A stretch of 35,856 nt of DNA, from positions 1-35,856 of the IMG/VR virus record IMGVR_UViG_3300025102_000107; one strand, given 5' to 3'. Shown here one piece after another: positions 1 to 35,856 of the stretch (within the stretch, counting starts at the first letter, position 1; each line of letters begins with the position of its first letter). The DNA comes from a virus. The position numbers were made by a program, and so were the translations under genes. Under the pieces are notes generated by a model. The model saw only the letters and a program-made list of their open reading frames with translations, was not told the origin of the DNA and ran no database searches.

Positions 1-347
1 ACGCTATAGAAAGAACCCTTTACTCTGAGTACCTTGGTCTTGCTGGAAGAGTTGATTGTATAGCAGAGTATGAAGGTGAGTTAGCAGTCATAGATTTTAA
101 GACATCTGAGAAGATCAAACCTGAGAAATGGTTGGAAAACTATTTCGTTCAGGAGACTTTTTATGCAGCAGCTTACTATGAACTAACAGGCATCCCTGTC
201 AAGAAATTGATCACGCTTATGGTAACACCAGCAGGTGAAGTCAAGGTGTTTGACAAAAGAAACAAAGGGGATTATATTAAACTTCTGGTTCGTTATATTA
301 AAGAATTTGTATCAAACAACACTGAGGCACAAAATGTCGAAGAATGA
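1..347 (+). CDS. RecB/Cas4-like PD-(D/E)XK exonuclease, 5' partial
   Basis: The open frame already runs at the window start (frame beginning at base 3) and ends in TGA at 345-347, so only the C-terminal part, about 114 residues, is present. It carries the hallmarks of the RecB/Cas4 branch of PD-(D/E)XK nucleases in order: GRVDCIAEY (first metal-binding Asp), AVIDFKTS (the D-x-K catalytic element) and FVQETFYAAAY (the Q-x(3)-Y motif). Members process DNA ends in replication and recombination; cyanomyoviruses commonly carry such an exonuclease. It overlaps the gp33 start by 14 bases, implying co-transcription and possibly coupled translation with the replication genes downstream. The nuclease fold is well supported; the exact role (recombination, host DNA breakdown) is inferred. 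The internal ATG at 132 falls after the catalytic motifs and is not the real start. Confidence 0.85.
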   Translation, partial: AIERTLYSEYLGLAGRVDCIAEYEGELAVIDFKTSEKIKPEKWLENYFVQETFYAAAYYELTGIPVKKLITLMVTPAGEVKVFDKRNKGDYIKLLVRYIKEFVSNNTEAQNVEE

Positions 348-594
348 ATTAGAAAAAGTGATGGAGAGCAAATTCTTTTGCCCTACTAAGTTTGCACAAG
401 AAATAGAAAGTCTTGTTTTAAATAACGCTAACATGAATTATATTGATGCTATCGTTCATTTTTGTGATAAGAATGGTGTTGATGTTGAGAACGTTCCTAA
501 ACTCATATCAAAACCATTGAAAGAAAAAATTAAGTGTGATGCACAAGAACTTAATTTTATGAAAAGAACTAGCAAAGCAAAACTTCCTATTTGA
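334..594 (+). CDS. 33: gp33, late promoter transcription accessory protein
   Basis: An 86-residue protein. I choose ATG 334 rather than an upstream in-frame start at 235 because GAGG at 324-327 is a correctly spaced ribosome binding site and the upstream part lies wholly inside the nuclease gene. The sequence (MSKNELEKVMESKFFCPT at the start; FCDKNGVDVENVPKLISK in the middle) resembles the cyanophage form of T4 gp33, the RNA polymerase flap-binding co-activator that connects the sliding clamp to polymerase during late transcription. Position supports it: in T4 gene 33 also lies next to genes 59 and 32. The C-terminus ends in basic and hydrophobic residues (KRTSKAKLPI); the acidic clamp-binding tail I associate with T4 gp33 and gp55 is not obvious. 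Late TATAAATA promoters elsewhere in the window are its expected targets. Confidence 0.75.
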   Translation: MSKNELEKVMESKFFCPTKFAQEIESLVLNNANMNYIDAIVHFCDKNGVDVENVPKLISKPLKEKIKCDAQELNFMKRTSKAKLPI

Positions 595-596
595 TC

Positions 597-779
597 ATGC
601 CAACTAAATCTGAATTGACACACTATCGTCTCCAAGCAATGTTAAGGGAGCATAGTTTTAGTGATCTTGAGTACCTTGGAGACTTGCCAGGTAAGGGTCA
701 TACCTATAGGATAGGAGAGCATGAAGTTCCTGTAGACTGGATTGAGGACTTAGAAGGTGTAGAAGAGGAGGATGAGTAA
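597..779 (+). CDS. small acidic protein of unknown function (60 aa)
   Basis: ATG 597 lies two bases after the gp33 stop (592-594); a TTG at 591 is in frame, but the ATG is the natural choice. There is no clear Shine-Dalgarno, so translation is probably coupled to gp33 termination. The protein has a mixed N-terminal half (KSELTHYRLQAMLREH), then GDLPGKGHTYRIGEHEVP, and a strongly acidic C-terminus (DLEGVEEEDE). I do not recognise a family. The compact sequence with a Gly-rich turn, the codon use like its neighbours, and the tight operon spacing (TAATG junction with the next gene) support a real gene. It may be a small partner of gp33 or gp59, but nothing in the sequence proves that. Confidence 0.6.
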   Translation: MPTKSELTHYRLQAMLREHSFSDLEYLGDLPGKGHTYRIGEHEVPVDWIEDLEGVEEEDE

Positions 780-1432
780 TGAGTACAGAAGGTTGGTTTT
801 CTATACCTCTTCATTCAGAAAAAGCAGAAGGTGAAGAGTATGATAAGATTCAAAAAGAACTATTCGATACCTATAATCAATTAGAGTTTTCGCAGAATCC
901 AGATTGGAGTGCAGATACTCATGAATTGAGTCCGAATCCTTTTGGTTGTTGTACTCTTTTTGAATATAACTGTACTAATTTTTTAGGTTTTTTAAATAGA
1001 GTTTTAGAAAATTATATTATGAATGTGTATGAACAATTTCGACCAAGAGCAGATAGGGGTGATGCACCACCTTATGATCTTGGTAAACTTGAGTATCGAT
1101 ATGCTGTAACTGCTTCATGGTTTACTAAAACTACAAAGGGTAAGTATGCTCATGAACATGATCATAATGGATCAGATATATCTGGTGTTTATTACTTACA
1201 GACTAATGGTCATGATGGCAATCTGGTATTAACCAATCCATTGCGTATGTTATCTAATAATTTTATTATGTATATGACCTCTAGAGATCAGAAAGTTGTA
1301 TTGGAGCAGGGAAGATTAGTTTTATGGCCTTCATATATTAAACATAGAGTAGATACAAATACTACAGATGATGATAGAGTTAGTATAAGTTTTAATATTA
1401 AAATTACTAGTTCCAGTCAACAACCTTTATGA
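779..1432 (+). CDS. putative 2OG-Fe(II) oxygenase-like protein
   Basis: A 217-residue protein starting at the TAATG overlap with the previous stop, with a strong ribosome site GAGGAG at 765-770. The C-terminal half looks like a double-stranded beta-helix dioxygenase: a His/Asp cluster at residues 125-129 (HEHDH) followed by GSDISGVYYLQ, then GRLVLWPSYIKHRV with the distal His near 189, and DDDRVSISFNI with Arg near 200 placed to bind 2-oxoglutarate. This is the pattern of the phage and marine-bacterial 2OG-Fe(II) oxygenases abundant in cyanophages. Substrate is unknown; such enzymes hydroxylate proteins, nucleotides or small molecules. It sits between gp33 and gp59, where T4 has no gene, so it is an accessory insertion in a conserved block. 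Which acidic residue completes the iron triad is uncertain. Confidence 0.7.
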   Translation: MSTEGWFSIPLHSEKAEGEEYDKIQKELFDTYNQLEFSQNPDWSADTHELSPNPFGCCTLFEYNCTNFLGFLNRVLENYIMNVYEQFRPRADRGDAPPYDLGKLEYRYAVTASWFTKTTKGKYAHEHDHNGSDISGVYYLQTNGHDGNLVLTNPLRMLSNNFIMYMTSRDQKVVLEQGRLVLWPSYIKHRVDTNTTDDDRVSISFNIKITSSSQQPL

Positions 1433-2016
1433 TGCCCTTTGATGCCTACCGTTGTTATCTCTCTCTAAAGAATCACTTTACTAAAGAACATTACGATTAT
1501 CATAAGTATGGTGGTAAGACTAGAGCAACTCATCAAGCTTTCTATAAGAGAAAGGATAGGTTCTGGTTTGAGAAGTTTGCAAGAAAGAAAAGTGATAAGG
1601 AAGTGGAAGAGTTCTTTGTATCTAACTTTGTAAGTAGTACTGATCCAGGTACAATGTGGATTGGTGATATGATAAAGAATGGAGAGGCAAGATATGTTGA
1701 TTGGAAAAAGAAAGTAGAATCATTGTCTTATAATTTTAAGCAAGAAGCAGAGAGTATCTTTGAAGATCAGAAAGTTGATGATGTATTTGATTGTTCTAAA
1801 GGACATCCACCTATATTAAAAAGTTATCTTGGTGGGGATACCTCACTTGAAACTATGGTAATATGTGATAGGATACTTGGGTACAGGGAAGAGTGGGACA
1901 AGAGATTGAGTGATCCTGTGTGGGAAACCGTCAGTCTGAAAATAAAAAAATATAAACCTTTCCTAAATATAGATGTATTCCGCTATAAAAAAATCCTAAA
2001 ACAAGTGGTACTATGA
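1429..2016 (+). CDS. 59: gp59, loader of gp41 replicative helicase
   Basis: A 195-residue basic protein close in size to T4 gp59. It shares recognisable stretches with it: FYKRKDRFWFEKFA near residue 38, FFVSNFVSS followed by MWIGDM near 62-80, and a C-terminal VWETVSLKIKKYKPFLNID. gp59 binds fork DNA and gp32 and loads the gp41 helicase during replication and recombination-dependent replication. ATG 1429 overlaps the oxygenase stop (1430-1432); a second ATG at 1432 directly follows and could equally be used. The gene ends with an ATGA overlap into the DUF1825 gene, and gp32, its partner protein, is two genes downstream, matching the 59-32 pairing in T4. Confidence 0.85.
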   Translation: MMPFDAYRCYLSLKNHFTKEHYDYHKYGGKTRATHQAFYKRKDRFWFEKFARKKSDKEVEEFFVSNFVSSTDPGTMWIGDMIKNGEARYVDWKKKVESLSYNFKQEAESIFEDQKVDDVFDCSKGHPPILKSYLGGDTSLETMVICDRILGYREEWDKRLSDPVWETVSLKIKKYKPFLNIDVFRYKKILKQVVL

Positions 2017-2354
2017 GTTTTTTTAAATCCGATGTTGTACGTGCTGAAATGGCACAAATAAATGAACTCCAAGAGGAGATCTATAGTAATGTCTTCAAAT
2101 TTCAGTTCATGACTAATGAAGACAAAGCATATCATGTTGAGATTTTAGAAAAACTTATTGACAAACAGAGAGTAATGTATACTCGTCTGTGTCTTTCTGA
2201 TGATCCTGATGCAAAAAAGATGAAGCAAGATATTGCAGAGTCTGCAGTCATGATGGGTCTTCCAAAAGGAACTGATATGAATACTGTTTGGGATAATATG
2301 AATAAAATGGTTAAGGTTATGAAAGATCAGATTGACAAAGAATCTGAATCTTGA
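2013..2354 (+). CDS. DUF1825 family protein
   Basis: A 113-residue, mostly helical protein with the features of the DUF1825 family found in cyanobacteria and their phages: an N-terminal SFFKSDVVRAEMAQINELQ, a central KLIDKQRVMYTRLCLSDDP (residues about 48-66) and a Met-rich C-terminal helix. Function is unknown in both phage and host. It overlaps gp59 by an ATGA junction, so it is co-expressed with the helicase loader. Its last codons contain the -35 box of the gp32 promoter. The family assignment is from recognising the conserved KQR...TRL.LSDDP region; its presence is one of the cues to a cyanobacterial host. Confidence 0.8.
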   Translation: MSFFKSDVVRAEMAQINELQEEIYSNVFKFQFMTNEDKAYHVEILEKLIDKQRVMYTRLCLSDDPDAKKMKQDIAESAVMMGLPKGTDMNTVWDNMNKMVKVMKDQIDKESES

Positions 2355-2360
2355 TATGAT
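2332..2360 (+). promoter_or_regulatory. sigma70-type promoter for gene 32
   Basis: TTGACA at 2332-2337 and TATGAT at 2355-2360 are separated by exactly 17 bases: a consensus -35 and a 5/6 match to the -10. The -35 lies inside the DUF1825 coding end and the expected start is near 2367, 33 bases before the gp32 ATG. It would let gp32 be made from host-type holoenzyme independently of the upstream operon. Confidence 0.75.
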
Positions 2361-2370
2361 AGTAGAGTAC

Positions 2371-2400
2371 TTAAAAGCCAAATCTAAAAACAAATCTAAA
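2371..2400 (+). promoter_or_regulatory. A-rich gp32 leader with direct repeat, candidate autogenous operator
   Basis: The stretch before the gp32 start has no Shine-Dalgarno and almost no G, and contains the decamer CAAATCTAAA twice (2379-2388 and 2391-2400), the second ending on the A of the start codon. T4 gp32 represses its own mRNA by cooperative binding to an unstructured A/U-rich leader, so this is a plausible equivalent. The repeat is seen; the regulation is inferred. Confidence 0.45.
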
Positions 2401-3311
2401 TGTCATTTAACGACCTAAAAAAGCAGTCCTCTCTAGGATCTCTAACTCAGAAATTAGTTAAAGAAGTGGAGAAGATGAACACTCAAGGTGGATCAGGCGA
2501 TGATCGTCTATGGAAACCTGAAGTGGATAAAACAGGAAACGGTTATGCCGTTCTCCGTTTCTTACCAGCACCAGAAGGGGAAGATATCCCTTGGGCAAAA
2601 GTGTATTCACATGCATTTCAAGGACCAGGTGGTTGGTATATTGAAAACTCTTTGACCACAACTGGTGGCAAGGATCCTGTATCAGAGCACAATCGTGAAC
2701 TCTGGAACAGTGGTAATGAATCTGATAAGGATACTGTTCGTAAGCAAAAGCGTAAGCTTTCTTACTATGCAAACATCTATGTTGTAAAAGATCCTACTAA
2801 TCCTCAGAACGAGGGTGGAGTATTCCTCTACAAGTTTGGTAAGAAGATCTTTGATAAGATTATGGAAGCAATGCAGCCTGAGTTTGAGGATGAAACTCCA
2901 ATCAATCCTTTTGACTTCTGGCAAGGTGCTAACTTCAAGTTGAAGATTGTGAAGAAGGATGGTTACTGGAACTATGACAAGTCAGAGTTTGATAAAGTAT
3001 CTCCTGTACTAGATGATGACGATGCACTAGAGGCATTGTGGAAGAAGCAGTATTCACTTGCTGCTGTAACTGCACCAGACCAATTCAAGTCATATGATGA
3101 CCTGAAGAAGCGTTTGGATTATGTTCTAGGACATAAGCAACCTGCTCGCCGTGCATTTGATGAAGAGGTATCAAATGAGGACAACAATCGTGGTTCTTAT
3201 TCACCTGACTTCAATGCTCGTAAAGAACCAGTCGCTGCTGCACCTGTAGCATCTGCTAGTTCAGATGAAGATGATGCTCTAAGTTATTTTCAGAAACTCG
3301 CAGAGGAGTAA
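2400..3311 (+). CDS. 32: gp32, single-stranded DNA-binding protein
   Basis: A 303-residue protein with the T4 gp32 layout: a basic N-terminal cooperativity arm (LKKQSSLGSLTQKLVKE), an OB-fold core of roughly residues 30-235 containing KRKLSYYANIYVVKDP, GGVFLYKFGKKIFDKI and NPFDFWQGANFKLKI, and a flexible acidic tail ending SSDEDDALSYFQKLAEE that in T4 recruits gp59, polymerase and other partners. It coats ssDNA during replication, recombination and repair. No cysteine is present, so the His-Cys3 zinc site of T4 gp32 is lost; the equivalent segment reads DPVSEHNRELWNSGNESD. The gene has its own promoter (2332-2360), an A-rich leader and an intrinsic terminator (3342-3377), and its stop abuts the convergent gp53 stop. 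Confidence 0.95.
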   Translation: MSFNDLKKQSSLGSLTQKLVKEVEKMNTQGGSGDDRLWKPEVDKTGNGYAVLRFLPAPEGEDIPWAKVYSHAFQGPGGWYIENSLTTTGGKDPVSEHNRELWNSGNESDKDTVRKQKRKLSYYANIYVVKDPTNPQNEGGVFLYKFGKKIFDKIMEAMQPEFEDETPINPFDFWQGANFKLKIVKKDGYWNYDKSEFDKVSPVLDDDDALEALWKKQYSLAAVTAPDQFKSYDDLKKRLDYVLGHKQPARRAFDEEVSNEDNNRGSYSPDFNARKEPVAAAPVASASSDEDDALSYFQKLAEE

Positions 3312-3977
3312 CTAGTAAAGTCTAATATTTTCTCCTCTCTTAATGGTTTCACTCACATACTGAGTGGAACCATTTTTATATGGCATGACATCTTGCATAT
3401 CATCTAAAATTATTCCTAGATATCTATCCTTAAGTATAAAGATATTTCTTTTGTCATTTTCTTTCGCTTCTTCAAACTCATAGTTTGTTACTGGTTTAAC
3501 AGCATCTTGTACTGTTACTAATGAGTCTTGATAGAAGTCATAATATTCAGTTTTATAGTTAGATGATACATGCAATCCTGCAGGTACTATAACAACACCC
3601 TGACTGTTAGTTACTTCAGTTGTTTCATGGTGATGTATGCCAGCATATAGATTTTCATATGTCTTATACTTTTCTAGAAGTATTTTATCAAAATCATTTT
3701 GAGGTAGAGGCCATTCTGTTTGTATATTAACTATATTATTTGATAGTAATATAACCCAATCTAAGTCTGCATTATTATAGACATCATATGCTACATTATC
3801 TGGTCTAGCATCTCCCACGATTTGATACTTAGTAAAGACTGTTACATCTTGGAAGATGTCATCTCTAAGTTTTCCTTTCTTAAAAAGGTTTTTTACTTTA
3901 ACATAGTCAGATATTTTAGACTCAGGAAGTCTACTTACATAATCAAAATCAGGAACGTATCTGAAATACTTTTTCAT
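3312..3977 (-). CDS. 53: gp53, baseplate wedge protein
   Basis: A 221-residue protein beginning MKKYFRYVPDFDYVSR, with the pattern DYVKVKNLFKKGKLRDDIF, TVFTKYQIVGDARPDNVAYD and DLDWVILLSNNI typical of T4-like gp53, the wedge component that completes the wedge and links it to the hub. It is somewhat longer than T4 gp53; the extra part is a central insert (YAGIHHHETTEV onward). It is the last gene of the leftward late operon gp4 - unknown - gp48 - gp53, starting one base after the gp48 stop. Its 3' end is read antisense as the gp32 terminator, which fixes codons near the C-terminus. Confidence 0.88.
   Translation of the reverse strand: MKKYFRYVPDFDYVSRLPESKISDYVKVKNLFKKGKLRDDIFQDVTVFTKYQIVGDARPDNVAYDVYNNADLDWVILLSNNIVNIQTEWPLPQNDFDKILLEKYKTYENLYAGIHHHETTEVTNSQGVVIVPAGLHVSSNYKTEYYDFYQDSLVTVQDAVKPVTNYEFEEAKENDKRNIFILKDRYLGIILDDMQDVMPYKNGSTQYVSETIKRGENIRLY
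3342..3377 (+). terminator. intrinsic terminator of the gp32 transcript, inside gp53
   Basis: The arm AATGGTTTCACTC (3342-3354) pairs with GAGTGGAACCATT (3362-3374) over 13 bp including one G-U, with a 7-base loop and a run of five T at 3373-3377. On the minus strand no T-run follows the hairpin, so it acts only on rightward transcripts. It lies 30 bases past the gp32 stop, within the 3' coding end of gp53. Confidence 0.85.
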
Positions 3978-3978
3978 C

Positions 3979-5307
3979 TTAGAAACCTATGCTTTGTGAG
4001 TCATCATAATCAGTAGAGAATACTGGTTCTAGTTCTCCATAAGTCATTGTTAATTCGTATGCTGTCATTACACCATCTCTAAATGTAGAGTAGTTTCCAT
4101 CAGGTGTATAGTTAACACTAAAGGATTGTAATGCACATTCCTTAAACTTGTTGAGGAACTTATGCTCTCTACCTTCATGGAGATATTGAAGCATCCATGT
4201 GCGTGGTGTTTTTAAAAATAATCCATTAGAATGTTTTTGAGGAGCCATTCCTTGCTTGAAGAATCTAATAATATCGATTAGTACTTTTGCTTCTTGTGCA
4301 TTTCTTGGTGAGAACTTAAATGTGAAACCAAAACTACGTAGTTCAGGACCACCAAATAACAATTCCATATTAGGATTCATCACAACTCCTTCAGTTCTTG
4401 CTAGGAATTGTGAGGAGTCTGTACCTGTTGCTGCTTGTATAACTTCTGCCTTAACTGCTTTCTCAATTGCTTTTGTATTCTTAGTAAGTGCTTTCTCAAT
4501 TCCAGAGAAATCAGACTCTAATGCTTTTGATGCTAATGCACCTGCTGCTGCTTGAGCAGAGGTCATTGTTTGCTGCCCCCAGTTAGCAGAGTTTTGATCA
4601 CTAATACCACCAGGAATTGGAAGAGTGCATGATCCTTGAATCAATCGTTGGTTCATACCAGCTCTTGATTCTATACCTGATATATTCTTTTCACTGACAT
4701 TAAATTTTCTAGGTTTAAATTCTACTTGTTTAAATTTAATTACGTCTTGACTATTAGTTCTTAGTGCTTCTGGGAAAACTAAGTCACCCCAACTTTTTTG
4801 CTTACTGGTTTTTACACCAAACATATTGAATATACTACTAGCAACCTCATTAACATTCATATTTGTATTTGATGCTGCTGGATTTGAACTATCTCCAGTT
4901 TCGTCTGTTCCTTTTGCTTTATTAGGCCAAAGTAAATCTAATGTTTTTGATGATGCTTCTGAAGGATCTACTCCTAATGCTTGCTGTGATTTATTTGATA
5001 CTATTGTTGCAGATTCTTTTACTGATTTTATTCCTTCAGGACTTGAGAAAAAATCTCCTTCAGCAGTGCTTGTACCAGACCCTTCTGTTGCTGTAAATAC
5101 TCCTGTCTTTGGATCTATAGTACCTAATTCTCTATCATCAGACTCTGATCCACTAGGCACAAAACCACCTTCTATATCTGGATCTGCTACGGTAGCACTC
5201 TTTAGAGTTATCTCTCCAGATATTGAATCTATTTTCGTATAGTAGCGAACGTTTTGTAGATGTGAGTAAGAAAAATTACCACTATCTCTGCTTCCGTATG
5301 TTGCCAT
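3979..5307 (-). CDS. 48: gp48, baseplate tail-tube cap
   Basis: A 442-residue protein. The C-terminal half is the conserved gp48 core: NPNMELLFGGPELRSFGF, FKFSPRNAQEAKVLIDIIRF, FKQGMAPQK and ECALQSFSVNYTPDGNYSTF, a tail-tube-like fold. In T4, gp48 caps the hub, starting tube polymerisation together with gp54. The N-terminal half (residues about 1-150) is low-complexity, rich in Ser, Thr, Asp and Gly, and looks like a lineage-specific extension. Residues 195-230 (RKFNVSEKNISGIESRAG) continue the structured part. ATG 5307 is the start; no good Shine-Dalgarno is seen. It lies between an unknown gene and gp53 in the leftward late operon. Confidence 0.88.
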   Translation of the reverse strand: MATYGSRDSGNFSYSHLQNVRYYTKIDSISGEITLKSATVADPDIEGGFVPSGSESDDRELGTIDPKTGVFTATEGSGTSTAEGDFFSSPEGIKSVKESATIVSNKSQQALGVDPSEASSKTLDLLWPNKAKGTDETGDSSNPAASNTNMNVNEVASSIFNMFGVKTSKQKSWGDLVFPEALRTNSQDVIKFKQVEFKPRKFNVSEKNISGIESRAGMNQRLIQGSCTLPIPGGISDQNSANWGQQTMTSAQAAAGALASKALESDFSGIEKALTKNTKAIEKAVKAEVIQAATGTDSSQFLARTEGVVMNPNMELLFGGPELRSFGFTFKFSPRNAQEAKVLIDIIRFFKQGMAPQKHSNGLFLKTPRTWMLQYLHEGREHKFLNKFKECALQSFSVNYTPDGNYSTFRDGVMTAYELTMTYGELEPVFSTDYDDSQSIGF

Positions 5308-5319
5308 TCGACAATATTT

Positions 5320-5703
5320 TTAGTTATTTAGGATAAATTTCGCATACGGTATTGCAAGCAATGCCTCTAGTTCATCATACTGTACTATGTATAACTGCCC
5401 TGTTAACTCTTCCCACGTATAGTTTCTAGATTTTCTCCAATGGTAATTAAGACCTTTGAATCCCCATCTCTCTAATGAAGTACATGCAACAAGTGGATGT
5501 TGATCATATGTTTTATTAGGAGTCTTTGCATTATATACAAAGGTATAGAACTTTCCTACTTCAGGTATAGGTGTCACAGTATCTTTAAGAGTTTCCATTA
5601 TCTCTAGCATCATCTCTTCAGGATCATTCGTTGCATTATTCAATTCACTTAAGTAAGTTTCAACTCTATTGATTTCTATATCAAATCCAAATGAGTCTGT
5701 CAT
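5320..5703 (-). CDS. conserved-looking structural-operon protein of unknown function
   Basis: A 127-residue acidic protein overlapping the gp4 stop by ATGA and ending 12 bases before gp48. It has an acidic helical N-terminus (NNATNDPEEMMLEIMETL), then a beta-rich part with VGKFYTFVYNAKTPN, YDQHPLVACTSLERWGFKG and LNYHWRKSRNYTWEE. The DxxPLV...GF.GLN.HW pattern recurs in phage morphogenesis proteins, but I cannot tie it to a T4 gene number. Its place between the head-completion protein and the tube cap suggests a virion assembly role, probably tail or neck. The start is secure because of the coupled overlap. Confidence 0.7.
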   Translation of the reverse strand: MTDSFGFDIEINRVETYLSELNNATNDPEEMMLEIMETLKDTVTPIPEVGKFYTFVYNAKTPNKTYDQHPLVACTSLERWGFKGLNYHWRKSRNYTWEELTGQLYIVQYDELEALLAIPYAKFILNN

Positions 5704-6143
5704 GATCTTATACCTAGTTCTCTTTCTGTGATAATCTTAAATTCAACTCCATGATCTTTACACCATTCATTTGCTGCTATCCATTTTGCTTGGTTAACTG
5801 CATAGGTTCTACATTCGTACATGTATGATTTAGTCACATTCTTTCTTTTCTTTGGTGGTTTTGTTTGCTTAAAGGGTTTGACTTCTATCACATATGTTTT
5901 AATCTTTCCTGTGTTCTCCTTTACTTTCATAATAAAGTCTGGAAAATATCTTCTTGCTTTCCCATCAGGAGCACGGTAGGGTATAAAGAACTCTTCACTC
6001 CCCCACTCTACAATGTTTTCATTTAGATCGCAGTAGTTACAGAACCTCTCTTCCCAAGAACTACGACAGATAATATTATTAACATTACCTTTATATTTTC
6101 TTGGATTTGATGGTTTGTATAAACTCTTTTTACTTTCAGCCAT
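5700..6143 (-). CDS. 4: gp4 (gp50), head-completion protein with nuclease fold
   Basis: A 147-residue basic protein starting at ATG 6143; an in-frame GTG at 6182 would overlap the divergent gene and lies upstream of the late promoter, so it is rejected. The motifs fit the PD-(D/E)XK/TnsA-like fold of T4 gp4: SSWEERF (E31/E32), YFPDF (D69) and VIEVKP (E87-x-K89), followed by a basic stretch (TKPPKKRKNV). T4-type gp4 is a nuclease needed for head completion so that tails can attach. All catalytic-type residues are kept. It is the first gene of the leftward late operon, 23 bases downstream of TATAAATA at 6167-6174. Confidence 0.88.
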   Translation of the reverse strand: MAESKKSLYKPSNPRKYKGNVNNIICRSSWEERFCNYCDLNENIVEWGSEEFFIPYRAPDGKARRYFPDFIMKVKENTGKIKTYVIEVKPFKQTKPPKKRKNVTKSYMYECRTYAVNQAKWIAANEWCKDHGVEFKIITERELGIRS

Positions 6144-6166
6144 ACATAATATATAAGGTAAAAAAT

Positions 6167-6174
6167 TATTTATA
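6167..6174 (-). promoter_or_regulatory. T4-type late promoter for gp4-gp48-gp53 operon
   Basis: TATAAATA on the minus strand, identical to the T4 late consensus, read by polymerase carrying the phage sigma factor gp55 plus gp33. Start of transcription is expected near 6160, about 17 bases before the gp4 ATG. The motif sits directly against the ATG (6176) of the divergent tail-tube gene. Confidence 0.7.
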
Positions 6175-6175
6175 G

Positions 6176-6946
6176 ATGGCACGTCCCAAGTCGGTTACGC
6201 AAATTAAAAATACGTTGCTTAGTCCATCTTTAACCTCTCACTTTGAGGTAGAGATACCTGTCCCAACTAATCTTAGATCGATATTGGGATCTAATCAGGA
6301 GCAACTAAATTTACAATGTTCAGAAGCAAGTCTTCCTGGTTCTTCTCTTGCAACCAGTGAGATCAATAATAGTTTTCATGGTGTTACTGAAAGACATGCA
6401 TACAGAAGAATATATGATGATAGAATTGATTTAACTTTTTATGTAGATGCTGATAACTATACTCCTATCAGATTCTTTGAGAATTGGATATCATATATTG
6501 TAGGTGAAACTGATAGAGATGATATGATGAATACGAATTACTATTATAGAAGTCAATATCCCGATGAGTATTGTGCTAATCAAGGATTGAAAGTTAGAAA
6601 GTTTGAAAGAGATTATGGTAGATCTATAGAGTATGAATTTGTTAGAGCATATCCTTTAGCAATAACATCAATGCCTGTTACCTATGAAGGATCTAGTTTA
6701 TTAACATGCAATGTATCCATGACATATATTAGGTATATTGCAAGACCCATTCACAGTTCTCCTATTACTGTACCAACACCAGGTCAACAAGCAGGGTTTA
6801 ATGTTTCAGGAATACTTGGTAATGCAGCAGCTAGTTTAGTTGATAGTGTTGTTGATAGATCAATTGGTAGTGATACTCTTGGTAATATTGCAGGGGCAGT
6901 AGCAGGACAATTTGTATCGAATACATTTGCTAACGAAGGTCTATAA
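6176..6946 (+). CDS. tail-tube-fold protein (gp19/gp54-like)
   Basis: A 256-residue protein with the tail-tube fold signature LNLQCSEASLPGSSLATSEI followed by FHGVTERHAYRRIYDDRIDL and TFYVDADNYTPIRFFENWI, as in myovirus tube proteins. The C-terminal 60 residues (PITVPTPGQQAGFNVSGI then small-residue helices) are an extension not expected of a plain tube subunit. The major tube gene of T4-like phages lies beside the sheath gene, which is not here; this copy sits beside gp48, gp4 and gp26, so a tube initiator (gp54-like) or hub-proximal ring role is the likelier reading. Only 32 bases separate its ATG from the gp4 start; I see no convincing Shine-Dalgarno and only a poor late -10 (TATATAAG, 6150-6157). 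Confidence 0.7.
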   Translation: MARPKSVTQIKNTLLSPSLTSHFEVEIPVPTNLRSILGSNQEQLNLQCSEASLPGSSLATSEINNSFHGVTERHAYRRIYDDRIDLTFYVDADNYTPIRFFENWISYIVGETDRDDMMNTNYYYRSQYPDEYCANQGLKVRKFERDYGRSIEYEFVRAYPLAITSMPVTYEGSSLLTCNVSMTYIRYIARPIHSSPITVPTPGQQAGFNVSGILGNAAASLVDSVVDRSIGSDTLGNIAGAVAGQFVSNTFANEGL

Positions 6947-6949
6947 ATA
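6942..6949 (+). promoter_or_regulatory. T4-type late promoter for gp26 and downstream tail genes
   Basis: A perfect TATAAATA overlapping the TAA stop of the tail-tube gene (6944-6946). The expected start near 6956 leaves a short leader with AGGA at 6969-6972 and the gp26 ATG at 6977. It should drive the rightward hub and tape-measure genes. Confidence 0.75.
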
Positions 6950-6976
6950 AAGTACATTGAATTGTATTAGGATATT

Positions 6977-7696
6977 ATGCCTTTACCAAAAATTGCGACT
7001 CCGACGTATGAGTTGGAGTTACCTTCGTCAGGTGAGACTATTAGTTATAGACCTTTCCTTGTAAAAGAAGAAAAGGTTTTAGTGATTGCCTTAGAAAGTG
7101 AAGATAATAAACAGATCACAAATGCTATTAAGGCAGTATTGAAGAGTTGTGTTCTGTCAAAGGGGATTAAAGTAGAGAAACTTCCTACTTTTGATATTGA
7201 ATTTCTATTCCTCAACATCAGAGGTAAATCTGTTGGAGAAGAATTAGAAGTTAATGTTATCTGTCCTGATGATGAGAAAACTCAAGTTCCTGTTTTAATT
7301 GACTTGGATGATATTCAAGTTCAGAAGTATGATGATCATGAGAACCAGATTAAAATTGATGATAGTATTATGATGGAGATGACTTATCCTTCTCTGGATC
7401 AGTTCATTAAAAATAATTTTGACTTTGATGAAAAGAATGCAATGACACAATCATTTGAATTGATTGCTAGTTGTATTGATAAAATTTACACAGAAGATGA
7501 GGTCTGGGCATCTGCTGATTGTACTAAGAAAGAAATGAATGAGTTTCTTGAATCGATGAACTCAACTCAGTTTAAAGCAATTGAGAAGTTCTTTGAGACT
7601 ATGCCTAAACTATCTCATACTATTGAAGTAACTAATCCCAAGACTAAGAAAAAAAGTGAAGTAGTACTTGAGGGATTAGCGTCTTTTTTCGGGTAG
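6977..7696 (+). CDS. 26: gp26, baseplate hub assembly protein / tail chaperone
   Basis: A 239-residue acidic protein of the T4 gp26 baseplate family: MPLPKIATPTYELELPSSG, then ISYRPFLVKEEKVLVIALES, IEFLFLNIRGKSVGEELE and a C-terminal helical part. It is not a virion building block in classical accounts but is needed to assemble the hub. The gene has a perfect late promoter and an AGGA ribosome site. Its last sense codons are TCT TTT TTC GGG before TAG, containing the heptamer T-TTT-TTC in the zero frame. A -1 slip there enters the gp51 frame with no stop, giving a predicted 300-residue gp26-gp51 fusion. This matches the G/GT logic of tail-assembly chaperones that precede the tape-measure gene in other tailed phages. 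Confidence 0.88.
   Translation: MPLPKIATPTYELELPSSGETISYRPFLVKEEKVLVIALESEDNKQITNAIKAVLKSCVLSKGIKVEKLPTFDIEFLFLNIRGKSVGEELEVNVICPDDEKTQVPVLIDLDDIQVQKYDDHENQIKIDDSIMMEMTYPSLDQFIKNNFDFDEKNAMTQSFELIASCIDKIYTEDEVWASADCTKKEMNEFLESMNSTQFKAIEKFFETMPKLSHTIEVTNPKTKKKSEVVLEGLASFFG
7684..7690 (+). other. -1 ribosomal frameshift site (TTTTTTC) joining gp26 to gp51
   Basis: In the gp26 frame the bases read T-TTT-TTC, the X-XXY-YYZ form in which P- and A-site tRNA-Phe can both re-pair one base back. The zero-frame stop follows after one codon (GGG TAG). The -1 frame continues CGG GTA GCA ATG and stays open to the stop at 7876-7878. A 7-bp hairpin (7713-7719 with 7725-7731, one G-U) lies 22 bases downstream, further than usual for a stimulator. 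Confidence 0.75.
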
Positions 7697-7698
7697 CA

Positions 7699-7878
7699 AT
7701 GCTGCATATGACTCTGGAGAATTACTTCAGACTTAATTTTGCTTTGATGCAGTACCATAAATATAGCTTGACAGAGATTGAGAATATGATGCCTTGGGAA
7801 CGAGACATCTATGTGGGTCTTCTCCAACAACATCTTGAGGAAGAAGAACTAAAACAAAAGCAAAAACAAAATGCCTAA
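7699..7878 (+). CDS. 51: gp51, baseplate hub assembly protein (short; likely also made as gp26-51 fusion)
   Basis: A 59-residue frame, or 56 from the second ATG at 7708. It reads MTLENYFRLNFALMQYHKY then SLTEIENMMPWERDIYVGLL and ends in a Glu/Lys/Gln-rich tail. The SLTEIE..PWERDIYV segment is the conserved heart of short cyanophage gp51 proteins and resembles the T domain of other phages' tail chaperones. No good Shine-Dalgarno precedes either ATG (only GGG at 7691-7693). The zero-frame gp26 stop is 2 bases before ATG 7699, and the frame is reached without a stop by a -1 shift at TTTTTTC (7684-7690). Production as a C-terminal extension of gp26 is therefore likely. It overlaps the next gene's start by eight bases. 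Independent translation by coupling remains possible. Confidence 0.75.
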   Translation: MLHMTLENYFRLNFALMQYHKYSLTEIENMMPWERDIYVGLLQQHLEEEELKQKQKQNA

Positions 7879-10147
7879 AGGAAAACCACACATGTATGCA
7901 GGAGGAGGCTTAATAAAGTCTCTGAGGAGTGCTCATGACCCTCATTTTAAATTGGAGGGTAGAGTTGGTGGGCTTGAAAAAGGATTAGGTATTGAAACTG
8001 CTCAGTTACATAAGACATTAAGTAAGTCCTTTGCAATGCAGAGGAAGACATTAGTAAGAGTACTTGGTCTTGAGAAAAGAGTTGCTGAGTTAGAAGCACA
8101 GAAGGTAGTATTGCAGGATGTAGTAGAAGATGTAATAGATGACGGAATAGATATAGATGATGAAGTACCTATACCTCAAGAAGTAGAAGGAGAACGACCA
8201 GCAGAAGGAGAAGTAGGTGGTGATGATAAACCATCTAGTGGAGTAAGTACTTTAATTGATCCACCAAAAAGAATTAAGGTAAAAAGAAAAAAAATAAAGG
8301 CAGCAGATATAAAGAAAGGAACTGCATTGGATGATGACTTTACTTCAAGAGTAATGGGTACTGATGGTGAAGGTGGATATTTAAGTAAGGAAGATAGAAT
8401 AGCAAGATTTAAAGGCGAGACTCCATCAGTAGATAAACTTAAACCAGTTGAAGAAGAAGGGAATGCTCAAAACTCTAATCCATTTGCAGGAGTTGGTAGC
8501 ACTTTAACAGTCATTGCAGATACTGTAGACTCGATATATAAAACTCTACAAGATCAGTTTAAGTTGCAGGAGGATGCACAGGATGATGCTAGAGTAAAGG
8601 GAGAAGAGAAAGATGTAAAAGCAGCAGAAAAGGATTTAGAAAAGAAAGGTGGTCTTGGTCTTGGTAAAGGTATAAAAGATACTGCAGCAAAAGTCTTTAA
8701 ACCTTTTATGAGTATTTGGGATAGGTTTGTGCAGTTCTTTGTTGCGATTGTAGCAGGTAAAACTATAATGAAAGCATTGGATTGGTTTGGTAATCCAGAG
8801 AATGCTTCTAAGGTTTCATCTATATTCAGATTCATAAAGGACTGGTGGCCTGTATTACTTGGTAGTCTTATGTGGTTCTTGCCAGGATTGTTAGGTCCAG
8901 CAGGAATGGTAGCAGGTACTATTGCACTATTGATGTGGGGTGTTCCTAAGATACTTGATGCAGTTAAATTTGTCACGGCATTGCCAGGTCAGATTATGAA
9001 CTGGATAACTGGGAATGGAAATAAAGAACTTGATAAGGTAGAAGATGAAGCGGTTAATGATATAACGAAAGATGTTGGAGATAAACCCACTGCAGACCCA
9101 CCTCCTGTAGATGCGAAGGAGATTGTACCAAATCCAACAGAAGCTAAAGGATTTAATAAAGGTGGTGAAGTTCCAGGTGCAGGAGATAAGGATACTGTTC
9201 CTGCTATGCTAACTCCTGGTGAGTTTGTGATGAGTAAGGGAGCAGTCGAACAGTATGGTATTGATACAATGGAAGGTATGAATGCTGCTGCTGGTGGAAC
9301 AAACATACCAACGATGCAGACGGGTGGTGGTAAAGGAAAGAACTTAGGTATTCCACGTTTTGGTGGTGGTGGAATGTCTAAGAAACAACAGATAATGCGA
9401 CAAACTGATAGTGATGGTACGTTTGGTGAGTCTGGTTCTAGTATATCTACATCCCAAGCAACACCAGAACAAAGAAAACAACAATATGCAGATATGGGAA
9501 TGCCATCTATGGAGTTGTGGGATGGTTCAGTTGTTCCAGATATTGGTAAGATAGGTGCAGAAAAAATTCCTGCTGCACTTGAACAGACAAGACAAAATAT
9601 GGTTGAGACTGGAGCATCACCTGAAAGAATTGCTAAATTGGATGAACTTATAGCTTCTCCTGATGTTCAACCTGCTGCTCTACAAAATAGTCTCAATAGA
9701 CTTGTTCCAGGTTCAACTGAACAGGTACTAGGTGATATGGGTGATAGTATAACGGCAAGTGCTAAAATGAATGGTGGTGGTTTAGTTCAACACTTTAACA
9801 ATGGTGGTTTAGTTCAACACTTTAACAATGGTGGTTTAGTTAAGAATATATTTGATGGTGCTAATACTATGTTCAACATGCTACCACAAGTTCAGGCAGC
9901 GAAGTTCGTAGGTGGTAAAGCACAGGGTATGTTTAATAGAGGTAAGGAGTTTATTGGTAAACCATTTGATAAGTCTGTAAATATTCCTCCTCCTACATCT
10001 AATGATCAGAAGGTAACTATTATTCAGCAGACTAATACATCTTCTAAAGAACCATCGGAGTTGGGTGGATCATCTATCCCTGCTTTCCCTGTTGTTTATC
10101 CTGCAATGAAGAAGAATAAGCAGAAACTATTGGGGATTAGTGTATAA
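7871..10147 (+). CDS. tape-measure-like tail protein 1
   Basis: A 758-residue protein directly after the gp26/gp51 chaperone pair, the usual place of the tape measure. An N-terminal basic, helical region (residues about 40-80, RKTLVRVLGLEKRVAELEAQ, coiled-coil-like) is followed by a long acidic linker with a Lys-rich patch (PPKRIKVKRKKIKAAD). A helical segment runs near 210-265 and hydrophobic helices near 285-375 (MWFLPGLLGPAGMVAGTIAL). Then comes FNKGGEVPGAGDKDTVPAM with LTPGEFVMSKGAVEQYG, a motif seen in the C-terminal part of many tape-measure proteins. A perfect 9-residue tandem repeat (HFNNGGLVQ) follows at about 636-657. It probably sets or spans tail length and occupies the tube lumen. 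No peptidoglycan hydrolase motif is visible. It is translationally linked (TAATG) to a second such protein. Confidence 0.65.
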   Translation: MPKGKPHMYAGGGLIKSLRSAHDPHFKLEGRVGGLEKGLGIETAQLHKTLSKSFAMQRKTLVRVLGLEKRVAELEAQKVVLQDVVEDVIDDGIDIDDEVPIPQEVEGERPAEGEVGGDDKPSSGVSTLIDPPKRIKVKRKKIKAADIKKGTALDDDFTSRVMGTDGEGGYLSKEDRIARFKGETPSVDKLKPVEEEGNAQNSNPFAGVGSTLTVIADTVDSIYKTLQDQFKLQEDAQDDARVKGEEKDVKAAEKDLEKKGGLGLGKGIKDTAAKVFKPFMSIWDRFVQFFVAIVAGKTIMKALDWFGNPENASKVSSIFRFIKDWWPVLLGSLMWFLPGLLGPAGMVAGTIALLMWGVPKILDAVKFVTALPGQIMNWITGNGNKELDKVEDEAVNDITKDVGDKPTADPPPVDAKEIVPNPTEAKGFNKGGEVPGAGDKDTVPAMLTPGEFVMSKGAVEQYGIDTMEGMNAAAGGTNIPTMQTGGGKGKNLGIPRFGGGGMSKKQQIMRQTDSDGTFGESGSSISTSQATPEQRKQQYADMGMPSMELWDGSVVPDIGKIGAEKIPAALEQTRQNMVETGASPERIAKLDELIASPDVQPAALQNSLNRLVPGSTEQVLGDMGDSITASAKMNGGGLVQHFNNGGLVQHFNNGGLVKNIFDGANTMFNMLPQVQAAKFVGGKAQGMFNRGKEFIGKPFDKSVNIPPPTSNDQKVTIIQQTNTSSKEPSELGGSSIPAFPVVYPAMKKNKQKLLGISV
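9776..9841 (+). repeat. 27-bp perfect tandem repeat, about 2.4 copies
   Basis: Unit GGTGGTTTAGTTCAACACTT plus TAACAAT at 9776-9802 and 9803-9829, with a partial third at 9830-9841. It is in frame and encodes a repeated NGGLVQHFN in the tape-measure-like protein. The identity at the DNA level suggests a recent slippage duplication. Confidence 0.9.
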
Positions 10148-12126
10148 TGTTGGGATCACTAGGAAAAACTTTACTTAAAGGAACGGCAAAGAAGATTGCT
10201 ACTGATAAGTTATTGAATAGGAAGAAGAAAAAACCTGTTACCAAAAGACCAACACTAGATCAACTCATTGCTGATGTTAGAGGTAGTGGACCAGATCAAA
10301 CAAAAGGTGGAGCACTTGCTGTCCGTCCTACTACATCTTTAGTTCCTACTGCTCCTTCTATGGCAATTAGTGGTGGAGGTGCTGGTGTCGAAGATACTCT
10401 TACCCGAATTAAAGTAAAAGTTATTTCTATAGATCAGGTATTGAAGGGAACTCTTGCAGCAGAGAAGGCAAGAAAGAAAGATGCAGAGACAGCACAAGAA
10501 GCAGCAGAACAAGCAGCAGCAGAAAAGAAATTAGAGGCAAAACCAAAAAAGAAAAAGAAGAAGATGGGTATGAAAGCACCCAAACAAGTCTTAAGTCTTT
10601 GGGGGAGATTGAAAAAATTCTTTACTAGTATAGTATTTGGTTATGTTGCAATTAAACTACTTCCTTTACTACCAAAGTTAGTACCTATTGCTGAAGGTCT
10701 TTTTAAAGCAGTTGATGGTATTATATCAGTTGTTGGATTTTTATTTAATATAGTATCTACTATCGTTGACTGGGGTTATAAACTTTATGATTTAGCACTT
10801 GGTTTCATCGGCAATGTTGTTGGTGAAGAGAATATGAAACATGTTGAGTCCTTAATGGAGGGTCTCAATACCTTAATCAATGGCTTCCTTATGTGGAAGA
10901 TATTTGGTAAGAAAATATTTGATTCAGTTCTGGCCAGTGTAAAGAGAGCATTCCGAATAGGAAGAGTAATTGTAAAGAGAGTAGTGAAGTTTGCTAAGAA
11001 TTTAGTAAAGGGAATAGGAAAGGGATTAAATGTTGCAAAGAATGTAGGTGGTAAAGTACTTAATGTAGGAAAGAGTCTTCTTAGTAAGGGTGCAAATATT
11101 ATTAGTAAGGGTGCTGGTGTAGCAAAAGAAGTAGCGAAGAAAGGAGCAGCAAAGGTTGGTGGATGGGCAGTAAAAATATTTGGTAAGGCAGCAAAGGTTG
11201 TAGCACCTGCAATGAAAGCAGCGATGCCAGCAGTGAAAGGATTTGCTAAGAGGATACCAATCTTAGGACCATTGATTGTTGGTGTAGTCTCCATGATGAC
11301 TGGAGATCCACCAGGACAAGCAATGTTTAAGGCACTTGGTGCAGCAGTTGGTGGAGCACTAGGAACATTCATACCTGTTCCTGTTCTTGGTACGTTGATC
11401 GGTGAAACGATTGGTGTGTATGGTGGCGATTTGATGTATAGTCTGCTGTTTGGTGGTGGAGCAAAGGCAGTAGGAGAGAAAATTAAATCAGATTTTAAAC
11501 AGGTTCTTGATGGAGGAAAGCAAATACTTGATTGGATTAAGACTGGATTTGGTAGATTTATGGAAGGGTTACCAAAGAATCCATTTAAATTGGGTGGTTT
11601 TATATTGAATCCTTTTAATATTGGTGACAAAGTTAATTTATTGCGTAGGGCATTATTCTCTAGAGAACCAATGAATCCTGAGAAGGATGATAAGGATGAT
11701 AAGGATACTTTGAAAGGAGAAGTAGATGGTAAGGAACCACCAAAACCAAAAACAGATAGAGGTGAAAAGGTTCAAACTACTTCTAGTATGAATTTTAGTT
11801 CACGTGGAGAGACAGTTTATAAAATAAACGATCAAGTGGTTTCTAGTAAAGAATACGATGAGTATAGAGCTTTATCTATAAGGGAAAGAATGAATTATGT
11901 TACAAAGGCAAAAGCTGATGCTAACAATATTCTTGCTACAAATAATAATATAAGAGATGGTATCAGTAAGAGTGCATCTTATGAGGAGGGTGCTGATACT
12001 GTTGTTATTGTTCAACAGAAAACTGAGACACCACCTTTACCTCAGACTAGAAGAGATGAATTAGTTCTCTCTGGTGGTGGTGGAAGCACTGAGGATCCTT
12101 ATGAGACCCTTGATGCAAATGGTTAA
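10147..12126 (+). CDS. tape-measure-like tail protein 2
   Basis: A 659-residue very basic protein starting at a TAATG overlap with the previous gene. The N-terminus is Lys-rich (TDKLLNRKKKKPVTKRPTL), then an Ala/Glu/Lys helix (residues about 100-145) ending in a poly-Lys patch. Long hydrophobic helices follow (about 155-235: VFGYVAIKLLPLLPKLVPIA). A repeated amphipathic GKGxNVAKNVGGKVLNVGKSL region spans about 290-370, and a Gly-rich hydrophobic hairpin about 375-440 (ALGAAVGGALGTFIPVPVLG). The C-terminus is polar and low-complexity. This is the composition expected of a lumenal tape measure or membrane-penetrating tail protein. The two adjacent proteins share the plan Lys patch, hydrophobic bundle, disordered tail, suggesting an old duplication or split roles; one could be the gp29 equivalent. 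Assignment is by position and composition, not a named motif. Confidence 0.55.
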   Translation: MLGSLGKTLLKGTAKKIATDKLLNRKKKKPVTKRPTLDQLIADVRGSGPDQTKGGALAVRPTTSLVPTAPSMAISGGGAGVEDTLTRIKVKVISIDQVLKGTLAAEKARKKDAETAQEAAEQAAAEKKLEAKPKKKKKKMGMKAPKQVLSLWGRLKKFFTSIVFGYVAIKLLPLLPKLVPIAEGLFKAVDGIISVVGFLFNIVSTIVDWGYKLYDLALGFIGNVVGEENMKHVESLMEGLNTLINGFLMWKIFGKKIFDSVLASVKRAFRIGRVIVKRVVKFAKNLVKGIGKGLNVAKNVGGKVLNVGKSLLSKGANIISKGAGVAKEVAKKGAAKVGGWAVKIFGKAAKVVAPAMKAAMPAVKGFAKRIPILGPLIVGVVSMMTGDPPGQAMFKALGAAVGGALGTFIPVPVLGTLIGETIGVYGGDLMYSLLFGGGAKAVGEKIKSDFKQVLDGGKQILDWIKTGFGRFMEGLPKNPFKLGGFILNPFNIGDKVNLLRRALFSREPMNPEKDDKDDKDTLKGEVDGKEPPKPKTDRGEKVQTTSSMNFSSRGETVYKINDQVVSSKEYDEYRALSIRERMNYVTKAKADANNILATNNNIRDGISKSASYEEGADTVVIVQQKTETPPLPQTRRDELVLSGGGGSTEDPYETLDANG

Positions 12127-12150
12127 ATATAAGTACGGTGTAATAACAAA

Positions 12151-13521
12151 ATGAGCGACAAGATACTTACTGCAAGTGCAGAAGCAGCTACAATTAAATC
12201 CGTTAAAATCTTTTCAAATATTGGCGGAAGTAAGTCAGTAGATATTTCTGCTGGTATTACTTTGCTAATGTACTTTGAGAGTATATTGCAGGATACTCTT
12301 AGAGCGACTATACGGTTTGTTGATTCAGGAGATTCTGCTAAGAGTGATGATGGTGGTAATAAAACAGTAAGAGAAGGTTTGCCTCTCGTAGGACAGGAAA
12401 GAGTTGAGATAGAATTTGAAGATAATAATGAAGTTGCTATAGGTGATTCTCCTAAACTTACTTTGTATGTTAATAAGATAACTCCAATAGACAGTGATAC
12501 AAAGACCGAATTGATTCAGTTAGAGTTGGTATCAAAAGAGTTTATATTCAATGAAAAGATAAGAGTTAATACTAGGTTTGATGGTGTTGTATCAGAGCAT
12601 ATAAAATCTATACTTACTGATCAAAATTATCTTAGAAGTGAAAAGGACTTGGACATAGAGGATACTGAGAATGAATTTAATTTCAATGGTAACAATAAAA
12701 AACCATTCTATATGTTGAATGCATTATCTAAGAAGTCTGTACCAGTAGGAAAAGGTGGTACGGCAGCAGGATTCTTTTTTTATGAAACTTCTAATGGATT
12801 TAATTTTAAATCATTAGATGCTTTATTAGATCCTTCTAAGAATCCAAAAAAGAAATCTATCATTTATAATGAGACACCTGAATCCAAAGGTCAGAATCTT
12901 CCCCAAGGATATGATATAAAGGCATTGGAATATGAATTAGATAATCGTGTTGATGTTCAGGAGAAGTTGAGACTTGGTGCTTATAGTAGTAAGATGATTT
13001 TATTTGATCCTTTTAATTGTTATTATGAAGTTATTACTGATTCAGTAATAGAAAGTGGTGATGGAAAAGATACCGAACAATCTGCAGGTAAAGCATTGCC
13101 TGTGTTGAATTCAGAATTTGATACAATCAATGATGGTGAGAATAAAGAGTTTAGTCGTACTACATACTTCCTAGTTGATCATGGATCATTACCTTCTGGA
13201 GATACATCTCAGCAAATTGATGATGCAGAGAAGCAGAATTTTGAGTATTTTAAAATAGCAAATCAATCTATTAGACGTTATAATCAATTCTATGCATCAA
13301 AAGTCACGATTACCTTACCTGGAGACTTTTCATTACACGTAGGAGATGCTATATTTGTAGATGCACCTGGACTTACCGCAGAGAAAACTGGAGAAAACGA
13401 CCAGCAAGCTGGTGGGATATATATTATAGCGGATTTATGCCACTATATGACTCCAAAAAATACCTATACTAAATTAAATTTGGTTAGGGATTCCTTTGGT
13501 AGAAAAGGTACAGCAAGCTAA
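12151..13521 (+). CDS. 27: gp27-like baseplate hub protein
   Basis: A 456-residue protein upstream of gp5, as 27 pairs with 5 in the T4 hub. The N-terminal domain has FESILQDTLRATIRFVDSG, the feature of hub proteins whose first domain resembles a tube fold. The middle has MLNALSKKSVP and FFFYETSNGFNFKSLDALL, and the C-terminal part FSLHVGDAIFVDAPGL. These match the gp27/gpD-type hub family, which forms a trimeric ring connecting the sixfold tube to the threefold spike. It is slightly longer than T4 gp27. A weak late-like element (GTTAAATA, 12122-12129) lies just before it; expression from 6942 by read-through is likelier. Confidence 0.75.
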   Translation: MSDKILTASAEAATIKSVKIFSNIGGSKSVDISAGITLLMYFESILQDTLRATIRFVDSGDSAKSDDGGNKTVREGLPLVGQERVEIEFEDNNEVAIGDSPKLTLYVNKITPIDSDTKTELIQLELVSKEFIFNEKIRVNTRFDGVVSEHIKSILTDQNYLRSEKDLDIEDTENEFNFNGNNKKPFYMLNALSKKSVPVGKGGTAAGFFFYETSNGFNFKSLDALLDPSKNPKKKSIIYNETPESKGQNLPQGYDIKALEYELDNRVDVQEKLRLGAYSSKMILFDPFNCYYEVITDSVIESGDGKDTEQSAGKALPVLNSEFDTINDGENKEFSRTTYFLVDHGSLPSGDTSQQIDDAEKQNFEYFKIANQSIRRYNQFYASKVTITLPGDFSLHVGDAIFVDAPGLTAEKTGENDQQAGGIYIIADLCHYMTPKNTYTKLNLVRDSFGRKGTAS

Positions 13522-13537
13522 TCTTAGGAGAAAACCT

Positions 13538-13801
13538 ATGACTATTAAACACAACTTAGATCACGAAGTTTATCTTGATCCTAAAGATGGTAAAGAGCAT
13601 ACTAATCATGGTATGCATGAATATACAAAAGAAGATTTAGAAAATGTACATGCTGATTATGATGTGTATCATAAGGATGATAAAGTAGATGCGAACGAAG
13701 GTAAGATCAATGATTATCATACACGACATGAAGATAGTCATCTAGAAGTGTATTGTGACAATCATCCAGACGCAGACGAATGTAAGGTATACGACGATTA
13801 A
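13538..13801 (+). CDS. CP12-like protein, C-terminal GAPDH-binding motif
   Basis: An 87-residue acidic, His-rich protein (11 His). ATG 13538 is chosen for its ribosome site AGGAG at 13526-13530; an in-frame start at 13496 would overlap gp27. The C-terminus reads EVYCDNHPDADECKVYDD, matching the CP12 signature C-x(3)-P-x(3)-E-C-[RK]-x-Y-[ED]-[DN]. In cyanobacteria the C-terminal disulfide (here C73-C82) lets CP12 bind GAPDH and, with PRK, switch off the Calvin cycle in the dark. The preceding RHEDSHLEV also fits. The N-terminal Cys pair and AWD-type helix of canonical CP12 are absent; CP12 variants without the first pair are known. Phage CP12 genes redirect host carbon toward NADPH production. 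Its place between gp27 and gp5 is unusual and suggests late expression. It could alternatively be a structural protein that only resembles CP12 at its end. Confidence 0.7.
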   Translation: MTIKHNLDHEVYLDPKDGKEHTNHGMHEYTKEDLENVHADYDVYHKDDKVDANEGKINDYHTRHEDSHLEVYCDNHPDADECKVYDD

Positions 13802-13804
13802 CCT

Positions 13805-16381
13805 ATGGATATCGGGGGATCATTATTTAATTCAGGATTTTTAGGTGCTGATTTCTTCTGGTGGGTCGGTCAGATTGCTGACGATTCCACTTGGAGAGAT
13901 AATATGTCTCCAGGTAAACAGACTAATAAAGAAGCAGTTCCAGGTTGGGGTAGGAGATATAAAGTAAGAATCATGGGTCTCCATGATAAAACTGTTCCTG
14001 TTGATGAGGAACTTCCTTGGGCACAGATAATGTACCCAGTTACTGCTGGTGGAGGTCAGGGTAGTGCATTTCAGACTGCAAACCTCCGTCAGGGTAACTT
14101 TGTATTTGGATTCTTTTTAGATGGCAAAGATCAAAGTGTTCCTGTTATTATGGGAGTGCTTGGTAATAATGCTCAGACTATTTTAAGTAATGATCAAGCT
14201 AGTGAGGATACTAACTTAGGTCCAAGAAGTGGATATGGTGATGGTGCTGTTATTAAAAAGGGTTCTTCTAAAGAAAGAGTTCCTGAGACCGATCTTGTTA
14301 CTGAAAAACCAAAATCAAAAGAGGCAGCACAGGAAGAAGCAAATTCAAAATTAGAAACTAATCGGTTTGGTACTGCTCAAAATAAACCAGTATCAAGAGA
14401 GCAACAGGCAGACATTGATCTTGCAAAATCAATGAGTGAGGAGTTGGGATTGATTGGAGATGAGCAATTTGCATATATTCAGAAACAAGTTAAGAAGGGA
14501 ATTGATAATAGAATTAAGAATGCAAACTCTACTCAAGCACCAGCAAAACCAGGAGCAACTAAAGAGAATATAGATGCTATTCATTTGACAGGTGCTGCTG
14601 ATGTTATAAGAGAAGAACTATATCAAAAATCTATTCCTTTAATGAAACCCGATGATCTTGTTGGGTCTTCTATGAAATCCATGCAGATTGTTGTAGATAA
14701 TCTTGCTATAGATGTTGATAAGCATTTAAAATCTTTGCAAGACGGTGGATATGTTGATGCGGTTTCTATGGGTAAAGACCTACGTAATTTAAAAGCAACC
14801 CAAGCAAATGCTGCATGTGAAATGTCTAAGTATATGAAGATAATTTCTGATAAGATGATGGAATATGTCTCTAAAACTTTGAATAAGGAGTTGTCAGATA
14901 AAGTTGCTAAGATGCCATCCAGTCAAAGGTGGATGATGGCAGACATGACTGAGATAACAGGGCAACAAATATTGCAAAGTTATAATCAGATTGCTGATAA
15001 TATGTGTGGTACAGTTGAAAAAGTACTGGAAGATACTTTGGATACTGGAAATCTAATGGATCAGATTAACGGTATGTCTAATAGGTTAATCAATCAAGCA
15101 ATCACGGATCAGACTGGATTAACCTCAAATATAACCAAGGAAGATGAAATATTGGTTGAGGCAGAAAAGATTTTTAATAGAATCAATCAGGTTTCTGAGT
15201 CTTCTACGGCGACTATAGATGATATTGTCGATAGTTTAACAGATGATTCTGATCAACCAACTATTCCTAAAGTTCCTGCATGTTATGCAGAAGATCTAGC
15301 GGCAAAAGTTATATCATCTAATAAAAATTTAATCGATAAAGCAAATGATAATATCGTTAAGAGTATAAACTTTTTTATGGATGACATGCAGAAGATGTTA
15401 TTGAGAACTGGTGAGGTTGAGGATAGTGGTGAGGTTATAGAAGGTCAGGTAATGTCTATTACTGATGCAGAAGTATTAGATCAAACTTTAGGTGGTAGTA
15501 ATTATCTTACTGCTACATCTGTTCCGACTGGGATCTTTGGTAATGTAAATCCAGGAATTACTACAAGTAAAGGTGAGGGATGTGTAGTTAATCTTACTGT
15601 ATCCTCTGGTGGATTAGCAGGTTTTGGTGCAGCAGATGGTGCTCAACATTATGAGTGGGTAAGTCAAGGATCAAATTATGTTAATGGAAATCAAAATGGT
15701 GTTGTTTGTGATACTACTGGAATTGGTACTGGTATGATGATTAACATGACAGTTACTGCTGGAGAGATACAAACAGTACGGGTTCATACAATAGGTACAG
15801 GATATAAGGTAGGTGATACTATCATGCCTCATATGCAAGGAGGAACAGGATCTATTGCAGGTAACGGTGCATTTAAGTTGACTATGGTTGCAGGACCAGT
15901 AGACGCAGGTGGTATTGAAGTTATTAAAAAAGGAAAAGAGTATCAGGTGGGAGATGTTTTATTTGTTGACCAGACTAATTTTGGTATTAAATCTACCAAT
16001 GCAACATTTACTCTTACAGCTACTCAGGAAAAAACAAAGAAGCAACTAAAAGGAACTGGTCAAAAGTTAGATGATATATTGGGATCTATTGCTGCTATTG
16101 GTGGTAATTTAACTCAAGCACTTCAGTTTGAGAATATGACTGCAAATGTTTTTCCTTTTGAGTTGCCACCTAATCAGGCAGTATCTGATTTATATACACT
16201 TGGTACTGGTGGTGCTGCACAAACAGAGAAGCAGTTACCTAATATTGCAAACATTGCAGGTAAGGTAAAAGATACTGCTATTGATTCTCTTAGTGGGGTT
16301 CCATTTATAGAACCAACAATAGGAGAATTGGAATTGAATTATGAAAATGCAAAGGCTGTAATTAACTCAAATAATACATGA
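13805..16381 (+). CDS. 5: gp5-like baseplate hub/OB-fold protein without visible lysozyme
   Basis: An 858-residue protein. The N-terminus (residues about 48-120) is the gp5 OB-fold: PGWGRRYKVRIMGLHDKTVP, ELPWAQIMYPVTAGGG, GNFVFGFFLDGKDQSVPVIM then GVLGN. A long, mostly helical region (about 150-530) replaces the lysozyme domain of T4 gp5; I see no Glu/Asp/Thr lysozyme signature or other hydrolase motif. Residues about 560-740 are beta-rich with repeated GxGYKVGDT and GKEYQVGDVLF motifs. The C-terminus (FENMTANVFPFELPPNQA) is compact and shows no triple-stranded beta-helix needle. It should bind gp27 at the centre of the baseplate. The spike may come from the product at 22567-23262. The start at 13805 follows the CP12-like stop by three bases. 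Confidence 0.8.
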   Translation: MDIGGSLFNSGFLGADFFWWVGQIADDSTWRDNMSPGKQTNKEAVPGWGRRYKVRIMGLHDKTVPVDEELPWAQIMYPVTAGGGQGSAFQTANLRQGNFVFGFFLDGKDQSVPVIMGVLGNNAQTILSNDQASEDTNLGPRSGYGDGAVIKKGSSKERVPETDLVTEKPKSKEAAQEEANSKLETNRFGTAQNKPVSREQQADIDLAKSMSEELGLIGDEQFAYIQKQVKKGIDNRIKNANSTQAPAKPGATKENIDAIHLTGAADVIREELYQKSIPLMKPDDLVGSSMKSMQIVVDNLAIDVDKHLKSLQDGGYVDAVSMGKDLRNLKATQANAACEMSKYMKIISDKMMEYVSKTLNKELSDKVAKMPSSQRWMMADMTEITGQQILQSYNQIADNMCGTVEKVLEDTLDTGNLMDQINGMSNRLINQAITDQTGLTSNITKEDEILVEAEKIFNRINQVSESSTATIDDIVDSLTDDSDQPTIPKVPACYAEDLAAKVISSNKNLIDKANDNIVKSINFFMDDMQKMLLRTGEVEDSGEVIEGQVMSITDAEVLDQTLGGSNYLTATSVPTGIFGNVNPGITTSKGEGCVVNLTVSSGGLAGFGAADGAQHYEWVSQGSNYVNGNQNGVVCDTTGIGTGMMINMTVTAGEIQTVRVHTIGTGYKVGDTIMPHMQGGTGSIAGNGAFKLTMVAGPVDAGGIEVIKKGKEYQVGDVLFVDQTNFGIKSTNATFTLTATQEKTKKQLKGTGQKLDDILGSIAAIGGNLTQALQFENMTANVFPFELPPNQAVSDLYTLGTGGAAQTEKQLPNIANIAGKVKDTAIDSLSGVPFIEPTIGELELNYENAKAVINSNNT

Positions 16382-16387
16382 TAAATA
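16380..16387 (+). promoter_or_regulatory. late promoter candidate before the 2045-aa tail gene
   Basis: GATAAATA, one base from the TATAAATA late consensus, overlaps the gp5 stop codon. The predicted start near 16394 is 27 bases before ATG 16421, a typical late leader length. Confidence 0.55.
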
Positions 16388-16420
16388 TCTAATATGTATT
16401 CTGAATATACTATACAATAG

Positions 16421-19400
16421 ATGGCAATTGCTGCAACCCAATTTAATATATTTGGATCTGTTACTCAGAAGGAGATATCTGTTGGGTATATTTCTAGTAT
16501 TAGAGGATATGTTCCTAACATTTCTTTATGCGAAGCAAATGATCATGAGAAAGAGTATCCAAATACAGCATTCATTCTTAAGAATAGGGATAAGGTAAAA
16601 TATATTGGTATAGATGAAGTTAATAAGTTAGTACCAGGAGATTTACTACCTAAAAAAGATCCTGATAATTGTGGTTCTATTGACTTAGATCATAAATGTA
16701 ATTCTAATCCCGAAGTATATTTCTATGGTGGTGGTGGAGTAGGTGCTTTTGCTAATCCAGTAGTTGGAACTGATGGTGGGTTACTTACATTAGATATTAC
16801 AAATCCTGGTTTTGGATATCAATACCCTCCTAAAGTTGAGGTTAAGGATGAGTGTGGTTTTAGTAAAGGTGCGGTAGTTCGTGTACAGGTATCAGATGGA
16901 GACAATTGTGTAGAGACATGGAAATATTATAAGGATCAGATGGATGAGTCTGGACCAGATATATGTGCTGATACTAGTATACCTTATGGTAGAGTTTGGG
17001 GTGTAAATGGTCAGGATACTGGAGAGTGGGATCCTACAAAGTATACTAGGTATGCAGCAGATCCTTTAATGGATGAGGTTGATAAGTATCTTGAGAGTCT
17101 TAAGAATTTATCAAATCCTTGGTGGACTACGAGGCAGAATTTAAATCAACAAAATATTACTTCGTCTAAGAATGGAGAAGTAACCACAGTAGGATATGCT
17201 GTTAGTGTTACTGAATGGTCAGACTTCTTAAATCTATATGGTATTTCACCAGTACCCCCATCAGATGAACCTGGATCTGCACACGGTGGTGAGACTTTTG
17301 ATTTTGAATGGGATATAGAATTTCCTTGGGGTGGTGAGTATATCTTTAGAGGTTTGTATGCAGGTGCTGTAGGTTTTGGGGATTTATATATTGATGATCA
17401 AAAGGTATCTTCTTTAAGGAATAAAGATGGTCTAACCGACCCAATCAAATATGAAGTTGGTATTGCTACAACAAAGAAAGTAGCTTTTAAACTTCATAAT
17501 GGAGCAACTACAAAGAAAGCACCAATACAACCAAGTAGAGAACCAATAGTTAGAAATGCAGGTGGAAAATTTATAAAGGAAGGTAAGAATTATTTCTATA
17601 AAGTATCTGGAAATGATCTTGTTGATATAGATTTTGATTTTGCTTGGGATAAGAGTCTTGGACTACCTGAAGAAGAAAAGGAAAAGTTAGAGACAAAAAA
17701 AACAGTACAGTTTATTACCAGTCATCAATCACCTCGTGATAGTACATTTGAGATAAGTGAATTAGGAATTAGATCTCATAAGAATGATGAACGTGGAAAG
17801 GTAACTGGAGTTTTTAATACCTTTGCTAAAGAAATTGAGATTGGAAAAGAGTATCAAGTAACTGTTAAGTGTAATGCATCAGATGATTATGGTGTTAAGT
17901 TGAGAGTTAATAAGGATGGTCAGGGAAGAACTCGTCTTCAGATGGAGGATTATAAAGATTATAACTGGAAAGACTTTGAAGTTTCTATAACTGATGGTGA
18001 GTTTTATGATCTTGTAGATGGGAATACATCCAATAGAACTGCGACTTGTAAATTTAGGATTAAGAAACCTGTAACACCTTCCAAACCTAAAGAAAGACCT
18101 GCTATTAGTAAACTTACCATTCAGACTGAGACGGAACCTTTGGTATTTGAAGTTCCTAAGACTGATTTTCAACCACCAAATATTGGTAGGAATAACAGTA
18201 ATACTATTACTTACAGGGGATTGAAGAGGTCAGGTGATAAACGTTGGGATAGTCCTCAGAGACTTGCTTTCGATGATAATTCTGGTAATGGATTTGATGA
18301 GAATGCTAATTTTACTATCAATTATGTTAATGGAGGAACAGCAGTATTTAATTCAAGTGGTGATTCTATTGATGTTGAGGGTACTAATGTACAAATTGGT
18401 CTAACATATAGTTGGTCTGATTCACCTAGCAGAAGTGGTAAGGCATTAGAGTCTATTCGGATTGGTGATGTAACTTGGACTCAAACTAATAGTAGTACGG
18501 GTACTGAATCCCATGAGATAATCTTGAGTGGTGGAACTAGTCTTGCAGATACTCTAGGTAAAGGTGGTAAAGATTATCAACAGAAAGGTATTATTAGTAA
18601 GAAAGGTAATTTTAAGAATGGTAGAAAGTATAGAGTAACATTTGATAGACAGTCATATACTAAAGTTCCTAGTATTGGTGATACAGGTGCTACTCAGGAG
18701 ACAGAAGATCAGAAGATTGATTTCTTTGATAGAGGTGTAAGGATAGGTAATACATTACAGATTGCTACTCCTCAGAATGCATCCTTTGCTGCAAGGACTG
18801 CATATCAATTGTCTGAAAATGAAAGTAGAATAGTTTATCCTGCAGATACAACAACTACAGAGCAAACAATATTTAATACTCTAAAATATATTGATAAGGC
18901 AGATAGGAGACTATGGAAATCGAAAAATAAGAGAGGACTCTTAGCAAAGTATGGTGTTGCTCCTTTTGATACTGCACTATCACTTCCAAACATGCCTTAT
19001 GCAGGGGATCATACAATTATATGGGCAAACATTACTTTCCCTGTTAGTACTAACTATGATATACATGTTCATGTTGATGATGATGTACGAATAAAGATAG
19101 GTGATCAGGTTGACTTCTTCCAAGATGGATTTGTAGGTAATAACAATAAAGCAACAGGAGAGGTTACTCATACATTCTTTGTAAAGGCAGGAACATATAC
19201 TATTACCGCAACTCACAGTCAAATTCCTGGTGGTAAATGGCCAACAACTAATCCGATGGCATTAGCAATTGATATAAAAGCAAGTTTAGCATATAAAACG
19301 GTTGCAGATCCTAAGAGTTGGAATGAGAATCCAATGGCTGTTGCATTATCAATTAAAGCACCAACTCCTCCACCACCAGCAGCAATAGTTCCACCAATAT

Positions 19401-22400
19401 TAACAGAGGGAGAATGTCCAGAGAGTCCTATTTGGCATACTCGTATGAAACCAGAGGGATCTCCTTGGTATCCAGTTAAGTTTGGGTATTGGGATAAGTG
19501 GACAAATAAGTATGCAATATCTCCAATTCCTCCTCTTAATAGTCCTGGTACAGATGGTACAGGTAACTCAGATGGATGGGAACAGACTTGGATTATAGAT
19601 GCACCCTATGAAGGAGATTATACCTTTAAGGGTACAGTAGATAACTTTGGTCAGATTTTAGTTAATGGTAATTTAGTTGCTGAAAGAAATGATGATCCTA
19701 ATCTCTCTTTTAAAAATGAGGAATATAAAAGATCAAGTTTAGATGTTGTAGTAAAACCAAAAGATAGAGATGAACCATGGCCTCAAGAAACCAAATTCTA
19801 TATGGCAGAAGGTAAGAACACTCTTACTGCTAGAGTTCAAAACTTTAAAAATTATGAGACTAAAAAGAAATATTTTAGTCAAAAGATTTTTAGTACTAAG
19901 GATTGGCAATCAGGAGCACCAATAAAGACTAATAAGAATAACAAACCTGAAGGTATAATGTTTACTAAGACAGGTAGTAAATATTATCTTACTGCTTATG
20001 GTAACGATATAGTTGATGCTGATCTTGGATTTACTTGGGATGTTTTAGAGGGTGCTGCTCCACCTACAACACCTAATAGTGAAACAGTACAGTTTATTAC
20101 CAGTCATCAATCACCTCGTGATAGTACAATTGATATTAAGGAGTTGACCATAAGGTCTCATAAGAATGATGAACGTGGAAAGGTAACTGGAGTTTTTAAT
20201 AACTTTACTAGAGAAGTTGAATATGATAAAGAGTATCAAGTAACTATTAAATGTAATGCAGCAGATGACTATGGTGTTAAGTTAAGAGTTAATAAGACTG
20301 CTGATGGAAAAGAACGTCTCCAGATGGAGGACTATAAGGATTATAATTGGAAGGACTGTGAACTTACTGTAACTGGTGGTAGATTTTATGATCTTGTAGA
20401 TGGGAACACATCTAATAGAACTGCTACTTGTAAATTTAAAGTAGATTCTCCTGCTGCTAAGCTTAATTTCTCTCCACCTTCTGTAACTAAGATTACTGTA
20501 CAAACAGAAACAAATCCTTTAGTCTTTGATGTACCTAAAACTGATGCTCAACCACCAAATACTGGTGGGAATACTAGTAACACTATTAGTTACACTGGAT
20601 TGAAGAGACCAGGAGATAAACGTTATACAAGTTCTAGAAGACTTGCTTTCGATGATAATTCTGGTAATGGATTTGATGAGAATGCTACTTTTAATATTGA
20701 TTCTGTTACTGGAGGAACAGCAGAGTTTAATTCAAGTGGTGATTCTATTGATGTTCAGGGCACTAATGTACAAGTTAGTTTAACTTATGTTTGGGCTGAT
20801 TCACCTAGCAGAAGTGGTAAGGCATTACAGAAGATTCAAATTGGTAATACTACTTGGACACAAACCAATAGCAGTACGGGTAGAGAAACTCATATAATAA
20901 CTTTAAGTGGTGGTTCTAATCCTGCAGATAATTTAGGTAAGGGTGGAGAGCAGTGGAAAGTAAGTGGTACTCTTAAGAAGAGAGGAACCTTTAAGGCAGG
21001 TAAAACTTATGAAGTTACTTTTGTAAAAGGGTATGGTCGTAGACCAGATGGTAGTGCAATTATTAACGTACCAGATCCTACTGTTCTTGAGTCTGGTTGG
21101 ACAGATGAGACACAGACTTCAATTAAATCTAATCCTAAGATGGCATTTAAGAATCCTTGGGATTATTTGCAAGCAATTTCTGTTTATCAGATGTCTTCTG
21201 CGGTTGCTGAACAAGAACTTTTTGCAGACACTACAAGAAATGGTGTAACCTATAAAGGACCAGCACTGTTTAATTATAGAAGTAAGATATATGGAACATT
21301 CATGAATGAGAATGGAATCTCTCCTGATTATCCAAAAATTGGTGGTGCTGAGTTAGTTAATTACACTTGGAGTAATGTTGATTTTCCTGTAACAGGTGAG
21401 TATGCATTTACATTCCAGAATGATCATTCAGCAACTCTTTTTCTTGATGGTCAGCAAATAGGAACTAATACCTTTAGAGGAGTTGATAAGACTAAAGAAG
21501 ATATTGGTGCTGGTAGACACAGTATCGATATGACTGGACAAGGTACTCCTAAAAAGATAACAGTTAATAAAGGTAAGCATACTCTTACAGTAAAACCAAC
21601 TGTTTATACAGCAGAAACTGGAGGTCCAATAGGATTTATAGATGCTCTCTTCCGTAAACCATCTGAAGATTATTACAGAGGTTCATCAGCATTTGATGCT
21701 AATCCAAGTACCTTTGCTATAGGAATAACAAGATTGGTTGAGGATGTACCAGAACCAGGAACACCTCAAGCTTCAGCAGCATCAGGAAAATCATGGTATC
21801 AAAATCCAATAGGACTTTGTGGTATAATTATTCCTCCACCATGTAAGCAGATAAAATGTGGAAAGGGTAGAATTGTTGATCCGTTAGTTGAAGATCCTGG
21901 AACTGGTTTTGAAACAAAACCTACTATTACAGATGATCCAATTGTTGTTGTTGATCCTGGAGATGGAAAACCACCAGATTATCCTGTTCTAATTGTACCT
22001 GTTAAGGTTGTTATAGATGATCCTGGCATCAACTATACGGAACCAGATCCTCCAGGTGGAGATCCTGGTGACACTCCAGTGGTTGATGACCCTCCTGGCA
22101 GTGGTATTGCATTGACTGCTACATTCACACCTCACGGTGGTATTTCAGATATTATAATTCTTGATCCAGGATCAGGAGTTACAAGTACTCCTAGAATTGT
22201 TATACCATCTGATACTGGTGTTAATTTCCGTGGTCATTTTATATTCGATGTTGTTCGTGATCCAATTGATGTACCTGATCCTGATAAACTAGTACAGGTA
22301 ACAGACCTAGTTGGATTAAAACAAACTGGATATATACAAGGTCGAGCATACTATGGTTCTGTATACTATGAGAATGGTATTCCTTATGCAGGAATAACTG

Positions 22401-22558
22401 CGACTGCTGGTAAAGCAATCCAAGTTTATGCTTCTCTTCAAGAGAGTATTGATGGTGTGAGAACTACACCTCCATCAGCAATTCAGAGACAGGGTACTGA
22501 TGTTTCTAGTAATGACCCTAGACTTAATATACCAGGAACTCCTGATAACCTTACCTAA
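16421..22558 (+). CDS. giant duplicated-domain virion protein (PA14-like modules), baseplate or fibre
   Basis: A 2045-residue protein. The N-terminal part (1-150) has a Gly-rich turn and ITNPGFGYQYPPKVEV. Two collinear copies of a module follow. Each has a PA14-like sugar-binding-type sandwich (about 265-370; 1020-1145), then a beta-rich unit of about 315 residues (428-743; 1222-1535), then a second PA14-like sandwich (840-955; 1623-1770). Copies share SHQSPRDST, IRSHKNDERGKVTGVF, DYGVKLRVNK and FYDLVDGNTSNRTATCKF almost unchanged. PA14-like marks include FPWGGEYIFRG with LYIDDQKV, and FPVTGEYAFTFQND with SATLFLDGQQIG. The C-terminus is rich in DPG turns (EDPGTGFETKP; DDPGINYTEP; LDPGSGV). 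PA14-type domains often bind glycans, so contact with host polysaccharide is plausible. Cyanophages carry large proteins of this kind by the hub genes; I know no T4 counterpart. Confidence 0.6.
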   Translation: MAIAATQFNIFGSVTQKEISVGYISSIRGYVPNISLCEANDHEKEYPNTAFILKNRDKVKYIGIDEVNKLVPGDLLPKKDPDNCGSIDLDHKCNSNPEVYFYGGGGVGAFANPVVGTDGGLLTLDITNPGFGYQYPPKVEVKDECGFSKGAVVRVQVSDGDNCVETWKYYKDQMDESGPDICADTSIPYGRVWGVNGQDTGEWDPTKYTRYAADPLMDEVDKYLESLKNLSNPWWTTRQNLNQQNITSSKNGEVTTVGYAVSVTEWSDFLNLYGISPVPPSDEPGSAHGGETFDFEWDIEFPWGGEYIFRGLYAGAVGFGDLYIDDQKVSSLRNKDGLTDPIKYEVGIATTKKVAFKLHNGATTKKAPIQPSREPIVRNAGGKFIKEGKNYFYKVSGNDLVDIDFDFAWDKSLGLPEEEKEKLETKKTVQFITSHQSPRDSTFEISELGIRSHKNDERGKVTGVFNTFAKEIEIGKEYQVTVKCNASDDYGVKLRVNKDGQGRTRLQMEDYKDYNWKDFEVSITDGEFYDLVDGNTSNRTATCKFRIKKPVTPSKPKERPAISKLTIQTETEPLVFEVPKTDFQPPNIGRNNSNTITYRGLKRSGDKRWDSPQRLAFDDNSGNGFDENANFTINYVNGGTAVFNSSGDSIDVEGTNVQIGLTYSWSDSPSRSGKALESIRIGDVTWTQTNSSTGTESHEIILSGGTSLADTLGKGGKDYQQKGIISKKGNFKNGRKYRVTFDRQSYTKVPSIGDTGATQETEDQKIDFFDRGVRIGNTLQIATPQNASFAARTAYQLSENESRIVYPADTTTTEQTIFNTLKYIDKADRRLWKSKNKRGLLAKYGVAPFDTALSLPNMPYAGDHTIIWANITFPVSTNYDIHVHVDDDVRIKIGDQVDFFQDGFVGNNNKATGEVTHTFFVKAGTYTITATHSQIPGGKWPTTNPMALAIDIKASLAYKTVADPKSWNENPMAVALSIKAPTPPPPAAIVPPILTEGECPESPIWHTRMKPEGSPWYPVKFGYWDKWTNKYAISPIPPLNSPGTDGTGNSDGWEQTWIIDAPYEGDYTFKGTVDNFGQILVNGNLVAERNDDPNLSFKNEEYKRSSLDVVVKPKDRDEPWPQETKFYMAEGKNTLTARVQNFKNYETKKKYFSQKIFSTKDWQSGAPIKTNKNNKPEGIMFTKTGSKYYLTAYGNDIVDADLGFTWDVLEGAAPPTTPNSETVQFITSHQSPRDSTIDIKELTIRSHKNDERGKVTGVFNNFTREVEYDKEYQVTIKCNAADDYGVKLRVNKTADGKERLQMEDYKDYNWKDCELTVTGGRFYDLVDGNTSNRTATCKFKVDSPAAKLNFSPPSVTKITVQTETNPLVFDVPKTDAQPPNTGGNTSNTISYTGLKRPGDKRYTSSRRLAFDDNSGNGFDENATFNIDSVTGGTAEFNSSGDSIDVQGTNVQVSLTYVWADSPSRSGKALQKIQIGNTTWTQTNSSTGRETHIITLSGGSNPADNLGKGGEQWKVSGTLKKRGTFKAGKTYEVTFVKGYGRRPDGSAIINVPDPTVLESGWTDETQTSIKSNPKMAFKNPWDYLQAISVYQMSSAVAEQELFADTTRNGVTYKGPALFNYRSKIYGTFMNENGISPDYPKIGGAELVNYTWSNVDFPVTGEYAFTFQNDHSATLFLDGQQIGTNTFRGVDKTKEDIGAGRHSIDMTGQGTPKKITVNKGKHTLTVKPTVYTAETGGPIGFIDALFRKPSEDYYRGSSAFDANPSTFAIGITRLVEDVPEPGTPQASAASGKSWYQNPIGLCGIIIPPPCKQIKCGKGRIVDPLVEDPGTGFETKPTITDDPIVVVDPGDGKPPDYPVLIVPVKVVIDDPGINYTEPDPPGGDPGDTPVVDDPPGSGIALTATFTPHGGISDIIILDPGSGVTSTPRIVIPSDTGVNFRGHFIFDVVRDPIDVPDPDKLVQVTDLVGLKQTGYIQGRAYYGSVYYENGIPYAGITATAGKAIQVYASLQESIDGVRTTPPSAIQRQGTDVSSNDPRLNIPGTPDNLT
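17702..18648 (+). repeat. internal repeat copy 1 (about 0.95 kb)
   Basis: First copy of a diverged direct repeat within the 2045-aa gene, 2.38 kb upstream of the second. Several blocks are identical at DNA level, such as the run of about 45 bases from 17702 and the block starting near 17773 that encodes SHKNDERGKVTGVFN. Confidence 0.85.
20084..21024 (+). repeat. internal repeat copy 2 (about 0.94 kb)
   Basis: Second copy, collinear with 17702-18648. The same 45-base block starts at 20084. Divergence is mostly at third positions and in surface loops, with short indels kept in frame, so both copies are under selection as protein. Confidence 0.85.
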
Positions 22559-22566
22559 TACTATAA

Positions 22567-23262
22567 ATGTCTGGACCTACCTCATATAATAGAAAAAATT
22601 CTAGAGCACCTTCTAAGAATAGGTTGTTGTCTCCTTTAGAGCAGGAGGAAGGTAGTCAATATGATACCGCTAAGATCAATTATACTGCTGTTGGGTGGGG
22701 TAATGATCATGGTTCTGTTACTATGGGTCAGATTCATAAAGATTCTGATGTAACTGCAGCAGTAATGCTTAATACTAGAGATGGATTGCATCAATTCTCT
22801 TTAGATAATGATGGTGTAAGAAGAGGTTCTACAACTTCTACAAGCACTGGTTCATTTCAAGTTAAGTGTGGTAAGTATCCTTGGATTGAGAAAGCAGCAG
22901 ATAAAGAAGCACTTGATAGTTGCTTTATTGAGGCAGAGAATGGTAATATTGTTATCAAGGCAAGTAATGGTAAGATCAGACTTGAAGCAACTGACATTGA
23001 GTTAGTTGCTAAAGGTGAAACAACTGATCGAGGTAATATTAAAATGACTGCCAGTGAAAACATTATAATGGAGTCAAAAAAGACTCTTATAAATGCCAAA
23101 AACTTTTACAAAATGAGTACACCACAAACTATGGAAATTATTGCTAACGGAGTTCTGAAATTGTATGGAAAAACAATTAGAGGTGTTACTGATGCCGTGG
23201 ATGTTAAAGATTCTAAGGTAGGTGGTAGGAATTTCCAACAAAGAGTTAAGGAGGGTGCATAA
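22567..23262 (+). CDS. beta-helix spike-like baseplate protein
   Basis: A 231-residue protein eight bases after the giant gene. Residues about 45-85 have a small beta domain (AVGWGNDHGSVTMGQ, VMLNTRDGLHQFSLDNDG). Residues about 125-215 form short strand repeats with the rhythm of gp5/VgrG needles: ENGNIVIKASNGKIRLEAT, DIELVAKG, GNIKMTASENIIMES, KKTLINAKNF, MEIIANGVLKLYGKTI. Such repeats wind into a triple-stranded beta-helix that pierces the outer membrane. Because the gp5 here lacks a needle, this separate protein is a good candidate for the spike. The TATAAATG at 22562-22569 overlaps its own start codon and cannot be its late promoter. No PAAR-type metal tip is visible. Confidence 0.6.
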   Translation: MSGPTSYNRKNSRAPSKNRLLSPLEQEEGSQYDTAKINYTAVGWGNDHGSVTMGQIHKDSDVTAAVMLNTRDGLHQFSLDNDGVRRGSTTSTSTGSFQVKCGKYPWIEKAADKEALDSCFIEAENGNIVIKASNGKIRLEATDIELVAKGETTDRGNIKMTASENIIMESKKTLINAKNFYKMSTPQTMEIIANGVLKLYGKTIRGVTDAVDVKDSKVGGRNFQQRVKEGA

Positions 23263-23264
23263 CA

Positions 23265-24047
23265 ATGTCTTATAACGTAGATGATTTAAATGTAGGTGGA
23301 CAATTAAAGGTTGGTACTGGTATTAACGGTGCTATCCAAGAAGGAGCAGAAAAAATCAATGGATCTGCTTTGGTAGAGGGTCCGATGGTAGTTGGATCAC
23401 CTGATGATTTTGATGAGATAGAGGCAACCTTAATGGTTGGTCAGATATCTAATGAAGATCCTAATATGCCAGAGGATACTAGTCCTTATAAGACAGTTAA
23501 TGGTATTTCAGGTGCTCAACCACAAGCAATATTTTCTAAGGGAAATATGTATGTTCAGGGAGATATATTTGTTACTGGATCTGTTGATTGCTTTTCAACT
23601 GGTAGATTAGAAGCAAGACATAAGGTGGCAGATAGATCACCTAAACTATTTGATATGCCACATCCTTCTACAGAGGGATATAGACTTGCTCATGCATGTA
23701 TAGAAGGACCAGAGGTTGGTGTTTATTATAGAGGAAGACTCCGTAATAAGACTGAGATTGATTTGCCTTCTTATTGGAAAGATTTAGTTCATGCTGAGAG
23801 TATTTCTGTACAGTTGCAACCAATTGGAGCTCCGCAGGATATTATTATAAAGAGATGGGATGAGAGTAAGATATATTTACAGGCAAGAGGACCAATTCCA
23901 ATCGATTGTTTCTATCATGTGTATGCAGAAAGAAAGGATGTAAATGCATTGGTGGTTGAGTACCAAGGAGAAACCCATGAGGACAGACCTGACAGAGAAG
24001 GTAACGATCCTAAGTATGCTGGAGTGATCAATACGAGGACTAAGTAA
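23265..24047 (+). CDS. short tail-fibre-like virion protein
   Basis: A 260-residue protein beginning two bases after the spike-like gene. The N-terminal half is a fibre-type beta region (DDLNVGGQLKVGTGING, GNMYVQGDIFVTGSVDCFSTG). The C-terminal half has FDMPHPSTEGYRLAHACIEG then PEVGVYYRGRL, a domain (HP...LxHxCxEGPExxVYxRG) that recurs at the ends of tail-fibre and appendage proteins of phages and large viruses. DLPSYWKDL and ISVQLQPIG follow. It is likely a baseplate-peripheral or short-fibre component; no T4 gene number can be assigned. It is the last gene before the structured intergenic region, with its stop at 24045-24047. Confidence 0.65.
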   Translation: MSYNVDDLNVGGQLKVGTGINGAIQEGAEKINGSALVEGPMVVGSPDDFDEIEATLMVGQISNEDPNMPEDTSPYKTVNGISGAQPQAIFSKGNMYVQGDIFVTGSVDCFSTGRLEARHKVADRSPKLFDMPHPSTEGYRLAHACIEGPEVGVYYRGRLRNKTEIDLPSYWKDLVHAESISVQLQPIGAPQDIIIKRWDESKIYLQARGPIPIDCFYHVYAERKDVNALVVEYQGETHEDRPDREGNDPKYAGVINTRTK

Positions 24048-24055
24048 GGAGGGGG

Positions 24056-24084
24056 TTGACAAGGGTTGACAGAGGTGGTATATT
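24056..24084 (+). promoter_or_regulatory. sigma70-type promoter before the structured intergenic RNA
   Basis: TTGACA at 24056-24061 and TATATT at 24079-24084, spaced 17 bases: full -35 and a 5/6 -10. A second TTGACA at 24066-24071 is too close to the same -10 (7 bases). Start expected near 24091, about 215 bases ahead of the next gene. No late TATAAATA is present here. Confidence 0.75.
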
Positions 24085-24090
24085 ATATTT

Positions 24091-24306
24091 GTTGAGTTGA
24101 CGAACCCAACACGGGAGTGACTGAATGAACTTGCTGGCATAAGGCTAGTTAAGGTGATGAGACACAGGTGGTGCTGCACGTTGAAAACGTGAATCGACTT
24201 ACCAGTCGGGTCTCAGACAGTAAGGTAAAAATCTACTCATGTAGCAATGCCCCTTACTTGTTGGTACACATAAATCCAACCTCCCACCCCAATATTTTAG
24301 AGGAAC
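24091..24306 (+). ncRNA. structured RNA: candidate phage ncRNA or riboregulator leader
   Basis: No long reading frame fills this gap on the plus strand, but it is dense in hairpins. (1) 24129-24138 with 24144-24155: ten pairs including two G-U, two single-base bulges, loop ATAAG. (2) A junction closed by TGAGAC/GTCTCA (24158-24163, 24210-24215) holding CAG/CTG (24165-24176), CACGTT-GAA-AACGTG (24177-24191) and CGACT-TACC-AGTCG (24195-24208). (3) AGTAAGG/CCTTACT (24219-24225, 24252-24258) enclosing CTAC-TCAT-GTAG. (4) GTTGG/CCAAC (24260-24264, 24276-24280). A promoter lies just upstream. It may be a free small RNA or the 5' leader of the gene at 24307, which has AGAGGA before its ATG. I match it to no known RNA family. 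Confidence 0.55.
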
Positions 24307-24507
24307 ATGGAAGAAGAATATTTAACTAAGTGTGTTGTTGATACACTTCAAAGAAAGTTTTACCTTTATTCTAATGAAGGTGATAAAAAAGTCGTGGTCT
24401 GTGAGTCTGTAGATGAGTTTATGAATGTACTAGAGTTAGTACGTGCTACATGTCCAGAGGAACGGTTAGTTTATACGGAACCTCTCTCAGGGAAAATCGA
24501 CTTTTAA
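24307..24507 (+). CDS. small acidic protein of unknown function (66 aa)
   Basis: Starts at ATG 24307 with AGAGGA at 24299-24304 as a good ribosome site. The protein reads MEEEYLTKCVVDTLQRKFYL, then YSNEGDKKVVVCESVDEFMN and VLELVRATCPEERLVYTEPL: a small alpha/beta protein with three cysteines and no signal peptide or membrane segment. I do not recognise a family. Its leader is the structured RNA region with a sigma70-type promoter, so it may be expressed early, unlike the late genes around it. Base composition and codon use fit the neighbours. Confidence 0.65.
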   Translation: MEEEYLTKCVVDTLQRKFYLYSNEGDKKVVVCESVDEFMNVLELVRATCPEERLVYTEPLSGKIDF

Positions 24508-24562
24508 TTCCAAAAAAGGCGGGAAAAAATCTCCGTAAAAAAATCCTCGTGATAGGTTTGGC

Positions 24563-24847
24563 ATGAAATACAAGATCGACTCTACATACTGTTGGTACAG
24601 CGATTGGTTGAATAAGAACAGTAGGGTTGTTTTGATGTATTTTATCAATGGCATTCCATTCACATATGATGAATTAGATGATATTGGTATATTAGAAGAA
24701 GATGCTAGAATAATTGCTGATTACGAAACTAAATACAATACGGAAGAATTATATAACTACTCTTGTTACCTAATGCAAGAGGAATTCCATCCATTATTGT
24801 TTGAGATGGAACTTGAGAATCCAGAGATATTGTTTAATGATAAATAA
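24563..24847 (+). CDS. small acidic protein of unknown function (94 aa)
   Basis: Preceded by a weak AGG at 24554-24556. The sequence is rich in Tyr, Asp and Glu (MKYKIDSTYCWYSDWLNKNS, GIPFTYDELDDIGILEEDAR, YNTEELYNYSCYLMQEEFHP), probably mostly helical and cytoplasmic. There is no recognisable family. It lies 55 bases after the 66-aa gene, in an A-rich spacer with no clear promoter, and its last codons contain the GATAAATA late promoter of the next gene. It may be co-transcribed with the 66-aa gene. Confidence 0.6.
   Translation: MKYKIDSTYCWYSDWLNKNSRVVLMYFINGIPFTYDELDDIGILEEDARIIADYETKYNTEELYNYSCYLMQEEFHPLLFEMELENPEILFNDK
24839..24846 (+). promoter_or_regulatory. late promoter candidate before the 1965-aa fibre gene
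   Basis: GATAAATA, 7/8 to the late consensus, overlapping the TAA stop (24845-24847) of the 94-aa gene. Expected start near 24853, about 22 bases before ATG 24875. Confidence 0.55.
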
Positions 24848-24874
24848 TCCATAACGGCTATACGTGTTAATAAA

Positions 24875-27800
24875 ATGGGTCTTTCCAGATTAGATAATTT
24901 TCTGAAATCGGCAAGGGGAACGATTCTCTATGTTAATCCAAACGATTTAGATGCAACAGATAGTGTTGAGAATAAGGGTAATTCGTTAACTCGACCTTTT
25001 AAGACTATTCAACGTGCTTTGATAGAGGCATCTAGATTTTCTTATCAGAAAGGATTGGATAATGATAGATTTGGTAAAACGACGATTTTATTATATCCAG
25101 GCGATCATGCTATAGATAATAGACCTGGTTTTATTCCAGATTCAAGACTTGGTAGTAATAAATTTAGACTTAGGAATGGTGCGACTTCTGATAATTTACC
25201 TCCATTTGACCTAACATCCAATTTTGACTTAACTTCTCCAGATAACGAACTTTACAAATTAAACAGTGTATATGGTGGAGTTATAGTTCCTCGTGGTACT
25301 TCTCTTGTTGGTTTAGACCTTAGAAAGACGAAAATAAGACCAAAATACGTTCCAAACCCATATGATGCAAATATAGACAGAACAGCAATATTCAGAGTTA
25401 CAGGAGAATGCTATTTTTGGCAATTTTCCATATTTGATGCAGATCCTAACGGTAAGGCATATAGGGATTATACAACTGCTAGCTTTGTACCTAATTTTTC
25501 ACACCATAAGTTAACAGTATTTGAATATGCTGATGGTGTTAACAAGGTTAATATCAATGATACCTTTATACAAGGTGTAGATGGTCAATATGATCGTACT
25601 GACCTTGATATGTACTATGAGAAGGTTGGTCTAGTTTACGGTCAATCATCAGGTAGACCAATTGAACCAGATTACCCTGCTGCAGGATTGGATATACAAC
25701 CAAAAGTTGATGAATATCGTATTGTTGGTTCTACAGGTAGAACTGTTGGAATCACCACAATTATTGCTGGTGATGGAATAAACCCAGATACTAATATTAC
25801 TGTTACTACTTCTACAGCAGTTCCTGGACTTGATGTAGATACTCCTTTCCGTATTGCTAATATTGGTGTATCCGAGTTTAATGGTCAATTTGTCGTATCT
25901 GAGAAAATTAGTGATACTCAAATTAAGTATCAAGTACAAAATGCACCTGCATCTGCAAAACCTAGTGTAGCAGGAGCAACTTTATCACTTACATCTGATA
26001 CTGTAACATCATCTTCTCCTTATATCTTTAACGTATCATTACGTTCTGTATATGGTGCTTGTGGATTGCTTTCTGATGGATCAAAGGCAACTGGATTTAA
26101 GTCTATGGTTGTTGCTCAATACACTGGTATTGGATTGCAGAAGGATGATAATGCGTTTACTGTTTACAGTTCTACTGATGGTAAGTACAGTTATCAATCA
26201 TCTGCTTCAGAACCATTAAGTACTAATTCAAGAGCAATTTATAAACCAGAGTATGCAAACTTCCATATAAAGGTAATAAATGATGCCTTTATTCAGGCAG
26301 TTTCTGTGTTTGCTATCGGTTATGCAGAACATTTCGTAACTGAGAGTGGTGGTGATATTTCACTTACAAACTCTAACTCTAACTTTGGTGCAAAATCTCT
26401 ATCTTCTGATGGATTTAAAAAAGACGCATTTGCACAGGATGACCAAGGATATATTACCCACATTATTCCTCCAAAAGAACTACCTCTTACAGAAACATCT
26501 GTCGAATTTGAGTTAGTTGATGTTGGAGTAACTACTTCTGTTGGTATTGCAACTAATCTTTATCTTTATGGTCAGAAGAACCAAGATATTTTACCAGAAA
26601 ATGTTAGAGAAGGATATAGAATTGGTGCAAGATCTGATGACAAGTTAAGAGTTCTTATTTCAGAATCTGGTGTTGTTAATGAGTATAGTGCTCGTATTGT
26701 TATGGAAGGATCAGAGTCAACCTCTGAAAAGTCCTTTGGTGTTGAAAGAATATTAACTGGTAATAATATTGCAAATAATGTAATTAGATTTACTTCTAAT
26801 CATACATTTAAGAATGGTGAATCTGTTCGTGTAATTAGTGAAAATGGACATTTACCTGATGGTATTACCCCAAATACAATTTACTATGCAATAACCAAAG
26901 AAAATGCAAGTAGTGGTATTACAGCAGACACTGATATTAAACTTGCAAAGACTCTTAGTGATGCGTTGACTGATACTACTGGTAATGAAATTGCTATCAA
27001 CCAGAAAGGTGGAATTCTAACTGTATCAAGTAGAGTATCTGATAAGAACTCTGGTGATATTGGACACCCAATTCAGTTTGATAGTGGAAATTCTCAATGG
27101 TACGTTAATGTAGGTTCTGCTAATACATCTTTCTATACCAAAGTAAATGAGTTAGGTACTGCTAATTTGGGTGATGCAACACCAAGAACCTTTGTAACAA
27201 GAAAGAATGATAATAGAAACTCTGTTGATACTCTTTACAGAGCAAGATATGTAATTCCAAAGGATGGTGCAACTGCAAGACCTCCAAGTGATGGTTATAT
27301 TCTTCAGGAATCAAACCATACAACTGCAGCAACTGATGCAGAAATTCAAACCTACTATGGAAGTGGATCACTATCTTCAGTTAATCAGCAAAGAAACTTT
27401 AGATTTATTGCAGGTGCTGAATGGAATGGTTCTGATACAGTAACTGTATCTACAGAATTACCTCATAACTTAACAGTTGGATCTGATGTTCAGTTAGAAA
27501 ATATTAGGAGTACTGAAAATGCAACTGCTGTTGCAGATTCTGGATATAACAGGAATTATACTGTTATTGGTATTAGTAGTTCAAAGGCATTTAATGTTGG
27601 ATTAACAACTAATCCAGGTACATTTACTAATGATACTTCTTCTAGAACTACTACATTACCTTACTTTAAGAGAAAGAGGTATGAAAATAACTACTATGTC
27701 TTTAGAAATCAAGAAGTACAAGAATATATCTCTGGAGAGCAGGATGGTGTTTACTATCTAACTCTACTTAACTCTTCTAATGCTCCAACGGTAGCACCTT

Positions 27801-30772
27801 TTACTAATGAGGACTTCTCTCAACCAGTAAAAGAATTATTCCCTCAAACAAATAGAGACAATCCTCATTCAGATCCCCCAGAAGCTAAATCTTTTGCTTC
27901 TCCAAGTTTGATTGGTGATGTTGTTGTTAATGATGTTAGAAGTAGTATTACTAAGGAAACTGTTAATAAGTATAATCGTGATGTTGATTTTGGTGTAGGA
28001 ATTTCTAATATCAAATCTACAACTGGATTTGCTCATGAAATTACTACCGATGTAGATCATGGATTGAATAGAATTACTAAACTTAGTATTGGTGTTGGTA
28101 ATAGTGGTGCTGGATATGGTGATGGAACTGGTGGAGACTATTATAATGTTAAATTAGTATCTATCGGTGCATCTGTAACTGGTAAGAGTGCAACTGCTAA
28201 AGTTACTGTTGATCCTACTGGTGGTGTAACTGCTGTTAAGATCATGGACGGTGGTAGTGCATATGGTATAGGTAACACTCTTGCGGTTGTTGGTATTGCA
28301 ACAACAACAGGTCACGTTGCTGCTGTTGTTGAAGTTGAGAACATTTATAATAACATTGGTGATGTTATTAGAATTAGTGGAATTACATCTACTGCAAATT
28401 CAGGATACAATCAACTTTATAGAGTTGATTCAGTTGGATTTGGATCTGCTACTTCGGTCAATGTATCATCTTCCTCGTCTATTTCTAACTTCTCTACAAC
28501 TGGTATTATTCCAGATATTGCTGAGAAAGCATATCTTTACTTAACTGGTGGAGAGATTAGAGTTAGTACCTTAACTTATGATAATGGTTCTGGTATTGCA
28601 ACAGTAGTTACTGCAAATAATCATGGATTAAGAGTTGATACAAGAGTTAGACTTGCTGGTGCTGATAATGACTTCTACAATAATAGTTTTGTAGTTACTG
28701 AAAACATCAGTCTCAACTCCTTTGCTATCAATATTGGATCAGGGGAGGCATCACCTGCAACAACTGGAAGTATTGCAGTATATCATGAAGGATATGCAGC
28801 AAATGATGGTGCTATTTCTCTAGACAATGAAAACTTATTTGGTAGAATGGTTCCAACTTATGCTGGAATTACAACTGTAATCTCAAATAACGTTTCTAAT
28901 ACTACTACAGACCAACTTTATATTGAGAATATCAAGAAGTATGATATTCAGATTGGTGATTACTTGGTAGTTGATGATGAGATCTTTAGGGTTAAGACTA
29001 CAACCAATGCAGGGTCTACGAATCAGGTATCAAACCCATTAACAGTATTCCGTGGTGCTCTTGGATCTAAGAGATCAACTCACACTATCAACTCTGTTGT
29101 TAGAAGAATAGATGTTAACCCTGTAGAACTTAGAAGACACTCTATCATCCGTGCATCTGGTCACACATTTGAGTATGTTGGATATGGTCCAGGTAACTAC
29201 TCAACTGCATTCCCAGATAAGCAAGATAGACAGATTAGTTTCCAAGAGGAACTATTAGCACAATCAACTAAGAAAGCTGGTGGTGTTAACTTCTACACTG
29301 GTATGAATGACAAAGGTATTTCATACACAGGTAATAAGAAATTAAGTACATTAACAGGTCAGGAAGAAATCTTTGACACCCCAATTCAAACTGTTACAGG
29401 TGAAGATATTGGTGCTCTTCCTACTATTAACGTAACAAATGCTACCGAAGGTTCATTTAGTCGTTCTATTAGAGTAGAGGGTGGTCCTGATAATAAGGCA
29501 TCATCTGAATTTAATGGTCCTGTTATTCTTAACAACAAACTAACATCTGTATCTGATAAGGGTATTGAGGCACAGTCATACTACATTCAGGGTGATCAGA
29601 TTGTTTCTAGAAAGCATACTATATCGAACGTAGCACCTACACTATCTGGTAACCCAGGTGACATTGTTTGGAACTCTGACCCAACTGATGGTGGATATGT
29701 TGGTTGGATAATGAGTGCTGATAATGATTGGAGAAGATTTGGTAATGTAAGTAACTCTAAGTATTCTAATATTGGAGTTTATGATCAGGTTGCTATTGGT
29801 ACAATCACACCTAATCTTAACAGATTCCAAGTTGGATCAGGAACTACATTAGTTTCTATTGATGACTATGGTGTAGGTATTGGAACAACTGCAAATGGAT
29901 ATGGTCTTCATATCATTTCTGGTGCTAGATTTAGTGGTAACATTACAGATATTGATGGTGCAGCAGGTGCTCCAGGTGAAGTTATTGAATCAACTGGTAC
30001 TGGTATTAGATGGTCTAATATTGGTCAGATTAACGGTTGGTCAAGAACTGCTGATAACGATGGAACATACAATACTAACCAAGACTTCATAGGTATTGGT
30101 ATTACCACACCTAAGACTAATTTGGAAGTTGGTACTGTCGGAATGGCAGCGACTGCTCTGAAGGTTAATGGAAGTTCTGAGTTTGTTGGATTAGTAACTG
30201 CTACGAACGTTTATGTAAGTGGTATGTTGACTGCATCTGCGATTGACTTGCAGACAGGAACACAAGGTCAACTTAGTGTTGGTGTTATTACTGCTACTGG
30301 ATTCAACGTTGGTGAGTTTGTTGTTACAGGAGATAAGGTCGGTATCGGCACAACTCAACCGAAGAGTGCTCTCGACATTCAGGGACATGCAACATTCAAG
30401 ACATACTCTGAAAATGTAGGATACTTACCTATCAATGCTAGTATTGTTACTGTGGATCTTTCACATGCACAATCCTTTATATGCACAGCAACGAGTGATA
30501 TAACCAAGTTTGATCTTACTAATTTGCCGCCTGGATCGACATCATTTACGATCAAGGTTCAACAAGACGGAACAGGTAATCGAACTGTTGGTATAGATAA
30601 CTTTAGTATTAACGGTAGTGCATTGATTCCAGTAAGGTGGCCAGGTGGAATTGCTCCTGTGGTTACTGTAACAGCAAGTAGATCTGATATCTACTCATTC
30701 AAGATATGGGATGGTAACAATGCAGTTAGTGAAGGACTATACGGAGTAATCGGAGGTCAGAACTTCGCATGA
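24875..30772 (+). CDS. large virion protein with beta-helix N-terminus, tail fibre/baseplate appendage
   Basis: A 1965-residue protein. The N-terminus (SARGTILYVNPNDLDATDS, LTRPFKTIQRALIEASRF, TTILLYPGDHAID) is the opening of a right-handed pectate-lyase-type beta-helix, extending to about residue 270. Several copies of a small beta domain with an HGL-type motif follow: near 307-355 (VPGLDVDTPFRIANIG), 855-910 (LPHNLTVGSDVQLENI), 1057 (VDHGLNRITKLSIG) and 1241-1290 (NNHGLRVDTRVRLAGAD). The C-terminal 450 residues have fibre-like repeats (VGIGTTQPKSALDIQG, ATNVYVSGMLTASAIDL) and end in a compact beta domain. I see no enzyme active site with certainty. Similar large structural proteins are a constant of cyanomyoviruses. 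It likely forms a long appendage for host attachment. It overlaps the next gene by ATGA. Confidence 0.7.
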   Translation: MGLSRLDNFLKSARGTILYVNPNDLDATDSVENKGNSLTRPFKTIQRALIEASRFSYQKGLDNDRFGKTTILLYPGDHAIDNRPGFIPDSRLGSNKFRLRNGATSDNLPPFDLTSNFDLTSPDNELYKLNSVYGGVIVPRGTSLVGLDLRKTKIRPKYVPNPYDANIDRTAIFRVTGECYFWQFSIFDADPNGKAYRDYTTASFVPNFSHHKLTVFEYADGVNKVNINDTFIQGVDGQYDRTDLDMYYEKVGLVYGQSSGRPIEPDYPAAGLDIQPKVDEYRIVGSTGRTVGITTIIAGDGINPDTNITVTTSTAVPGLDVDTPFRIANIGVSEFNGQFVVSEKISDTQIKYQVQNAPASAKPSVAGATLSLTSDTVTSSSPYIFNVSLRSVYGACGLLSDGSKATGFKSMVVAQYTGIGLQKDDNAFTVYSSTDGKYSYQSSASEPLSTNSRAIYKPEYANFHIKVINDAFIQAVSVFAIGYAEHFVTESGGDISLTNSNSNFGAKSLSSDGFKKDAFAQDDQGYITHIIPPKELPLTETSVEFELVDVGVTTSVGIATNLYLYGQKNQDILPENVREGYRIGARSDDKLRVLISESGVVNEYSARIVMEGSESTSEKSFGVERILTGNNIANNVIRFTSNHTFKNGESVRVISENGHLPDGITPNTIYYAITKENASSGITADTDIKLAKTLSDALTDTTGNEIAINQKGGILTVSSRVSDKNSGDIGHPIQFDSGNSQWYVNVGSANTSFYTKVNELGTANLGDATPRTFVTRKNDNRNSVDTLYRARYVIPKDGATARPPSDGYILQESNHTTAATDAEIQTYYGSGSLSSVNQQRNFRFIAGAEWNGSDTVTVSTELPHNLTVGSDVQLENIRSTENATAVADSGYNRNYTVIGISSSKAFNVGLTTNPGTFTNDTSSRTTTLPYFKRKRYENNYYVFRNQEVQEYISGEQDGVYYLTLLNSSNAPTVAPFTNEDFSQPVKELFPQTNRDNPHSDPPEAKSFASPSLIGDVVVNDVRSSITKETVNKYNRDVDFGVGISNIKSTTGFAHEITTDVDHGLNRITKLSIGVGNSGAGYGDGTGGDYYNVKLVSIGASVTGKSATAKVTVDPTGGVTAVKIMDGGSAYGIGNTLAVVGIATTTGHVAAVVEVENIYNNIGDVIRISGITSTANSGYNQLYRVDSVGFGSATSVNVSSSSSISNFSTTGIIPDIAEKAYLYLTGGEIRVSTLTYDNGSGIATVVTANNHGLRVDTRVRLAGADNDFYNNSFVVTENISLNSFAINIGSGEASPATTGSIAVYHEGYAANDGAISLDNENLFGRMVPTYAGITTVISNNVSNTTTDQLYIENIKKYDIQIGDYLVVDDEIFRVKTTTNAGSTNQVSNPLTVFRGALGSKRSTHTINSVVRRIDVNPVELRRHSIIRASGHTFEYVGYGPGNYSTAFPDKQDRQISFQEELLAQSTKKAGGVNFYTGMNDKGISYTGNKKLSTLTGQEEIFDTPIQTVTGEDIGALPTINVTNATEGSFSRSIRVEGGPDNKASSEFNGPVILNNKLTSVSDKGIEAQSYYIQGDQIVSRKHTISNVAPTLSGNPGDIVWNSDPTDGGYVGWIMSADNDWRRFGNVSNSKYSNIGVYDQVAIGTITPNLNRFQVGSGTTLVSIDDYGVGIGTTANGYGLHIISGARFSGNITDIDGAAGAPGEVIESTGTGIRWSNIGQINGWSRTADNDGTYNTNQDFIGIGITTPKTNLEVGTVGMAATALKVNGSSEFVGLVTATNVYVSGMLTASAIDLQTGTQGQLSVGVITATGFNVGEFVVTGDKVGIGTTQPKSALDIQGHATFKTYSENVGYLPINASIVTVDLSHAQSFICTATSDITKFDLTNLPPGSTSFTIKVQQDGTGNRTVGIDNFSINGSALIPVRWPGGIAPVVTVTASRSDIYSFKIWDGNNAVSEGLYGVIGGQNFA

Positions 30773-33700
30773 CACAATTAGATTTTTATAGGGACATAGA
30801 TACGTCCCTAGAAATTAACGGACCAACTTTATCATTTACTTTACAACCTACAGGTGCTTTTGGAAATTATAATGGTAGTGTCGATCTAATTGGTATTGCT
30901 ACTGCAAGATTTGAATCTGGTATTGGTGCTACCACTGGTAATATCAATTATAGGTGGTATAAAGAAGGAACGGGATTTATTAGTGATAGTGCAAAATATG
31001 TAGGAACTGGTACAACCACATTAACCATATCAGGTATAGCAACTGCGGATCATAATTCGCAGTATTTTCTTGTTATCGATTATGTTCCTGACCCATATCC
31101 TGCAAATACTCCTAACGCATGGAATGAACCATTTACGTCAGGAATAGCAACAGTTGGTATGTATGGGTTTATTCAGGTAAACTCTCAACCTACTGCATCA
31201 ACAATTATTCCAAATGTTAATACTACATTTGAAGTTGATGCTAGTTTAAATGATTCTTCCACTTCTGGTATGGGATATCAGTGGCAAATGGCTGGAACTG
31301 ATATTTCTGATGGATCATTCACTACTCAGAATATATCAGTAACACCAGGAACTCCTACTCAAGAAGAAGTAATTAACTATCAGTTTAGTGCGTCATCTAC
31401 TAATACTGAGGCACAAAATACATTTACAGTACCTGCAGGAGCAGAGAATGTAAGAGTTAATATTGCTGCAGGACCAGGAGGAAATGGTGCAGCAGAAGGA
31501 GGAAATGCTGGTGGTGTTGGTGGTGCAGGAATGACTGCATGGTTTGACGTATTAGGTGATGTTCCTACTGGACAATCATTATATGCAACACCAGGAACAT
31601 TTCAATGGACATGTCCTGCAGGTGTTGGAAAGATTTGTGTCGTATGTATTGGTGGAGGTGGTGGATATACTGATGGTTCAGCTTCTACATTTGATGTACC
31701 TGCTGATAATGTAGCAATGGTTGGTGGTTATGGTAGAGGTTCTAATAATCAGACACCTCAGGCTAGTATGTCCACTGGTGGAGATGCAAATTATGCTGGT
31801 GGTCTTGGACATTCATCTTCTTATGGAGCAGGTGGTGGAGGTGCTGCAGGATATAATGGTAATGGTATGTCTGGAGGTGGTGGAGCAACTATGTTTGCTC
31901 AAAGTGGATATGTAACTGGTAGTGGATCTGGTGCAAGTGGTGGATCATATCAAGGACATAATAATGGTGATGCTGCTGGTTTGCCAGGAGGTGGTGGAGG
32001 TGTAGGTGTTTATGGTAATAGTGGTGATGCTACTTTCTGGTCAAGGGGTGGTTCTGGTGGACAAAACTCAGTAAATGAAAATGGTGCTACATTTGGTGGA
32101 GGTGGTGGTAATAGTGGAGTATTTGGCGATCCAACTGGAGAAGGTGGTGGGTTATGTTGGAAAAATAATATTACAGTAGTACCTGGTCAAACTTATACTT
32201 TAGTTGTTGGTCAAGGTGGAAATGCAGGTGGTGGTAACTTTGGAGCTAATGTTGGTAGTGGTGGTGGAGGTGCAGTAAGAATTATTTGGGGTGCAAATAG
32301 AGCATTCCCTGCTTTAAATACTGCAGATTTGACAGGATCTTCTGGATCATCTCCAAATGCAAGAACCTTTGAATTTATTGTAGGTAAAGCAGCAGCAGAT
32401 GGAACAAGTGGAACTGCATCTGGTGGTGGTACACAAGGTAGTTCTAATACTGGTGCTCTTAATGGTGGATATGGTGGTAATGCTGGTGGTCTAGGTGTAT
32501 CTGGAGGAGGCGGCGGCGGTGGCGGTTGTAGTCAACTTCTTATTGATAATGTAGTTGCTGCGACTGCTGGTGGTGGTGGCGGTGCTGGTGGTGGATCGAA
32601 TGGCATCAATGGTACAGATGGTGGAGATGCTGGTCCTGATTCCACTGCTCCTTGGACAACACATACTTCTCAGATACAAGGTTATTCTGGTACAAATGCT
32701 GCTCATGATGATAATGTGACAACAACAGGTGGTAGTCCTGGAACTCCTGATCAAGTTGTTACAACAACGAGTTGGGTAAATGTATACTCTGGATTTAGTT
32801 TTCCTTCTGGAAATTATGTTAGATTCTATAGAGGTGTATTTACATACGTTTATCAATTCTCTAGTGTAGCAAGTATTTCTATATGGTCAGGTCAATCTGA
32901 ACCTGTACAATCTGGAAGTTTTAGATACTCTGGTGGATCTTTGCAAGTTGATGGTGGTAATACATGGGTTAACCCATCTTATTATGGAATAAGTGTAGAA
33001 GAACAAGTAACAACAACCACTGTTATTCCTGGTACTCCTGCAACTCCTGGAACTACTACTGGTCGTGATGGTGGTGGAGCAGGTGGTGGAGGTGCTGGTG
33101 GATATTCAAGTGCTTCTGCAGGAACTCCTGGTAATGATGGTTCTTCTGCTGCAACAGGTGGTTCTGCAGGTGTAAGTCAATATAGAAGTGATTTATTAAC
33201 AAAATCTGGTGGTTCATATAATCCAAAGTATGCTACAGGAACAGCTTCTGATGGATGGGGAGTCGTTCATTATTCTGTAAGGAACGTTATTCCAGGCACT
33301 CCACCTACTACTAATGTTACCACAGTTAATCATACTGCTTCTGGTACTGCAACTGATACTTTAACAATCCAGTCTGATGCTGTTGGAATCAATACTGTAA
33401 GATGTGTTGTGTCAAATGCAGGTGCAACTAATACACCAGTTACATCTGATGAAGTAAATTATAATGTTGTATCAACGGTTAGTCAGGCAACTATTAACAT
33501 AGAAACAATTGGTATAGGTACTGCTGCTGTTATTTCTACTCATAACTTAGCAAGTAGTGCTCTTGAGATAAATGTTTCTGGACAGGGTGGTGGTCAGCAG
33601 AATATGTATCAAATCATATATTCTCCTGATAGAGATATTGATATTGAGATGGATATGTATGGTGGTGCTGGATTTAGTACACCAAGTTACGCTGGTGGTC

Positions 33701-34377
33701 AGGGTGGTTATGCTCGTATCAGATTTACCTTAAAACAAAATGAAGAGTATACATTATCTGGATTGATTGGTACTGTTAATGCTCCTTACCTATATCATAA
33801 GTCATCTCTAATCGCATGTTGTGGTGGAGGTGGTAATGCTGGTAATTCTGGAGATGGTGGAGATGGTGGTGGAGTAGGTGTTGCTGGTGCTTCTGGTACT
33901 GGTAGTGGTGCAGGTAGTGGTGGTCAAGCAATTACTGCTGGTGCATTATCTTCTACTGGTACATTTGGATCTCTATATCAAGGATTGACTGCGGTTGCTC
34001 CTGATACCAATGCTACAGGACAACAGGCAGGTAAAACAACTCCTTGTTCAAAGGGTGTTTACTGGGCACAGCAAGCATATACTCCTTGCCAAGATATGGG
34101 ATTGACTAGATTTAGACAATCTGATGGAACTGAAGTTACTACAACTACTAATACCATAGACAGAGGATATAAGGCAGGGTATGACGTAACTCAAACTGCT
34201 GGACAAGCTGCTGGAACTGGTGGTAATGGAGGAAATGGTGCAACTGGTGGTGACGGAGGAACCAATGGAGGAGGTGGTGGAGGTAGTGGATACACTGATG
34301 GATCTGTTAATATTGTTGCTGCTTCGCAGGGTGGAAGTGTATCTCAAGCTAAAGTTGTACTTAGAGTAGTGATTTAG
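30769..34377 (+). CDS. glycine-rich adhesin-like tail protein
   Basis: A 1202-residue protein starting at the ATGA overlap with the fibre gene, so the two are likely made together. Residues about 1-200 contain Ig-like repeats (INYRWYKEGTGFISDS; MGYQWQMAGTDISDGSF). The rest alternates beta-strands with glycine-rich blocks: FTVPAGAENVRVNIAAGPGG near 220, TFQWTCPAGVGKICVVC near 280, YTLVVGQGGNAGGGN near 480, and Gly runs near 580-620, 765-785, 1020-1060 and 1145-1170. Extended Gly-rich stretches with the VPAG..V.V...G.GG signature are the glycine-rich domain of phage adhesins; in T-even-type gp38 adhesins they pack as polyglycine II helices that hold receptor-binding loops. A receptor-contact role is the best inference. 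Gly codons are mostly GGT and GGA except for a GGC cluster near 32510. Confidence 0.65.
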   Translation: MTQLDFYRDIDTSLEINGPTLSFTLQPTGAFGNYNGSVDLIGIATARFESGIGATTGNINYRWYKEGTGFISDSAKYVGTGTTTLTISGIATADHNSQYFLVIDYVPDPYPANTPNAWNEPFTSGIATVGMYGFIQVNSQPTASTIIPNVNTTFEVDASLNDSSTSGMGYQWQMAGTDISDGSFTTQNISVTPGTPTQEEVINYQFSASSTNTEAQNTFTVPAGAENVRVNIAAGPGGNGAAEGGNAGGVGGAGMTAWFDVLGDVPTGQSLYATPGTFQWTCPAGVGKICVVCIGGGGGYTDGSASTFDVPADNVAMVGGYGRGSNNQTPQASMSTGGDANYAGGLGHSSSYGAGGGGAAGYNGNGMSGGGGATMFAQSGYVTGSGSGASGGSYQGHNNGDAAGLPGGGGGVGVYGNSGDATFWSRGGSGGQNSVNENGATFGGGGGNSGVFGDPTGEGGGLCWKNNITVVPGQTYTLVVGQGGNAGGGNFGANVGSGGGGAVRIIWGANRAFPALNTADLTGSSGSSPNARTFEFIVGKAAADGTSGTASGGGTQGSSNTGALNGGYGGNAGGLGVSGGGGGGGGCSQLLIDNVVAATAGGGGGAGGGSNGINGTDGGDAGPDSTAPWTTHTSQIQGYSGTNAAHDDNVTTTGGSPGTPDQVVTTTSWVNVYSGFSFPSGNYVRFYRGVFTYVYQFSSVASISIWSGQSEPVQSGSFRYSGGSLQVDGGNTWVNPSYYGISVEEQVTTTTVIPGTPATPGTTTGRDGGGAGGGGAGGYSSASAGTPGNDGSSAATGGSAGVSQYRSDLLTKSGGSYNPKYATGTASDGWGVVHYSVRNVIPGTPPTTNVTTVNHTASGTATDTLTIQSDAVGINTVRCVVSNAGATNTPVTSDEVNYNVVSTVSQATINIETIGIGTAAVISTHNLASSALEINVSGQGGGQQNMYQIIYSPDRDIDIEMDMYGGAGFSTPSYAGGQGGYARIRFTLKQNEEYTLSGLIGTVNAPYLYHKSSLIACCGGGGNAGNSGDGGDGGGVGVAGASGTGSGAGSGGQAITAGALSSTGTFGSLYQGLTAVAPDTNATGQQAGKTTPCSKGVYWAQQAYTPCQDMGLTRFRQSDGTEVTTTTNTIDRGYKAGYDVTQTAGQAAGTGGNGGNGATGGDGGTNGGGGGGSGYTDGSVNIVAASQGGSVSQAKVVLRVVI

Positions 34378-34420
34378 CTAAATAACTATTACGTAACTAA
34401 CGGGGGAGAGTGAACCCTAA

Positions 34421-35856
34421 ATGGCTGTAAGTAAGAATTTTGTAGTCAAAAATGGTCTGGAGGTAAATACCGACCTAATATTTACTGATGTTGAAAAACA
34501 ATTAGTAGGTATCGGTACTACTGTCGTAGGACATACTCTTCATGTAATCGGTGGAATTGGGGCTACCAATCTCTATGTTAGTGGAATAACAACTCTCGCT
34601 GCTACTGGTGGAATAACAACCACTGGTGGCGATTTGTATGTTGGGGGTGATTTATTTGTCAAGGATGATGTAGTTCTTGATGAAATCACTGCACGGGATG
34701 TCACTATAAGTGGTATCGCAACGATCAACAGACTTGATGTTGTTGATCATATTACCAATAACCTTGATATTCAGGGTGGTGTTAACATTACTGGTGTTTT
34801 AACAGCATCAGGATTTGAAGGGTCATCAATTGGATTTGGTACTCCTGCTGGTGCTGTTGGTTATGCTGCTACGTTCTTAGATTTCCGAGGACCAGGTGTT
34901 TCTACGGGATTCTTTGATGCTGGTAGTGGTATAGGTACTATCTTCTTTGAAGGTGGTGGCGGTGGTGGAAACATCAGTGTTAGTAGTCTTGCACCTGCTG
35001 GACCAAATATTGGAGACCTTTGGTTTAATATTGAAGAAGGTAGAACATTCCTCTTCTATGATGAACCTGCACTAGGTCTTGGTAATGCTAGAGTATGGAT
35101 TGATGCATCTCCATTTAATGTCTCTGCTGGTTTAGGAACATTCCTTTCTAGATCTGGTGATAATATGGAGGGTCAACTTGGAATTCTTCCAGGTTCTCAA
35201 AATGTTCCAGGTTTATACTTTAAGGGAAATACTGGTAAAGGTATTTACTACTCAGCTGGTAAAATTGGGTTATCAGATGATGTTCATGTAGATGGTAAAG
35301 CATCTGCTTCTGATGGATTTAACATTGGAATTTCATCTGCTGGAACTTTAATTAACGGAAATACTGGTATAACAACTCTTAACTTTGTTGGAGTTGGTAA
35401 TACATTTGCAGTAAATGGTACTACTGTTGATATTAGTATTGCTGGTGGTGGTGCTGGTATAGGTACTGCTATTGATATAAGTGCTGTTCCAGGAACTACT
35501 GGACAGGACGTAATTTATTATGTAAATGAAATTCTAGAAATTACAACTAACTCTACAATTACTGCACCCAACTCAACTGATGTTGCGTACACTAATTATG
35601 AAGAAGTTGTTGTAAATGATGGTATTGATTTAATTATTGATGATGGTGATCAGTTTGTAGTTGACGTACTTGGTCTTTCTACTTACACGACTAATGTAAC
35701 AGGTGCTGCACCTGCTGCTACACCAGTCACTGGTCCAACAATGAATATTGCTGGTATCGCTACGATGCAGCATGTCACAGTTACTAAGAACACTGCAAAT
35801 ACTGCTGGAGTTATAACAGCAACGCAGGGATCATTACCTGTTAATTATTATGGTAA
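34421..35856 (+). CDS. tail-fibre-like protein, 3' partial
   Basis: Begins at ATG 34421 (MAVSKNFVVKNGLEVNTDLI), with GGAG at 34405-34408 as a somewhat distant ribosome site. It stays open to the window end, giving at least 478 residues. The sequence has short collagen-free fibre repeats with the I/V-G-I-A-T and NLYVSG motifs (IGATNLYVSGITTLAATGG, ISGIATINRLDVVDHITNN, LDIQGGVNITGVLTASGF), a Gly-rich turn (FFEGGGGGGNISV) and GDLWFNIEEGRTFLFYDE, a segment common in cyanophage fibre proteins. It shares the YVSG...LTAS repeat with the 1965-aa protein upstream, pointing to common descent or co-folding. A weak late-like element (GCTAAATA, 34377-34384) lies before it. The C-terminal domain is outside the window. 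Confidence 0.75.
   Translation, partial: MAVSKNFVVKNGLEVNTDLIFTDVEKQLVGIGTTVVGHTLHVIGGIGATNLYVSGITTLAATGGITTTGGDLYVGGDLFVKDDVVLDEITARDVTISGIATINRLDVVDHITNNLDIQGGVNITGVLTASGFEGSSIGFGTPAGAVGYAATFLDFRGPGVSTGFFDAGSGIGTIFFEGGGGGGNISVSSLAPAGPNIGDLWFNIEEGRTFLFYDEPALGLGNARVWIDASPFNVSAGLGTFLSRSGDNMEGQLGILPGSQNVPGLYFKGNTGKGIYYSAGKIGLSDDVHVDGKASASDGFNIGISSAGTLINGNTGITTLNFVGVGNTFAVNGTTVDISIAGGGAGIGTAIDISAVPGTTGQDVIYYVNEILEITTNSTITAPNSTDVAYTNYEEVVVNDGIDLIIDDGDQFVVDVLGLSTYTTNVTGAAPAATPVTGPTMNIAGIATMQHVTVTKNTANTAGVITATQGSLPVNYYG

Follow-up and report, generated by a model that had tools for sequence, protein, structure and literature searches.

The gp26/gp51 junction

A 2010 comparison of T4-like genomes recorded that cyanophage gp51 is without some 200 N-terminal residues (PMC3037559). 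In most of the cyanophage records that we examined, gp26 and gp51 are given as two separate baseplate hub genes, or gp51 is omitted. The question considered here is how this short frame is translated, and whether it is a gene in its own right or the second half of one. The stretch analyzed here (the window), a virus record of 35.9 kb in IMG/VR, has as its nearest named relatives marine viruses and T4-like phages of Synechococcus and Prochlorococcus. The features that matter for the question are as follows.

6176..6946, plus strand: tail-tube-like protein, upstream (PF23849 Phage_TTP_2, E 4e-13; phrog_45, E 1e-34)
6977..7696, plus strand: gp26, a TAC-N-like protein in the zero frame, 239 aa, stop TAG at 7694-7696 (PF12322, phrog_150)
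7670..7674, plus strand: SD-like GAGGG, 9 nt upstream of the heptamer, probable 5′ stimulator (conservation, codon coupling)
7684..7690, plus strand: slippery heptamer T_TTT_TTC (162/164 distinct junctions, codon-level invariance)
7690..7878, plus strand: −1 frame extension (gp51, TAC-C-like), 62 codons plus stop (phrog_634, conserved relatives, T4 gp51 alignment)
7693..7731, plus strand: predicted stem-loops just 3′ of the heptamer (7693-7697/7701-7705 and 7713-7719/7725-7731), probable 3′ stimulator
7699..7878, plus strand: gp51 ORF as it would be annotated, from an ATG (start codon not conserved)
7871..10147, plus strand: tape-measure-like protein, downstream, probable chaperone substrate (weak tape-measure PHROG matches, best E 4e-6)

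Taken together, the evidence below argues that the gp26 and gp51 frames very probably constitute one gene, which would yield two forms of a tail assembly chaperone (TAC) through −1 slippage. Read directly from the sequence, the 3′ end of gp26 is TCT (7682) TTT TTC GGG TAG (7694-7696), and the −1 frame is open from CGG (7690) to a stop at 7876-7878, giving 62 sense codons and a fusion product of 238 + 62 = 300 residues. An earlier note on this DNA had described the same gp26 end, heptamer register, −1 opening and 300-residue fusion, and its coordinates and arithmetic are confirmed.

Within this genome alone the heptamer is unremarkable, and its significance is supplied by the relatives. The window contains 12 copies of TTTTTTC where 10.8 would be expected, a count at chance level, and in-frame heptamers of the type X_XXY_YYZ number 44 in 10,720 codons. 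A chance origin, which these counts would allow, is nevertheless ruled out by the conservation of the heptamer in relatives. The earlier note had also pointed to the lack of a good ribosome site at gp51. That description is correct (anti-SD pairing of −2.8 kcal/mol), yet the argument does not discriminate in this genome, since many genes of the window are as weak or weaker, and we dropped it as evidence.

Protein identity and gene neighborhood

Profile searches placed gp26 in the gp26/gp51 family PF12322 (T4_baseplate; E 1e-75, 254.6 bits against a curated cut-off of 24.5) and in phrog_150 (E 5e-80). The −1 tail matched phrog_634, "baseplate hub assembly catalyst", i.e., gp51 (E 1e-29), and with its conserved relatives it forms a protein family in its own right. 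The gene order is tail-tube-like, gp26, gp51, tape-measure-like. This order fits the G/GT-like reading of the earlier note. The tail-tube-like gene upstream is clear; the tape-measure-like assignment downstream is a weak one, the strongest match of the 7871..10147 product being a PHROG of unknown function.

The predicted gp26 fold (pLDDT 87.6) gave no significant match to a solved TAC in the PDB, HK97 gp13 (2ob9) coming at rank 2 with E 0.52 and a probability of 0.44. Neither a comparison of the gp26 and tail profiles with the sequences of solved structures nor an NCBIfam search returned a relative, and no second gp26-family gene was found in the window's own record, which is a fragment.

Two other genes of the window deserve mention. 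A head-closure (gp4-like) gene on the minus strand (5700-6182), called from a GTG, overlaps the start of the plus-strand tail-tube-like gene; its true start may be an internal ATG. Further downstream, 16421-22558 encodes a 2045-aa virion structural protein of unusual domain make-up, in which several stretches match phrog_32965 and a further match is to a major-head-protein PHROG.

Conservation of the slip site

IMG/VR and isolates together supplied 164 distinct gp26 junctions. In 162 of them TTTTTTC or TTTTTTT lies in register near the gp26 stop, the two exceptions being Vibrio phage D503 and Cronus, whose genes are separate as in T4. T_TTT_TTC/T/G is also present in Aeromonas CC2, Vibrio schizoT4 phages, Stenotrophomonas Mendera and Nitratidesulfovibrio SRB7757, and likewise in Sinorhizobium phiM7 and Rhizobium Y68, the latter with exactly TTTTTTG. 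The earlier note had staked its proposal on conservation of the heptamer and of the −1 register in relatives, and both hold across the Kyanoviridae and in phages of remote hosts.

Phe-Phe at the gp26 end is nearly invariant as protein. Codon usage was examined in 156 complete cyanophage-like genes. The codon for Phe237 is TTT in 155/155 and that for Phe238 is TTC in 148/156, whereas only 69% of Phe codons across gp26 are TTT and ten other conserved Phe columns of the protein are a mixture of TTT and TTC. The preceding codon, 236, ends in T in 155/156 genes while encoding any of five residues (Ser, Asn, Asp, Ala and Gly). The T-ending codon 236 together with the near-invariant Phe codons shows selection on nucleotides rather than on protein.

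Variants of the junction were seen in two further groups. In the Pelagibacter HTVC008M group (L168-L176), gp26 ends AGT TTT TTT TAA/TAG, so that the T_TTT_TTT, seven T in all, directly abuts the stop, and there is no early gp51 ATG. Four Ackermannviridae-like phages, Vibrio D503, K476 and 1.244.A and Aeromonas phiA8-29 (L081, L185, L186 and L187), keep the gp51 frame with CTTTTC or CTTTTT in place of TTTTTTC, and other routes to the tail must therefore exist. The TAATG stop-start overlaps of the three Vibrio members suggest another shift site or translational coupling.

An upstream SD-like element and clade-specific downstream stems

AGGG, GAGG or AAGGA is kept at the position of the upstream GAGGG in 155/156 relatives. 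The Glu of the underlying Glu-Gly pair is encoded by GAG in 80% of cases, against 33% gene-wide, and the two codons are coupled: GAA is accompanied by GGG in 25/30 genes, whereas GAG, found with GGG in 18/124, tolerates any Gly codon (p 1e-12). It is through this pairing that one of the three motifs survives in nearly every genome. Supported independent contrasts on the tree stand at 8:0 in favor of the coupling (p 0.008). An SD-like element (GAGGG or GAAGGG) at this site probably raises slippage.

For the region downstream, RNA folding was scored against dinucleotide shuffles in 147 relatives. The folding signal is strongest right at the slip site (mean z −2.22); the rest of gp26 and the tail gives values between −0.9 and +0.4. 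In one large clade an 11-bp stem begins 5 nt after the heptamer, is 94.8% paired and covaries more strongly than any of 500 shuffles. In the window's clade the stem is a 5-bp palindrome, GGUCC-AUAU-GGACC, for which 42 double-change cells were counted, the shuffles giving 9.3; all these covariation counts are inflated by sequence relatedness. The window itself is without this commonest stem of its clade, and two other hairpins fold there instead (−12.1 kcal/mol; z −2.15, a moderate value). The second of these has 40 double-change cells against 14 in shuffles and is 69% paired, with a register slid by +1 scoring nearly as high, and the stems of the relatives make a stronger case than the hairpin of the window itself. 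A tree-aware test of the window-clade hairpin yielded 2-3 supported contrasts and was underpowered. As a separate observation, the 11-bp stem (L090, L128 and others; alignment A1, columns 13-43) also buries the gp51 ATG, and the sister clade of its carriers has different stems at other positions.

A single downstream hairpin shared by all relatives is ruled out, the stems being clade-specific. The downstream stem-loops probably raise slippage as well. There is perhaps an even chance that cyanophage gp26 carries a complete three-part cassette of SD-like element, T_TTT_TTC and stem-loop in which the stem has given way to stems at other positions in sister clades, around a fixed slip site: in one clade the 11-bp stem that starts 5 nt past the heptamer, in the window's clade either the 5-bp palindrome or a 7-bp stem lying further on. 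If so, what stays constant would be the need for a set ratio of short to long form, and what varies would be the RNA element. We found no description of the SD-like element or of the clade-specific stems in the open-access literature searched.

The gp51 tail and alternative routes to it

In all 156 relatives the −1 tail is 58-65 codons long and has no internal stop. Its start codon is far less constant. The first gp51 ATG lies at the codon equivalent to 7699 in 112/156 genes and later in 44; 14/156 have none within the first 9 codons, corresponding to four changes on the tree, and an early gp51 ATG is likewise missing from Aeromonas CC2 and Nitratidesulfovibrio SRB7757. To judge from their sequences, these phages could hardly reach the tail except via frameshifting. 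The −1 residues that precede the ATG are themselves conserved (R-[VIL]-[AGS]).

These data bear on the improbable alternative that gp51 is mainly a separate 59-aa protein, made by termination-reinitiation at ATG 7699, two bases past the gp26 stop. The TAGCAATG spacing permits coupling, stop-start overlaps (TAATG or TGATG) occur in some relatives, and the majority position of the ATG noted above would suit such a start. However, coupling requires neither T_TTT_TTC nor constraint at codons 236-238, and it leaves unexplained the genomes devoid of an early ATG and the conserved residues ahead of it; a stem encloses the ATG in one large clade, and in T4 both domains are fused in frame.

That RNA polymerase, rather than the ribosome, slips on the T run, so that mRNAs with an extra base are then read conventionally, we regard as highly improbable. 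A homopolymer run does exist, and in the Pelagibacter phages it reaches seven T, but here it comprises six T only, as compared with about nine A or T in the known bacterial cases (PMC5009743), and the in-frame register, the C that ends the run, the SD-like coupling and the 3′ stems are ribosomal signals. Least credible of all, with next to no weight in our assessment, is that the T run is a mere by-product of a conserved Phe-Phe and codon bias next to two independent genes. The near-invariance of Phe-Phe as protein, the AT-rich genome and the chance-level heptamer count in the window would all agree with this; yet both TTT and TTC are in use at the ten other conserved Phe columns, the final T of codon 236 is kept regardless of the residue encoded, and the explanation is contradicted by heptamer conservation in 162/164 junctions alongside an open, length-constrained −1 tail in 156/156 genes.

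Proposed mechanism

We thus favor −1 slippage within a single gene, and infer that it would proceed as follows. Most ribosomes would stop at TAG 7694 and release the short form, gp26, of 239 aa. A minority would slip back by one nucleotide on T_TTT_TTC, with the Phe-tRNAs in the P site and A site re-pairing simultaneously from TTT/TTC to TTT/TTT, and resume at CGG 7690 to give a minor, 300-aa long form bearing the gp51 domain. The GAGGG 9 nt upstream and the stem-loops directly downstream would probably boost the event. On the model of lambda G/GT, the region common to both forms would coat the product of the adjacent tape-measure-like gene, and the extension would serve to bring in tube or hub subunits.

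The G/GT-like reading of the earlier note is supported by the conserved in-register slip site, the open −1 extension and the homology of the fusion to T4 gp51. A TAC role is predicted because of the gene order, the short/long architecture and, in PMC3004832, the placing of both T4 proteins, gp26 and gp51, among the hub assembly chaperones. The same source places T4 gp51 outside the particle, and also cites genetic support for T4 gp26 in the hub (PMC3004832).

Relation to T4 and other known systems

T4 genes 26 and 51 lie on opposite strands (L088, 5803-6429 and 6480-7229), so no frameshift can join them. Residues 1-201 of T4 gp51 nevertheless match PF12322 (E 4e-52), the phrog_150 match covers nearly all of the protein, and the cyanophage −1 tail aligns with gp51 residues 207-245 (last 40 residues; E 2e-6). 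Like the cyanophage fusion, T4 gp51 consists of a gp26-like domain followed by the same C-terminal tail; unlike it, the protein is encoded in one continuous frame that needs no frameshift. A tail was sought in T4 gp26 and none was found. By sequence, the T4 proteins are therefore paralogues in a short and a long form, two genes that would do what the frameshift does with one. For this paralogy we rely on the Pfam and PHROG profiles and the tail alignment, because a profile of the gp26 alignment compared with just T4 gp51 gave a weak result. The proposal that gp26 and gp51 are the T4-family equivalents needs refinement, since in T4 itself the two genes are on opposite strands and gp51 already contains both domains. 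The roughly 200 residues "missing" from cyanophage gp51 would be explained because they are gp26 itself, joined by the frameshift.

Vladimirov, Gautam and Davidson (2022, Virology 566:9-15) reportedly found TAC-NC frameshifting to be conserved in several T4-like groups, and are said to have noted that T4 uses the separate genes 26 and 51. Our analysis independently reproduces this T4 layout. The study, on T4-like phage TAC genes, is cited in passages of PMC10885494 and PMC12846349, the passage in the latter concerning poly-T slippery sequences in T4-like TAC-N genes. The frameshifted TAC arrangement is already described for T4 relatives; the window is a real further example, and the idea is not new.

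Phage lambda makes gpG and a −1 extended gpGT just upstream of its tape measure (PMC5009743). The present locus would likewise give a short and a −1 extended form, and the gene just downstream has weak tape-measure matches. It has no detectable sequence relation to the lambda pair and differs in its contractile T4-like tail and larger N domain. The lambda slippery site is G-rich, unlike the T_TTT_TTC seen here. Phage P2, with gpE and E+E′, combines a contractile tail with a T_TTT_TTG slippery site, the sequence present exactly in Rhizobium Y68, in a different protein family. In Escherichia coli dnaX, an SD-like element about 10 nt upstream, a slippery heptamer and a downstream stem-loop make up a −1 frameshift cassette. 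The cyanophage junction resembles this cassette in having an SD-like element at stimulatory spacing, supported by sequence and selection, a heptamer, and a downstream stem-loop that is evident in relatives and moderate in the window. The stem-loop and SD stimulator of dnaX are mentioned in PMC5009743. Where the dnaX shift leads to a quick stop and a short product, the shift proposed here would lead to the long one. The same source, a 2016 review, lists T4 as the exception to G/GT frameshifting (PMC5009743); judged by their junctions, most of the T4-like phages sampled here are not exceptions, and there is a case for annotating gp26/gp51 loci as one joined gene.

Follow-up and report, generated by a model that had tools for sequence, protein, structure and literature searches.

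The 259-base gene-free gap at positions 24048-24306 of the window (the whole stretch of 35,856 nucleotides analyzed here, from a marine cyanobacterial virus) almost certainly encodes the manA RNA (Rfam RF01745), and the RNA of the window is a further member of this published family, which its discoverers proposed as a candidate riboswitch (Weinberg et al., 2010; PMC2864571). The most plausible reading of its role, to which we assign a probability slightly above one half (about 0.55), is that manA serves here as a movable 5' leader of an early transcript, for the 66-aa DUF7294 gene that follows it. Family, structure, promoter sequence, genome positions and exchange of the element were all established by computation.

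A covariance-model search assigned positions 24090-24290 of the + strand to RF01745 over the full length of the model (positions 1-192 of 192), with a score of 165.8 bits against the gathering cut-off of 55.2 and an E-value of 1.6e-44. No other Rfam family exceeded its gathering threshold anywhere in the window; at a looser threshold, the region 24000-24400 yielded one additional match, a chance one on the opposite strand (15.1 bits against a cut-off of 80). According to the Rfam structure line, the RNA, all on the + strand, begins with a stem-loop (24090-24111; TGTTGA/CCAACA) whose sequence is highly variable among the copies, followed by the helix that closes the RNA at 24113-24285, GGGAG (24113-24117)/CTCCC (24281-24285). 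Within this helix lie a four-way junction (24158-24215) closed by TGAGAC (24158-24163)/GTCTCA (24210-24215), with inner hairpins at 24165-24176, 24177-24191 and 24194-24209, the long 3' stem (helix 9, 24219-24258) and the last hairpin, GTTGG/CCAAC (helix 11, 24260-24280). The original prediction, made from the letters of the sequence, had described the gap, its hairpins, the junction, the 5' stem-loop and the long 3' stem, all of which are present at correct coordinates and, for the junction and stems, in the Rfam structure; the structured phage RNA that it proposed is real, and the Rfam covariance search that it suggested found the family, so that its statement that the element matches no RNA family was mistaken.

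The copies used for comparison were collected by scanning viral contigs with two conserved manA motifs (at least 120 contigs), with four genome contigs added by the same motifs and three phage genomes via blastn. Altogether 125 of the 127 collected records contain a manA match, 122 of them above the cut-off, with the caveat that copies obtained by exact motifs are mutually related and the counts are not independent. The three weak matches are small pieces of manA at a contig end, and the two records without a match are bacterial genomes (L126 and L127) in which the motif presumably occurs by chance. In a MAFFT alignment of 47 non-redundant copies, which was not fitted to the structure and on which the Rfam structure was drawn from the window, 91.5% of the cells pair. 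Compensatory changes among relatives, which the original prediction had proposed to look for, were found: both sides change in 32 of the 54 base pairs, compared to 18.5 (sd 1.8) in shuffled alignments, none of 500 of which reaches 32, and the covariation score is 0.295, compared to 0.119 after shuffling and 0.043-0.067 with the partners slid. Helix 9 is the best supported, with both-side changes at all seven pairs, followed by the junction-closing helix (5 of 6 pairs) and helices 7 and 8 (4 of 5 each); helices 1 and 10 are weak or badly aligned (60% and 62% of the cells paired, respectively). Four of the five pairs of the GGGAG/CTCCC closing helix are invariant and the fifth changes on both sides in a single sequence, so covariation says little about this barely varying helix. 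Covariation of manA pairs has already been published, with 48 significant pairs (Rfam 14; PMC7779021).

The structure is accepted because of the covariance-model match and the covariation, not because of folding energy. The predicted fold (-58.9 kcal/mol) does lie below the shuffled mean (-52.8), a comparison of the kind proposed in the original prediction, but unconvincingly so, with z of -1.40 and 20 of 200 shuffles equal or better, and z falls to -0.41 once the gene start is included; folding energy was accordingly dropped as a proof of structure. The same prediction also considered a tRNA mimic, for which the four-way junction with three inner hairpins could speak, with a seven-base TTGAAAA loop as a further sign. 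ARAGORN recognizes no cloverleaf and reports no tRNA genes (0) in the window, there is no Rfam tRNA match, the helices are those of manA, and the TTGAAAA loop is one of the forms taken by a hairpin whose loop, in 140 of 176 copies, is a GNRA tetraloop; the tRNA mimic was therefore rejected as extremely improbable.

At the 5' edge of the RNA, the + strand carries a predicted sigma-70-type promoter (24056-24084) that consists of TTGACA (24056-24061), a 17-nt spacer and TATATT (24079-24084) preceded by TG, such that the predicted transcript start, around 24091, lies no more than a few bases from where manA begins. This is the only site that matches 11 of 12 positions between 22000 and 26000 (the next best matches 9 of 12), in a region where promoter-like sites occur at the background frequency (15, compared to a shuffled mean of 15.1). 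Of the copies whose flanks are complete (108), 106 have at the 5' edge of manA a site with no more than two mismatches of 12, and 100 a site with no more than one, whereas the corresponding counts among 5049 segments drawn at random from these loci are 159 and 35; a slightly different scan of a larger set recovered the site, with at most two mismatches, in 168 of 170 copies. The promoter of 58 of the 170 copies contains a nested terminator hairpin with the -35 box in its loop, as in L224 around 7645-7700 (GGAGGGG-TTGACA-CCCTCC-TTTTTTT, where the spacer holds the T-run); the promoter in the window lacks such a hairpin. According to a review of cyanomyoviruses, the unmodified host polymerase may use sigma-70-like promoters for early genes, and such promoters were not found in phage S-RSM4 (PMC2984593).

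In the window, manA lies between tail genes. Upstream lies a 260-aa gene of the tail/virion gene block (phrog_17490; 23265-24047, +); the first gene after manA encodes the 66-aa DUF7294 protein (PF23966, phrog_662; 24307-24507, +), to which no function is assigned, with a Shine-Dalgarno-like AGAGG at 24299-24303 (+), and a tail fibre gene follows downstream (phrog_529; 24875-30772, +; first 675 codons searched). The RNA ends at 24290 and the gene starts at 24307, which places manA in the putative 5' UTR. Position and promoter fit the riboswitch-like leader for the 66-aa gene that was among the initial suggestions, a suggestion whose riboswitch part is putative.

The DUF7294 protein has tblastn matches in 42 phage records, of which seven were examined (AG-345-O18, S-SM2, Bellamy, S-SKS1, AG-345-E08, AG-345-E15 and S-BM3). 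DUF7294 is followed by the tail fibre gene in all seven, a homologue of the 260-aa gene lies upstream in five (it was not detected in S-SKS1 and S-BM3), and manA is absent from the tail locus in all seven. Inspection by eye revealed a sigma-70 promoter, TTGACA-17-TATAAT or one base off, immediately before DUF7294 in S-SM2, Bellamy, S-SKS1, AG-345-E15 and S-BM3, and none in AG-345-O18 and AG-345-E08. Because in several relatives this gene directly follows a sigma-70 promoter, with no manA between them, manA appears to be an add-on leader. Searches of the complete S-SM2, Bellamy, S-SKS1 and S-BM3 genomes found no manA, and AG-345-E15, which has none at the tail locus (L229), carries on another contig (L240) a copy 97% identical to that of the window. 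The tail locus is occupied in L018, with manA between the same genes as in the window, and in L124, with manA behind a 260-aa protein 93% identical to that of the window. The latter contig (PBKX01000039.1, assigned to a Flavobacteriales MAG) is a phage contig of the window's tail locus that was apparently misbinned; its manA lies near the end of the contig and might reflect an assembly chimera, and it was not relied on as stand-alone proof of recombination. In several related loci, tRNA genes are located between DUF7294 and the tail fibre gene (L225, 4244-4706; L226, 3940-4406; L227, 3465-3753; L230, 2669-2831).

Twelve named manA genomes, 11 of cultured phages as named and one, metaG-MbCM1, metagenomic by name, were searched whole (the others are P-SSM7, P-SSM2, P-SSM4, S-TIM4, P-HM1, MED4-213, P-HM2, P-RSM6, S-SSM5, S-SSM7 and P-SSM3). 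Each contains exactly one copy, and the twelve copies occupy seven sites: after gp23 in five genomes, after pstS in two, and in the remaining five at a different place each, namely upstream of gp32 (in P-HM2), upstream of talC, between regA and purS, between the genes for ferredoxin and a carbamoyltransferase, and upstream of a tRNA-Gly near gp43. An exception to the single copy is a 4.8-kb metagenome contig (G066/L069; IMGVR 3300006565_000419), on which two copies of manA are separated by 3.5 kb. The hypothetical proteins that overlap manA in the annotation of L232, L234, L237, L238, L231 and L003 (PHM1_121, PHM2_011/012, SSSM5_127, SSSM7_180, HOT69_gp132 on the opposite strand, and PSSM4_169.1) are probably not genes. 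Another copy-bearing contig, L125 (QCLS01000003.1, 189 kb, Prochlorococcus AG-418-C09), with phage-family genes for an SbcCD-like protein, a late sigma factor and a helicase, resembles a cyanophage genome inside a single-cell assembly.

Among 146 copies with both flanks, whose flanking genes were compared by BLASTP within 1.2 kb, no common flanking gene was detected in 63 of the 139 pairs of copies that are at least 97% identical and in 370 of the 477 pairs that are 93-97% identical. The 15 nearest relatives of the window copy among the 146 (82.1-97.7% identity) share no flanking gene with the window, and its identity to copies at unrelated locations reaches 96-98%, whereas L018, with both flanks as in the window, has a manA only 79.3% identical (82.6% by pairwise alignment). 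Comparison by segment indicates that the likeness to L113, L094 and L240 spans manA from its 5' end to its 3' end and then stops, and that L124 is 92-97% similar up to 24112 and 76-85% similar over the remaining manA. In a tree of 158 copies with 16 downstream groups, the downstream group changes 73 times, compared to 99 (sd 2.3) with shuffled labels, and therefore the gene context is partly inherited with the RNA. As judged by sequence comparison, then, manA is often swapped independently of its neighbours, though non-randomly. Metagenome contigs often end near manA, and part of the signal that they give could stem from assembly chimeras at a conserved repeat, a doubt that does not extend to the cultured isolates.

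The genes behind manA bear on whether it is a metabolite riboswitch, that is, an RNA that would bind a sugar-phosphate or nucleotide-like compound and switch metabolic genes. The candidate was described upstream of genes for mannose/fructose and nucleotide metabolism, the ibpA chaperone and photosynthesis (PMC2864571), its conserved fold is complex, and PurS, phosphomannomutase, ManA cupin, transaldolase and Hsp20 are fitting downstream genes. However, the first downstream ORFs of 107 copies (called mechanically, ATG and at least 40 aa, with each group named by one representative) fall into 33 groups without a recurring metabolic theme or shared pathway. The gp32 ssDNA-binding protein comes first (20 copies), ahead of transaldolase (13), the small ORF phrog_878 (12) and phrog_431 (6), and the smaller groups include phosphomannomutase (5), PurS (4), 2OG-Fe(II) oxygenase (4), Hsp20 (3), ManA cupin (2), DUF7294 (2) and others. 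Furthermore, ARAGORN detects a tRNA gene within 300 nt downstream of 10 of 108 copies, the window's own gene is DUF7294, and the literature searched gives no ligand. A metabolite riboswitch is thus unlikely; because the downstream genes share no pathway, a single-metabolite switch appears less probable than a general effect on the early transcript (stability or readthrough) or an RNA acting in trans.

The latter, a stand-alone small RNA that has a promoter and in some cases a terminator to itself and for which the downstream gene is incidental, would account for the single copy per genome in all 12 genomes searched, at seven different sites, and for the promoter; terminator-like hairpins occur within 130 nt after 29 of 108 copies and, by a stricter test, behind 25 of 176, compared to 40 of 1770 random segments. 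But no terminator was found within this distance in the other 79 of 108, the window included, there is no terminator-like site on the + strand of the window between 22000 and 26000, and the next ORF often begins 10-40 nt past the RNA, so that we consider the small RNA about as doubtful as the metabolite riboswitch. Two of these observations speak against a leader: a general leader would not be expected to occur just once in a genome, which suits an RNA acting in trans equally well, and behind the copies followed by a terminator-like hairpin the downstream gene would be off unless read through. The put RNA of phage HK022 and the EAR RNA act on the very polymerase that makes them, and by analogy manA might be an antiterminator that allows early transcription to pass terminators. 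Its location at the predicted transcript start of operons with unrelated content and the terminator-like hairpins behind some copies are in line with such activity, whereas the single copy seen in each of the 12 genomes searched is not, and we consider an antiterminator quite improbable.

Many manA copies are followed, after 7-17 nt, by a conserved hairpin of the form [GA]ACCUAAGAUGCAAC-loop-GGGCAGAUGGU, also written GACCUAAGAUGCAAC..GGGCAGAUGGUC or GACCUAAGAUGCAAC...GGGCAGAUGG (for example, L013, 524-555, and L048, 2900-2932). A separate scan for its core found 118 contigs, in 105 of which manA lies just upstream; in the other 13 the hairpin is too near the contig end, and none of the 105 testable contigs has the hairpin without manA. 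In the sample of 108 copies, which was assembled chiefly through the manA motifs, 22 have the hairpin; it is absent from the window copy, and 18 loci scanned with Rfam gave no match to it at the gathering threshold. The hairpin does not appear to be a mere terminator: under a strict test, the T-run terminator form is found behind only 11 of 89 copies and is absent behind 78. It is possibly an undescribed 3' part of the manA RNA. Its CCUAAG/AUGG presumably resembles the 11-nt tetraloop receptor, and GNRA loops are more common in copies with the hairpin (80 of 89) than without it (60 of 87; Fisher p 0.0007). The association disappears when relatedness is taken into account (14 independent pairs, of which on average 1.3 speak for it and 0.7 against), and GAAA does not predominate among the loops, so tertiary docking of the GNRA loop to the hairpin was rejected as unsupported.

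Under the preferred reading, manA as a movable early leader, the unmodified host RNA polymerase would start at the sigma-70 promoter (24056-24084), inside an otherwise late tail-gene block, make manA first (about 200 nt) and then continue into the DUF7294 gene 17 bases beyond; transcription from this promoter and its early timing are what we infer from the promoter sequence. The element would be exchanged among phage genomes and positions, apparently via recombination at the RNA and the promoter. Acting in cis, the leader would most likely set the output of the operon behind it, with the compact 5' fold protecting or delaying the transcript. In addition, the closing CUCCC strand might leave its helix to pair with the downstream ribosome-binding site: in the window, CCTC (24280-24283), which CUCCC overlaps, could pair with GAGG of AGAGG and provide an on/off choice, although the predicted fold of 24091-24345 does not contain this GAGG:CCUC pairing. 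A Shine-Dalgarno-like motif precedes only 19 of the 107 first ORFs, and therefore such a switch cannot be general; it was rejected as a rule and is considered as a possibility for the window alone. Expression evidence for P-HM2 was sought in one study of Prochlorococcus infection (PMC5082946), in whose searched text the terms PHM2 and gp32 are absent.

A wider generalization, tentative and more apt to fail than to hold, is that manA, rather than a mannose-gene switch, is a module of marine T4-like phages that is bound to a promoter, can change position and as a rule occurs once. It would stand at the start of a single early transcript in each genome and exert its effect in trans or on the transcription apparatus, and the 3' hairpin GACCUAAGAUGCAAC...GGGCAGAUGG would be an undescribed part of the same machine. 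Since its publication as a riboswitch candidate in 2010, manA has no ligand in the literature searched; if it is a movable leader of early transcripts, the hunt for a ligand guided by neighbour genes would be misdirected, and the questions would shift to transcript stability, readthrough or translation after the host polymerase starts, and to how phages swap the element. The presence of manA in cultured phages such as P-HM2, P-SSM2 and P-SSM4 puts these questions within reach of infection experiments in the laboratory. Other publications on manA include a paper on cyanophage S-CREM1 (PMC9964418) and Rfam 14 (PMC7779021); in the full-text literature searched for manA RNA, which does not suffice to establish absence from print, we found no mention of the 5'-edge promoter, the movable position or the 3' hairpin.

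The window copy resembles the manA motif as described by Weinberg et al. (2010; PMC2864571) in its helices, its T4-like cyanophage home and the presence of a gene downstream, and differs in that this gene is DUF7294 within a tail-gene block and not one of the metabolic genes named for the motif. The wcaG and PhotoRC-II RNAs are likewise structured RNAs of T4-like cyanophages (PMC2864571), but they are separate models, neither of which matches the window at the gathering threshold; PhotoRC-II is present elsewhere in L033 and L224. Another close parallel is provided by the PeSL cassettes of T4-like phages, which similarly combine an early promoter with a regulatory structure and are tied to gene shuffling (PMC4503421), although in one region of S-PM2 they were judged an unlikely cause of gene gain (PMC4503421). 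Unlike PeSLs, manA adds a folded RNA of 200 nt behind the promoter, and in the window no terminator stem-loop accompanies the promoter, there being no terminator-like site on the + strand from 22000 to 26000. The likeness consists in a predicted early-type promoter in an intergenic region (24056-24084 in the window), in the nested terminator hairpin of 58 of 170 manA copies, and in the fact that one cassette occurs at various places in the genome, with seven sites among the 12 genomes.
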